A stretch of DNA of 49,093 nt from a virus. The DNA lies in IMG/VR virus record IMGVR_UViG_3300032235_000849, positions 1 through 49,093 of that record. One strand, 5' to 3'. Positions 1 through 49,093 of this stretch are shown here, in pieces; the stretch's first letter is position 1, and the number at the start of each line of letters is the position of its first letter. The position numbers and the translations under genes were made by a program. The notes under the pieces are model-generated. The model was not told where the DNA came from, did not search any database, and was given only the letters and a program-made list of their open reading frames with translations.

Positions 1-462
1 ACCACCAAAATATCCTGATGTGGAATTACCGGTTGCAGCAAGAAGATGGCGGGCAGCACTTAATGTAGCACCAGGAACTGTTGATCTTGTATCAGTTGAA
101 TAAGTGACCTTATCCATTGTTGAGAATGCGCCAGGAAAACCACCACCAAAGTATCCTGATGTGGAATTACCGGTTGCAGCAAGACCAAAACGAGGAGCAC
201 TTAATGTAGCACCAGGAACTGTTGATCTTGTATCAGTTGAATAAGTGACCTTATCCATTGTTGAGAATACGCCAGGAGCAGGATTAGTACCACCACCAAA
301 GTATCCTGCGGTTGAGTTTCCTGTTGCAGCAAGACCAAAACGAGGAGAACTTAAAAATGTACCAGGAACTGTTGTTCTTGTATCAGTTGAATAAATGACC
401 TTATCCATTGTTGATAGTGTACCGGGAGAAGGTGTAGAACCACCACCAAAGTAACCAGTGTT
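1..462 (-). repeat. Kelch-like repeat block C, partial (three full units seen)
   Basis: A third block opens with NTGYFGGG near 462. It holds three complete units and part of a fourth before the window ends. Confidence 0.75.
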
Positions 463-2451
463 ACCTTGAATTTCTTGAGGTGTTGTAGTGATGTCTTGTT
501 GGAGTAATGCGTTTCCTGTAGAACTTGATGCAGCAAGATTAGTACGGTCAGTACTTAATGTTGCTCCAGGAACTCTAGCAGTTGTATCAGATGCATAATT
601 GACCTTATCCATGGTATTAATAGCACCAGGAGTAGGAATAGAAACAACAGTACCACCACCAAAATATCCTGATGTGGAATTACCGGTTGCAGCAAGAAAA
701 TTACGAGCAACACTTAAAGCAGCAGTAGCAACTACTGCTGTGGTATCAGTTGAATAAGTGACCTTATCCATTGCATTAGTAATAGAATCACCACCAAAGT
801 ATCCTGCAGTGGAATTGCCGGTTGCAGCAGGACCAGTACGTGGAGTAATTAATGCTGCTCCAGGAACTGTTGATCTTGTATCAGTTGAATAAGTAACCTT
901 ATCCATTGTTGAGAATGAAGCTGCTCCATTAAAACCACCACCAAAGTATCCAGCAGTTGAGTTTCCTGTTGCAGCAAGAGAATAACGAGCAAGACTTAAT
1001 GCTGCAGTAGCAACTACTGCTGTGGTATCAGTTGAATAAGTGACCTTATCCATTGTTGATCTTGAACCAGGAGCACCACCACCACCAAAGTATCCTGCAT
1101 TTGAATCACCGGTTGCAGCAGGACCAAGACGAGAAAGACTTAAAAATGCAGTAGGAACTGTTGTTCTTGTATCATTTGAATAAGTGACCTTATCCATTGT
1201 TGATAATGTGGGAGCACCACTAGTACCACCACCAAAGTATCCAGCAGTTGAGTTTCCTGTTGCAGCAAGATCACGACGATTAGAACTTAAAAATGCACCA
1301 GGAACTGTTGTTCTTGTATCAGTTGAATAAGTGACCTTATCCATTGTTGATACTGCACTAATAACAGAACCACCACCACCAAAGTATCCAGTGTTAAATG
1401 AAGACTGTTGAGATATAAAATTACTTCCTCTAGTTAAGTTTGGTACTGGTATTGAAGGAAGTCCATTGGCACGAAGACTTGATGCAGCAAGACTAGAACG
1501 ATTAGAACTTAAAGATGCAGTAGGAACTGTTGTTCTTGTATCAGTAGAATAAGATACCTTATCCATTGTTGAATAATTTAATGGACCAGGAATACTATTG
1601 CCACCACCAAAGTATCCTGATGTGGAATTGCCGGTTGCAGCAAGATTATCACGACCAGTACTTAAAGCAGCATTAGGAACTGCTGCTGTGGTATCAGTTG
1701 AATAAGTGATCTTATCCATTGTTGATAGTGGACCAGGAAGACCACTACCGCCACCAAAGTATCCTGCAGTGGAATTGCCGGTTGCAGCAAGATCAGTGCG
1801 TGGAGCACTTAAAAATGCACCAGGAACTGTTGTTGATGTATCAGTGGAATAAGTGACCTTATACATTATTGTCATGTGAGCAGGAGTACCAGGGAAGGTA
1901 CCACCACCAAAGTATCCTGCGGTTGAATTGCCGGTTGCAGCAAGACCATTACGACCAGCACCTAATGTTGCTCCAGGAACTATTGCTGTGGTATCAGATG
2001 CATAAGTGACCTTATCTATTGTTGATACTGGACCAGGAAGACCACCACCAAAGTATCCTGCACTTGAATTACCTGTTGCAGTATGATCACTACGATTAGA
2101 ACTTAAAAATGCACCAGGAACTGTTGATCTTGTATCAGTTGAATAAGTAACCTTATCCATTGTTGATATTGGACCAGGAAAACCACCACCAAAGTATCCT
2201 GCACTTGAATTACCGGTTGCAGCAAGACTAGCACGATCAAGACTTAAAAATGCACCAGGAACTGCTGCTGTTGTATCTGATGAATAAGTGACCTTATCCA
2301 TTGTATTCACTGGACCAGGACCACCACCACCAAAGTAACCAGTATTTGGTACAGGATCGTTGATAAACACTTCCTCGGCAGTAACCCAATTGTTATCCGC
2401 AATTTCTAACAGTATTTCAGATAAAACAAAAGTCCCTCTAGTTTCAGCCAT
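1..2451 (-). CDS. Kelch-like repeat tail-fibre/adhesin protein (C-terminus cut by window edge)
   Basis: I translated this from the ATG at 2451. The frame stays open to base 1 at each point I checked, giving 817 codons with the C-terminus beyond the left edge. After about 45 N-terminal residues the protein is built of about 15 repeats of 45-55 residues. Each reads YFGGG, a short variable stretch, STMDKVTYSTDT, a VPGAxLSxxR segment, then LAATGNSxAG leading to the next YFGGG. The order of glycine doublet, Tyr, Arg and aromatic-GG resembles kelch beta-propeller blades. The repeats fall into blocks of six separated by non-repeat linkers that each end in NTGYFGGG. The start overlaps the stop of the oxygenase-like gene by 8 bases. 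A receptor-binding or fibre role is inferred from repeats and context; no catalytic motif was seen. Confidence 0.8.
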   Translation of the reverse strand, partial: MAETRGTFVLSEILLEIADNNWVTAEEVFINDPVPNTGYFGGGGPGPVNTMDKVTYSSDTTAAVPGAFLSLDRASLAATGNSSAGYFGGGFPGPISTMDKVTYSTDTRSTVPGAFLSSNRSDHTATGNSSAGYFGGGLPGPVSTIDKVTYASDTTAIVPGATLGAGRNGLAATGNSTAGYFGGGTFPGTPAHMTIMYKVTYSTDTSTTVPGAFLSAPRTDLAATGNSTAGYFGGGSGLPGPLSTMDKITYSTDTTAAVPNAALSTGRDNLAATGNSTSGYFGGGNSIPGPLNYSTMDKVSYSTDTRTTVPTASLSSNRSSLAASSLRANGLPSIPVPNLTRGSNFISQQSSFNTGYFGGGGSVISAVSTMDKVTYSTDTRTTVPGAFLSSNRRDLAATGNSTAGYFGGGTSGAPTLSTMDKVTYSNDTRTTVPTAFLSLSRLGPAATGDSNAGYFGGGGAPGSRSTMDKVTYSTDTTAVVATAALSLARYSLAATGNSTAGYFGGGFNGAASFSTMDKVTYSTDTRSTVPGAALITPRTGPAATGNSTAGYFGGDSITNAMDKVTYSTDTTAVVATAALSVARNFLAATGNSTSGYFGGGTVVSIPTPGAINTMDKVNYASDTTARVPGATLSTDRTNLAASSSTGNALLQQDITTTPQEIQGNTGYFGGGSTPSPGTLSTMDKVIYSTDTRTTVPGTFLSSPRFGLAATGNSTAGYFGGGTNPAPGVFSTMDKVTYSTDTRSTVPGATLSAPRFGLAATGNSTSGYFGGGFPGAFSTMDKVTYSTDTRSTVPGATLSAARHLLAATGNSTSGYFGG
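529..1395 (-). repeat. Kelch-like repeat block B, six units
   Basis: A second run of exactly six units has the same layout as block A, from NTGYFGGG near 1395 to LAASSS near 529. A shorter linker of about 20 residues follows. Several units are nearly identical in DNA, so recombination between them is plausible. Confidence 0.8.
1483..2346 (-). repeat. Kelch-like repeat block A, six units
   Basis: Six consecutive units of about 140-155 bases encode the FGGG / TMDKVTYSTDT / LSxxR / LAATGNS motif. The block opens with NTGYFGGG near 2346. It closes with an LAASS variant near 1483, followed by a linker of about 30 residues without the motif. Confidence 0.8.
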
Positions 2452-2950
2452 TTTTTATGATTATTTTCTGAAAAAGCATAGAGTTATTTAGATTATTTTT
2501 ATAAGAGTGCCATAAGTCACTTCTAAATAACACCATTCGATTATACTTTGCAACAATATTTCCATATTCTTTCCATAAACTCAAATCAGAATTAAAAACT
2601 TCTAAAATATTGTTTTCATTTATTTGATATTTATTCATTTCTTCTGAAGTTGGAAATGCTTCTAGTCCTGTTGTAAGATGAGAATAAAATTTAATTCCAG
2701 TCTCTCCAAATGATTGCATTGGCAATGTCAGATAAATGACTGCAATCCAATCAGATCCAAGATGTGCTACAACACCAGAATCGCCACCAACTTCATTGGT
2801 CGTTGAAATAATTTCAATAGGATTACCGATGACTTCTGCAATTTTACTCACAGTTTCATCGGTAATTACACATTGATTCTCAAAAAAACCTTTATGATAT
2901 TGGTGTGGAATATCATAAAGGTTATCAACTATAACAATATGTTCTCTCAT
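2444..2950 (-). CDS. 2OG-Fe(II) oxygenase-like protein (DUF6445-type)
   Basis: This 168-residue protein has the layout of small phage and bacterial 2-oxoglutarate/Fe(II) oxygenase-like proteins of the DUF6445 kind. There is a His-x3-Asp candidate metal pair in AHLGSDW (His63, Asp67), then a beta-strand segment IAVIYLTLP and a GETGIKFYSH block. A distal NRMVLFRSDLWHSY segment supplies His148 and Arg143. The proximal pair is His-x3-Asp rather than the classical His-x-Asp, so catalysis is not certain. The gene overlaps the upstream 283-codon gene by 4 bases and the downstream kelch-like gene by 8, so all three are probably co-translated. Substrate is unknown; the neighbouring fibre proteins are candidates by position only. 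Confidence 0.7.
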   Translation of the reverse strand: MREHIVIVDNLYDIPHQYHKGFFENQCVITDETVSKIAEVIGNPIEIISTTNEVGGDSGVVAHLGSDWIAVIYLTLPMQSFGETGIKFYSHLTTGLEAFPTSEEMNKYQINENNILEVFNSDLSLWKEYGNIVAKYNRMVLFRSDLWHSYKNNLNNSMLFQKIIIKNG

Positions 2951-3798
2951 CCTTGAGCATTATTACCTTCGATTTGCTTCTGTTCTGCTGCAGGTTTGAT
3001 TGCTGCACCATAACCTAGATCAGTACCAGTAATCTTCTCATAACCTCTCATTACTTTACTTTGGAGATCATTAATAAACTCAAGTCTTCCTCTTGGATCC
3101 AGAAGTTTATCCATAGGCAAATAACCTTCTTTGAATTGATTTCTAGAGTCAACCATTGAAGGAGCAGAAGCACGACGCATTGCCTGAAGGTTAGCACCAG
3201 AAATACCAGTTTGTGCTGCCATCAGGTCATCAAGTGCCTGTTCTGCAAGACGAGTATCCCAATACTCTTGATTCTCTTCTAGGAATTGCTCTCTTGTAGG
3301 AGGAGTGCCTCCATTTTGTTGAACCAGTTTATCAAGCATCTTATCAAGATGCTGAAGTTGATACAGACGATCACGAATTTCAAGTTCAGAACCCCTCAGA
3401 TAATGGGTCATTTCCAGTTCTTCAAGATCATACCAGCAGAGTTTTTTACCTCCACCTGGACCACCAGTTTCCCACATAATGGGTTGAGATTTATCTTTTC
3501 CATTCCACTTATATTCAAACTCACGAACTCTCTCTTTCATTTCAATGAGTTTACCCATATATCCGCCTGCCATAATACGACGTTCTTTGAGAATATGCTC
3601 AAAAGATACGGAGATATTGTGAGTGTTTAGTCCAATAAATTTTTCGATTTGGAAGTTAGTTCTTCCTTGAGCCATTTCTTTATCGCTTTCTTCCCAAGCA
3701 AAAATATTATTCGACGCTTGCTTTAGGAAATCATCGTCAAAGACTGATTCTTGTGCAGTGGTTAGAGTATAAGTCAGTGCTGTGCTTTCTTCAGACAT
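2947..3798 (-). CDS. Conserved hypothetical phage protein, possibly virion-associated
   Basis: The product is 283 residues and soluble-looking, with no signal peptide or membrane segment. Residues ~55-195 are rich in charged helical sequence. The C-terminal ~50 residues contain LLDPRGRLEFINDLQSKV and an Ala/Gln-rich end. I do not recognise a catalytic motif. It lies at the head of the group containing the oxygenase-like and kelch-like genes, with a 4-base overlap to the former. The ~50-base gap upstream holds only AT-rich sequence with a weak TTGATA-like element. A structural or assembly role for the fibre region is a guess from context. Confidence 0.55.
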   Translation of the reverse strand: MSEESTALTYTLTTAQESVFDDDFLKQASNNIFAWEESDKEMAQGRTNFQIEKFIGLNTHNISVSFEHILKERRIMAGGYMGKLIEMKERVREFEYKWNGKDKSQPIMWETGGPGGGKKLCWYDLEELEMTHYLRGSELEIRDRLYQLQHLDKMLDKLVQQNGGTPPTREQFLEENQEYWDTRLAEQALDDLMAAQTGISGANLQAMRRASAPSMVDSRNQFKEGYLPMDKLLDPRGRLEFINDLQSKVMRGYEKITGTDLGYGAAIKPAAEQKQIEGNNAQG

Positions 3799-3848
3799 AA
3801 TTTTTTCAATTCATGAAAAATGTGTACTACTATATATGTGTGTTCTTA

Positions 3849-6374
3849 TCAAACCGAACTTTGTGCTAGAAGTTCTGTTGCAACTTTTTTACCCCACTTT
3901 TTCTCAAAATGCTTACGGTAATTTTTTTCTCTAGTTAAAGTTTTTTCTTTTTTCTCACCACTTCTCCAAGTTGATTTCCCAGAGAAATGAATGAGATAAG
4001 AATTATAATTCAGATCTACATCATATCCAAGTTGATGAACTCTCAAACGATAATCAACATCTTCTCCACCATTCTCAAAGTTTTCATCTAAAAATCCAGC
4101 AGTTGATAAGATTTCGTGAGGAATATAGAAGCAGTAGAAACCAATGATTGATTTATTGATTTGTTCTGGTTGTACATTGAGTGTCTTAACAAACTCATTC
4201 AACTCATTTTCTTTTCCTTCAATGTTTTCAAGATCCATTACTGGTTCTATTTTAAGATTTCCATAATCACCAATCAGTTTTTGATTACACAGTGGAACTA
4301 AAACTGTATTTCTAGTATTGAAATCTTGATTCCAATTTTCTGTAAAAACAACGTCATTACTCAAACCAAAGAAGTCTACTTCATCAACTAGAGCAAGTTT
4401 CATTACAAAGTTCATATTAGATGCAAATGTTTTTGGAGTATTATTTGCAATCAGAGTAATGTGCTCTCGATAATTTGTCAGAGAATACTGCCCATCATTA
4501 TCAATCAAGAAAAACTTATCCTTTTCTCCCAATTCAGTATTCTGAAAGAAAGATTTAAGTGCAAGATCAGTATATTTTTCAGTGCTCTTTGTACTTGTCA
4601 TACAATAATACACTGGTCTCTTTTCAGTTTTATGATTTTGGACTGTATCAACTAGATTTTTCCATTGCCCTGCAATTTTCTTCCAATCATACTTTTCTGT
4701 TACATAATCTGAAATCAATTTAGAGACTTCCTGATAAAACTTTGGTTCTTTATCATAATAATCCAGTGCTAAACAACAAGCATCGGCAAACTGACGAATA
4801 AAATTATCAGTCACTTTCCAACCTTTTGATGTATTCTCACCTTCAATTGGAACAATCGTTGCATTTTTTTCTCCCGCAACTTCCGAAAGTGCTCCAATGT
4901 CTGTGATAATTGGATATGCACCACACTTCATTGCTTCGATCATCGAAACGCCAAAGGTTTCTTCCCAGATATTTGGATGAATAAAAAATGCTGATTCCTG
5001 ATAATGCTTTACCAACTCTTCACGATCAATCGCAGATGAATATTCAACATTAGGAAGAGTCTTCAGATACTCATAAAGTTCAATAAACTGATCATTCGAT
5101 GGTCCATAAAGAGACATTGAAGAGAAGATCTTGAACTTCACATCTTTGTGAACGTGAGAAATTAGAGGAATCACTTTAGATAACACTTCAAGACCTTTAT
5201 AAGGAATTGAAGTAAAGATCATTGTCTTTGTTTTTTGATTTGAGTATTGGAACATTTCAGCAACTCCATTTGGAATCACTGAAATTTTATGTTCAGGAAC
5301 GTTCAAAAATTTTACAAGTTGATCTTTGTTCCACTGTGAAGGCGAAACAATATGATTCACAGTATTATGATCAAAGTTTACAAAGACTGGTTGATCATAA
5401 GCGTGGTGTGCCCATAAAATCTTATATTGATGATTTGATTTTTTAATTTCTTCAGGTAAATGAGAAACAAAAACATTTTCTGGGAATGTATAATGTTCTT
5501 GCAAATACAAATAAGACGTTTCAGTTGCTCCAGACCCATTTTGCATAGTTTGATTCATTTCATAAAATTGTTTGGGGAATATATTTGTAATTAAGATGCG
5601 AAGATCTTCTGGAAAATTATAAAAATTATAATCTATAAAATCCTTTCCTCTTTGAAGAAGATCTTTTTTGTTTTGAATGGCATCTAAAATATTTTGATCA
5701 TTTTTATACCGATCTTTATTGTACTCCTGATGAGCAAAAGAATTCAGTTTATTTTTAATTCTTTCTACATCTCCAAAATATGAGAAATGCCACCCACCAT
5801 TATCAATCGGAAAGAGAACAAACCTTTGATTACGTAAATGATCACATCCTTTTTCTTGTGCAGTTTTTATTGTTGAAAAAACTGTACCTGCCCAATTGTT
5901 ATCAGAGTAAGTTGCGAAATTATAATAGAACATTTCACACTTTGCAACACAACAAAATGTATCATCTAGGTCACAATTTTTAAAAGTTTCAACAACTTTT
6001 TTGTTTGGAATTTCATCTACATCACTTACCATAAAAAGATCATAGGGTGAAAATTGAGAAAGATTGTAAGTAATTAAATCTCTTTGTTCTCGTTCAAGTT
6101 TCCAATTTCCATTCTGAAAATCACATTCAGTTACATTTTCTGGAAGTGAAATTTGACTTAGATTTGGTTCATATTTTAAACGAATAATTTTGGGTTTAAT
6201 ATTCTCTGGAATATTATTCCAAACTTCATCAAGATAATAAGGTTTTGGTTTTCCCGAATGAGTATAATTAGATTCAGAAATAATAAAATGATCTACAACA
6301 TCATTCAAGTAATTTAAACGGAATTTGAGCATATCAAACTCATTAAAAAATGTAAAACTATCAATAACTTTCAT
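3849..6374 (-). CDS. Three-domain glycosyltransferase fusion (GT17-GT4-GT2-like)
   Basis: An 841-residue protein carrying three glycosyltransferase modules in series. Residues ~1-275 resemble family GT17: the N-terminal IDSFTFFNEFDMLKFRL stretch, the FIISESNYTHSGKPK stretch, and a metal-binding VSDVDEIP at 117-123. Residues ~315-585 are a GT-B, GT4-like domain with the Glu-x7-Glu signature in EETFGVSMIEAM (Glu472, Glu480) and nucleotide-site sequence TDIGALSEVAGE. Residues ~588-841 are GT-A, GT2-like, with IDND near 624-627 and a C-terminal GGEDVDYRLR block followed by a conserved His (LIHFSG). It starts 4 bases after the stop of the next glycosyltransferase gene, so they form one unit. Sugar donors and acceptor cannot be read from sequence. 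Likely targets are virion fibre proteins or host surface glycans. Confidence 0.85.
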   Translation of the reverse strand: MKVIDSFTFFNEFDMLKFRLNYLNDVVDHFIISESNYTHSGKPKPYYLDEVWNNIPENIKPKIIRLKYEPNLSQISLPENVTECDFQNGNWKLEREQRDLITYNLSQFSPYDLFMVSDVDEIPNKKVVETFKNCDLDDTFCCVAKCEMFYYNFATYSDNNWAGTVFSTIKTAQEKGCDHLRNQRFVLFPIDNGGWHFSYFGDVERIKNKLNSFAHQEYNKDRYKNDQNILDAIQNKKDLLQRGKDFIDYNFYNFPEDLRILITNIFPKQFYEMNQTMQNGSGATETSYLYLQEHYTFPENVFVSHLPEEIKKSNHQYKILWAHHAYDQPVFVNFDHNTVNHIVSPSQWNKDQLVKFLNVPEHKISVIPNGVAEMFQYSNQKTKTMIFTSIPYKGLEVLSKVIPLISHVHKDVKFKIFSSMSLYGPSNDQFIELYEYLKTLPNVEYSSAIDREELVKHYQESAFFIHPNIWEETFGVSMIEAMKCGAYPIITDIGALSEVAGEKNATIVPIEGENTSKGWKVTDNFIRQFADACCLALDYYDKEPKFYQEVSKLISDYVTEKYDWKKIAGQWKNLVDTVQNHKTEKRPVYYCMTSTKSTEKYTDLALKSFFQNTELGEKDKFFLIDNDGQYSLTNYREHITLIANNTPKTFASNMNFVMKLALVDEVDFFGLSNDVVFTENWNQDFNTRNTVLVPLCNQKLIGDYGNLKIEPVMDLENIEGKENELNEFVKTLNVQPEQINKSIIGFYCFYIPHEILSTAGFLDENFENGGEDVDYRLRVHQLGYDVDLNYNSYLIHFSGKSTWRSGEKKEKTLTREKNYRKHFEKKWGKKVATELLAQSSV

Positions 6375-6378
6375 AAAA

Positions 6379-7032
6379 TTACCCTTGATAAATGTGATAA
6401 CCCGTGTGACTAAGTTTAATTGTTGGATCTAACCAAATATTATAACCAACTTGTTGTGCTCTATGAAAGAAACTTTTGTCTTCAGACATAAACCCATTTT
6501 GAGTCTGATGTTCTGCAAAGTAATGGTATGAATTATTCAACTCTGCAGAAGTGTGTGGAGTATCTGAATGATAATCCGAAGGAATGTATTTGAGTCCTGG
6601 ATTTTGTTTTGCAATATCAAGAAACACTTGACGATGAATTAAAACAAAACCCATTCCATTTCCATTAATTCTCACCAGATCTCCGTATCTTTGTTCTGGT
6701 TGAACAATATCGACACAGTATCGTTCTGGAATAATCTTCATTGGATAAGCACCAGAAACAATAGGAACTTGATGTGCCAGCAATTTTAGCACATCTTCTG
6801 GATTAAATCCAATATCACTATCCAAAAAGAACAGGTAGTCGTGTTCTGTATTGTTAATGAAAAAATTAGCAATCTTGGATCTTGCTTGAGTAATCAAAGA
6901 AGAATTCGTCAGAGTTAATAGTCCGTGAGGAATATCATTTCTGACAAATGCTTTACCAAGATTAAACAGTCCAAGAGTGGTTTTTTCACTCACGATTCCT
7001 CCCATACAGGGAAGACCAATCATTATACTCAT
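6379..7032 (-). CDS. GT-A fold glycosyltransferase (GT2-like)
   Basis: This 217-residue enzyme-like protein has a complete small GT-A pattern. The N-terminal IMIGLPCMGG strand comes first, then the DxD motif in FFLDSDIGF (Asp71, Asp73) for metal and nucleotide-sugar binding. Near the C-terminus is MSEDKSFFHRAQQVGYNIWLD, whose acidic residues fit the catalytic base position, and then HTGYH. There is no membrane anchor, so it should be cytoplasmic. The ATG at 7032 is followed by a second in-frame ATG at codon 4. It pairs with the three-domain glycosyltransferase immediately downstream. The 30-base gap upstream is AT-rich with TATAAT-like strings on the minus strand but no good -35 box. Confidence 0.8.
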   Translation of the reverse strand: MSIMIGLPCMGGIVSEKTTLGLFNLGKAFVRNDIPHGLLTLTNSSLITQARSKIANFFINNTEHDYLFFLDSDIGFNPEDVLKLLAHQVPIVSGAYPMKIIPERYCVDIVQPEQRYGDLVRINGNGMGFVLIHRQVFLDIAKQNPGLKYIPSDYHSDTPHTSAELNNSYHYFAEHQTQNGFMSEDKSFFHRAQQVGYNIWLDPTIKLSHTGYHIYQG

Positions 7033-7062
7033 ATCAGTTTTTTAATAATTATAGCACGAAAA

Positions 7063-7881
7063 TTATACAGTCTTTACTTTTCCAGAAATCTGCACATCAA
7101 TTGCAGAAAGTTGATCAACTTTAACCTTAAGAACATCATTTACGTTTAATCTCTTCGGAGTTTCTAGAAGTTCTATACTAGCATACTTTGGAACTATTAG
7201 ATCCTCTATAAGACTTCTGGTTGTAACACCACTAGTAACAGTAACTGTGACAGGATATCCACCAAGATCAGTGGTATTTGTTAGACGAATGGATTGAAGA
7301 ATTGAAGGATTAGTTGTTGCGGTATAGATTCCAACGTCAGCAGTTGTAGTAATGCCACTAGCAGGACCAAATCCCAATCCAAAATAATCTGTTGAAATTT
7401 TTTCTTCATATGTGATATAAACCTGAACAGCATTATTGACACCAACGCGATCATAATCGGTTGATCTCATTACAATCCTGTCAGAGGGATTCAAAATTTG
7501 TGGTTGCTGTAAGAGTTCTACTGCCATTCCTGTTGGAATTGGGATGTTATAAGCAAAGTAACTTCTTTCTCCAGCATTAAAATCGAATGCACCAATGACA
7601 TTCATTTCAGTATTTAATCCAACGTTTGCAGCGTGAATTGAATGGACGACATATTCTCTACCTGCTGTTGAGGGAAGTGTAAGAACCGTTGTTCCAATTC
7701 CAGTTAATGTTGCAGATAACGCACTGGTAATGCCCGTATTGAATGCTCCACCATCACCGATACCAGTTAATTTACTACCATCACCATAAAATGTAGTAGT
7801 AGCAGTTTGTCCTACACCAACAACATTGATAACATTTCTACTGTTATCAATTACATTAGTCCCTGAAATCTGAATTGCCAT
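7063..7881 (-). CDS. Tail-fibre-like virion protein
   Basis: A 272-residue Gly/Thr/Val-rich protein predicted to be mostly beta. It opens with MAIQISGTNVIDNSRN and an FYGDGSKLTGI motif, which recur at the N-termini or in shaft segments of cyanophage fibre proteins. The middle and end consist of two beta-sandwich-like stretches (LLQQPQILNPSDRIVMRS and LLETPKRLNVNDVLKVK) that look like an internal duplication. There is no S74 chaperone domain. A good late promoter candidate lies 31 bases upstream. A structural role in the distal tail is inferred from composition and neighbours. Confidence 0.65.
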   Translation of the reverse strand: MAIQISGTNVIDNSRNVINVVGVGQTATTTFYGDGSKLTGIGDGGAFNTGITSALSATLTGIGTTVLTLPSTAGREYVVHSIHAANVGLNTEMNVIGAFDFNAGERSYFAYNIPIPTGMAVELLQQPQILNPSDRIVMRSTDYDRVGVNNAVQVYITYEEKISTDYFGLGFGPASGITTTADVGIYTATTNPSILQSIRLTNTTDLGGYPVTVTVTSGVTTRSLIEDLIVPKYASIELLETPKRLNVNDVLKVKVDQLSAIDVQISGKVKTV

Positions 7882-7911
7882 CGTCGTTTTTACACTCGGC
7901 TATGCTTTTTC

Positions 7912-7919
7912 TATTTATG
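7912..7919 (-). promoter_or_regulatory. T4-type late promoter, CATAAATA
   Basis: The minus-strand octamer CATAAATA matches the NATAAATA late motif described for T4-like cyanophages. It ends 30 bases before the ATG at 7881, the same spacing as other late promoters here. It lies in the last codons and stop region of the preceding fibre gene. Confidence 0.65.
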
Positions 7920-9309
7920 AAACCTTCTTCTTAAGTTCCTCAACCTCTGCAGAAAGTTCTTTCACTGCTTGAATCAATACCCCAACAAGACCATTATAGT
8001 TTACAGATTTATTCTCTTTAGTTGTAACAAGATCAGGAAGAATTTCTTCAAGTTCTTGTGCAATCACACCATATGACTTCTTACCATTATTCTTCCAATC
8101 AAAAGAAACTCCTCTTAAAGAATTTACAAGTTCTAATGAATTGTTAATTGTATTAACATTTGTTTTAAGATCTAGATCACTAGTTGAGTTAAAATCTGCT
8201 GCAGTAACAGTAAATGATGCATTTAAATATGAAGCATTAATGGTTCCTGCATCAAAATCTCCAGAAGGATTTCTGACGACTACCGTGTCTGCAGTATTTG
8301 CTGTTGTTGCTGCAATTGAAACTGTTCTCGCAGTTGAACCATTATAAGAACCAGTTGATGTTAAATAAGAACCAAATGAAAGAGAATTTAGAGTGTTTCC
8401 AAGAGAAATACCAGAAATTGTAGATGCTGCTAATTTAGATATTGCAATTGCAGCAGAGGTATTGATATCTTCATTAACAATTGTTCCATTTAATATATTT
8501 CCCGTAGTAATAATACCAACACTTCCCGTGGTAAGAAGAGTGCCAGTTTCTGAAGGCAAAGTTAATGTCCCCGATGCTGCTGCAGAAGCGCGAAGATTAA
8601 CTGTTCCAGAAGAACTACCGCTAAAATTAGCGCCGCCACTTCCAACTGTTGGAGTTGTGAGAGTTTTATTTGTAAGAGTTTGAGTATCTATGGTTCCTAT
8701 AATCTCGCCAGTAGGAGGAACTTTACCCCTTAAAAATGATGCATTGAGGTTTGTAACTTGTGTGTCCGACTGAACAACGAATGGTGCAGTTCCTGAAGTA
8801 ACTGTTGATATTAACCTATTTGCAGAAACGTTTCCATTTACGGTTAGTTTTTCAGCGATACCAGTTGAAACTCCTATTCCAACATTACCTAAACGATATA
8901 CTGTATTACCAATACCTGAAGCACCAGTATAAGACCAAGTTGAAAACTCTGGATTAATTATTAAATCATCATTAATATAAAAGGCGGATGCAGTAATAAT
9001 ACCACTAGTATTAAGACTACTTGTCGATACAATTCCTGAAGCAATCGTGGATATACCAGAAACCAATGCATAATTTGCAATTGTAGCATTAGTTGCGGTT
9101 CCTATGAATCCACCATAGAAATTAGATGCCGTTACAACACCCGAAATATTGACATTACCAACTACAGAAAGTTTTGACGTAGCATTTGTAGTTCCAATTC
9201 CAATATTAGGAGTTCCATTCGTTGCAATTCCAATATTCTTTGTCCCATCATCAATATAAAGAAAAGATCCAAACTGGGAAAGTTCTCTATTTCTTGTTAC
9301 TGCAGACAT
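7915..9309 (-). CDS. Tail fibre with C-terminal S74 intramolecular chaperone
   Basis: A 464-residue fibre. The N-terminal half has short beta-rich repeats typical of phage fibre shafts (IGIGTTNATSKLSVVGNV, GVVTASNFYGG). Around residues 180-200 is a TNLNASFLRG motif, a form of the NLNADxLDG fibre repeat. The last ~100 residues form a peptidase S74 domain: STSDLDLKTNV with the Ser-Asp pair expected for self-cleavage, [15 protein letters not shown], and a terminal coiled coil ELSAEVEELKKK. Such domains trimerise the fibre and are then usually cleaved off. It sits between the collagen-like S74 fibre upstream and the 272-residue protein downstream. Confidence 0.85.
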   Translation of the reverse strand: MSAVTRNRELSQFGSFLYIDDGTKNIGIATNGTPNIGIGTTNATSKLSVVGNVNISGVVTASNFYGGFIGTATNATIANYALVSGISTIASGIVSTSSLNTSGIITASAFYINDDLIINPEFSTWSYTGASGIGNTVYRLGNVGIGVSTGIAEKLTVNGNVSANRLISTVTSGTAPFVVQSDTQVTNLNASFLRGKVPPTGEIIGTIDTQTLTNKTLTTPTVGSGGANFSGSSSGTVNLRASAAASGTLTLPSETGTLLTTGSVGIITTGNILNGTIVNEDINTSAAIAISKLAASTISGISLGNTLNSLSFGSYLTSTGSYNGSTARTVSIAATTANTADTVVVRNPSGDFDAGTINASYLNASFTVTAADFNSTSDLDLKTNVNTINNSLELVNSLRGVSFDWKNNGKKSYGVIAQELEEILPDLVTTKENKSVNYNGLVGVLIQAVKELSAEVEELKKKVS

Positions 9310-9327
9310 TGGATACTCCTTATATTT

Positions 9328-12300
9328 TTATTTAGAATTTACTTCAAGAATTTCCACTCTTGCATTAAGTTCTTTAATTGCCTCAATTAAAACCGCAATT
9401 AATCCGCTATAATTTACAGTTTTGTTATTTTCGCCATTTACAAGTTGAGGTAAAACTAATTCAAGTTCTTGGGCAATTACCCCAAGTGAAGGTTTGTTAC
9501 TTTCTTTCCAAGAGAATTTAACACCACGGATACTTTCAATAATTTCCAATCCATTATTAATAGTTTCAATATTCTTTTTCAATCTTTCGTCGGAACCAGA
9601 ATTAATATCTCCACCAACAGTTAATGATCCAGAAGAAGCATCAAATGTAAATGCTACAGAAGCAGTCTTAATACTTGGTGTTTGATTTCCATTGCCGGTA
9701 ACAAATACTGGATAATAAGATCCAGTTGTTACTGAAGCAGCATTAATAATGTTTGAAGGACCTGTAGCACCTTGAGCACCCTGAGCCCCTTGTGCGCCTT
9801 GACGACCTTGAACTCCTTGAGGTCCTGTAGGTCCTACTGCACCTTGAACACCCTGAGGACCTGTTCCTCCAATTAAACCAGTTGAACCTTGGACACCTTG
9901 AGGTCCTGTTGGTCCTGTTGGCCCATTTGGACCTATAGCACCTTGAACACCCTGAGGACCTGTTGGTCCTGTTGGTCCTGTTCCACCAGTTGAACCTGAT
10001 GAACCTGTTGCACCTTGGACGCCTTGCGTTCCTGTTGGTCCTGTTGGTCCTGGTGCTCCTTGACGACCTTGGGCACCCTGAACTCCTTGAGGTCCTGTAC
10101 CACCAGTGGGACCTGTTCCGCCAGTTGCACCCGAAGCACCTTGGACACCCTGTGGTCCTGTTGGTCCTGTTGGTCCAGCAGATCCAGTATTTCCTATTCC
10201 ACCCTGAACTCCTTGTGCTCCTTGGACTCCTTGGGCACCCTGAACACCTTGTGGTCCTGTACCACCAGTTCCACCAGAAGCACCCTGAACGCCTTGAGAT
10301 CCCTGAGCACCCTGGGCACCTTGACGACCTTGAGCACCTTGGACACCTTGAGATCCCTGGACACCTTGAGATCCCTGGACACCTTGTGATCCAGTTGATC
10401 CAGTTAAACCTTGAGAACCTTGTACACCTTGACCGCCAGCAGCACCTTGACGACCTTGAGCACCTTGGACACCCTGTAAACCTTGAGGTCCTACAATTTG
10501 TCCTACACTATCCCAATCGGTTCCATTATATACCCAGAGACTACCAGAGTCTTGAGCAATAACGCCATCACCAGTAGAAGGTGGATACCATACAAATCCA
10601 GTATCATTAGCAGTTAAAGTAGTATTTGGAGAAGAAGTTGTTACTGAAGGTACTGATCCAACAATTGTAATTGAAGTTCCAGATTGACCCTGAGATCCTT
10701 GAATACCTTGATTTCCTTGAGCACCTTGTACTCCTTGAGAACCTTGAGCACCTTGGCGACCTTGAGCACCCTGTGCTCCAACAGAACCTTGAATACCCTG
10801 AGGTCCAATAGATCCAACAGAACCTTGAACACCTTGAGATCCTGTAGCACCTTGAATACCTTGAGGTCCTGTTGGTCCCGTTGGTCCTGTTGGTCCTGTT
10901 CCACCAGTAGAACCTACTGAACCCTGAACACCTTGAGATCCTGTTGGACCTGTTGCACCTGTTGGACCTGTTGCACCTGTTGGACCTGTTGCACCTTGAA
11001 CACCTTGCGCACCAGTAGGTCCTGTTCCGCCAGTTCCTCCCGAAGCACCCTGTGCCCCCTGAGCACCTTGAGCACCTTGGCGACCTTGAGCACCCTGTGC
11101 TCCAACGGCACCTTGAACTCCTTGAGCACCTTGAGATCCCGTTCCACCAGTTCCGCCTGAAGCACCTTGAACACCCTGAGAACCCTGGACACCTTGTGCT
11201 CCCTGGACACCTTGGGCACCCTGGACACCTTGTGTTCCTGTTGATCCTGTTGATCCTGATGGTCCAGTTGGTCCAGTTGATCCAGTTGCACCTTGAACTC
11301 CTTGTGCACCTTGAATTCCTTGTGCACCTTGAATTCCTTGTACACCTTGTGCACCTTGTGCACCTTGTACACCTTGTGCACCTTGACGACCTTGAGCACC
11401 TTGGACACCTTGTAAACCTTGAGGTCCTACAATTTGTCCTACACTATCCCAATCAGTTCCATTATATATCCAAAGATTCCCGGTGTCCTGAGCAATAACA
11501 CCATCACCAGTTGAAGGTGGATACCAAGAGAATCCGGTATCGTTAGCAGTTAAAGTGGTGTTTGGAGAGGAAGTTGTAACAGAGGGTACTGATCCAACAA
11601 TTGTGATTGAAGTTCCAGAAGAACCTTGAACACCTTGAGATCCTTGAGCACCTTGAGATCCTGTAGCACCTTGAATACCTTGAGGTCCTGTTGGTCCCGT
11701 TGGTCCTGTTGGTCCTGTAGTTCCTTGAACACCTTGAGATCCTGTTGGACCTGTTGGACCTGTTGCACCTTGAAGACCTTGGGCACCCTGGATACCTTGT
11801 GCGCCTTGAACACCTTGAGCACCTTGAACACCTTGGGCACCTTGACGACCTTGGGCACCTTGAACACCTTGAGATCCTGTTGATCCTGTAGCACCTTGAA
11901 TACCTTGAGCTCCTGTTGGTCCTGTTGGACCTGTTCCCCCAGTTGAACCCGATGAACCTGTTGCACCTTGAACACCTTGTGGTCCTACAGGGCCAGTTGG
12001 ACCAGTTGGACCAGTATTTCCTTGAAGTCCTTGTGGACCTTCTGGGCCATTTGGTCCATTTAGACCAAGATCACCTTGAGGTCCTGTTGGCCCTGTTGAA
12101 CCTTGAACACCCTCAAGTCCTTGTGGTCCTGTAGCACCCTGAACACCTTGTGGTCCTGTAGCACCCTGAACACCTTGTGGTCCTGTTGGACCTGTTGGAC
12201 CTGTTGGTCCTGTTGGTCCTGTAGTTCCTTGAACACCTTGTGCACCTTGGACACCTTGATAACCTTGAGGTCCTACAATTTGTCCTACATTATTCCATAC

Positions 12301-13098
12301 AGAACCGTTAAATACCCACAAATCTCCACTTGCATCATCAATTGCCGAATTTCCAGACGAAGCAAGTGGAAATGCATCATTTAAAGTTGTTTGTGGATTA
12401 TTTGGTGGATTAACATATACATCAGGTACAGATCCAATGATAGTAACTGATGTTCCTGCTGAACCTTGACGACCTTGAGAACCCTGAACGCCTTGTGGTC
12501 CCGTTGGTCCTGTTGCTCCAGTTGAACCCGATGAACCTGTTGCACCCTGAACACCTTGAGATCCTGTTGAACCTGTTGGACCTGTTGCACCTTGACGACC
12601 TTGAGAACCCTGAACACCTTGAAGTCCTTGTGGTCCTGTTGGTCCTGTTGGTCCTGTTGCACCTTGACGACCTTGAGAACCCTGAACACCTTGTGGACCT
12701 GCAGATCCAGTTGGTCCGGTTAATCCAGTAGGACCTTGAACACCTTGTGGCCCTTGCGGTCCAATATCTCCAGTTGCTCCAGAATCTCCAATTGCTCCAG
12801 TTTCACCTTGAATACCTTGCGATCCTGTAGGTCCTGTCGGACCAACTTCTCCCTGAGATCCTGTTGCACCTTGAACGCCTTGAGGACCTTGAGGTCCCGT
12901 AGAACCTTGTTCTCCTTGGGCACCTTGTGATCCTAAGGCACCTTGAGCTCCGTTACTGGCCCAGTATCTTGTTCCGTCAGTATCAGACGCTAAAACTTTT
13001 CCATTAGTATCGGGAGTACCAAGATATCTCTCAGTATCTTCGAGAGAGATAAACTGACCGTCTGAACCTATTACTGAACCGCTACTTAGTTTTGCCAT
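9328..13098 (-). CDS. Collagen-like (Gly-X-Y) tail fibre with S74 chaperone domain
   Basis: A 1256-residue fibre. Residues 1-49 form a non-collagen head. From residue 50 almost the whole chain is Gly-X-Y triplets, dominated by [15 protein letters not shown] and GSQ. The tracts are broken three times by a ~60-residue insert that opens with [11 protein letters not shown] or [11 protein letters not shown] and ends with an [24 protein letters not shown] segment. After the last tract comes a ~25-residue bridge and an S74 domain beginning [13 protein letters not shown], with the Ser-Asp dyad, [15 protein letters not shown] and a terminal coiled coil. The expected product is a long trimeric triple helix with beta nodes, assembled by the C-terminal chaperone. 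The Y position is mostly Thr or Gln; GPT runs are O-glycosylated in some bacterial collagens such as BclA. Confidence 0.9.
9329..9336 (-). promoter_or_regulatory. Possible variant late promoter, TCTAAATA
   Basis: Minus-strand TCTAAATA differs at one base from TATAAATA and lies 20 bases before the ATG at 9309. It overlaps the stop codon of the collagen-like gene, so it may be chance. Confidence 0.3.
10481..10680 (-). repeat. Collagen spacer domain, third insert (copy 1 of a duplicated pair)
   Basis: This ~200-base segment encodes the last of the three non-collagen inserts. It is very similar in DNA to 11417-11616, differing at scattered third positions and a few codons, so the two arose by duplication. 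Confidence 0.75.
11417..11616 (-). repeat. Collagen spacer domain, second insert (copy 2 of the pair)
   Basis: Partner of 10481-10680, the same length. The first insert, around 12260-12460, is diverged but has the same opening and closing motifs. Confidence 0.75.
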
Positions 13099-13102
13099 TT
13101 AT

Positions 13103-13438
13103 TTATTTTGAAGATTCTAAAATACTCATAGTAAAATTCATAGTATTGTTTGCAATCCCTTGAATTTCAATTCTATCTCCAACTTCGAGAACTAAACTTC
13201 CTACAATTGGATTCAAGGCATCAGTTGCAGGAATTTTTGCATTCTTAATCAACTCATATTGAGTTCCTGCTCTATTATAAAAAACAGTCACTGTAGAAAT
13301 TCCAGAAGAAATATTAGATATTACAGAAAACAAGTGAATAGATGAAACACCATTAGGTGTCGTATAAGCAGTCGTCAATCCTGTTGTTACTGCTACACTG
13401 ACCGTTTTATATGTGTTAAGTGCTAGTGCTCCAGCCAT
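13103..13438 (-). CDS. Small virion protein of the fibre region
   Basis: A 111-residue beta-rich protein without Cys, signal peptide or membrane segment. It reads as one compact beta-sandwich: TYKTVSVAVTTGLTTAYT, an HLFSVISNISSG strand, then VGDRIEIQGIANNTMNFTMSI. Small proteins of this type sit among fibre genes in cyanomyoviruses and are usually called virion structural proteins. It is packed between the beta-helix gene (3-base gap) and the collagen-like fibre (4-base gap), so it is probably co-transcribed with both from the late promoter at 16171. Its exact position in the particle is unknown. Confidence 0.6.
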   Translation of the reverse strand: MAGALALNTYKTVSVAVTTGLTTAYTTPNGVSSIHLFSVISNISSGISTVTVFYNRAGTQYELIKNAKIPATDALNPIVGSLVLEVGDRIEIQGIANNTMNFTMSILESSK

Positions 13439-13441
13439 TTT

Positions 13442-16144
13442 TTATTTTGCCCCTAATGCGATAATAAATGGTGTTACTGTATTTAGCAAACTACGCTCAA
13501 ACGCTCTTCCGCGAATCGTACCAGTCGATTGATCAATAATCAAATCTTCACCAATAGCAAAATTTCCATCCTGATCGGTGCTCGTATAAACGACTTCACC
13601 ACCATTTATTTTTACAACTTCATCTACTTGAACTGTTACTCCACCCTTCGATGGTCTTGCAATTTCAATAGTGTTTCCTGCACCAATATACTCAAAAGAA
13701 TGTGAAGATACGATTTGTAAACTTTGTCTTTGGAGGTATGTAGTTATTCCAATTCCAATATCATTACGTAAAGGTTGCGCAAAAGTGACTGTCGAAACTC
13801 CTGCAACAGGTAATGTTGCAGAACGAACCTGATAATAAATCGGTCTTAACTGAACAATTGCTGATGCAGTAGATCCAATTCCCGTAGGAGCAGTAAAGGT
13901 AACTGTTGGTGCATCACTGTAACGATAATTTCTACCGTTACCAATCATATTCACTGCGGTAACTTTACCGTCTTGTATGGTTGCAGATGCTTCTGCAGTG
14001 ATTGCAGAAGGACCTGTTGGCGAAATTGGGAATATAACCGTTGGTGGTTCAGTATATCCAGATCCGCCATTAATAATCAATACCCCCTCAATTTCATAAT
14101 ATAACTCATCAAAATAAACTGCTTGACCAGAATAAGGTCTTTCTTTACCGACCCCACCAATAACAACGCTTAAATCTCCTTCTGTTGCATTTGATGAAGT
14201 AATTCCGGTGTAACGATAATTAGATAACGTTGTTGGAGAACTTACTCCATTTGATACTAATCCCTTTGTGCCAAATGAAGAGTTTGAGTTTGTAATATCA
14301 CATTGACCACCACTTTCAGTTACAATTGCTTGGTCATTGCAGATTGTAAAGATTGAAACTAATTGCGCATAAGCTCCATTATAGATTTTAACACCAATAC
14401 CACCCTGATTATATTGAGTATAAGAGTCCACACTCATCATACCTGTGATTCCCATATCATCTTTATCCCCAGGATCAGCGTGGAATCCATCAACATTCAT
14501 TCCAATGCTATTAGGAATAAAGTTAGTACAGTTGCGAATATAAGGTCCTTTCGTAACGTTTCCGACGCCCTGAGATGGGATGTCATTTGGATTTGTGGTT
14601 CCAATACCAGCATTTCCAGGGTATGTTAAGTTAAACGATGTTCCTATTGCAGTTGTTCCTATTCCAATAATCGTAGTAACAACTCCAACGCAAGAATAAA
14701 TTGCAGAAACAACATTTGCACAAGAGTTAATATTAGTGTTTGATCCCGTTACTGGATCTGCTTGAATACTTACATCTCTTAATTGAGTGTATTCATTTTG
14801 ATAATTACCAGTCCAATAAACATTATTAATGCACGATTTTGCAATTCCAGCAGCGTAACGAATTGTATCAATTGTTTCGGTTTTAACACCAACGATATGC
14901 TGAAGAGTACTTCCATTGTAATAAGAAAGACCAGCACCTACACACTTGGAGTTTCCTCCTCTTACAATATCGTGACAGACTGCTCTAAAAATATCCTTAA
15001 TATCATCTTTGCAAGAAGTATAATCACCTCCACTTAAAGTAAAGGCAGGAGATTTATAATCAGTACTTGTTAAATATCCAACAGATTCTGCAGCAATAAA
15101 GTCTAGATTATAACGAATTATTCTTGCAGCATCAAAGAAACGATCACTTGCAACGCCAACAAGAGGTTTAAATGCAACCACGGAAGCATCATTAATTGCA
15201 GTTTGTCCTTGGAAAGATAAATCAGTTAGGTGAGTTCCATTTGTTACCCAGAATAAATCTGATCCTGGATTCTGTGGGGTAATAATACAATTTCTCAATT
15301 CTGCCCCTTCAATTGCCACATTTTCTGGCAAAATAATTGGATTATCCTCAATATAAGTTCCAGGAGAAACCTTAACAGTATCTCCAGATGTTGCAATATT
15401 AACCGCAGATTTTATTGTCTGTTTAGCAAAATCTAAAGTTAATCCAGTATTTGTGTCACTACCATTTTTTGCAACATATATGGTCTTTCCTGGAGGATTA
15501 CTAACCCCATCAATATTAATATCTATTTTAGAAGAACTTACGCTGGTTACAGATACTCCCACGCCAGTGAAGTTAAGTGTTTTTATAGATCCAGCGGTTC
15601 CAATTATTGATGAATCTTTTTGGACGGTAAGACCAGTTCCAACTACTTCGATAATGCCAGTTGGAATAATATCTGTTGCAAGAATTTCAACGGATTCTCC
15701 ACCAAAACAAGCATCCTCAAGGATAACAATATTTCCGCTTGTAGCATCAAATTCATTGGGGGATAAACGAACACCATTAACATAAACTTCTACAGAACCT
15801 ACTGAATAAGTGAGGTAAAACTCTGTTTGTCCCTCAAAAGCAACAGAATATAAAGAATTTCTAGCAAGTCTAGACCAAGTAACACCAGTTCCAGTAGATG
15901 TTAAATAAAACTTATCTTTTCCTGTTGTGCCACCAATACTAATAGGACCATCAAGAACTAAATTCTTGATGGTTGTAATTCCAGTAACTGCTAGATTAGT
16001 GGCACCAATGCCACCATTGACGTGGAAAGTGTAATTTGGATTAGTAGTTGCAACACCAACCTTATTTGAACCAGTGTCTGCAAATATAAGGTTGTTGTTT
16101 ACTTCTATGCCATTCTTAATGACAAAATTCTTTTGTACTGCCAT
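13442..16144 (-). CDS. Beta-helix tail-fibre protein (pectate-lyase-like fold)
   Basis: A 900-residue protein. Residues ~1-215 are fibre-like (NFVIKNGIEVNNNLIF, ILEDACFGGESVEIL). From ~225 it enters a right-handed beta-helix region starting IYVAKNGSDTNTGLT, FAKQTIKSAVNIATSGDTVKV and SPGTYIEDNPIILPENVAIEG. This is the DUF1565/pectin-lyase-like pattern seen in phage receptor-binding and depolymerase proteins. A block with DGFHADPGDKDDMGITGM and YAQLVSIFTICNDQAIVTESGG repeats motifs also present in the 2032-residue protein, so the two are related over this region. I saw no clear catalytic carboxylate cluster. A perfect TATAAATA lies 27 bases upstream. Confidence 0.75.
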   Translation of the reverse strand: MAVQKNFVIKNGIEVNNNLIFADTGSNKVGVATTNPNYTFHVNGGIGATNLAVTGITTIKNLVLDGPISIGGTTGKDKFYLTSTGTGVTWSRLARNSLYSVAFEGQTEFYLTYSVGSVEVYVNGVRLSPNEFDATSGNIVILEDACFGGESVEILATDIIPTGIIEVVGTGLTVQKDSSIIGTAGSIKTLNFTGVGVSVTSVSSSKIDINIDGVSNPPGKTIYVAKNGSDTNTGLTLDFAKQTIKSAVNIATSGDTVKVSPGTYIEDNPIILPENVAIEGAELRNCIITPQNPGSDLFWVTNGTHLTDLSFQGQTAINDASVVAFKPLVGVASDRFFDAARIIRYNLDFIAAESVGYLTSTDYKSPAFTLSGGDYTSCKDDIKDIFRAVCHDIVRGGNSKCVGAGLSYYNGSTLQHIVGVKTETIDTIRYAAGIAKSCINNVYWTGNYQNEYTQLRDVSIQADPVTGSNTNINSCANVVSAIYSCVGVVTTIIGIGTTAIGTSFNLTYPGNAGIGTTNPNDIPSQGVGNVTKGPYIRNCTNFIPNSIGMNVDGFHADPGDKDDMGITGMMSVDSYTQYNQGGIGVKIYNGAYAQLVSIFTICNDQAIVTESGGQCDITNSNSSFGTKGLVSNGVSSPTTLSNYRYTGITSSNATEGDLSVVIGGVGKERPYSGQAVYFDELYYEIEGVLIINGGSGYTEPPTVIFPISPTGPSAITAEASATIQDGKVTAVNMIGNGRNYRYSDAPTVTFTAPTGIGSTASAIVQLRPIYYQVRSATLPVAGVSTVTFAQPLRNDIGIGITTYLQRQSLQIVSSHSFEYIGAGNTIEIARPSKGGVTVQVDEVVKINGGEVVYTSTDQDGNFAIGEDLIIDQSTGTIRGRAFERSLLNTVTPFIIALGAK

Positions 16145-16170
16145 CGGTGGAGAGCGCCAACCTTTTTACT

Positions 16171-16178
16171 TATTTATA
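16171..16178 (-). promoter_or_regulatory. T4-type late promoter, perfect TATAAATA
   Basis: An exact match to the T4 late promoter octamer on the minus strand, 27 bases before the ATG at 16144. It overlaps the stop codon of the VWA-like gene. Confidence 0.75.
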
Positions 16179-17634
16179 CTGTGTCAACAATAAACTCAGC
16201 AAGACATTTTGAAAATGCAACTCTTCTGTCAATACCGCTATCATAAACATTTTCCGTTTTAAACAAAGCACCTATTGACTCTCTTGCAAGAGTTAATGTA
16301 TCGTGTAGTTGAAGAGAACTTTTAGTCCAGTTTGGTGTAGTTATTGATCTAGTTATAGTATATGTAGTACTACTAGTAAAAGTTACATATCCAAAAGGTT
16401 GCGTAGATGCAGATCCATAGAAAAGAACTCCATCGAATCCGTCAGTAGAAGTATAAGAACTTAGTGCTATTACTTTATATTTTCTAAAAGCAACTTCTCC
16501 ATTTTGTCCATTTATAGTTCTAGAAGCACCGTTTGCAACAGTAACAGGATTATTGATCATATCTCCAGGAGCACGATTTTGTTCATTGGAGTTTGTAATT
16601 ATAACTGTTGTTGAACCATCTCTTACATTTGAATCAATAACGCTTCCAAATCTTCCTACAGTTCCACTAGAAATTGTATTTGGTGTAGTAAAAATAGACC
16701 AGATATTTCCATGGACATCTTCGGATAGTGATCGTGGTGCAAATCCTGTCAATCTATTACCCCCATCATCGCAAACATTAACAATGTGAGAGGAAATATT
16801 AGAAAAATAATTTACTCCAGTCCATTTTGCTGAGGTTGCTGCACCACTACTTTCACCTCTAATGAAAGATTGGTTAATTTGGAGAGAACCGCTTGAATTT
16901 GTAACAGTAAATGCAGTGGATGGATTTCTACCATTATATCCAAAATATGCATAAAGATTTGGTGATCCTACTATACTATCTCCTATTTTTTTAAGTAACA
17001 ATTCATCTTGTAAGTTTTGAATGAATGTTCCATCAGAATAAAATCCAGAACTTGGTGTTACACTTGCAGGTATATTGTTACTATGTGCGCCCGACCAAAC
17101 TTCATCATCAATTGTAGTAATATTAAGTTGCAACCCTGCTGCTGTACATTTACTCTGCAATAAACTAGTAGAAGCACTTACCGTAGAAGTTGTCATACTT
17201 CCAGAATTATCTATAGCAACATATACTCGTGATCCTGCTGGTAAAGATCCCAAATTGCAAATTACAAACCAGTCTGATCGACTACCAGTATTTCCTTCAT
17301 CTCTGTTAACTGTAATTGGACCATAAGAAAAAGGATCAGTTGAAAATTCTGAAGGTACGTTTAAACTACCAGAACCACCACCACCTGGTTGCAATAACCA
17401 AAATGGTCTATCAGTAGTGTCATTGTTAAGTCTAAAGTTTAACCAAGCAGATCCTATTGTACTTACATCTGGACTTGCTTCGTCCTGGACAGCAATGTAA
17501 ACTACTTTAGTACTAGGACTAAACATAGACTCAGTTTCATCCTGGTGTATGATTACATTTAAACCAGGTATTCTATTATTTCCTTTAAAAAGTATTGGCG
17601 ATAGATTAGCGACTACAGAACCGTGAAGAGACAT
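16174..17634 (-). CDS. Virion/fibre protein with VWA-like MIDAS motif
   Basis: A 486-residue protein, mostly beta with many Ser, Thr and Asn residues. At residues 137-147 the hydrophobic strand VYVAIDNSGSM carries Asp-x-Ser-x-Ser (142-146), the first element of a von Willebrand A metal-ion-dependent adhesion site. ITTIDDEVW at 172-180 could be the following strand. Other acidic and Thr MIDAS residues cannot be placed with confidence, and the remainder does not align clearly to a VWA domain. If real, the domain would bind a divalent cation and a surface ligand. The gene lies 6 bases after the stop of the 2032-codon gene and shares its transcript. It is most likely a distal tail or adhesin component. 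Confidence 0.6.
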   Translation of the reverse strand: MSLHGSVVANLSPILFKGNNRIPGLNVIIHQDETESMFSPSTKVVYIAVQDEASPDVSTIGSAWLNFRLNNDTTDRPFWLLQPGGGGSGSLNVPSEFSTDPFSYGPITVNRDEGNTGSRSDWFVICNLGSLPAGSRVYVAIDNSGSMTTSTVSASTSLLQSKCTAAGLQLNITTIDDEVWSGAHSNNIPASVTPSSGFYSDGTFIQNLQDELLLKKIGDSIVGSPNLYAYFGYNGRNPSTAFTVTNSSGSLQINQSFIRGESSGAATSAKWTGVNYFSNISSHIVNVCDDGGNRLTGFAPRSLSEDVHGNIWSIFTTPNTISSGTVGRFGSVIDSNVRDGSTTVIITNSNEQNRAPGDMINNPVTVANGASRTINGQNGEVAFRKYKVIALSSYTSTDGFDGVLFYGSASTQPFGYVTFTSSTTYTITRSITTPNWTKSSLQLHDTLTLARESIGALFKTENVYDSGIDRRVAFSKCLAEFIVDTV

Positions 17635-17640
17635 AAGATT

Positions 17641-20600
17641 TTATGCGTAAGTTGCAAAGACACCAAGAACTTCCCAAACAGAACCAACTCTAAAAATACT
17701 AAATCCAAAGAAATAATATCCAGCAGCAGTTCCCGTTGGAGAAATATCGTTTAACCAACGAATGCTATTTCCACCAGTATTTAAAGCAGTTCCATTAATT
17801 TGGAATTGAATATTTGCAAGATTTGAAACTGTTGTTGCCGCATTCATTATAACAGAGTAGTTCATTGCCCTTGCGTCTGTAGTTGGAACATTAGTAATGT
17901 TAATTATAGATACGTTTGTGCTTGTAGTTCTGGTAATTGGTCCTTGTGTGAAATCGCAAGTTAATGTAGAACCAGATCTATTAACGTATATATCAGATAT
18001 TTGAGTAAAAGTACAAATACCAGAAGAAGTATCTCCCGCACGATTGAATGGGGAGTATCCAAGTCTTGAAGGAATATCCGCATACCACTCACCTCTTTGA
18101 GCACCACTTAGATTATGAATAAGGTGAGAAACATTTCCATTAATATTATTTGAAGAATCTCTACGAACTATTGTATTCGGAGAGGTAGTTGCTGCAGATA
18201 CAAATCCATCAAGATAATTTGCATTTAGATTAGAAACTAGTGTGCTTGATGCAACACTGATTGGAGAAGTTCCTGTAGTGACTGTAGAAATAAATCTTCC
18301 TGCAGTAATAGTAGAATTTCCAAGAATCGTGAGTGTCCCATTACTTGAAAGACTTGCAACCTCTGTTGTTCCACCATACCACTTAAAGTTATAAGAATTA
18401 TTTTGTGGAACAGACCACCATAGAGAGTCATCGGCACCAATACCAACAGCATAGTTTGTGTTGGTAGCATTAATTTGATTCTCGTAGATAATCCTAGATC
18501 CAAGACTTGTTGTTCCAAAAGATGGAGACGCATATCCTAGATTTCCATCTCCAGAAATTTTAAAGTCAATGATATCAATTGGAGCATCCAATCTAATAGT
18601 TGCAAGACCGACTGTTGGATTAAAATTGACTCTAATATCAAATCCAAATCCATCTTTTGATCCTAGAAAATTAAGTGCATTTGCATTGCCAATAAAAGAT
18701 CCTGCTGAAGAAATACCAATCGTATTAATTGGATCACCTTCAAAATAAACTGTTGTAATTCCAGTTGCAGAATCATAGTCTTTGCTAATTGTTAGTCCAA
18801 TACCAACAAGATTAAGTAATGTAGAGAACCCTACAGGACCGCTATTATTTGAAATTCCAATTCCATATAGATAATCACTGATCCAACCGTAAGGATTCCA
18901 CTCATTATTTGTAGTATAAATCCAACCTGCATTTTCTCCAATTCTTGGAGTTGCATTATATTGAACATCTCCAGGGTTTCCTGCAACTGTTGGAATGTTT
19001 TCGCCAATTGTATATTTTCTAGAGACCTTTGCATCGCCCTGTAGGAATAAAGAGTTAACCTCAAAACCTTTCGCAGATGTTGAAGTAACCTTATCACCAA
19101 AGATTACTGGACCATTAAACTCAGAGATTGCTTCTCCATCAAATCCACCCTCAACCTTAATCGAACGTAAGAAATTACCCTCAACTGGAGTAATAACGTT
19201 AAGGGAGGGTTGATTTCCAATATCATCCCCAGTAACAGTTTGAATTGGAGTATCAAAAATTTCTTCCTGTCCAGTGACTGTACTTAACTTCTTGTTACCA
19301 GAGTAAGAAATACCCTTGTCATTCATACCAGTGTAGAAGTTAATACCTCCTTCTCTTCTAGTTGATTGTGCAAGAAGTTCCTCTTGTGCAGAAATCTGGC
19401 GATCTTGTTTATCTGGGAATGCAGTAGAATAATTACCAGGACCAAATCCAACATACTCAAAGGTATGTCCAGAAGCACGTATGATTGAGTGTCTTCTGAA
19501 TTCAATTGGAGTTACTGAGACTTTTCTAACAACCGATCCAACAACGTGCTTGCTTGCCCTTGAACCAAGAACACCACGGAAAACATAAACAGGATCTGTG
19601 GAAGAAATTGTTGGAGAAACGGTTGTCTTAACTCTTACAAGTTCATCATCGATTTGCAGATAATCGCCAATTCTAACATCTAACCTATCAATGCCACGTA
19701 TTAAAACTTCATCGGTGATTTCATCGCTAACTTCATAAAGAAGAGTTGTGGTGATACCAGCATAATTTGCAATCATTCTGCCAGTAAGGTTTTCATTATC
19801 AGCAGAAATGACTCCATCATTAGAAGTAACACCTTCGCGATGAGCAAAGATTGTACCAGATACTGAAGGAACACTAGTTGAAATACCAATATCAACAATA
19901 AATGTCGATAATCCTACATTTTTAGTAACTACAAAATCACCATTATAAAGATTTTGAGTTGCTCCAGATAATCTAATTTTGTTCCCAACAGAAAGTCCAT
20001 GATTAGGAGAAGCAGTAACAGTAGCAAATCCAGTTACATTATTATATCTAATATTACTAACTGAAAGTGCTTTACCAGTAAGGTAAACAAATGCATCTTG
20101 AGTGAGAGATGCGCCAACATTTGTCGAGAACCCAGAAATTGATTTTGTAGAAACTGCGGTAAAACTCTTTGCAGATCCAACAGCAACATTAGTGATTCTA
20201 TAAAGATCATTATAACCTTTATAAGAAATAGAGGAAACACCAGAAATTCTAACAGTATCTCCTACGTTATTATAGACTCCTGAAACTTGGAAAACTGCTC
20301 TTTGGAATCCAGAAGTAGTTGCAACACCTACAACAGAAAGAGTATTGCCAATTCCATAGGCACTACCACCATCCATAATCTGAATAGCAGTAATATTACC
20401 TGTTGGGTTAACAGTAATTTTAGCAGTTGCATTATTTCCAGTTGTGGATCCAGCAAATCCTACAAGTCTTACGTTATAGAAACTTTCAGTTCCACCTTGC
20501 CCATATCCAACCCCAGCATATACAGTGTTCAGTTTTGTAATTCTATTCAGTCCGTGATCAATTGAAGTATGAATAGTGTGAGAAGTTGCATTAGACGAAA

Positions 20601-23600
20601 TAATATTTGTAAGACCTACACCAACATCGGTATCTGAAAGAACCTTAGTGATTGTTTCTTTGGTGATACTCTTTCTTACATCGTCCACAACGACTTCACC
20701 AATAACTGCAGAAGATGCAAATGATTTTGCTTCGTCCGGATCCGATACTGGATTATCTCTACTAACTTGAGGATAAAGTTCTTTAACTGGTTGTGAGTAT
20801 TTTTCTTCAGTAAATGGAGCAACTGTTGGAGAATTAGAAGCATTAACTAAAGTTAGATAATAAATACCATCCTGCTTTCCAGGAACATACTTCTGTGCTT
20901 CTTGATTTCTATAAACATAATATGTATTATTATATCTCTTTCTCTTGAAATATGGAAGAGTTGTATCTCTTGCAGCAGTGTTGTTTGCAAAAGTTCCTGG
21001 GTTAGTGCTTAAAGGGACAACAAACTCTTTTGCACTCGTAATTCCAGCAACAGTGAAAGTGCCATTAAATCCAGAATTTCCCGCACCAAGTGGATTTACT
21101 GCACTTCTAATATTGAGAATTTCAACTTGTGCTCCAACTTTAAGGTTATGAGGAATTTCAGTAGAAACTTTTGCAGTATTTGATGACGAACTCCAATTTG
21201 CACCAGCAATAATTCTAAAGTTTCTTTGCTGATTTACATTTGCAATTGATCCAGCGCCAAAGTAAGTCTGAAGTTCACTTGTAGATGCTGTTGTATTATT
21301 AGACTCTTGAATAATAAATCCATCACTAGGTGGTCTTGCATATGCGCCACCAACAGAAGCAGGAATTACATAGCGAACTCTGTAAATCGTATCTGTTGCA
21401 TTTCTATTGTATTTTCTTCTACTAAAATATGTTCTTGCGGTTGCAGATCCAAGAGAAGTTGTTCCGAGACTAACAATTGTCGGACGAATAGTATTATCTG
21501 TAGAAGATGTTGAAACTTTTACATACCATTGCCCAACTGCTGCATCATATTGAATTGGATGCCCAATATCTCCAGGATTTTTATCCGAAACTCTACTTAC
21601 AACACTTAATGCACCACCCTTACTGTTAATTGTTAGAGCACTTGCATTTTTAGCATCATTTAAAGTTTTTGCAAGTTTGATATTTACGCTTGTAGTCAGT
21701 CCAGATGTAATGGCATAATAAACCGTATTTGGAGTAAGTCCATCAGGAAGTTCTCCAGTATCACTGAAGACACGAACTGTTTCTCCATTCTGGAAAGTAT
21801 GTGGTGCGGTTAGAGTAATAACATTTGCTGCACCACCAATGCTATATGTACCAATACTACTAATTCCTACAGAACTTACACCAACAGCAAAAGACTTTTC
21901 ATAACTCGTTTGGGAGTTTGGCATTACAATTCTAGAACTATATTCTGCAGAAGTTCCTCCTACAGAAATAAGAACTTTTAAGGAATCATTTTCTCTTGCA
22001 CCAATTCTATAACCTTCAAGGAAATGCTGTGGCGGAACATCTGAATTAGTTTCGTTGTATAGGTAAAGTCTTTCATTTGTGGTTCCAACACCAACTGTTG
22101 TAGCAACATCTATTGCACTGAATTCAACAGAAATTTCATCATTAGGAAGTTCTTTTGGTGGAATGATGTGAGTGATATATCCAAAGTCATCTTGAGGAAA
22201 TGCATTCGTTCTAAATCCAGATGCTACAAGAGACTTCGCCCCAAAGTTTGAGTTGGAATTAGTAACTGATTGATCACCACCACTTTCAGCAACAAAATGT
22301 TCAGCATATCCAATTGCAAAGATTGAAACGTTCTGAATAAACGCATCATTAACACACTTTATGTGGAAATTTTTATATTCTGGTTTAAAAATTGCTCTCG
22401 AATTAGTGCTGATTGTTTCATTTCCAGCAAAAGTATTATCCTGATATGTGCCAGTTGTTTCATCATAAACTACAAAAGCATTATCATCCTTCTGAAGTCC
22501 AATTCCAGTGAATTGGGCAATAACCATAGACTTGAATCCAGATGCTTTACTTCCATCAGCAAGCACACCACACATTCCATAAACAGATCTCAATGAAATA
22601 TTGAAGATGTATGGAGATGCTGATGTTACAGTGTCTGATGAAAGTGATAAAGTAGATCCTAGAGGAGAAGGAAGTGCATTTGAGGGTGCGTTCTGAACTT
22701 GATACGTAATTCTAGTACTATTAACTTTTTCAGAAACAATAAAGCTTCCGTTATATCCATCTGCACTAATACCTTCAATTCTTATTGGAGAATCAACTTC
22801 CAGTCCAGTAATTTCGGAAGATACGTCAACAGTAATTGTTTTTGTTGCGTTAATGCCATTTCCAGCACGAATACTTGAAATACCTACAGACAGTCCAGTA
22901 GAACCTACAATTCTATACTCATCAATCTTGGGTTCAATATCAAGAGAAGTAGATGGATAATCAGGTTCAATCGAACGACCCGATGCTGCACCATAAGCAA
23001 GACCAATTTTTTCATAATACATATCCAAATCAGTGCGATCGGTTGAATATGTTTGAAACTCATCATCGATCGAAACATTATTTACACCATCTGCATACTC
23101 AAAACAAGTGAGTTTGTGGTGAGAGAAATTAGGAACAAATAGATTGTCAGTATAATCAATATAGCACTGACCACTTGGATCAGCATCAAACATAGAAAAC
23201 TGCCAGAAATAGCATCCACCAGTTACGCGGAAAATTGTAGATCTTTCAATATTATCATTTACTGGATTTGGAACATACTTTGGTCTAATTTTTGTTTTTC
23301 TTAAATCCAATCCAACAAGTGAAGTTCCTCTAGGTACAATAACTCCACCATGAATACTGTTTAATTTGTAGAGAGCATTATTTGGATCGCTCAAATCAAA
23401 GTTGGATGATGCCTCAAATGGTGGGAAATCATTAGATGCCTGTCCGGTTCTGAGTCTAAAATTATTTGATCCATCAGGAATCCATCCTGGACGGTTATCA
23501 ATAATATGATCGCCCGGATAAACTAAAATAGTCGTCTTGCCAAATCTATCGTTATTCAGTCCCCTCTGATATGAAAATCTTGCTGCCTCAATCAGTGCCC

Positions 23601-23739
23601 TCTGAATAGTTTTAAATGGTCGAGTTAGACTATTTCCTTTATTCTCAATCGAGTCTGTCGAATCAAGACTATTCGGATCGACATATAAAATAGTACCACG
23701 AACAGATTTCAGGAAGTTATCCAGGCGTGAAAGACCCAT
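17641..23739 (-). CDS. Giant tail-fibre/virion protein (2032 residues)
   Basis: The longest protein of the window. The first ~150 residues (GTILYVDPNSLDSTDS, PFKTIQRALIEAARFSYQR, TILVYPGDHIIDNRP) begin a pectin-lyase-like beta-helix. A VSIFAIGYAEHFVAESGGDQ block near 470-490 matches the 900-residue fibre. The middle contains many Val/Ile/Gly/Ser beta repeats of unknown fold. Near the C-terminus are a fibre shaft segment (VASSTLVSNLNANYLDGF) and a Ser/Thr-rich end lacking an S74 domain. It probably spans from the baseplate outward as a long fibre or large spike. A GATAAATA late promoter lies 32 bases upstream. Length and type are common in cyanomyoviruses, but the gene cannot be equated with a T4 gene. 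Confidence 0.75.
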   Translation of the reverse strand: MGLSRLDNFLKSVRGTILYVDPNSLDSTDSIENKGNSLTRPFKTIQRALIEAARFSYQRGLNNDRFGKTTILVYPGDHIIDNRPGWIPDGSNNFRLRTGQASNDFPPFEASSNFDLSDPNNALYKLNSIHGGVIVPRGTSLVGLDLRKTKIRPKYVPNPVNDNIERSTIFRVTGGCYFWQFSMFDADPSGQCYIDYTDNLFVPNFSHHKLTCFEYADGVNNVSIDDEFQTYSTDRTDLDMYYEKIGLAYGAASGRSIEPDYPSTSLDIEPKIDEYRIVGSTGLSVGISSIRAGNGINATKTITVDVSSEITGLEVDSPIRIEGISADGYNGSFIVSEKVNSTRITYQVQNAPSNALPSPLGSTLSLSSDTVTSASPYIFNISLRSVYGMCGVLADGSKASGFKSMVIAQFTGIGLQKDDNAFVVYDETTGTYQDNTFAGNETISTNSRAIFKPEYKNFHIKCVNDAFIQNVSIFAIGYAEHFVAESGGDQSVTNSNSNFGAKSLVASGFRTNAFPQDDFGYITHIIPPKELPNDEISVEFSAIDVATTVGVGTTNERLYLYNETNSDVPPQHFLEGYRIGARENDSLKVLISVGGTSAEYSSRIVMPNSQTSYEKSFAVGVSSVGISSIGTYSIGGAANVITLTAPHTFQNGETVRVFSDTGELPDGLTPNTVYYAITSGLTTSVNIKLAKTLNDAKNASALTINSKGGALSVVSRVSDKNPGDIGHPIQYDAAVGQWYVKVSTSSTDNTIRPTIVSLGTTSLGSATARTYFSRRKYNRNATDTIYRVRYVIPASVGGAYARPPSDGFIIQESNNTTASTSELQTYFGAGSIANVNQQRNFRIIAGANWSSSSNTAKVSTEIPHNLKVGAQVEILNIRSAVNPLGAGNSGFNGTFTVAGITSAKEFVVPLSTNPGTFANNTAARDTTLPYFKRKRYNNTYYVYRNQEAQKYVPGKQDGIYYLTLVNASNSPTVAPFTEEKYSQPVKELYPQVSRDNPVSDPDEAKSFASSAVIGEVVVDDVRKSITKETITKVLSDTDVGVGLTNIISSNATSHTIHTSIDHGLNRITKLNTVYAGVGYGQGGTESFYNVRLVGFAGSTTGNNATAKITVNPTGNITAIQIMDGGSAYGIGNTLSVVGVATTSGFQRAVFQVSGVYNNVGDTVRISGVSSISYKGYNDLYRITNVAVGSAKSFTAVSTKSISGFSTNVGASLTQDAFVYLTGKALSVSNIRYNNVTGFATVTASPNHGLSVGNKIRLSGATQNLYNGDFVVTKNVGLSTFIVDIGISTSVPSVSGTIFAHREGVTSNDGVISADNENLTGRMIANYAGITTTLLYEVSDEITDEVLIRGIDRLDVRIGDYLQIDDELVRVKTTVSPTISSTDPVYVFRGVLGSRASKHVVGSVVRKVSVTPIEFRRHSIIRASGHTFEYVGFGPGNYSTAFPDKQDRQISAQEELLAQSTRREGGINFYTGMNDKGISYSGNKKLSTVTGQEEIFDTPIQTVTGDDIGNQPSLNVITPVEGNFLRSIKVEGGFDGEAISEFNGPVIFGDKVTSTSAKGFEVNSLFLQGDAKVSRKYTIGENIPTVAGNPGDVQYNATPRIGENAGWIYTTNNEWNPYGWISDYLYGIGISNNSGPVGFSTLLNLVGIGLTISKDYDSATGITTVYFEGDPINTIGISSAGSFIGNANALNFLGSKDGFGFDIRVNFNPTVGLATIRLDAPIDIIDFKISGDGNLGYASPSFGTTSLGSRIIYENQINATNTNYAVGIGADDSLWWSVPQNNSYNFKWYGGTTEVASLSSNGTLTILGNSTITAGRFISTVTTGTSPISVASSTLVSNLNANYLDGFVSAATTSPNTIVRRDSSNNINGNVSHLIHNLSGAQRGEWYADIPSRLGYSPFNRAGDTSSGICTFTQISDIYVNRSGSTLTCDFTQGPITRTTSTNVSIINITNVPTTDARAMNYSVIMNAATTVSNLANIQFQINGTALNTGGNSIRWLNDISPTGTAAGYYFFGFSIFRVGSVWEVLGVFATYA

Positions 23740-23770
23740 CTTATTAATACTTATAGTTTCCGTTATGAGT

Positions 23771-23778
23771 TATTTATC
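23771..23778 (-). promoter_or_regulatory. T4-type late promoter, GATAAATA
   Basis: Matches NATAAATA on the minus strand, 32 bases before the ATG at 23739. It lies just beyond the intrinsic terminator of the upstream island, so it gives the fibre gene an independent start. Confidence 0.65.
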
Positions 23779-23780
23779 AT

Positions 23781-23805
23781 ACAACAAAACCTCCCGAAGG
23801 AGGTT
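23781..23805 (-). terminator. Intrinsic terminator of the small-gene/tRNA island
   Basis: On the minus strand, AACCTCC and GGAGGTT form a 7-bp stem closed by a stable TTCG tetraloop (23788-23805), followed by TTGTTGT. No T-run follows on the plus strand, so it acts for leftward transcripts. Confidence 0.8.
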
Positions 23806-23850
23806 CTGAAGTCACACTTTTTGGGTCACTGTAACGAAATAGTATCGTCT
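23783..23850 (-). ncRNA. Candidate small non-coding RNA (~68 nt)
   Basis: A full-consensus promoter (TTGACA, 17 bases, TATAAT) at 23856-23884 is followed about 45 bases after its predicted start by the hairpin terminator at 23788-23805. The transcribed stretch has no ATG-started reading frame on the minus strand. The predicted product runs from about 23850 to 23783. Besides the terminator hairpin it holds a possible small stem (ACGA / TCGT). The alternative is an early promoter for the 2032-codon gene attenuated by this terminator. Exact ends are estimates. Confidence 0.5.
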
Positions 23851-23855
23851 TGTAT

Positions 23856-23884
23856 ATTATAAGACTTTTAACGCTTTATGTCAA
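23856..23884 (-). promoter_or_regulatory. Consensus sigma70 promoter (TTGACA-17-TATAAT)
   Basis: The -35 box TTGACA is at 23879-23884 and the -10 box TATAAT at 23856-23861, with exactly 17 bases between. It lies just after the stop of the 57-codon gene and points at the ncRNA and terminator. Confidence 0.8.
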
Positions 23885-23889
23885 CATAC

Positions 23890-24063
23890 TTACTCACTTT
23901 GTTTGCATTCTAACATGTATTCTACAGTATTTGCTACATCATTCATAGCATCACGAAGAAATGGTTGTTGTCCAGATTCTTGTTTGATGATTGGTCGCGA
24001 ATCATCAGTGAGTGTCCATCTCCACTGCTTCATATCCCTACAATACCAGAGATTAATTTTCAT
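23890..24063 (-). CDS. Small hypothetical protein (57 residues)
   Basis: I take the ATG at 24063, giving MKINLWYCRDMKQWRWTL onward, rather than longer upstream in-frame starts whose translation looks non-coding. The protein is rich in Trp and Tyr at the N-terminus and ends in an amphipathic helix RDAMNDVANTVEYMLE. It resembles short conserved cyanophage proteins of unknown function. It overlaps the upstream 52-codon gene by 11 bases, suggesting coupled translation, and is the last gene of the island before the terminator. Confidence 0.6.
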   Translation of the reverse strand: MKINLWYCRDMKQWRWTLTDDSRPIIKQESGQQPFLRDAMNDVANTVEYMLECKQSE

Positions 24064-24211
24064 GTTTGAAGTGCTCCAATTCAACCCAGTTAAGGAGGGT
24101 TTGGAATGCACTGATAGAGGCAGGAGTGCAATCATCTTCCTTAAGTTTTTGAACATAATATTCGAGTGCTTCAATGACCATTTCGCGGTCAGTTTGTGAA
24201 ATTAGTGACAT
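24053..24211 (-). CDS. Small hypothetical protein (52 residues)
   Basis: An ATG at 24211 opens MSLISQTDREMVIEALEYYV and runs 52 codons to TAA at 24053. The product is acidic and mainly helical (ALEYYVQKLKEDD, FQTLLNWVELEHF). It lies just after the tRNA-Thr gene and overlaps the next small gene by 11 bases. No function is recognised. Coding is supported by sensible composition, a clean start after the tRNA, and tight packing. Confidence 0.6.
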   Translation of the reverse strand: MSLISQTDREMVIEALEYYVQKLKEDDCTPASISAFQTLLNWVELEHFKHEN

Positions 24212-24232
24212 TTTGGAGTTTTAAGAACTCAG

Positions 24233-24304
24233 AGCCCCCGACAAGATTTGAACTTGCGACATCGGCTTTACAAAAGCCGCGCTCTACCACTGAGCTACAA
24301 GGGC
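24233..24304 (-). tRNA. tRNA-Thr(UGU)
   Basis: A 72-nt cloverleaf: acceptor GCCCTTG pairs with CGGGGGC (two G-T pairs), the D-arm is GCTC...GAGC, and the anticodon stem CGGCT/AGCCG holds loop TTTGTAA with anticodon TGT. The T-arm is GCAAG-TTCAAAT-CTTGT. The discriminator is T and CCA is not encoded. It lies between two small genes of the island. Confidence 0.9.
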
Positions 24305-24307
24305 AAA

Positions 24308-24577
24308 TTAATCAACAGGTAACATTTCTGGATTTTCCAGTTCCAACTCATATAAAAGTGGATGACACTCTTCAAGCATCAAGTAATATGATGCTTGATA
24401 GAGATCTTCTGGTTCAAATCGTCTTTCGTTATCTGCCAATTTGATCAATTCCAAATCGAACAAAGATTCTTTTGGAAGATCGTCAAAAGTAAAAGGAATT
24501 TGATTTATGAAATACAAAAGAACAATTTCAGTTCCTCGATTATACCAAACGTATCTGGCATCTATTCTGTACTTCAT
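24308..24577 (-). CDS. Hypothetical protein (89 residues)
   Basis: A soluble 89-residue protein starting MKYRIDARYVWYNRGTEIVL. The first half is likely beta and the second half helical and strongly acidic (EPEDLYQASYYLMLEECH, then PLLYELELENPEMLPVD). There are no membrane segments or known motifs. It stops 3 bases before the tRNA-Thr gene and begins ~25 bases after the HNH gene, with its own promoter candidate at 24613-24642. It belongs to the class of small early cyanophage proteins of unknown role. Confidence 0.6.
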   Translation of the reverse strand: MKYRIDARYVWYNRGTEIVLLYFINQIPFTFDDLPKESLFDLELIKLADNERRFEPEDLYQASYYLMLEECHPLLYELELENPEMLPVD

Positions 24578-24602
24578 AGAATAGTCCTTTACTTTTGTTT
24601 AT

Positions 24603-24929
24603 TTAGAGGTTGATTATACCTCCATGAACCATACGATGACAATTTGCACAGAGAACAACACATTTGTCAATTTCCTCTTGAAGTTTTTTATAACTAGAAG
24701 ATTTTGCAAGTTGTGCTACTCTTTCGTCTTTTTGAGATGGGTCTAAATGATGCAAATCCATTACAATAGAATCATATTTAACTCCACAAGCAGCACAAGG
24801 TTTATCTTTTGCTGTTTTAATCATCTCTTTTCTCTTTAACCAACTTGTTTGTTTTGATTTTGGTAGTTTATTTTGAGATGCCCAGAGTTTTTGGTATTCT
24901 TTTTGTTTTTGTTTGTCTTTGTATGGCAT
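24603..24929 (-). CDS. HNH endonuclease
   Basis: A 108-residue HNH-family nuclease. I chose the ATG at 24929 (MPYKDKQKQKEYQKLW, a very common opening for phage HNH proteins) over a TTG three codons upstream. The basic N-terminal ~40 residues precede a zinc-binding CAACG pair and the catalytic MDLHHLDP stretch. The second zinc pair CANCHRMVH lies near the end. The four Cys and the His cluster needed for an active beta-beta-alpha-metal site are present. Such genes often behave as free-standing homing endonucleases. This one lies between the two tRNA genes, a favoured insertion site for phage mobile genes. Confidence 0.85.
   Translation of the reverse strand: MPYKDKQKQKEYQKLWASQNKLPKSKQTSWLKRKEMIKTAKDKPCAACGVKYDSIVMDLHHLDPSQKDERVAQLAKSSSYKKLQEEIDKCVVLCANCHRMVHGGIINL
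24613..24642 (-). promoter_or_regulatory. Sigma70-type promoter (TTGTCA-18-TATAAT)
   Basis: The -10 box TATAAT is at 24613-24618 and the -35 box TTGTCA at 24637-24642, inside the end of the HNH gene. Predicted start ~24606, about 29 bases before the ATG at 24577; it would also drive tRNA-Thr. A TCTAAATA string at 24600-24607 overlaps the start site and is an alternative late element. Confidence 0.5.
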
Positions 24930-24965
24930 AAGGTTCAAAGTAACTAATAGTTATTTAGAACCTAA

Positions 24966-25039
24966 TACCCGTGGTCGGATTCGAACCGACACTGGGAGGA
25001 TTTTAAGTCCTCTGTCTCTGCCTGTTGGACTACACGGGC
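24966..25039 (-). tRNA. tRNA-Leu(UAA), unusually short (class I shape)
   Basis: A 74-nt cloverleaf: acceptor GCCCGTG/CACGGGT (last pair G-T), discriminator A, a three-pair D-stem GTC/GAC with GG in the loop, anticodon stem GAGGA/TCCTC with loop CTTAAAA and anticodon TAA, and T-arm GTCGG-TTCGAAT-CCGAC. The variable loop is only five bases (CCAGT), whereas bacterial tRNA-Leu normally carries a long variable arm. CCA is not encoded. It has its own promoter at 25068-25097. Confidence 0.85.
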
Positions 25040-25046
25040 AAAAAAC

Positions 25047-25250
25047 TTACGCTTTGTAAGTAATAGGATTATACTTGATGTACTCCCAAAATGTCAACTT
25101 CATTTCTTTTTGTGACATTCCACAGTGTTTTGCTGCTTTAGGAAGATTCCACTTTGCCGCAAAAAGTGCTTCATTTGCCTCTTTTACATTCTCAGGAGTG
25201 GTTTTGACTGATTCCTCTTTGAGGTCTTTGTATGAGATTTTATAAGTCAT
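25047..25250 (-). CDS. Small hypothetical protein with helix-turn-helix-like segment
   Basis: The ATG at 25250 gives 67 residues (MTYKISYKDLKEE...); an in-frame TTG three codons earlier is less likely. Residues ~34-55, NLPKAAKHCGMSQKEMKLTF, have the spacing of a helix-turn-helix: an Ala/Gly-containing first helix, the GMSQ turn, then a second helix. A DNA-binding role is possible but unproven. It lies 7 bases before tRNA-Leu, and the tRNA promoter sits inside its 3' end. It is probably transcribed from the promoter at 25521. Confidence 0.55.
   Translation of the reverse strand: MTYKISYKDLKEESVKTTPENVKEANEALFAAKWNLPKAAKHCGMSQKEMKLTFWEYIKYNPITYKA
25068..25097 (-). promoter_or_regulatory. Sigma70 promoter for tRNA-Leu (TTGACA-18-TATAAT)
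   Basis: The -35 box TTGACA at 25092-25097 and the -10 box TATAAT at 25068-25073 are both perfect, 18 bases apart, inside the last codons of the 67-codon gene. The predicted start near 25061 leaves a ~22-base leader before the tRNA. Confidence 0.7.
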
Positions 25251-25284
25251 GTTTTTCAAAAAAGTAATAGAGGCATTTTTTACC

Positions 25285-25299
25285 GGGAAAATTTTTCCC
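25285..25299. repeat. Perfect 15-base palindrome between two small genes
   Basis: GGGAAAA and TTTTCCC flank a single central T. No T-run follows on the minus strand, so it is not a good leftward terminator. It could be a protein-binding site or an RNA structure. Confidence 0.4.
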
Positions 25300-25312
25300 C
25301 CAAAAATGGAAC

Positions 25313-25495
25313 TTAAAGTGGATTTGCGTATGAGAGAGTTTCCTCATCCACTGTAGCACGAACGAATTCTAGCACGTTCATAAACTCATCCACTGTATCA
25401 CAAGTCACTTGCTTTTCCGAACCTTCATTAGAATACAGATATACTGTACGCTTAATAGGGTCTACAACGCAGCGTGAGAGATACTCGTCTTGCAT
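25313..25495 (-). CDS. Small hypothetical protein (60 residues)
   Basis: A 60-residue acidic protein with alternating beta and helix (RTVYLYSNEGSEKQVTC, then VDEFMNVLEFVRATVDEE). It begins at the ATG at 25495, preceded by AAGGACGA as a ribosome site. It is the first gene after the sigma70 promoter at 25521-25549, about 19 bases from the predicted start, so it should be expressed early. Function unknown. Confidence 0.6.
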   Translation of the reverse strand: MQDEYLSRCVVDPIKRTVYLYSNEGSEKQVTCDTVDEFMNVLEFVRATVDEETLSYANPL

Positions 25496-25520
25496 TCATT
25501 CGTCCTTTGATTACCTAAGT

Positions 25521-25549
25521 ACTATAGGACCTTTTGGGTCTGGTGTCAA
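25521..25549 (-). promoter_or_regulatory. Sigma70 promoter heading the small-gene/tRNA island (TTGACA-17-TATAGT)
   Basis: The -35 TTGACA at 25544-25549 overlaps the stop codon of the 240-codon gene. The -10 TATAGT is at 25521-25526. The 17-base spacer contains an imperfect inverted repeat (AGACC...GGTCC). Confidence 0.75.
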
Positions 25550-26268
25550 GGGGTGTAGGGGGCGACTTCTCCAGGGTAGTCCTTTGCACTTGTCCCTTCA
25601 TACTCAGTAATGTTCTTAGGAACATCTTTTCTTTGCCCATAAACAACGTATGAGCAATTAATTGGTCCTCCTAAATTATTTTTAATAATAATTCTTTGAC
25701 CCCATTCAATTTTTTCAACGAAGAGTTCTTGATAAACACCAATAGGAGTTAGAGTGACACCAATAGTTTCAACATCAACTAAATTTTTCCAATAATCGGG
25801 AAGTTCAATTACATTAGAACTTTCAATCTTTCCCCTCAAATATACTTCTGCATCTGGACCCTCTAGACAAATATAACGAAGGCGATAACCTGCTTTTAAT
25901 GGGTGAGAGATATCAAATGCTTTTACTGCCCCAACACTATTTCCATACCAAGTTCCAAGAAAATTATTCGCAGTAACTGTTCCTATTACATTAACGTCTC
26001 CACTGAACCTTGCAGTATCCGCCTCCACCCTAAAAGTTGGAATTGGTCCACTATTTCTCTCTAATGTCACCGTAGCAGTACTGCTACCATTTAAGTGCAT
26101 GTAAACATAATCTGCTGGAGACTCTGCAGTGTTTACCAAAACCATAGAGACATCGTTAAGATTAAAAAGTCCATCAAAAGGATCTAAAGAAAAATCATCA
26201 TTATCTCTATATTCAATATCAACTCCAGGACCAGTGAAGGTTCCGTATCTTCTGAATGTAAATGCCAT
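25546..26268 (-). CDS. Fibre-tip-like virion protein, paralogue of its upstream neighbour
   Basis: A 240-residue protein. The N-terminal ~130 residues are beta-rich fibre-like sequence (FRVEADTARFSGDVNVIG, TVTANNFLGTWYG). The C-terminal ~100 residues (FDISHPLKAGYRLRYICLEG, YLRGKI, IELPDYWKNLVD, VTLTPIGVYQELFVEKI, then YVVYGQRKDVP) form a domain shared with the 220-residue neighbour. The domain occurs at the ends of phage fibre-like proteins. Its ATG overlaps the upstream stop by one base (TAATG). It is most likely a short adhesin or baseplate appendage. The two copies differ entirely in their N-terminal halves. Confidence 0.7.
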   Translation of the reverse strand: MAFTFRRYGTFTGPGVDIEYRDNDDFSLDPFDGLFNLNDVSMVLVNTAESPADYVYMHLNGSSTATVTLERNSGPIPTFRVEADTARFSGDVNVIGTVTANNFLGTWYGNSVGAVKAFDISHPLKAGYRLRYICLEGPDAEVYLRGKIESSNVIELPDYWKNLVDVETIGVTLTPIGVYQELFVEKIEWGQRIIIKNNLGGPINCSYVVYGQRKDVPKNITEYEGTSAKDYPGEVAPYTP

Positions 26269-26930
26269 TAATCTTCAATCTCCGTAACTAATCTAGGAAC
26301 ATCTTTTCTTGTTCCAAAAATATGGTAATAACAATTTACAGGAATGCCTGGTTTTGCTTGAAGATAAATTTTATTATCTCCAATTCTTTTTACAATAATA
26401 TCTTGGTGTGCTCCAATGGGAGTTAAAGATACTGTAATTGTAGTCTCATCAACCAATCCTGTCCAGTATTCTGGAAGTTCAATCTCTGTCTTATTTAATA
26501 ATCTTCCGCGAACATAGACACCATTCTCTGGTCCTTCTAAACAAGTATGAACTAACTGTTTTCCTTCTTTTGTTGGATGAGGAATTACAAAGTTTTTAAT
26601 TGATGCCTGAAGAACTTGAGTTCTTACAACTTTTGCTTCAATATAGGTTGATTTAAGAAGCAAATCAACTCTTACAAAACTTTGGAATCTCGAATATAAT
26701 CTTACCCATAAAGAATAAAGTGGTGAAACTTTTGCATCAGGGTTTCTCAATTGACCAACCATTAATGTTGCTTTGGTGGTGTTATGTTCTCCAGCAGCAC
26801 CAGTTTGAAGAGGTCCTTCAACAAACGCAGACCCGTTAATTTTTGCTGGTCCAATTCCAAGTGCTTTTGGTACACCAGCACCAACCACCATCTGTCCACC
26901 AACTGCATTGTCATCCATTAAAAATGCCAT
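26268..26930 (-). CDS. Fibre-tip-like virion protein, paralogue of its downstream neighbour
   Basis: A 220-residue protein. A Gly-rich N-terminus (GGQMVVGAGVPKALGIGPAK) precedes a middle segment with SLWVRLYSRFQSFVRVDLLL. The C-terminal ~100 residues (FVIPHPTKEGKQLVHTCLEG, VYVRGRL, IELPEYWTGLVDETTI, VSLTPIGAHQDIIVKRI, then YHIFGTRKDVP) match the same domain in the next gene. A strong ribosome site (AAGGAGAG) lies upstream of the ATG. It sits between the beta-helix spike candidate and its paralogue, which suggests a baseplate or central-fibre component. Confidence 0.7.
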   Translation of the reverse strand: MAFLMDDNAVGGQMVVGAGVPKALGIGPAKINGSAFVEGPLQTGAAGEHNTTKATLMVGQLRNPDAKVSPLYSLWVRLYSRFQSFVRVDLLLKSTYIEAKVVRTQVLQASIKNFVIPHPTKEGKQLVHTCLEGPENGVYVRGRLLNKTEIELPEYWTGLVDETTITVSLTPIGAHQDIIVKRIGDNKIYLQAKPGIPVNCYYHIFGTRKDVPRLVTEIED

Positions 26931-26941
26931 AATTTCTCTCC

Positions 26942-27607
26942 TTACTTTGTGTTTTTCTTCTGAATAGTTCTTCCGCCGACTTTGGAATCTTTATTTGCAA
27001 CAGCGTCACTCACTCCACGAATTAAAGATGCATATAAAGTCATAGCTCCATTGGCAATTATTTCTGCAGTTCCAGGTGTCGCCAATCTATACAAAGATTT
27101 TGCATTGATTAAAACCTTCTTTGCATCAAGTTCAATATTTTCACTTGCCTTAATTCTAACGTTTCCTTTAGAACCTCCTTCACCAATAGCAGTTAATTCT
27201 ATGTCAGTTCCTTGAAGTCTTAACTTTCCATTAGATGCAACGATATCTATATTTCCATTCCAAGAATGAATAAAAAGAGTATCTTCTGCTTCTTCTTTAT
27301 CTACTCCAGACTCAATTGAAATTCTCCCCGGAGAAATAATTTGCGTGCATCCTTTTCTTGGTCCGTCTTTATCAAGAATAATCGACTGCCTAGAATCTGA
27401 TGCTTGAATCATTACATCAGCGGTGACATCACCCTGCTTATGAATATGCCCAAAACTGATTGAACCATGATCATTGCCATATCTAATGGCGGTATAATTT
27501 TGCTTCGCAGTATTATTTTTAGAAATATTGCCTGCAAGAAGTTCTTCCCTACCCGCTCTAGGTGGAGAACCAAGTTTTGTATTATTACTGTTTCGAGCAG
27601 TTGCCAT
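26942..27607 (-). CDS. Beta-helical spike/needle-like baseplate protein
   Basis: A 221-residue protein. From about residue 95 onward it alternates short beta strands with turns every ~8-12 residues (GRISIESG, GNIDIVASNGKLRLQG, TDIELTAIG, GNVRIKASENIELDAKKVLI, NGAMTLYASLIRG). This is the pattern of the gp5 C-terminal beta-prism and VgrG needle repeats. The first ~40 residues are low-complexity with basic residues, then a YGNDHGSISFGHIHKQG segment. The 575-residue gp5 candidate nearby lacks an obvious needle, so this separate protein may supply it. The assignment rests on repeat pattern and context. Confidence 0.55.
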   Translation of the reverse strand: MATARNSNNTKLGSPPRAGREELLAGNISKNNTAKQNYTAIRYGNDHGSISFGHIHKQGDVTADVMIQASDSRQSIILDKDGPRKGCTQIISPGRISIESGVDKEEAEDTLFIHSWNGNIDIVASNGKLRLQGTDIELTAIGEGGSKGNVRIKASENIELDAKKVLINAKSLYRLATPGTAEIIANGAMTLYASLIRGVSDAVANKDSKVGGRTIQKKNTK

Positions 27608-27644
27608 TAGTATTGAGACTTCAATATAGTACTATTTAATAGAG

Positions 27645-30600
27645 TTACGTCTGTGTATCTTCAATAGTTCCGGGAATATTAAGACGAGGATCATTACTTG
27701 TAACATCAGTACCAGATCTCTGAATAGCACTTGGACGTGTAGTAACGCGAGCAGTAATACTTTCTTGAAGAGTTGCATAAACTCTTGTTTGTGGTCCAGC
27801 AGTCTTATAGTATCCCGCGTAAGGAATACCCTCATCATAGTAAACTGCACCATAGTATGCTCTTCCTTCAACATATCCAGTTTGCTTAAGTCCAACAAGG
27901 TCTGTGACCTGAATAAGAGCTTGTTGATTTAACTTTTGTTCTTCTATCAGTTGAACAGGATCTCTTACAACACGAAACACTGGGCGGAATGTTGCATTTA
28001 CGCCCGTTGGAACACCACCTGTTGGAGTACCACCGGGAGGACTCACCATTGTAATTTCTGGATAAACATTAAACCCAATGCCAGGGGCATCTACATTAAC
28101 AGTAATGATTCTCCCAAATGAATCACATTCATAAGAAAGTTTGGATCCATTGTTTGGAGTAATTTGTATTTGATCTTCTCCACATCTATAATTAATTCCA
28201 GGATCTTCTACAATTACTTCATCCAAAACTAAAGTAATCGGATATCCAGGTCCTTGTTCTGGCGGAGGTAAATAACCATTTCCAGGATCATTTACAATCA
28301 CTTTATCAACTACTCCTCTTCCTCCAATCTTTTTTGCACAGGGAGGTGGAATTAGTATTGCAGAAATTCCCACTGGATTCGAAGTCCAAGGTGTTTTGTT
28401 TGAATCACTCAATACAACATCTTTACTAATAAAAAGAGCAACTCCCATAGGGTTTCTGGAAAAAATAAAATCTTGCTGTTTTTCTACACTAGATTTTAAA
28501 TTTTCTAATTCAATAACAACATCATATTTTCCTGGAGTAGTATTAAAAGTATATTGAACTTTCTCTCCAGCAAATTCTGTAGTTTTGAATATTTCCTTTC
28601 CACCAACTTTTAATGTTGCAACGTTGTCTGCTTGAAAATTAAACTTATATAATCCACTATATGGGAAATTAACATTTTTCCAAGTTAAAGTATACTTTCC
28701 AATGACAGGTGTTTCTGGTTGACTGATGGAATTGAAAACTTTAGGAGACACAGAAAAATCATTCATATATTTACTCCATCTAGTTTCATTGTATGCGAAT
28801 AATGGAGGACCGTCATAAGTAACACCATTTTTAGTGATGCTCTGTGAAGTTTGGGGAGCAGGAGCAGATGATCCCTTTACACTATCAATATTAACTTTAA
28901 TATTTTCATCATCACCATCAGCATCACGAATTCCAAGACGATTTTTACTGTTTACAATTGGACCTCTAGATCCTGGACCAGCACCAATGATTTGAATAGG
29001 ACCATATTTTTTACCTCCAGTGAAGGTTCCCGATCCTTTATCACTGTCTTTTTGTTTAGTGGGATCTCTTTTTAATCTCACACTACTCCCATCAGATGGT
29101 ATAGAAACTTCCTGTGCTGCTATTCCAGCAATAAAAGGATTATCATCCACGTCCATCGAAAAAGAAATTTCACCAGATCCAGATCCATCAACTTGAAGAT
29201 AAAAACTTGATCCCTGTTGAATAAAAGATGCTTTTAAATTGGATGGAGCCGTAGGATTTTGTGTAGTTGGAGTTCTCCAATCTTGAGTGCTAAAAATCTT
29301 AGTATCAATAACACTTTGAGTTTCGATTGGTTGATTTAAAATTTCTGCAACTATAGTGTGTCTTCCTTTAGAAAGATAAACTTTTGAAATTTTTGGATTA
29401 TCTACATTGAATCCATCTAAAGAAGATACTTCCTTTCCATCAATTAAAATTCTACCATTATTATCTTTAGTTCCCTTTACTCCATAAAATCCAGCGTAAG
29501 GAAGATCGATCTGCCAACTATTCGAAAAAGTAGTTCCAGACACATCACTTCCCGGAGTGCTTAAAGGAAGAATAGGCGATATTGCATACCTACTCATAAA
29601 TTTACTCCAAGCAGGAAATCTAACAGGATACCACTGCTGACTTGCCCCAGGAAATCTTGTGGTCCAAATAGGATTGGGTGGGCACCTTCCGGTTTGCACT
29701 GGTGGTTGTTCTTGAGGTACAGGTGGAAGTGGAGCATCAATAATCATAGAGACTCCCATTGGATTTTGATACCAAGATTTTGAAGAAATTACTTCTACAA
29801 TTTGTGTTGAAGATGAAGCAGCATCTGTACCACTAACTTCAAAAACCAAATTAAATGTACTTCTCCCATCAGGTGTTGTTCTCTTATTAGTTGCTTTAAA
29901 AGTACCTATATTTGTCGTAATCTGAATATCATCATTATCGTTATCAGATTGAATATGATCTGAAAATATTCTATTTGATTCTCCTTCTCCACCTTCTTTA
30001 TTTTTTGTTCCATTTTTAATTATTCCCTGTTCAACACCACCCGACTTTGCAGATGATGCTGATACTACAAATTTAGTATTAGGATTTATCTTAATAGTTT
30101 GTTTTGTACTCTGACCTCCTCTTGGATTTCCTTTCAAGGTAAACGTGTTATTTCCACTTACAAATGAAAACTTCATTTTATCAGTATTTCTTCCTTCACC
30201 GGTAATTGTGAATGTGACATCAACAGTGTTTGGTGTCACTGGAGCATTTATTTTTTCAGTAATCGGAACATTCAGAAGATCAACTTTTAAGATATGATTT
30301 CCTTCTTGTATTGTTTTTTGTAAAGGAGACGGATTATCTTTAAATCCTTTTAGACTTCCAACTAACCCACCATCAACATAAACTTGTGCCGTATTATCAC
30401 ATACACCTCTAAAAATATATTCACCACTAATGGGAAAGTTTAACTCCCATTCCATAGAAAATACTCTTCCTGCCTCATCACTTCCAGTAACATTAGATGG
30501 TTTGACGGGAGAAACAGCATAATTATTCATAAACTCTCCCCATTCGGGGAAAGTTACTGCTGCAGTATCTTGAGTTGCATATGATTTTTCAATAGTAAAA

Positions 30601-31295
30601 ACCCTGTCTGGTTGTATTTCTCTTGTAGTCCAGAAGGGTTTCTTTAATGCTTTTTGGAAGATTTCAATTTCTCTTTGAATAGGATCAGCACCAACTCTTG
30701 TATAAGTTTGCGGTTCCCAGGCACCAAGTTCTTCTCCATTAGGACCATATCTTTTACCATACCCAACATCAGTATCTTCGCAGAGTTCATATTCTTCGAA
30801 ATCTTCCTCACCTTCAAAGACTTCTGTTTCATCTACAGTCTCTCCAAGAACTGCAGTTAAAACAGCGCCATTACCAAACTGACAATCATCTTTTGCCGCT
30901 ACAATTGGTGGATACTGATAACCGTGACCACCCCTAACAACATCAACTGCAAGTAAAGACCCATCTCTACCAATGACGGGATTTCCAGCAGCACCAATCC
31001 CATCACCACCAAAAAACTGAATTCTTGGGGGACCACATTCTTTATATTGCTGAATACCTCCACATTCATCAATGGTTACTAATAGATCATTTGGGTTAAT
31101 ACGATTAACCTCATTAATACTCAAATATTGAAGATTATTATTACCGTCTCTAAAGATAAAAGTTGTTCCGGGATTATTCTTTGCATATTCATTTGCTTCG
31201 CATATAGAGACGCCATCAACAAATCCAAGAGTTGGATCAATATATCCAACTCTGATGTCATCTTGCGTAGGTGCAGCAAATAAATTAAAAGACAT
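27645..31295 (-). CDS. Large virion protein with three PA14-like repeats
   Basis: A 1216-residue protein. Three ~95-residue modules at ~248-345, ~559-657 and ~838-935 share W(G/S)(E/K)(F/Y)M..(Y/F)(A/S)(V/I)SP, a central tryptophan strand, a (P)YSG-Y-F strand, a VDGG/IDGK loop and a closing His- or Tyr-containing strand. This resembles PA14-type carbohydrate-binding beta barrels. An NPMGVSMII / NPMGVALFI / NPVGISAIL element appears after the first and twice after the third module. The C-terminus has VNDPGNGYLPPP and VEDPGINY repeats. An SD-like AAAGGAGA precedes the ATG. It directly follows gp5 in the operon, so a baseplate or adhesin role is likely; it has no T4 name I can support. Confidence 0.7.
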   Translation of the reverse strand: MSFNLFAAPTQDDIRVGYIDPTLGFVDGVSICEANEYAKNNPGTTFIFRDGNNNLQYLSINEVNRINPNDLLVTIDECGGIQQYKECGPPRIQFFGGDGIGAAGNPVIGRDGSLLAVDVVRGGHGYQYPPIVAAKDDCQFGNGAVLTAVLGETVDETEVFEGEEDFEEYELCEDTDVGYGKRYGPNGEELGAWEPQTYTRVGADPIQREIEIFQKALKKPFWTTREIQPDRVFTIEKSYATQDTAAVTFPEWGEFMNNYAVSPVKPSNVTGSDEAGRVFSMEWELNFPISGEYIFRGVCDNTAQVYVDGGLVGSLKGFKDNPSPLQKTIQEGNHILKVDLLNVPITEKINAPVTPNTVDVTFTITGEGRNTDKMKFSFVSGNNTFTLKGNPRGGQSTKQTIKINPNTKFVVSASSAKSGGVEQGIIKNGTKNKEGGEGESNRIFSDHIQSDNDNDDIQITTNIGTFKATNKRTTPDGRSTFNLVFEVSGTDAASSSTQIVEVISSKSWYQNPMGVSMIIDAPLPPVPQEQPPVQTGRCPPNPIWTTRFPGASQQWYPVRFPAWSKFMSRYAISPILPLSTPGSDVSGTTFSNSWQIDLPYAGFYGVKGTKDNNGRILIDGKEVSSLDGFNVDNPKISKVYLSKGRHTIVAEILNQPIETQSVIDTKIFSTQDWRTPTTQNPTAPSNLKASFIQQGSSFYLQVDGSGSGEISFSMDVDDNPFIAGIAAQEVSIPSDGSSVRLKRDPTKQKDSDKGSGTFTGGKKYGPIQIIGAGPGSRGPIVNSKNRLGIRDADGDDENIKVNIDSVKGSSAPAPQTSQSITKNGVTYDGPPLFAYNETRWSKYMNDFSVSPKVFNSISQPETPVIGKYTLTWKNVNFPYSGLYKFNFQADNVATLKVGGKEIFKTTEFAGEKVQYTFNTTPGKYDVVIELENLKSSVEKQQDFIFSRNPMGVALFISKDVVLSDSNKTPWTSNPVGISAILIPPPCAKKIGGRGVVDKVIVNDPGNGYLPPPEQGPGYPITLVLDEVIVEDPGINYRCGEDQIQITPNNGSKLSYECDSFGRIITVNVDAPGIGFNVYPEITMVSPPGGTPTGGVPTGVNATFRPVFRVVRDPVQLIEEQKLNQQALIQVTDLVGLKQTGYVEGRAYYGAVYYDEGIPYAGYYKTAGPQTRVYATLQESITARVTTRPSAIQRSGTDVTSNDPRLNIPGTIEDTQT

Positions 31296-31319
31296 ATCTC
31301 CTTTCTTTATTAATATTTA

Positions 31320-33047
31320 TTAGTAAGTTTCAAACTTAAGATCGGGTTCATTTTGTCCAGGTGAAGCAAACGGTTTTTCGTTGGTTTGAGGTGGAGTTGG
31401 AGTTCCTTGAGATGCTTTATCAACTTGCGCTGGTCTTGGTTGTTGCGGATCTTCTGCAGCACCAGAACCATTTTGAAGGGTATAGTAATCTGATGCCGCA
31501 CAGTTTGGTTTGAGATCGCATCCAAATATATTAAGTTTAATATTTTCAAAACTCAATGCAGAAGTAATACTTCCACTTATACCGCCGATTAAATCTTTTG
31601 CTCCGCCAATTGCACCAGTTACAATTCCCAACTCATTCTGAACATCATTTAAAAATTTATTTACATTATCAAGTATGCCATTTACTCCTGTTGTCATGTC
31701 ATTCATATTTAATGCAATCACATCTCCAGTTAGTTGTTCAACAGAACAAATTGGAGTGACTGGAGTTTTGGGGTTTGGTCCTTTTGGTGGCAATTGTTTT
31801 TTTAGTTGCTTATCCAAAATACCTTGAATCAAGGCACATAAATTATTTGAAATTTTATTATATAAACAAGTAATCAATTCAGTAATAGTTGCTTTAATAT
31901 CAAAATATCTATTTCTCATATTAGGAGGAAGTTGTTCCACTGTTGGAGAAAGACCTTTGTTTACTTGTTTTAAAATATATTCCATAATCTTATCAAAGAC
32001 TATCTTCATATATTTTGCAATAGTACAAGCAAAGTTAGAAATTAATGATTGAATATCACTAAGTACATTTGATACTGCATCAACATAACTTTGAGCAGCA
32101 TTTAAAACTTTATCAATATCCTTTGTAAGATTCTCAAGTTCAGTTTGAATTGCTTTAAGTGCAGACTTAACAACATCACAGGGAGACATTAGAACTGTCT
32201 TCCTTTGATAATAATCATTTCTTACAACGTCTGCTTTTGATTGTTCATGAACTGCATCAACGTTTTCTTTTGTTGCCCCAGGTTGTGATGGAGAAGTTGG
32301 TGAACTTGCCTCTTCACATCGTGCTTTGATGCCATCAGCAACTGCTTTCTGAATAAAATCATTTCTTGCGGTTCCAGTTAAACCTCTAGCATCTGCTTCT
32401 GCAAGAGCACTTTGTTGATCTCTGTATTGAGTTTTTGTTAATGGTTTATCAGATCTTAATCCAAACTGATTTACAGCAACTCCAGGAGGAGCAGGAGCAC
32501 ACTCTTCTGATTGCTCCGGAGACTTTGGTTTATTAATTACAAGTCCTTCATCAGGAACTTTTGCATTTGGATCTTTATTTCCATTCGCAGGAGTTGCATA
32601 ACCACTTGTTGCAAGACTCCCAGGTTGAGTATTGGTGACTCGATTATCACCTATCTTTGTTGCAAGGGAAGTTTGGGCATTGTTTCCAAGAACTCCCATA
32701 ATAACAGGAACTTGTTGCTCCTGACCATCAAGAAAGAATCCAAAAACAAACATTCCCTGACGAAGGTTTGCTGTTGCTCCTGCATTTGCTTGACCCCCTC
32801 CACCAGTCACAGGATACATTATCTGTGCCCAAGGGAGTTGATCTGAAGGTACTTCAGTTTCTCCTTGATCGTGAAGACCTATGATTCTAACTTTATACCT
32901 TCTACCCCAACCAGGAATTTGATCTTTACTTTCAAATTTTCCGGGCAGTATATTATCTCGCCAGGTTGAGTCACTAGCAATTTGACCCACCCACCAACTA
33001 AAGTTGGCACCAAGAAAACCTGAATTAAATAAAGATCCGCCTTCCAT
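31320..33047 (-). CDS. 5: Baseplate hub protein, gp5-like (no lysozyme domain)
   Basis: A 575-residue protein with an N-terminal OB-fold of the gp5/VgrG type (residues ~15-130: WVGQIASDSTWRDN, WGRRYKVRIIGLHDQGETEV, LPWAQIMYPVTGGGG, GMFVFGFFLDGQEQQVPVIMG). The T4 lysozyme domain is absent. Instead there is a Pro/Ala-rich linker and helical coiled-coil-like sequence (~290-500), then a disordered Pro/Gln tail. This matches the cyanophage form of the baseplate hub subunit. It would trimerise at the centre of the baseplate under the tail tube. CP12 ends 6 bases upstream. Confidence 0.8.
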   Translation of the reverse strand: MEGGSLFNSGFLGANFSWWVGQIASDSTWRDNILPGKFESKDQIPGWGRRYKVRIIGLHDQGETEVPSDQLPWAQIMYPVTGGGGQANAGATANLRQGMFVFGFFLDGQEQQVPVIMGVLGNNAQTSLATKIGDNRVTNTQPGSLATSGYATPANGNKDPNAKVPDEGLVINKPKSPEQSEECAPAPPGVAVNQFGLRSDKPLTKTQYRDQQSALAEADARGLTGTARNDFIQKAVADGIKARCEEASSPTSPSQPGATKENVDAVHEQSKADVVRNDYYQRKTVLMSPCDVVKSALKAIQTELENLTKDIDKVLNAAQSYVDAVSNVLSDIQSLISNFACTIAKYMKIVFDKIMEYILKQVNKGLSPTVEQLPPNMRNRYFDIKATITELITCLYNKISNNLCALIQGILDKQLKKQLPPKGPNPKTPVTPICSVEQLTGDVIALNMNDMTTGVNGILDNVNKFLNDVQNELGIVTGAIGGAKDLIGGISGSITSALSFENIKLNIFGCDLKPNCAASDYYTLQNGSGAAEDPQQPRPAQVDKASQGTPTPPQTNEKPFASPGQNEPDLKFETY

Positions 33048-33053
33048 TAGATA

Positions 33054-33269
33054 TTATTCATAAATTCTACATTCGAGTGCATCTGGATGACCATCACAGT
33101 AAAGTTCCAAAGATGTTGGATCGTGATCATCATCGGGATGATTTGATTGATACTGCTCCAAATCTCCTAGTTCATCTGCTAGATGGCGACGACGTTGACC
33201 GCTGGTATTTGGATTATCCAATTCATCGCGGTCATCATTAATATGTTGTTGAAGAGTTCGTTTCGTCAT
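33054..33269 (-). CDS. cp12: CP12-like Calvin-cycle regulator (auxiliary metabolic gene)
   Basis: A 71-residue, highly charged, probably disordered protein. The C-terminus DPTSLELYCDGHPDALECRI matches the conserved CP12 tail, including the Cys-x8-Cys pair (Cys58, Cys67) that forms the redox disulfide and inserts into GAPDH. The N-terminal Cys pair and an intact AWD_VEEL core are missing; ELGDLEQYQSNHP occupies that region, as in shortened phage forms. CP12 binds GAPDH and phosphoribulokinase and shuts down carbon fixation, which in infected cells diverts NADPH and carbon to nucleotide synthesis. The start ATG overlaps the stop of the gp27-like gene (ATGA), so it is translated with baseplate genes. 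Confidence 0.85.
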   Translation of the reverse strand: MTKRTLQQHINDDRDELDNPNTSGQRRRHLADELGDLEQYQSNHPDDDHDPTSLELYCDGHPDALECRIYE

Positions 33270-34606
33270 AATGGTATCTTACCAGAAGTGTGATTTCCAA
33301 TTCTACCAAAAGAATCTCTAACTAAATTCAATTTGGTATAAGTCTCTTTTGGAGAAATATAATGACATAAATCTGCTATAATATATAGACCACCATTTTC
33401 CTTACTTACATCTTTAGTTTCTGTTGCAAGTTCTGGAGCATCTATGAAGATAGCATCACCAGCATGTAAAGAAAAGTCTCCAGGTATAGTAATCGTTGTT
33501 TTGATTGAATATAATTGATTATATCTCATAATCGCTTGATTTAAAATATTTTTATACTCAAAATTTTCTTCTGCAGATTTTGATATCTGTTGTTCCGTAC
33601 TACCAGAAGGAAGTGTTCCCTTATCAAGAAGATAATAAGTAGTTCTTGAAAAATCTTTATTAGCACCAGTTCTATTGAATTCTGGATTCAATACCGGAAG
33701 TTCTTTACCACCAAGCTTTAAAGATTTTTCTTTTTCTTTTGCATTTGGAACCACTACTTCATAATAACAAGTAAAGGGATCAAACAAAACTGTTCTCGTA
33801 GAGAACGCTCCCATCTTAAGTTTTTCTTGAACATCAACACGATTATCCTTTGAGTACTCAAGAGCTTTAGCATCATATCCAGGAGGTGTATTATCACCTC
33901 TAGAATCTGGTGTCTGGTTATAAATGATTGACTTTTTCTTTTCTTGGTTCAATAAAGAATCAATTGACTTAAACTTAAATCCTTCAGAAGTTTCGAAGAA
34001 AAAATAACCAGCAGTATTGCCTTTTGCTTTTTCAAAATTAGGAACTGCTTTTTTTGATAACCAATTCATAGCGTAATATGGTTTCCTATTATTACCAATA
34101 AAGTTATAATTATTTGAGGTTTCTTCTATATCTACTTTTTTCTTTGTTGCAAGATAATTTTGTGCTGTTAAAATTTTCTTAATATGATCTGATATCTTTC
34201 CATCAAATCTTTCATTCAGTCTAATCTTTTCATTTAGAATAAACTCTTTAGATACAAGTTCCAATTGAATCATAGACTTAGTTGTATCATCACTCAAAGG
34301 AGTAACTTTATTCACATACATCGTCAAGTTTAATTCTGATTCATTATTATCTTTAAATTTTACTGTAACTTTTTCCTGTCCAACTATTGGTAATCCCTCA
34401 AGAGCAGTTTTGTTATCAATAGTGTTTCCAGAATCGGCAAATGTATAAGTTATTCTTACAGTATCTTGAAGAATACTTTCATAATACATTAATCGCACAG
34501 AACCATTTACAACACTCACAGTTTTTCCTTGACTCTTATTTGATACTATATCAAATCTTTCTATGTAAGATGGTTGTGCGCTTTTAGATGTTATTGGATT
34601 TGCCAT
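33266..34606 (-). CDS. 27: Baseplate hub subunit, gp27-like
   Basis: A 446-residue protein in the position of T4 gp27. The N-terminal half has tube-like beta domains (VSVVNGSVRLMYYESILQDT, VRITYTFADSG, KVTVKFKDN). A middle helical segment precedes a second beta domain with FDPFTCYYEVVVPNAKEKEK and IPGDFSLHAGDAIFIDAP near the C-terminus, the kind of loop typical of gp27/gpD-like hub proteins. Its product would form the trimeric torus that connects the tail tube to gp5. It is translationally coupled to cp12 by a 4-base overlap. Family identity is inferred from fold-like pattern, order and length. Confidence 0.65.
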   Translation of the reverse strand: MANPITSKSAQPSYIERFDIVSNKSQGKTVSVVNGSVRLMYYESILQDTVRITYTFADSGNTIDNKTALEGLPIVGQEKVTVKFKDNNESELNLTMYVNKVTPLSDDTTKSMIQLELVSKEFILNEKIRLNERFDGKISDHIKKILTAQNYLATKKKVDIEETSNNYNFIGNNRKPYYAMNWLSKKAVPNFEKAKGNTAGYFFFETSEGFKFKSIDSLLNQEKKKSIIYNQTPDSRGDNTPPGYDAKALEYSKDNRVDVQEKLKMGAFSTRTVLFDPFTCYYEVVVPNAKEKEKSLKLGGKELPVLNPEFNRTGANKDFSRTTYYLLDKGTLPSGSTEQQISKSAEENFEYKNILNQAIMRYNQLYSIKTTITIPGDFSLHAGDAIFIDAPELATETKDVSKENGGLYIIADLCHYISPKETYTKLNLVRDSFGRIGNHTSGKIPL

Positions 34607-34629
34607 TGTTTATTACCTCGTATCTCTAT

Positions 34630-37600
34630 TTACCCACCCTGATATAAAGATTCAAATGGATCCGTTTCATCACCACCAACATATATGGGTCCACCAGAAC
34701 CAGTATCGTCACTGTCTGCAAGATATGAACCAGATGGCATATCAGCAATCACAACAACTTGCTCAGATCCATATTCATAAGAAGCAAAGTTACTTAATAC
34801 ATTTATCGCCTGATCATATTTTGCCGTATTAATAGCACCTAAGAACCCAGGAAAAGTTTGTTCAATAGCAGCAGTAGAGTCTGCATCAATAACAAACTCT
34901 TTTCCTTTTTCACCAAGCATTGCTAAATGTGGACCACCTAAAGTCATTCCACCTTTTTCATAAGCAGCGCGGAGCATACCAGTCGGATTCAATCTTTGAG
35001 ATCCTTTGTAAGCTTCAAAGTGAAGGTGAGTTTGATTTCCAAGATTCAATAGATTGCCAATTTTTTGTCCAGGTTGAACTGTTTGTCCAGGTCTAACGTT
35101 TGGAGTTGCGTGCAAATATCTTGTTTGGACTCCACCATGATCTATCATTAAACCAGACAAATAAGGATCATTGGGAACAAATTTTTCAGATAAAACTTTT
35201 CCCCCAGAATATGCAACAATAGGCAATCTTGGGTTACCTCCCCAGGGTGGTTTTTCAACAACATCAACACCGGCATGTCCACCATAACCTCGTGGTGCCC
35301 CATAAACCTGTCCAGGTCCGGTTCCAATCATTCCTTTGGGAAGGGGAAACGCTTTGCCACCCTTAACTGATACCATTCCACCCGAATCTCCACCCATAAC
35401 AACAATATCTCCTAACTGAGGTGCCTTTGCCGGACCTGGATTTTTTCTACCATATGCAATAGCAGCAGGCCCAACAAACCAACCAAATCTATGTCCATGT
35501 CTTACAACATATCCAAGACCATTAGATGGTGGTGTTAGTCCTTGAGCCCAAAAATCAGTTCTTCCCCCAACAAATTGCGAAGCACTTTTCTGCAACTCTT
35601 TATTTTGAACAGCAGATGCAGTATCATTAATGAATTTTTCAGCCTGAACTCTACTCAATTTATTTGCAACCATAACCGCATTAATTGCACTTTGCTTATC
35701 GCTTATTGATCTAAATTCTCTAACTGCTCTGCCAACTGGCTGATACTGTCTTCCATTGCCAGAAACAATCAATTCTTTAATCGTGTTACCACTATAAATT
35801 CCAGAGGCAAGTCTATTATAGATTGATTGCGCAACATCGGCTCTTCCCTGAGGTGTTCCACTTTCAAGAGATGCAATTGCAACCAAAGACCAAAAATCAG
35901 CATTTCCCCCAGTTACATTAAAACCGCCACCATCAACACCAAGATTTGGATCAGGAGGTTGTTGATCAATTCCTTTATCCTGATTAACACCTTGGTCTTT
36001 TTTCAATCTCAAATTTTCTTGTATTTCTCTCAAAGTTTTCTGTGCATTAGTTTCAGTTGTATCTTTAAACGACTTTGCAACCCAATCACTAATATCACCG
36101 CCTTGAGAAATTGCATCTAATGTTTTGGGGTCAACAAAACCACCCTCAGCGAACGCAGCAAGTCCTCCTTTTAATTTTCCATCATCTATTCCTTTTGCAA
36201 CCAACATATTAATACCAAGTCCAACATTCTTATAATCTTGTTGGGTTGGTTTTTGTCCCAGTAAAATTTTAGAAGTGATTGCAAGTATTGGACCAAAGTA
36301 ATCACTATCACCAAGATTTTGTCCTGCCTTTTGAATCACTTTAAAAGGATTCATAACATCAGCTGCCTTTTGGAACATTTTAAATGGATCTGGAAATAAA
36401 TCAAACAACTTTTTTTCGCCCCCAACATCAGCACCTGGAGAATTTGCTTCCACATCCCCAGGTTTTTGTGGTGTTAATCTTCTTCTATATCTTCCCCTTT
36501 TAGATACTGTTCTTTTTACTCCACGTTGAGGTCTTCCACCCCTTGTCGCACCGCCACCTGCTTTCTTAACAGTCTTTCCTTTTCCAGATGGCATTCCACT
36601 ACCAAAAAAGAAATCATATAAGACACCACCAATAGCATCGCCAGCAACGCCACCAATCAATCCACCAATGAAGTTTCCAGCAACCGGTACAACTGTTCCG
36701 GCAGCAGCACCAACAGCACCAAGAAGTCCAGCACCAATTGCTCTAAATGCTGCTCTTCCTGGGTCTTCTCCAAGTGCAACGGACAATCCAAAGTTAACTA
36801 ATGCCCCAACAATAGGAAGGGGGATTCTCTTTAAGAATGGTCTTACAGAAGAAAGAAGTGCTTTATTTCCACCACGACCCATAGTTACTTTGGGTCTCTG
36901 TCTTAGTGGATTTCTAATATCAACCCCACCAGAAAGACCACCACCACTTGTTGTTACTCTGGGTCTTCCATTAGTTCCAGGTCTTGGTCTTGATCCAACG
37001 GATCCTCCCCTACCTTTGCCTCCGCGTCCAACTGAACCCGCAGCAGACATTCCTGCAATCAATGCAAGATTCAAAAACTGATTTAAAAGACCAGAAAGTT
37101 GTTCAAACTGTTTTACTCCATCATTACCAAAAAGATTTTTTACAAAACCACGAGTAGCATCATATGCTTTATACCCCCAATCAATAAAAGTCACAAGACC
37201 ATCTAAAAGTTTTCCACCAACACCAAGAACAAAATCAGTTGCTTGCCCTAAAAATTTAACAATAGGAATTATTTTTGGTAAATGATCAACTAACCTAACT
37301 GCAAAATATCCAAGAATAATATTACCAATAAAGTTCTTTACCCAATCCAAAAATCCCATACGAGGAAGACTTGGCATTTTTACTTTGTCAGATTCTACCT
37401 TTGGTTTTGTTTCTAATTTTTCTTCTATCTTTTCTCTTCTCTTAGAACTATCTTGTTTTTTAGACTCAGTAAGTTTTTTCTTTTCTGCTGCCAGAGTTCC
37501 TTTTAAAATACTATCAACTTCAATTGCTTTAACTCTGACAATACTTAAATTTTTTATTGACTTATCACCCACAGCAACAGAAGAAGAACCCTTAATAAGA

Positions 37601-37668
37601 GTCTTGTTAACCTTTACTAATGATCCTCCTTTAGAAGAAGGCAAAAACTTTTGAGTATTGATTGCCAT
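34630..37668 (-). CDS. Tail protein with SleB-like and M23 peptidoglycan hydrolase domains
   Basis: A 1012-residue protein. Residues ~105-165 and ~280-355 are hydrophobic, and Gly/Arg-rich low-complexity segments lie between and after them. Residues ~590-740 resemble a SleB/CwlJ-type cell-wall hydrolase with candidate catalytic Glu602 in IASLESGTPQGRADVAQSIY. Residues ~785-895 form an M23 (LytM) metallopeptidase with the complete zinc set: His798-x3-Asp802 in GHAGVDV and His881-x-His883 in THLHFE. The C-terminus carries MLGEKGKEFVIDADSTAAI, similar to the motif in the tape-measure-like neighbour. It probably enters with the tail tip and opens host peptidoglycan, replacing the lysozyme absent from gp5. 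The ATG at 37668 lies 4 bases from the previous stop. Confidence 0.8.
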   Translation of the reverse strand: MAINTQKFLPSSKGGSLVKVNKTLIKGSSSVAVGDKSIKNLSIVRVKAIEVDSILKGTLAAEKKKLTESKKQDSSKRREKIEEKLETKPKVESDKVKMPSLPRMGFLDWVKNFIGNIILGYFAVRLVDHLPKIIPIVKFLGQATDFVLGVGGKLLDGLVTFIDWGYKAYDATRGFVKNLFGNDGVKQFEQLSGLLNQFLNLALIAGMSAAGSVGRGGKGRGGSVGSRPRPGTNGRPRVTTSGGGLSGGVDIRNPLRQRPKVTMGRGGNKALLSSVRPFLKRIPLPIVGALVNFGLSVALGEDPGRAAFRAIGAGLLGAVGAAAGTVVPVAGNFIGGLIGGVAGDAIGGVLYDFFFGSGMPSGKGKTVKKAGGGATRGGRPQRGVKRTVSKRGRYRRRLTPQKPGDVEANSPGADVGGEKKLFDLFPDPFKMFQKAADVMNPFKVIQKAGQNLGDSDYFGPILAITSKILLGQKPTQQDYKNVGLGINMLVAKGIDDGKLKGGLAAFAEGGFVDPKTLDAISQGGDISDWVAKSFKDTTETNAQKTLREIQENLRLKKDQGVNQDKGIDQQPPDPNLGVDGGGFNVTGGNADFWSLVAIASLESGTPQGRADVAQSIYNRLASGIYSGNTIKELIVSGNGRQYQPVGRAVREFRSISDKQSAINAVMVANKLSRVQAEKFINDTASAVQNKELQKSASQFVGGRTDFWAQGLTPPSNGLGYVVRHGHRFGWFVGPAAIAYGRKNPGPAKAPQLGDIVVMGGDSGGMVSVKGGKAFPLPKGMIGTGPGQVYGAPRGYGGHAGVDVVEKPPWGGNPRLPIVAYSGGKVLSEKFVPNDPYLSGLMIDHGGVQTRYLHATPNVRPGQTVQPGQKIGNLLNLGNQTHLHFEAYKGSQRLNPTGMLRAAYEKGGMTLGGPHLAMLGEKGKEFVIDADSTAAIEQTFPGFLGAINTAKYDQAINVLSNFASYEYGSEQVVVIADMPSGSYLADSDDTGSGGPIYVGGDETDPFESLYQGG

Positions 37669-37672
37669 TTAC

Positions 37673-40216
37673 TTAGATGTGAATTCCAAATATGTTGATT
37701 TTGGGTTTACTTCCCTTAGTAGATGCACTAAAACTTGGTGGTTTTGAAGCAGCAGGGCGATTGTAAACAGAGGAAGGTTTGTTTTTGTTTGAAGATTGTG
37801 GATATGTGTATATAACCGATGGTTTTGATGGGGGTTTAACAGGTTTAACACCAGCATTTTTGGGACGAGCAAACCTTGATTGATATGGTCCAGATTGTTT
37901 TCTTCTTGGATCATTAGGTTTATACATTGTCGCTGGACCAATATTTTTCTTTTGAGATTCTTTAGGTTTTCCAGATATGCCCAACATCCCACCAAGCAAT
38001 GTTTTACTTGCAGAAAGACCCCAAGATTCTGCCGCAGTTCTCTTTCCACCAAGAATCATATCAACATCACCCTTTCCTTTAAGGGGATTTAACTGGTGAA
38101 GTGCTTGAAGTCTTTGTTGTGTACTTTTACCACCACCAAACAAAACACTCATAGGGTCTTTCATTTTATCAAAATCATACTGATCTTCAATACGATATCC
38201 ACCTCCTTGTTTTTTATTTCTACCATACGCCCAAAACTGCCCAAGAATATTTTTGGCATTTTCGGCATTTTCAGTCATCTTTCCATTTTCTGCATAATCA
38301 GCATACTGAACTCGTATTCCACCTTGTTTAAATTTTTTAAGAAAACTTCGTTGAGTATCGACTGCATTATTCCATTCACTCCTATCTTGCCCAGGTTTTG
38401 GTGGATTTTGAAGTAGAGTATTTAATTTTTGTTGCTCTATTCTAATTTGTTGCGCAGTTCTTTTCTTTGCTCTCTGAATTGCTTTTTGCAGTTCTCTCTC
38501 AGATTCTCCACCTAAATCCATTTCACTTATTGGTCCACCAAATCCACCAAGCATCTGTTTGGCATATATTGAACCAGCATCTTTATAAGTTGCTGCTCCA
38601 GGACCAGTAAGTTTTTCATAAATTTCCTGGAACATATTTTTTTGACTACCTCCAGGTTTAGTCTTGACACCTTGAGGTTTAGATTTTGGAGATGGGACAT
38701 TTGGAGTTTTTATTCCCATATTGTTAGCAATTCTGGCAACTGCACCTATAGGATCAGTCATCAAGGATCCGGTAGAACCACCTGACGAAAAAGTCGCTTT
38801 TGGTGTGGGGGAGGGAATCGTAGGAAATCCCCAAGTAGATTGTTTACCAGGATCTGCGCCAAACTTAAACTTTATGAACCTACTTATAGCATCTATAGGA
38901 TCTTTGGAAAAAGGAGTGTTTGATCTACCAACCATACCACCACCAGCAGCATAAGTAGTCCCACTCATAACTTTTGGTTTATTAGTTCCTCCCCCTGCTG
39001 CATTCATTGCCTCAAGAGTATCAACCCCATACTTTGAGACGGCGCCGCGAGACATAACAAATTCACCATCACTAAGCATTGCAGGGACTTTATCTACACC
39101 TTTCTCTCCACTTACAAATCCACTTGCTAATCCACCACCACTAAATCCATATGACTTAGTTTTGCCCGTTTGCAAATAAGAAACTTGTTCGTCAATTTCA
39201 GAACCTTTTCCTTGAAGTTTCTCAAAGAAATTTAAGTTTGCCTTTTGTTGCTGAAGAGACTTTATCTTATCTTCTTTACTTCCAGGTTGTTTTGATGTTT
39301 GTCTTTCTTGTTGATTAACAGTTCCTGGGAACATTGCAGGAACTGTCGCACCTGCAGTAAAAAGTCCTAACCCAATACCAACAGGACTTTTAATAAATTT
39401 AAGAAGTTGTGGTATAGCAACTTTTCCAATCTGGAATATAAACCTACCAACAAGACCTACTGTTCCTCTAATTAATTTGCCAAAACTTGTTCCAAATAAA
39501 ATGTAGGATCCAAGTAGGGCAGGCCACCAATCTTTAACGAAACGAATGATTGATTTAACCTTACTTGCATTTGTAGGATCACCTAACCACTCGACAAGTT
39601 TATATACAATTCTTCCCATTATAACAGTGGTAAAGAATTGAATGATTCTATCAAGTAAAGATTTTACTGGTGCTATTATTTTTTCTGCTACCTTTTTTAA
39701 TCCTTCAAATCTTTTTTCTAATTTACTCTCGGCAAGTCCTCTTTTTTCTTTCTCTGTTTTTCTTTTATCGTAAGCAGTTGAATCATCCGCTACTTTCTTT
39801 TGTTGCCTTAAAGTTTCTACTATAGAAACAAATGAAGAAGTTATTGCAGATATATTATCTTCTAAAGATTTTTTTAAAGGAGATTTTGCAATTGCCTGCG
39901 AGGGCAAAAGTCCTTTTATTGGACTATCGCCTATAAGTTTTCCTTTAATATTTCCAACATTAAAAGAAGATGCAGATATTTTTTTCTTTTTAACTTCAAA
40001 TCTACCACTATCTTTTTTGCTCTTAACTCTTTTAAATTCATCGGTTAAGAGCATAACTTCTTCAGTAGGAATTGTTTTTTTGGTCATCCTACTTTTGACC
40101 ATTGCCTCTTTAAGAAGAGTCAAGTAAGTTTCATAATCAAGGTCAAAAACATCCTCAATCCCAATGAGATTCAGTATCCTGCTATCAATTTCCTCTTTTT
40201 GATTAGAAATGGGCAT
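37673..40216 (-). CDS. Tape-measure-like tail protein
   Basis: An 847-residue protein. The first ~180 residues are charged and helical. A hydrophobic stretch ~185-300 (FFTTVIMGRIVYKLVEW, WWPALLGSYILFGT, GIGLGLFTAGATVPAMFP) could span or insert into a membrane. Residues ~375-410 hold DKVPAMLSDGEFVMSRGAV and GVDTLEAMNAAGGG, a signature seen in many phage tape-measure proteins. The rest is Gly/Pro/Lys-rich. It follows gp26 and the gp51-position gene, where T4 has gp27-gp29, so it may fill the gp29 (tail length) role. It overlaps the upstream gene by 14 bases. The exact T4 equivalent is uncertain. Confidence 0.65.
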   Translation of the reverse strand: MPISNQKEEIDSRILNLIGIEDVFDLDYETYLTLLKEAMVKSRMTKKTIPTEEVMLLTDEFKRVKSKKDSGRFEVKKKKISASSFNVGNIKGKLIGDSPIKGLLPSQAIAKSPLKKSLEDNISAITSSFVSIVETLRQQKKVADDSTAYDKRKTEKEKRGLAESKLEKRFEGLKKVAEKIIAPVKSLLDRIIQFFTTVIMGRIVYKLVEWLGDPTNASKVKSIIRFVKDWWPALLGSYILFGTSFGKLIRGTVGLVGRFIFQIGKVAIPQLLKFIKSPVGIGLGLFTAGATVPAMFPGTVNQQERQTSKQPGSKEDKIKSLQQQKANLNFFEKLQGKGSEIDEQVSYLQTGKTKSYGFSGGGLASGFVSGEKGVDKVPAMLSDGEFVMSRGAVSKYGVDTLEAMNAAGGGTNKPKVMSGTTYAAGGGMVGRSNTPFSKDPIDAISRFIKFKFGADPGKQSTWGFPTIPSPTPKATFSSGGSTGSLMTDPIGAVARIANNMGIKTPNVPSPKSKPQGVKTKPGGSQKNMFQEIYEKLTGPGAATYKDAGSIYAKQMLGGFGGPISEMDLGGESERELQKAIQRAKKRTAQQIRIEQQKLNTLLQNPPKPGQDRSEWNNAVDTQRSFLKKFKQGGIRVQYADYAENGKMTENAENAKNILGQFWAYGRNKKQGGGYRIEDQYDFDKMKDPMSVLFGGGKSTQQRLQALHQLNPLKGKGDVDMILGGKRTAAESWGLSASKTLLGGMLGISGKPKESQKKNIGPATMYKPNDPRRKQSGPYQSRFARPKNAGVKPVKPPSKPSVIYTYPQSSNKNKPSSVYNRPAASKPPSFSASTKGSKPKINIFGIHI

Positions 40217-40397
40217 TGGTCATCTGCTGTTTTTGTTTTAACTCTTCTTCTTCAAGATGATGTTGTAATAATGTAACGTATATGTCCCTTTCCCAAGGAA
40301 TCATATTTTCGATTTCCCATAATGAATATTTATGGTATTGCATCAGAGAAAAATTAAGTTTGAAATAATTTTCAAGGTCCATATGGACCATACTCAC
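40203..40397 (-). CDS. Small baseplate hub assembly protein, gp51 position
   Basis: A 64-residue protein (55-59 with later starts) with MQYHKYSLWEIENMIPWERD and a terminal acidic helix LLQHHLEEEELKQKQQ. The GTG at 40397 overlaps the gp26 stop as GTGA; in-frame ATGs lie at 40391 and 40382. In T4, gp51 follows gp26, and cyanophages often have a similarly small gene here. Sequence similarity to T4 gp51 is not obvious, so only the position supports it. The composition also fits a small tail-assembly chaperone. Confidence 0.55.
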   Translation of the reverse strand: MSMVHMDLENYFKLNFSLMQYHKYSLWEIENMIPWERDIYVTLLQHHLEEEELKQKQQMTNAHF

Positions 40398-41113
40398 GTG
40401 AAAAAAGATGCTAACCCTTCTAAAACAACTTCACTTTCAACTTCAGTAACTGGATTCTTAACTTTAATTTTATGAGAAAGTTTAGGCATTGTTTCAAAGA
40501 ACTTTTCAATATCTTTGAACTGAGAAGAATTCATTGATTCTAAAAAGTCTGCCATTTCTTTTTTAGTTACGTCTGCGGCAGTCCAAACTTCTTCTTCAGT
40601 AAAAATTTTATCAATACAAGATGCAATCAATTCAAACGATTGATCCATTGCATTTTTATCACTGAAATCAAAATTACTCTTAATAAACTGATCTAAAGAT
40701 GGATACTTCATTTCCATCATAATAGAATCATCAAGTTTGATTCTATTTGAATGCTCTTCATTTTTTTGAACTTTAATGTCATCCAGATTAATTGTTACTG
40801 GAACTTGAGTCTCACCGTCATCAGGGCAGATAATATTAACTTCAAGTTCTTCCCCAACAGACTTGCCACGAATATTCAAGAACAAATATTCAATATCAAA
40901 AGTAGGAAGAGATTCTACTTTAATATTTTTGGTAAGAATACAACTTTTGATAACTGTTTTAATTGCTGTTGTAATTTGCTTCGTATCTTCACTTTCTAAA
41001 GCAATTACAAGTAGCTTTTCTTCTTTAACAAGAAATGGTCTGTACTGAATTGTTTGTCCAGTTGAGGGCAATTCAAGTTCATAAGTTGGTGTAGAAATCT
41101 TCGGTAAAGGCAT
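40394..41113 (-). CDS. 26: Baseplate hub protein gp26
   Basis: A 239-residue member of the T4 baseplate gp26 family (Pfam T4_baseplate type). The N-terminus PLPKISTPTYELELPSTGQ and YRPFLVKEEKLLVIALES are typical. A mid-region VNIICPDDGETQVPVTINLD and helical FELIASCIDKIFTEEEV follow, with a C-terminal MSHKIKVKNP-like strand and a short LEGLASFF end. It contributes to assembly of the central hub. A GCTAAATA element lies 28 bases upstream. It is the first gene of the leftward hub operon. Confidence 0.8.
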   Translation of the reverse strand: MPLPKISTPTYELELPSTGQTIQYRPFLVKEEKLLVIALESEDTKQITTAIKTVIKSCILTKNIKVESLPTFDIEYLFLNIRGKSVGEELEVNIICPDDGETQVPVTINLDDIKVQKNEEHSNRIKLDDSIMMEMKYPSLDQFIKSNFDFSDKNAMDQSFELIASCIDKIFTEEEVWTAADVTKKEMADFLESMNSSQFKDIEKFFETMPKLSHKIKVKNPVTEVESEVVLEGLASFFT

Positions 41114-41140
41114 AATATCCTATAGAACTTCAGGTGTGAT

Positions 41141-41148
41141 TATTTAGC
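41141..41148 (-). promoter_or_regulatory. Possible variant late promoter, GCTAAATA
   Basis: It deviates from NATAAATA at the second position but sits 28 bases before the gp26 ATG, in the 27-34 base window shown by the consensus late promoters here. Confidence 0.4.
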
Positions 41149-41205
41149 GTGCATGGACAGAAGAGAAAGTGTCCACTCAACTCCAAACAACTCACAAACA
41201 CGTAC

Positions 41206-41211
41206 TATAAT
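41206..41211 (+). promoter_or_regulatory. Possible -10 box (TATAAT) for the small membrane-protein cassette
   Basis: A perfect TATAAT lies 21 bases before the ATG at 41233, but no convincing -35 box is 16-18 bases upstream. The gene pair nevertheless needs its own rightward promoter because both flanking genes point left. Confidence 0.4.
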
Positions 41212-41232
41212 AACTACAGTTCAAACAAATCA

Positions 41233-41478
41233 ATGAAAGGACTTCTCAACTTCTATCTTGCATCTGCACTCTCTGTAACGACCGCAGCAACTGGTGCTTG
41301 CTTTGTCTGGTATGTTCAGGAGTATGATGCGGCGTATAAGTACCACAAAGTTGCTCCAGAAGTTTCTCAAATCCACCGCAACAACTCTCTGTGGTTGGGT
41401 TTGTGGGGAGGAATTTACGGTCTCACTGGTGTAGTAAGTGCTATTGGTTTGTCTAAGGGTCTTAAAAAAGATCAATGA
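41233..41478 (+). CDS. Small membrane protein (81 residues)
   Basis: The ATG at 41233 has a downstream protein that begins MKGLLNFYLASALSVTTAAT and contains two hydrophobic segments, ~3-25 and ~52-72 (LWLGLWGGIYGLTGVVSAIG), joined by a polar loop with several His and Tyr. A basic KGLKKDQ tail ends it. An upstream in-frame ATG at 41149 would add 28 unconvincing residues. I do not recognise the family. It is alone on the plus strand between gp26 and gp54, coupled by an ATGA overlap to a 37-residue peptide, and followed by a terminator. A host-membrane role is inferred. Confidence 0.6.
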   Translation: MKGLLNFYLASALSVTTAATGACFVWYVQEYDAAYKYHKVAPEVSQIHRNNSLWLGLWGGIYGLTGVVSAIGLSKGLKKDQ

Positions 41479-41588
41479 AAACTCTCATCATCTCATTATT
41501 ATTAATTCCATTTTTAGTCATTGGCGGAAGCACTGTTCTATTTGCAGTTCTTCAAAACGCAAAGGTAGAACTTCCAACTCCAAACTGA
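41475..41588 (+). CDS. Tiny membrane peptide (37 residues)
   Basis: The ATG at 41475 overlaps the stop of the 81-codon gene (ATGA). It encodes MKTLIISLLLIPFLVIGGST followed by VLFAVLQNAKVELPTPN: one strong transmembrane helix with a short polar C-terminus. The TGA at 41588 is the start of the terminator stem. Translational coupling and placement support a real gene, although it is very short. Function unknown. Confidence 0.55.
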   Translation: MKTLIISLLLIPFLVIGGSTVLFAVLQNAKVELPTPN

Positions 41589-41612
41589 GGGTCTTAATGA
41601 CCCTCTTTTTTT
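41587..41612 (+). terminator. Intrinsic terminator of the membrane-protein cassette
   Basis: GAGGGTC and GACCCTC form a perfect 7-bp stem with a TTAAT loop, followed by seven T residues. It ends rightward transcription before it can run into the leftward gp54 gene. Confidence 0.9.
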
Positions 41613-41617
41613 ATGTC

Positions 41618-42535
41618 TTATTGATAGGGTGATATTGGTCCAACATTCCTACCAACATAAGGAAGACCAGACTCAACTTGAGTTTGGTTTGCATTTACCG
41701 CACCAATTATCTCTTCACCCTCAAAAACTTGAAGAGAATTGCCAGAAGATAATGCATTTTGAATACCCAAACCACCAGTAGCATCTATACCAAATTGTGA
41801 ATTAGCAAATTGATCATAAGCAGAAACATTAAATCCTGCTTGCTCCAATGGATTATTTAATGATGATTGTGAATTTTGAACATCGGGAGGTGGAGCAGAA
41901 CCATTTAGATTTTCAACATAATATCTTGAATAGGTAAAAGAGACGGTGCATTTTAACAAAGAAGATGAATCATAAGATATTGGCATAGATGATATACTAA
42001 TAGGATATGCCTTTAAAAAAGTATATGTTAGTCGTGACTGGTAATCCCTCTCAAACTTGGTAATAGAAAATTGAGTTTGATATTCTTCTGGATATCTAAC
42101 ACTATAAAAAAAGTTTGGAGATACTAATCCGTTAGGTCCACCTTGTCTGCCACTGATACTTTCATTCATAATATACTTAATCCAGGTTTCAAAAAATCTA
42201 ATCACAGTATATCTTGTATCAACATAAAAAGTTAAATCAATCCTATCATCATAAATTCTACGATATGCGTGCCTTTCTGTGACGCCAGTATAATCATTAT
42301 TAATTTCAAGAGTTGCTAAACTTGATCCAGGTAATGTTGCTTCGCTACACGCAAGTTGAAGATTAGATTGTTCCGCAGAAAAATTTATACCATTTTTTGA
42401 CATTATCTTACTAAAGTCACCAGCATCACCATTAGGTATTGAAAGATACAACTCATAATGAGAAGTTAATGCTGGTTGCAGCAAAGAACTTTTGATTTGA
42501 AATATGCTTCTTTCTTTTGGCTTTGGTGCTGCCAT
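41618..42535 (-). CDS. 54: Baseplate tail-tube initiator gp54-like
   Basis: A 305-residue protein with the tail-tube fold pattern shared by gp19 and gp54: PALTSHYELYLSIPNGD, AEQSNLQLACSEATLPGSSL, RRIYDDRIDLTFYVDTRYT, RFFETWIKYIMNE, then YPISISSMPISYDSSSLLKC and VSFTYSRYYVE. A ~90-residue polar tail rich in Asn, Gln, Ser and Gly is unlike a tube protein and fits the gp54 role of docking to gp48. It stands between the small cassette and gp4. Only 42 bases separate it from the divergent gp4, with the gp4 late promoter in between. No clear late promoter was found for gp54 itself. Confidence 0.8.
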   Translation of the reverse strand: MAAPKPKERSIFQIKSSLLQPALTSHYELYLSIPNGDAGDFSKIMSKNGINFSAEQSNLQLACSEATLPGSSLATLEINNDYTGVTERHAYRRIYDDRIDLTFYVDTRYTVIRFFETWIKYIMNESISGRQGGPNGLVSPNFFYSVRYPEEYQTQFSITKFERDYQSRLTYTFLKAYPISISSMPISYDSSSLLKCTVSFTYSRYYVENLNGSAPPPDVQNSQSSLNNPLEQAGFNVSAYDQFANSQFGIDATGGLGIQNALSSGNSLQVFEGEEIIGAVNANQTQVESGLPYVGRNVGPISPYQ

Positions 42536-42536
42536 C

Positions 42537-42544
42537 TATAAATA
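42537..42544 (+). promoter_or_regulatory. T4-type late promoter, perfect TATAAATA
   Basis: An exact TATAAATA on the plus strand, 33 bases before the gp4 ATG at 42578. It should drive gp4, the 128-codon gene, gp48 and gp53. Confidence 0.8.
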
Positions 42545-42577
42545 ATTTTTGACATTGTATATTATGTAGTAAGGATA

Positions 42578-43021
42578 ATGGGAGAAAGTATCAAGAGCAA
42601 ATACAAACCATCATATCCTCAGAAATACATTGGCGATCCCAATAACATTATATGTAGAAGTAGTTGGGAGCGAAGGTTTTGTCATTGGTGCGACTTGAAT
42701 GAAAATATTATCGCTTGGGGGAGTGAAGAAATTCGCATCAAATACTATGATCCAGTAAAGCAGAAAGTAAGAAACTACTTTCCAGATTTCATCATTAAAG
42801 TTAGAGAGCAATCTGGAGATATCAAAAAATATATTATCGAAATTAAACCAAAAAAAGAAACAGTTGCACCAAAACCAAGATCAAGAACTACCAAGTCTTA
42901 TCTTCACGAAGTTTATACATATGCAACTAACCAAGCAAAATGGAAAGCAGCACAGGAATTTTGTAATGATAATATGATAGGATTTAAGATCATTACAGAA
43001 CAAGAACTAGGTATCAAATAA
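42578..43021 (+). CDS. 4: Head completion protein gp4 (nuclease-like)
   Basis: A 147-residue homologue of the T4 gp4/50 head completion protein. It has the pattern of a small TnsA-like PD-(D/E)xK nuclease: SSWERRFCHWCDLN with Glu31, a WGSEEIRIKYYDP strand, YFPDF with Asp70, and YIIEIKPKKE with Glu88 and Lys90. The C-terminal helix AKWKAAQEFCNDNMIGFKII closes the domain. The protein is thought to complete the head before tail joining, possibly trimming DNA ends. SD AAGGA is close to the ATG. The stop overlaps the next ATG (TAATG). Confidence 0.85.
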   Translation: MGESIKSKYKPSYPQKYIGDPNNIICRSSWERRFCHWCDLNENIIAWGSEEIRIKYYDPVKQKVRNYFPDFIIKVREQSGDIKKYIIEIKPKKETVAPKPRSRTTKSYLHEVYTYATNQAKWKAAQEFCNDNMIGFKIITEQELGIK

Positions 43022-43407
43022 TGGCAGAAGGTTTTGGTAAGTATACTACAATTCCGCCAAGGATGAGAGAGTTGAAAAAAAGAATTGATGCTGCTGGTAC
43101 ATATGATCCAGAAGATCTAATGTTGATTATTATGGATGTATTAAAGAAAGAAGCATTATATCCAGAAGTAGGAAAATTTTATACTTTTGTTTATAACGCA
43201 AAAACGCCAGGATTAGAATATGATCAACATCCATTAATTGCTTGTACCTCATTAGAAAAATGGGGATTTAAGGGAATAAATTTTCATTGGAGAAAAGGAA
43301 GACAATATACTTGGGAAGAAGTTGCAGGTAAACTTTACGTTGTAAAATATGAAGAACTTGATGAAATGCTTTCTATACCTTATGCAAAATTCCGTCTAAA
43401 TAAATAA
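43021..43407 (+). CDS. Conserved hypothetical protein between gp4 and gp48
   Basis: A 128-residue soluble protein (TTIPPRMRELKKRIDAAGTY, VLKKEALYPEVGKFYTFVYN, then NFHWRKGRQYTWEEVAGKLY). Alternating strands and helices suggest a compact alpha/beta fold. I recognise no catalytic signature. One-base TAATG overlap with gp4 means it is translated with it. Its place in a head/baseplate gene row suggests a virion or assembly role. The stop lies inside the AATAAATA element for gp48. Confidence 0.6.
   Translation: MAEGFGKYTTIPPRMRELKKRIDAAGTYDPEDLMLIIMDVLKKEALYPEVGKFYTFVYNAKTPGLEYDQHPLIACTSLEKWGFKGINFHWRKGRQYTWEEVAGKLYVVKYEELDEMLSIPYAKFRLNK
43399..43406 (+). promoter_or_regulatory. Possible late promoter, AATAAATA
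   Basis: Matches NATAAATA on the plus strand at the end of the preceding gene, about 79 bases before the gp48 ATG. The spacing is longer than at other late promoters, so confidence is moderate. Confidence 0.4.
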
Positions 43408-43484
43408 AAACCCCTCTCATAAATGTCTCATACTCTACAAAAAATTGAGATGAATGTACCCAATATTGATGGGAGGATTTTTTG

Positions 43485-44789
43485 ATGGCAGGAACTTACG
43501 GGGAACCTGGGAAAAATCCTTTTGCCTTAAAAGGTATTGCTGGAGTTCTTTCTCCAGTTGTAAATGCAGAAACTGGAGTAACTCAAATTTACAGACAGGG
43601 TGCTGCTTTACAATTCCAAAGTTTAGGAACTTATAATCCCTCAACAGGAAAATTTACACCAGATCCAAATGCCGGCAATTTAACTCAAAATGAAATAAAA
43701 GCGTTATCCAGTACGGAAGGAATTAATAATATTAAAAATGCAGCAAAGACTACAACAATACAAGGAGTAAAAGCGGGTGGAGGAACTGACGCAGAAGCGC
43801 AAGCAAAAGCTAATAAATTAATATCCCCAAATAGTGCATCAAATCCAGGAGGTCAACCAGGTCAAGGTGGAAATTCATCACAAGATGCAGAAAAAGATTT
43901 AAACGATCTAAAAGAAGGGACAAGATATAAAAAAGGACAGTTTAGAGAAGACTTAAGATATCCAGCAAATTTACAAATTCAACACCAAGATGTTATTGAA
44001 TTTAATATGCTAACTTATGAGAAAAGATCCTTTAGTGAAAGTGGAAATAATAATTTAGGATCTTTTCCAGAAAGAAGTGCTTACACATCGAGAATTATTG
44101 GAAAAGTTATCTTACCAATTCCAGGAGGAATTTCAGATACAAATGCAGTAACTTGGGGGAGTGATTCTCTACCCGCAGCAAAGAAAGCACTAGCAGACTT
44201 TGCAAGCAACATTATAACTGGAGGTGCTGAATCGGGAGCAAACACTGCAGAAAGACAAGCAGGACAAGTAAGTGCAAGTTCTGCAGAAATACAACAAGGA
44301 ATTGCCGCATATTTCACACAACAAGCAATAGGGGCATCGAACATTCTTTCAAGAACTCAAGGTGCAGTCCAAAATCCAAATATGGAATTGCTGTTCAGTG
44401 GTCCTTCTTTAAGACCTTTCAATTTTACATTCAAGTTATCAGCAAGAGGCGTAGATGATAGGGAGCAAATCAGGCAAATTATAAGGTTCTTCAAACAAGG
44501 AATGGCGGCTCAAAGAACTGCTTCGCAACTATTCCTAAAGGCACCCAACACTTTTAAAATAAGATATCTGCATAAAGCAAAAGATCATCCATATATTAAT
44601 TACATCAAAGAGTGTGCGTTACAATCATTTACAGTGAACTACACACCAGAAGGAAATTATATGACATTCGCTGATGGTTTAATGACTTCTTATGAAATCA
44701 CAATGCAATTCCAAGAACTTGAACCAATCTTTAATGATGACTATTCAAAACTCCCTGGTGGAAACTCAGACACCGTAATAGGATACTAA
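43485..44789 (+). CDS. 48: Baseplate tail-tube cap gp48
   Basis: A 434-residue protein. I start at the ATG at 43485, preceded by GGGAGG eight bases away, rather than the adjacent TTG. The N-terminus GTYGEPGKNPFALKGIAGVL and the C-terminal ~230 residues match gp48: SAYTSRIIGKVILPIPGGIS, a LLFSGPSLRPFNFTFKLSAR strand, DDREQIRQIIRFFKQGMAAQ, then YINYIKECALQSFTVNYTPE and YEITMQFQELEPIF. The middle is low-complexity. It caps the baseplate centre, from which tube polymerisation starts together with gp54. It ends one base before gp53. Confidence 0.85.
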   Translation: MAGTYGEPGKNPFALKGIAGVLSPVVNAETGVTQIYRQGAALQFQSLGTYNPSTGKFTPDPNAGNLTQNEIKALSSTEGINNIKNAAKTTTIQGVKAGGGTDAEAQAKANKLISPNSASNPGGQPGQGGNSSQDAEKDLNDLKEGTRYKKGQFREDLRYPANLQIQHQDVIEFNMLTYEKRSFSESGNNNLGSFPERSAYTSRIIGKVILPIPGGISDTNAVTWGSDSLPAAKKALADFASNIITGGAESGANTAERQAGQVSASSAEIQQGIAAYFTQQAIGASNILSRTQGAVQNPNMELLFSGPSLRPFNFTFKLSARGVDDREQIRQIIRFFKQGMAAQRTASQLFLKAPNTFKIRYLHKAKDHPYINYIKECALQSFTVNYTPEGNYMTFADGLMTSYEITMQFQELEPIFNDDYSKLPGGNSDTVIGY

Positions 44790-44790
44790 A

Positions 44791-45483
44791 ATGGCAAATC
44801 CATACTTCAGACAACTACCTTCATTTGAATATGTCAGCAGACTTCCAGATGCTAAAATTGGCGATTATATTGAAGTAAAGAATTTATTTAAAAAAGGATC
44901 ACTTCGTCCTGATATTTTTCAGAAAACAACCTTCTTTGAAAAATATAAAATCATTGGCGATGACCGTCCAGATAATGTTGCATTTGAACTTTATGATGAT
45001 TCAACTTTAGACTGGGTGGTTCTTCTTTCAAATAACATAATTAACATTCAAACAGAATGGCCTCTAACTCAAGCATCTTTTGATACTTACTTAAGAGAAA
45101 AGTATGGAGTTGGATTGAACACAGAAGAAGAAATTTATGCAAAAATTTACGACACCCATCACTACGAAACTAGAGAAATTAAAAATAGTCAAGGAGTAAC
45201 AATAGTTCCTACAGGTTTTCAAGTTTCATCCCCATATTCAGTGAGTTATTATGATTCTAATAATAACAGACAAGTAGACACTGGAAACATTGCAGTTCCT
45301 ATTACCAACTATGAATATGAAGAAAAACTTGAGAATGATAAGAGAAACATTTATGTTCTTAAACCAAGATACTTAAATATTGTTCTTGATGATATGGAAG
45401 AGATGATGGCATATAAAGAAGGTGCCACTCAATATGTGAGCGACACCTTGAAACGTGCTGATAATATCAGACTTTATTCTTGA
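44791..45483 (+). CDS. 53: Baseplate wedge subunit gp53
   Basis: A 230-residue homologue of T4 gp53. The signature FRQLPSFEYVSRLPDAKIGD is followed by YIEVKNLFKKGSLRPDIFQ, YKIIGDDRPDNVAFELYDD, LDWVVLLSNNIINIQTEWPL, and a LysM-like end with VLKPRYLNIVLDDMEEM. gp53 clamps the wedges around the hub. The TGA stop abuts the stop of the convergent gp32 gene directly (TGATCA), with no terminator between them. Confidence 0.85.
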   Translation: MANPYFRQLPSFEYVSRLPDAKIGDYIEVKNLFKKGSLRPDIFQKTTFFEKYKIIGDDRPDNVAFELYDDSTLDWVVLLSNNIINIQTEWPLTQASFDTYLREKYGVGLNTEEEIYAKIYDTHHYETREIKNSQGVTIVPTGFQVSSPYSVSYYDSNNNRQVDTGNIAVPITNYEYEEKLENDKRNIYVLKPRYLNIVLDDMEEMMAYKEGATQYVSDTLKRADNIRLYS

Positions 45484-46428
45484 TCAATCTTCAGCAAGAC
45501 GCTGGAAGTAGGAAAGAGCATCGTCTTCATCATCATCTTGAGAGATTTGAGGAAGTGAAGGAGACTTAGAACGAGCATAAGATTGTTCCAGTTCTTCTAC
45601 TACACGATCTTGAACTGTAGGAGTTTGAGTAAACTCTTCAAGATCATCTTCTTGTTCAACCACTGCACGAGAACGAGCAGGAGAAGAGTTCTTAAGACCC
45701 AGAACCATGTTCATACGACGCTCAAGTTCTTCATAAGACTTAAACTGGTCTGGAGCAGTGATTGCAGTCAGCGAATACTCTTTCTTCCAGAGGGATTCTA
45801 GAGCATCATCATCATCCAGTAGTGGTCCAACAGAACCAAATTCTGATTTATCGTAGTTCCAATACCCATCTTTCTTTACGATTTTGAGTTTGAAATTAGC
45901 GCCCTGCCAGAAGTCAAATGGATTGATAGGAGTCTCATCCTCAAATTCAGGTTGCATTGCCTCCATAATCTTATCAAAGATCTTTTTACCATACTTGAAG
46001 AGGAAGACCTTACCTTCGTTATGAGGATTTGTAGGATCTTTTACAACGTAAATATTGCTGTAATAGTTCAGTTTACGCTTTTGCTTACGAACAGTTTCTT
46101 TGTTAGATTCAATACCACTGTTCCACAGTTCACGGTTATGTTCGCCCAGTGGATCTTTTTGTCCAATAGTAGTCAGAGAGTTTTCAATGTACCAACCACC
46201 ATGACCTTGGAAAGCGTGTGAATACATTTTTGCCCAGGGAAGTTCTTCACCCTCTGGAGCAGGAAGGAAACGGATAACTGCAAAACCGTTACCAGTTTTA
46301 TCCATTTCAGGTTTCCAAAGACGCTCATCAGCGCCTCCAGAAGTTGTACTCATCTTCTCTACTTCTTTCACCAGTTTAGAAGTAAGAGAACCAAGAGTGG
46401 ATTGTTTTTTCAGATCAGAAAAGCTCAT
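45484..46428 (-). CDS. 32: Single-stranded DNA-binding protein gp32
   Basis: A 314-residue homologue of T4 gp32. The N-terminus FSDLKKQSTLGSLTSKL includes KKQST, corresponding to the T4 cooperative LAST motif (KRKST). The core has the OB-fold (NGFAVIRFLPAPEGEELPW, YYSNIYVVKDPTNPHNEGKV, FLFKYGKKIFDKIMEAM, DFWQGANFKLKIVKKDG). The end is strongly acidic (DDDEDDALSYFQRLAED), the partner-binding tail. The protein contains no Cys, so the T4 zinc site is absent. It covers replication and recombination intermediates and recruits gp59 and others. It is last in the leftward operon but has its own strong promoter at 46474-46502. SD GGAGA precedes the ATG. Confidence 0.95.
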   Translation of the reverse strand: MSFSDLKKQSTLGSLTSKLVKEVEKMSTTSGGADERLWKPEMDKTGNGFAVIRFLPAPEGEELPWAKMYSHAFQGHGGWYIENSLTTIGQKDPLGEHNRELWNSGIESNKETVRKQKRKLNYYSNIYVVKDPTNPHNEGKVFLFKYGKKIFDKIMEAMQPEFEDETPINPFDFWQGANFKLKIVKKDGYWNYDKSEFGSVGPLLDDDDALESLWKKEYSLTAITAPDQFKSYEELERRMNMVLGLKNSSPARSRAVVEQEDDLEEFTQTPTVQDRVVEELEQSYARSKSPSLPQISQDDDEDDALSYFQRLAED

Positions 46429-46473
46429 TAGATTTCTCCGTATTAGTAGGATTTGGCCTTTGTGTACTTCGTT

Positions 46474-46502
46474 ATTCTACAGGTCGGAACCTGTTTTGTC
46501 AA
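46474..46502 (-). promoter_or_regulatory. Sigma70 promoter of gene 32 (TTGACA-17-TAGAAT)
   Basis: The -35 TTGACA at 46497-46502 and the -10 TAGAAT at 46474-46479 lie in the last codons and stop of the DUF1825 gene. The predicted start is ~39 bases before the gp32 ATG. Confidence 0.75.
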
Positions 46503-46821
46503 TCTGCTTTTTCATTACATCAAGCATTTTGGACATATTGTTCAAAATGATGTTCATATCAGTGCCAGGAGGCATACCCATCATAATAGCAGAACTAACA
46601 ATACGTTCCTTCATTTTTTTTGCTTCTGGATCATCAGACAGACTCATTCTTGTATAAAGAACTTTCTGCCTTTCCAAAAGAGTTTCCAAAACTTCAACAT
46701 GCTCAAGCTTCTCTTCTTTTGTCATAGAAGGAAACTTAAAAACATTATTGTAGATCTGTTCTTGAAGTTCTGCGATTTCCGTCATTTCTGCGCGGACGAC
46801 TTCGGAACTAAAGAAACTCAT
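46477..46821 (-). CDS. DUF1825 family protein
   Basis: A 114-residue helical protein. It opens FFSSEVVRAEMTEIAELQEQ and includes MTKEEKLEHVEVLETLLERQ, VLYTRMSLSDDPEAKKM, and a closing IMMGMPPGTDMNIILNNMSK. This matches the layout of the cyanobacterial DUF1825 family (FFDSEIVQ..., a Met-rich C-terminus). Cellular members are nearly restricted to cyanobacteria, so the phage probably acquired it from a host. Molecular function is not known. It is coupled to gp59 by an ATGA overlap, and its end contains the gp32 promoter, so it is tied to replication genes. Confidence 0.75.
   Translation of the reverse strand: MSFFSSEVVRAEMTEIAELQEQIYNNVFKFPSMTKEEKLEHVEVLETLLERQKVLYTRMSLSDDPEAKKMKERIVSSAIMMGMPPGTDMNIILNNMSKMLDVMKKQIDKTGSDL
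46479..46494. repeat. Inverted repeat in the gene 32 promoter spacer
   Basis: ACAGGT and ACCTGT are separated by four bases and fill most of the spacer between -35 and -10. It could be an operator, or an RNA hairpin in read-through transcripts. Confidence 0.6.
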
Positions 46822-47414
46822 TGATCCTCCAGAATAATTTCTTTCAAGATTTTACGAAATTTAAGTACATCAATATTTAGAAACGGATTATATTTTTTAA
46901 TCCGACGACTTACGGTTTGCCACACCGGGTCTTGAAGTTTCTTATCAAAGTTCTTTGAGTATGCAAAGATCTTATCAAAAAGAACCATTGTTTCCAATGA
47001 TACTTTACCACTTAAAAACTTTTTAAGTAGAACAGGATGTCCCTTTGAACACTTAAAGACATCCTCAAATTTATTTTCCTCAAATAAAGATTGACTTTCT
47101 TCTTTGAAGACATATGAAAGTGATTGAATTTTCTTTTGCCAAGTTTGATATCTTGTTTCTCCCTCTTTCATCATTTCTCCAATCCAGAGTGTTTCTGGAT
47201 CAGGACAAGAAACAAAATTAGCGACAAAAAATTCTACAACTTCTTGATCAGTTTTCTGTCTTGAAATCTTTTCAAACCAGAAACGATCCTTACGTTTGTA
47301 GAAAGACTGAACTGTTGCTCTACTTTTTCCACAGTACTTATGATAATCGTAACTATCTTTTGTGAAGTGGTTTTTTAGAGCAAGGTATTCACGATAAGCA
47401 TCAAACGGCATCAT
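46818..47414 (-). CDS. 59: Helicase loader gp59
   Basis: About 198 residues from the ATG at 47414 (a second ATG follows at 47411). The N-terminus MPFDAYREYLALKNHFTKDS with YDYHKYCGKSRA parallels T4 gp59. The middle FFVANFVSCPDPETLWIGEM, and the C-terminal half FLSGKVSLETMVLFDKIFAY and FRKILKEIILEDQ, match the two helical domains. gp59 binds gp32-coated forks and loads the gp41 helicase. The start overlaps the gp33 stop by one base (TGATG); the stop overlaps the next start (ATGA). Confidence 0.85.
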   Translation of the reverse strand: MMPFDAYREYLALKNHFTKDSYDYHKYCGKSRATVQSFYKRKDRFWFEKISRQKTDQEVVEFFVANFVSCPDPETLWIGEMMKEGETRYQTWQKKIQSLSYVFKEESQSLFEENKFEDVFKCSKGHPVLLKKFLSGKVSLETMVLFDKIFAYSKNFDKKLQDPVWQTVSRRIKKYNPFLNIDVLKFRKILKEIILEDQ

Positions 47415-47671
47415 CAAAAAATCAATTTAGCGCGTGAAGTTTTCTTAAGAAAGTTCAGTTCCATTGCCTCATACTTAATCTTTTCTTTCAAAGGTTTTGG
47501 AATGAGTTTAGGAACTGATTCTAGATCAATATTATTTTGTTCACAGAAGTAGACAATTGCATCAATATAATTCATCTCAACGTTTACTTGCACAAGATTC
47601 TCAATCTCTTGTGCAAAACGAGATGGGCAGAAGAACTTATTCTCTAATGCTTTCTCTAATTCATTCTCCAT
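47414..47671 (-). CDS. 33: Late transcription co-activator gp33
   Basis: 85 residues from the ATG at 47671, preceded by AGGT; an upstream in-frame TTG at 47695 is less likely. EMNYIDAIVYFCEQNNIDLE, KLIPKPLKEKIKYEAMELNF and the LKKTSRAKLIF end align with T4 gp33, including the Ile-Pro turn and the final hydrophobic residues that bind the sliding clamp. gp33 bridges RNA polymerase and the clamp at NATAAATA promoters. It overlaps the nuclease gene by 11 bases and has a promoter at 47724-47752. The gene order 33-59-32 matches T4. Confidence 0.85.
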   Translation of the reverse strand: MENELEKALENKFFCPSRFAQEIENLVQVNVEMNYIDAIVYFCEQNNIDLESVPKLIPKPLKEKIKYEAMELNFLKKTSRAKLIF

Positions 47672-48341
47672 CTGACCTAGTATTGTGATGTACAAATTCT
47701 TTGATATAACGGACTAATAGTTTAATATAGTCCCCTTTGTTTCTTTTGTCAAATACTTTAACTTCACCACCAGGAGTTACCATTAGGGTAATGAGTTTTT
47801 TAACAACCTGACCAGTGAGTTCGTAATATGCAGCAGCGTAGAATGTCTCTTGAACAAAATAGTTTTCAATCCATTCTTCTGGTTTTATCTTTTCCGAAGT
47901 CTTAAAGTCAATGACTGCTAATTCTCCTTCATATTCTGCAATACAGTCAACTCGTCCAGCAAGTCCTAAGTATTCAGAATAAAGAGTTCTTTCAATGGCA
48001 TGAATATTATTTATCTTGTCAAGATAAGGTTTAGCATGAATGTACATAAACTTTGTCATGGGTTGATAATCATCCCAGTTTAGTTCTTTATTTTCCAAGT
48101 AGTCCTGACAAACTTGGTGAAAATCAGTTCCTCTTGCTGTTGCTTTTCGTGTAATTGCATTTGCCTTTTCAGCACCAACTCTTTTTCTCCATTCAACAAA
48201 GATTTGACGATTGTAAAAAGAAGTCACAGAAGTGATTGAAGGCACCCACTGTCCATCAGGAAGATTGTACAAGCGTATGCTTTCTGTTGTTTTACAATCT
48301 AGTTCAAGATCACCTAAAAAATTACAATGAGTAAACGTCAT
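47661..48341 (-). CDS. PD-(D/E)xK nuclease, RecB/MGME1-like
   Basis: A 226-residue nuclease with the ordered RecB-type motifs: RGTDFHQ (His75), AIERTLYSEYLGLAGRVD (Glu117, Asp132), LAVIDFKTSEK (Asp145, Lys147) and YFVQETFYAAAYY (Gln164). Such proteins cut single-stranded DNA ends in replication or recombination. In cyanophages the family is often called exonuclease. The start overlaps the PhoH stop by ATGA. The gp33 promoter sits inside its 3' end. All catalytic residues appear intact. Confidence 0.85.
   Translation of the reverse strand: MTFTHCNFLGDLELDCKTTESIRLYNLPDGQWVPSITSVTSFYNRQIFVEWRKRVGAEKANAITRKATARGTDFHQVCQDYLENKELNWDDYQPMTKFMYIHAKPYLDKINNIHAIERTLYSEYLGLAGRVDCIAEYEGELAVIDFKTSEKIKPEEWIENYFVQETFYAAAYYELTGQVVKKLITLMVTPGGEVKVFDKRNKGDYIKLLVRYIKEFVHHNTRSDGE
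47724..47752 (-). promoter_or_regulatory. Sigma70 promoter for gp33-gp59-DUF1825 (TTGACA-17-TATATT)
   Basis: The -35 TTGACA at 47747-47752 and the -10 TATATT at 47724-47729 lie inside the end of the nuclease gene. The predicted start is ~46 bases before the gp33 ATG. Confidence 0.6.
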
Positions 48342-49093
48342 ACACCAATTTCCATTTTTGCTAGAATATACTCTTTAACGAATCCACTACGAACAATATC
48401 ATCAACACTAAATTCAATGATGTCAATCGATGGCATGATACGTAGAACCTTCATGAAATCAACGATTCCATTTTTTTCATTGGTCTTAACAAGGTCAGAT
48501 TGAGTAGCATCACCACAGAACATGATTTTACTATTCTCTCCTACACGAGTGATGATACTGTCAAGTTCATGATAATTCAAGTTTTGGAATTCATCTACGA
48601 TAATGATTGAATTGTCCAGAGTAGTTCCGCGAATAAAAGAAGTACTCCAAAAACTAATCGTACCTTGAGTTTTGAGGTTTCCATAGAGCATTTCAAATGA
48701 AGCGTCATCTGGCATTTGAAACATATACTTTACCATATTCTTGTAGGGAATTTGATAAAGAGATGACTTATCTTCGTGGTCTCCAGGAAGAAAACCAATT
48801 TCGCGAGTTGCAACAAGAGACCTTACAATATAGATTTTTTCGTAAGGACTTCTCTCATCTAACACATCCTGAAGTGCATTATAAAGAGTAATGAATGTTT
48901 TACCTGTACCAGCACATCCGTAAGCAACAATGTGTTGGTTTTTTTCATACGCTTCATATAGTAGTTTCTGATTATCTGTAAGAGGTTCAATCTCTCTCAT
49001 CAAATCAGAACCAATTGGTTTCTTGCGCTTCATTTGCTTCGCAGTCATTCCAACACCAATTGGTTGATCATCTGTCCTTCTTCTTCTTGCCAT
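48338..49093 (-). CDS. phoH: PhoH-like P-loop ATPase
   Basis: A 251-residue PhoH family ATPase. The Walker A is GCAGTGKT (59-66) and the Walker B IIIVDEFQN (Asp167, Glu168). LTDNQKLLYEAYEKNQHIVA leads in, GFLPGDHEDK follows, and ATQSDL near residue 196 is typical of the family. The basic N-terminal ~30 residues may contact nucleic acid. The ATG ends at the last base of the window, so an earlier start cannot be ruled out. Common in marine phages; its role is not settled (RNA metabolism and stress have been suggested). It heads the visible replication operon. Confidence 0.9.
   Translation of the reverse strand: MARRRRTDDQPIGVGMTAKQMKRKKPIGSDLMREIEPLTDNQKLLYEAYEKNQHIVAYGCAGTGKTFITLYNALQDVLDERSPYEKIYIVRSLVATREIGFLPGDHEDKSSLYQIPYKNMVKYMFQMPDDASFEMLYGNLKTQGTISFWSTSFIRGTTLDNSIIIVDEFQNLNYHELDSIITRVGENSKIMFCGDATQSDLVKTNEKNGIVDFMKVLRIMPSIDIIEFSVDDIVRSGFVKEYILAKMEIGV

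Follow-up and report, generated by a model that had tools for sequence, protein, structure and literature searches.

We interpret a short minus-strand stretch upstream of the tail fibre gene of a T4-like cyanophage as the gene for a phage antisense small RNA that ties up or destroys the host tRNA-Val(CAC), a reading to which we assign a probability of about 0.6; transcription, its timing, pairing in the cell and any effect on translation are inferred. The DNA itself displays a promoter–terminator cassette whose body is complementary to this one tRNA, and the complementarity is conserved, specific and found again at unrelated loci. The virus thus probably uses a small RNA to hobble host protein synthesis, an effect that likewise remains an inference.

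Organisation of the locus

The window, i.e., the whole stretch of DNA that was analysed, is a 49-kb IMG/VR fragment (49,093 nt) of a T4-like cyanophage. The initial annotation had described, without assigning a strand, a full-consensus TTGACA-17-TATAAT promoter, a short stretch with no reading frame, a TTCG-capped terminator and a late promoter beyond it. All four were recovered, and the whole arrangement lies on the minus strand:

23890–24063, minus strand: conserved cyanophage protein, 57 aa, upstream of the promoter
23856–23884, minus strand: sigma-70 promoter TTGACA-17-TATAAT (12/12), found by pattern search and kept in relatives at the same place
23884–23879, minus strand: −35 box TTGACA
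23861–23856, minus strand: −10 box TATAAT, after a 17-nt spacer
23781–23851, minus strand: putative anti-tRNA-Val(CAC) small RNA, ~69 nt, with an inferred start at 23851–23849 and an inferred end near 23781
23841–23847, minus strand: CGATACT, complement of the tRNA-Val T stem/acceptor stem 3' strand (AGTATCG)
23823–23831, minus strand: CAGTGACCC, complement of the variable loop and T stem 5' strand (GGGTCACTG)
23812–23817, minus strand: GTGTGA, complement of the anticodon loop TCACAC (anticodon CAC)
23788–23805, minus strand: intrinsic terminator AACCTCC-TTCG-GGAGGTT, followed by TTGTTG
23771–23778, minus strand: T4-type late promoter box GATAAATA, identified by sequence and kept in relatives, serving the fibre gene
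17641–23739, minus strand: tail fibre gene, 2032 codons, with its ATG at 23739, downstream of the RNA and not part of it

The promoter matches the sigma-70 consensus at 12 of 12 positions and is one of only two such sites in the 49 kb, the other lying at 25097–25068; a reversed control pattern gave no matches in the window. Sigma-70 and late promoters have been predicted by consensus in 16 cyanophages (PMC3037559). The ~69-nt body between the promoter and the TTCG-capped terminator is non-coding and holds no gene. The 71-nt stretch has a folding energy of −22.3 kcal/mol, whereas shuffled sequences averaged −14 (z −3.2); nearly all of this stability is contributed by the terminator. The terminator is present as initially described, but a tetraloop terminator alone is a generic feature and does not make the locus special: its exact sequence occurs in more than 100 viral contigs and in many enterobacterial phages.

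Conservation of the cassette and diversity of the RNA body

A query with the first 200 residues of the fibre protein retrieved 80 IMG/VR loci. Conservation among relatives, which the initial annotation had named as a check, was borne out, with promoter, short RNA, terminator and late box recurring at the same place in most of them. The common order in most of the compared relatives is TTGAC(A), a spacer of 17–18 nt, a TATAAT-like box, 55–75 nt, the terminator, ATAAATA and ATGGG. The cassette is kept upstream of the fibre gene although the gene located 5' of it varies among relatives. The terminator is also retained; its stem sequence differs freely while the antisense block described below is kept.

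Several unlike types of RNA body were found between these signals. Type A, the type of the window, is represented by GACGATACTATTTCGTTACAGTGACCCAAAAAGTGTGACTTC and type B by GGCGATACTTAACCAAACCCCTTCCGTGTGCTTC; type C consists of GTGTGAAGGAAGTGCG placed directly at the inferred start, and type D is represented by TTCCTTCCGTGTGAA. The type A cassette also precedes a different gene at three loci.

In a number of relatives the promoter is situated inside the last ~30 codons of the preceding gene, which is either an unrelated ORF (ending in LTWKEEKWYNN) or that of the 57-aa protein (ending in ILDNELKEE), so that promoter and protein sequence are jointly constrained there. A group of ocean fibre relatives (six loci) lacks the element and has another conserved leader, in which the late box is preceded by runs of AAAAAATCCCC and TTTTTTT.

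Complementarity to host tRNA-Val(CAC)

The type C block was scanned against 84,980 bacterial and archaeal genomes. It matched many cyanobacteria, always in the antisense strand of one tRNA gene, identified by ARAGORN as tRNA-Val with the anticodon CAC. GTGTGAAGGAAGTGCG had also been considered as a possible start-site element, as a mini-ORF or as a hairpin for protein binding; these interpretations were dropped when the genome scan revealed it as the complement of this tRNA. The search for targets in host and phage mRNAs that had been proposed for the locus would have missed the target, because this is a tRNA.

All body types are complementary to the tRNA-Val(CAC) of Synechococcus/Cyanobium. 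Types A and B cover its 3' half, comprising the anticodon loop, the variable loop, the T arm and the acceptor 3' strand; types C and D cover the anticodon arm and the D stem. In the fibre leader of phage S-B43 (positions 299–345 of the extracted locus), the antisense match is seemingly extended into the D arm (CCGTGTGAAGGAAG...CACTCTGTTGCTAATC).

Specificity was assessed with the 41 tRNAs of Synechococcus WH7803 as the target set and with 34 distinct bodies from upstream of fibre genes, a set selected through the fibre protein, independently of the RNA. Val-CAC ranked first among the 41 tRNAs by duplex energy for every one of the 34 bodies and by longest perfect complement for 33 of them. When both partners were allowed to fold, it was first in 25/34 and second, behind Val-GAC, in 9/34; types A and B can pair with Val-GAC nearly as well as with Val-CAC. 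Five tRNA bases, C33–C37 (the anticodon CAC plus AC), find their complement in every one of the 34 bodies and form the only such segment, positions outside it being matched in at most 26. Antisense Val-CAC matches of at least 10 nt are present in 34 of 58 distinct upstream regions, against 0–2 for any other tRNA, and no sense-strand Val-CAC match of at least 10 nt was found among these 58 regions. The mean predicted binding gain amounts to −16.3 kcal/mol for host Val-CAC, −1.3 for host Val-UAC and −1.2 to −6.0 for phage Val-UAC.

The window carries one of the more diverged variants, whose longest perfect block against tRNA-Val(CAC) is the 9-nt CAGTGACCC, and the locus did not stand out when the window was compared with host tRNAs by gapped similarity. 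The case for the window variant rests on duplex energy and on its relatives. Its predicted duplex energy is −37.8 with Val-CAC, −30.5 with Val-GAC and −24.9 with the next tRNA. For the 44-nt body paired with Val-CAC the value is −40.3 kcal/mol, which was reached by none of 2000 dinucleotide shuffles; the window energy was reached with any tRNA by 1 of 300 shuffles. The tRNAs in the shuffle test had stray end letters; the pairing obtained lies within the tRNA proper, and the result therefore appears unaffected.

As far as can be judged from sequence, these data support the view that the RNA body, beyond its promoter and terminator, is under selection for complementarity to tRNA-Val(CAC). The initial suggestion of an early phage small RNA is strengthened by this and by the conserved cassette, with transcription still inferred. 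The element also meets the sequence-based criteria for a trans-acting antisense sRNA, since it has its own promoter and terminator, is short and non-coding, and shows conserved complementarity to a defined target in trans, above controls.

The same element at other loci and in other phages

Outside the fibre loci, the element is located behind the major capsid gene gp23 in phages Syn9 (at 119424), Syn19, SynMITS9220M01, S-8S55 and S-CAM9. These gp23-linked copies begin a few bases past a late box or a TATAAT-like box and are then followed by a terminator; in Syn9 (DQ149023) a late transcript of 40–50 nt starting at CCGTGTGAAGGAAGTG would be predicted. Another group of cyanophages has the element before a phage tRNA-Gly(UCC) gene, behind TTGACA-TATATT promoters, and it was found before further genes too, so that the downstream genes include the fibre gene, the gp3 region, tRNA-Gly and others. 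Unless a tRNA gene comes next, the antisense strand nearly always continues into a terminator; on the opposite strand a terminator-like site is present in only 7 of 152.

In the tRNA-Gly group (four loci and others; positions 264–280 of locus L331), the promoter is followed by a hairpin without a U run and by the block joined to tRNA-Gly(UCC). RNase P would free the antisense block there as the 5' leader of this tRNA. At four further loci, the promoter of the anti-tRNA RNA overlaps the terminator of the preceding gene (CTTGACGACCTCTTTTTTTTATG).

An unbiased scan was performed on Syn9, S-SM2, Bellamy and S-CREM1 (~750 kb), cut into 20-kb pieces and compared with the 41 host tRNAs after masking of the phage tRNA genes. 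In each of the four phages the longest host-tRNA match is antisense Val-CAC (17 nt in Syn9 and S-CREM1, 16 nt in S-SM2 and Bellamy), every other host-tRNA match being at most 14 nt, and each top match is flanked by a promoter or late box on one side and by a terminator on the other.

The S-CREM1 copy (OP535465, 45436–45452) is an unannotated anti-tRNA-Val element with a sigma-70 promoter and a terminator, situated behind a tRNA cluster. The abiF RNA (RF03085) of the same phage was considered and proved to be a different element, located at 10531–10567; the window has no RF03085 match.

Among cultured phages, the element was detected in 11 of 19 Synechococcus phages and in none of 6 Prochlorococcus phages (one-sided exact test, calculated by hand, 0.017). 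Several of the 19 Synechococcus phages checked gave no match. The comparison is soft: the S-B43 copy was found only by reading the fibre leader, and other negatives may hide diverged copies. Matches in P-TIM68, P-HM1 and P-HM2 and second matches in Sf-FR1 and Syn19 were set aside, as they lie in open frames without a terminator.

The distribution of the element bears on three other explanations. The initial annotation had offered, as an alternative, an attenuated early leader of the fibre gene, in which transcription would start early, the terminator would stop most of it and read-through would be regulated. A promoter and a terminator placed directly upstream of the fibre gene, in an arrangement conserved there, are what such a leader would look like; however, the antisense block also occurs outside the fibre locus, downstream of gp23 and upstream of tRNA-Gly and of further genes, and a separate late box past the terminator serves the fibre gene. 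The terminator hairpin is moreover self-contained, its sequence being free to vary while the antisense block stays. We consider a fibre leader improbable and not supported on balance.

Complementarity to an anticodon loop beside a terminator is also the outline of a T-box, in which pairing with host tRNA-Val would decide whether the terminator forms. Several features make such a leader very improbable here: no alternative antiterminator fold was seen, the terminator stem and the antisense block are separate, the complementarity far exceeds one codon, and the downstream genes vary by locus without a link to valine. Rfam gave no T-box match at the locus or in the window.

Finally, the stretch could be without function at the RNA level, being either what is left of a tRNA gene or an attP site matching the host tRNA-Val(CAC) gene. 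Types A and B do resemble the inverted 3' half of the tRNA gene with a deletion, and integrases often use tRNA genes. The Phage_integrase domain (PF00589), however, is absent from 15 records of element-carrying or related phages, with a control detected in 14 of 14, and neither ARAGORN nor Rfam detected a tRNA gene or pseudogene at the locus on either strand. Rfam searches of the whole window, and of the locus at a relaxed threshold, returned two tRNAs and otherwise chance matches. The body types cover different parts of the tRNA, with only the anticodon loop common to all, and their orientation to promoter and terminator is constant; a relic would not be expected to persist between a promoter and a terminator at several loci. 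This origin, too, is scarcely credible to us.

Codon usage and proposed mode of action

Among the valine codons of the window, GUG is used least (4.4 per 1000), and GUU (40.1) and GUA (18.6) are used most. In hosts, GUG is the commonest valine codon, at 34.7 per 1000 in WH7803 and 40.7 in freshwater Synechococcus/Cyanobium loci. The examined phages encode tRNA-Val(UAC), which the RNA, by predicted binding, largely spares. By our own tally, tRNA-Val(CAC) is present in 152 of 163 Cyanobiaceae genomes of at least 2.0 Mb and in 24 of 137 smaller ones, which are presumably Prochlorococcus. If the antisense reading is true, it would provide a reason why Synechococcus but apparently not Prochlorococcus phages carry the element. 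The phage itself uses GUU heavily, which, together with the near-equal pairing of types A and B with Val-GAC, speaks against the antisense reading.

Under the proposed antisense mechanism, the host RNA polymerase would transcribe ~69 nt from the consensus promoter, by inference early in infection, and stop at the TTCG terminator. The first contact may form between GUGUG of the RNA and CACAC of the exposed anticodon loop, the only segment that no variant fails to match; an invading RNA would naturally find an open site there. The duplex could then spread into the 3' half of the tRNA in types A and B, including the window variant, or into the anticodon and D stems in type C. In this state the anticodon would be masked, charging or entry into the ribosome prevented, or the tRNA made accessible to nucleases, RNase III being one conceivable nuclease for a duplexed tRNA; a tRNA held in such a duplex is unable to decode. 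With less GUG decoding, GUG-rich host messages would be weakened and phage messages would pass, tRNA-Val(UAC), carried by the phages themselves, being left largely available. Such pairing cannot be taken for granted in the cell, because tRNAs are tightly folded and charged, and loss of Val-CAC may have a mild effect, since Val-UAC can probably also read GUG.

Pairing with tRNA-Val(CAC) or its fragments might also serve other ends. T4 relatives face anticodon nucleases (PrrC and others), and the invariant part of the element corresponds to the anticodon loop, where such nucleases cut; the RNA could shield the tRNA from a defence nuclease of this kind, soak up its products, or act as a protein decoy. 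Phages known to counteract nucleases of this kind do so by repair or replacement of the tRNA, whereas here the phage carries a different isoacceptor, UAC. Such a role against anticodon nucleases, or as a decoy, is possible, but we regard it as unlikely.

Taking silencing of tRNA-Val(CAC) as the working interpretation, a broader proposal is that a family of cyanophage antisense RNAs removes one host tRNA isoacceptor, chosen at the codon that diverges most between host and phage, i.e., a codon-directed shut-off by RNA, and that such RNAs are made early (sigma-70 promoters) or late (T4-type promoters) depending on the phage. For this combined proposal we see the chances as evenly balanced. If it is true, it would represent a new form of viral seizure of translation, in which one host tRNA is silenced by base pairing, in contrast to the import of tRNAs or enzymatic cutting, at a codon whose use differs eight- to nine-fold between host and phage. 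Antisense RNAs against single tRNAs could then also be designed directly on its model. Similar elements in the Synechococcus laboratory phages Syn9 and Syn19 make the hypothesis testable at once, and published Syn9 time courses may already hold the transcript.

Relation to known RNAs

Trans-acting sRNAs of phages and prophages resemble the element in being short, with their own promoter and an intrinsic terminator, and in pairing with host RNA, which for the element is inferred; the known examples pair with mRNAs or proteins, whereas the complement of the element is a mature host tRNA. The tRNA genes of T4-like cyanophages also adjust tRNA supply to AT-rich phage codons, and the same phages carry tRNA-Val(UAC); they add a tRNA, whereas the element would take one away. 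Host takeover by tRNA depletion, through T4-type cleavage of host tRNAs or anticodon nucleases, likewise targets host tRNAs, notably in the anticodon loop, but its agents are proteins, whereas the element would owe its specificity to an antisense RNA. T-box leaders likewise pair with a tRNA anticodon close to a terminator; the element differs by its lack of an antiterminator, its long antisense pairing and its independence of any one downstream gene.

Archaeal C/D box RNAs guide methylation, and tRNA-derived sponges are tRNA precursors that bind small RNAs. Both involve pairing between small RNA and tRNA sequences, as does the element, but neither is a viral RNA antisense to a mature tRNA. Non-coding RNAs reported for T4-like cyanophages comprise CfrI, PhotoRC-II, wcaG and the glutamine riboswitch (glnA), together with abiF in S-CREM1 (PMC9964418). 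The CfrI, wcaG, PhotoRC and glnA RNAs occur in the same phage group as the element but are cis-acting or antisense to psbA, and none of these four matches it. The literature searched, which did not extend to subscription papers, contained nothing relevant on a phage small RNA antisense to a tRNA, and within these limits we found no precedent for the silencing of a host tRNA by a phage antisense RNA.

Other features of the window

The second 12/12 promoter of the window (TTGACA-18-TATAAT, 25068–25097, minus strand) is situated within a 70-codon ORF (25047–25259) and ends 28 bases before tRNA-Leu(UAA) at 25040–24965. Between tRNA-Leu and tRNA-Thr, a 111-codon ORF (24603–24938, minus strand) resembles an HNH endonuclease (CAACG...DLHHLDP...CANCHRMVHGG).
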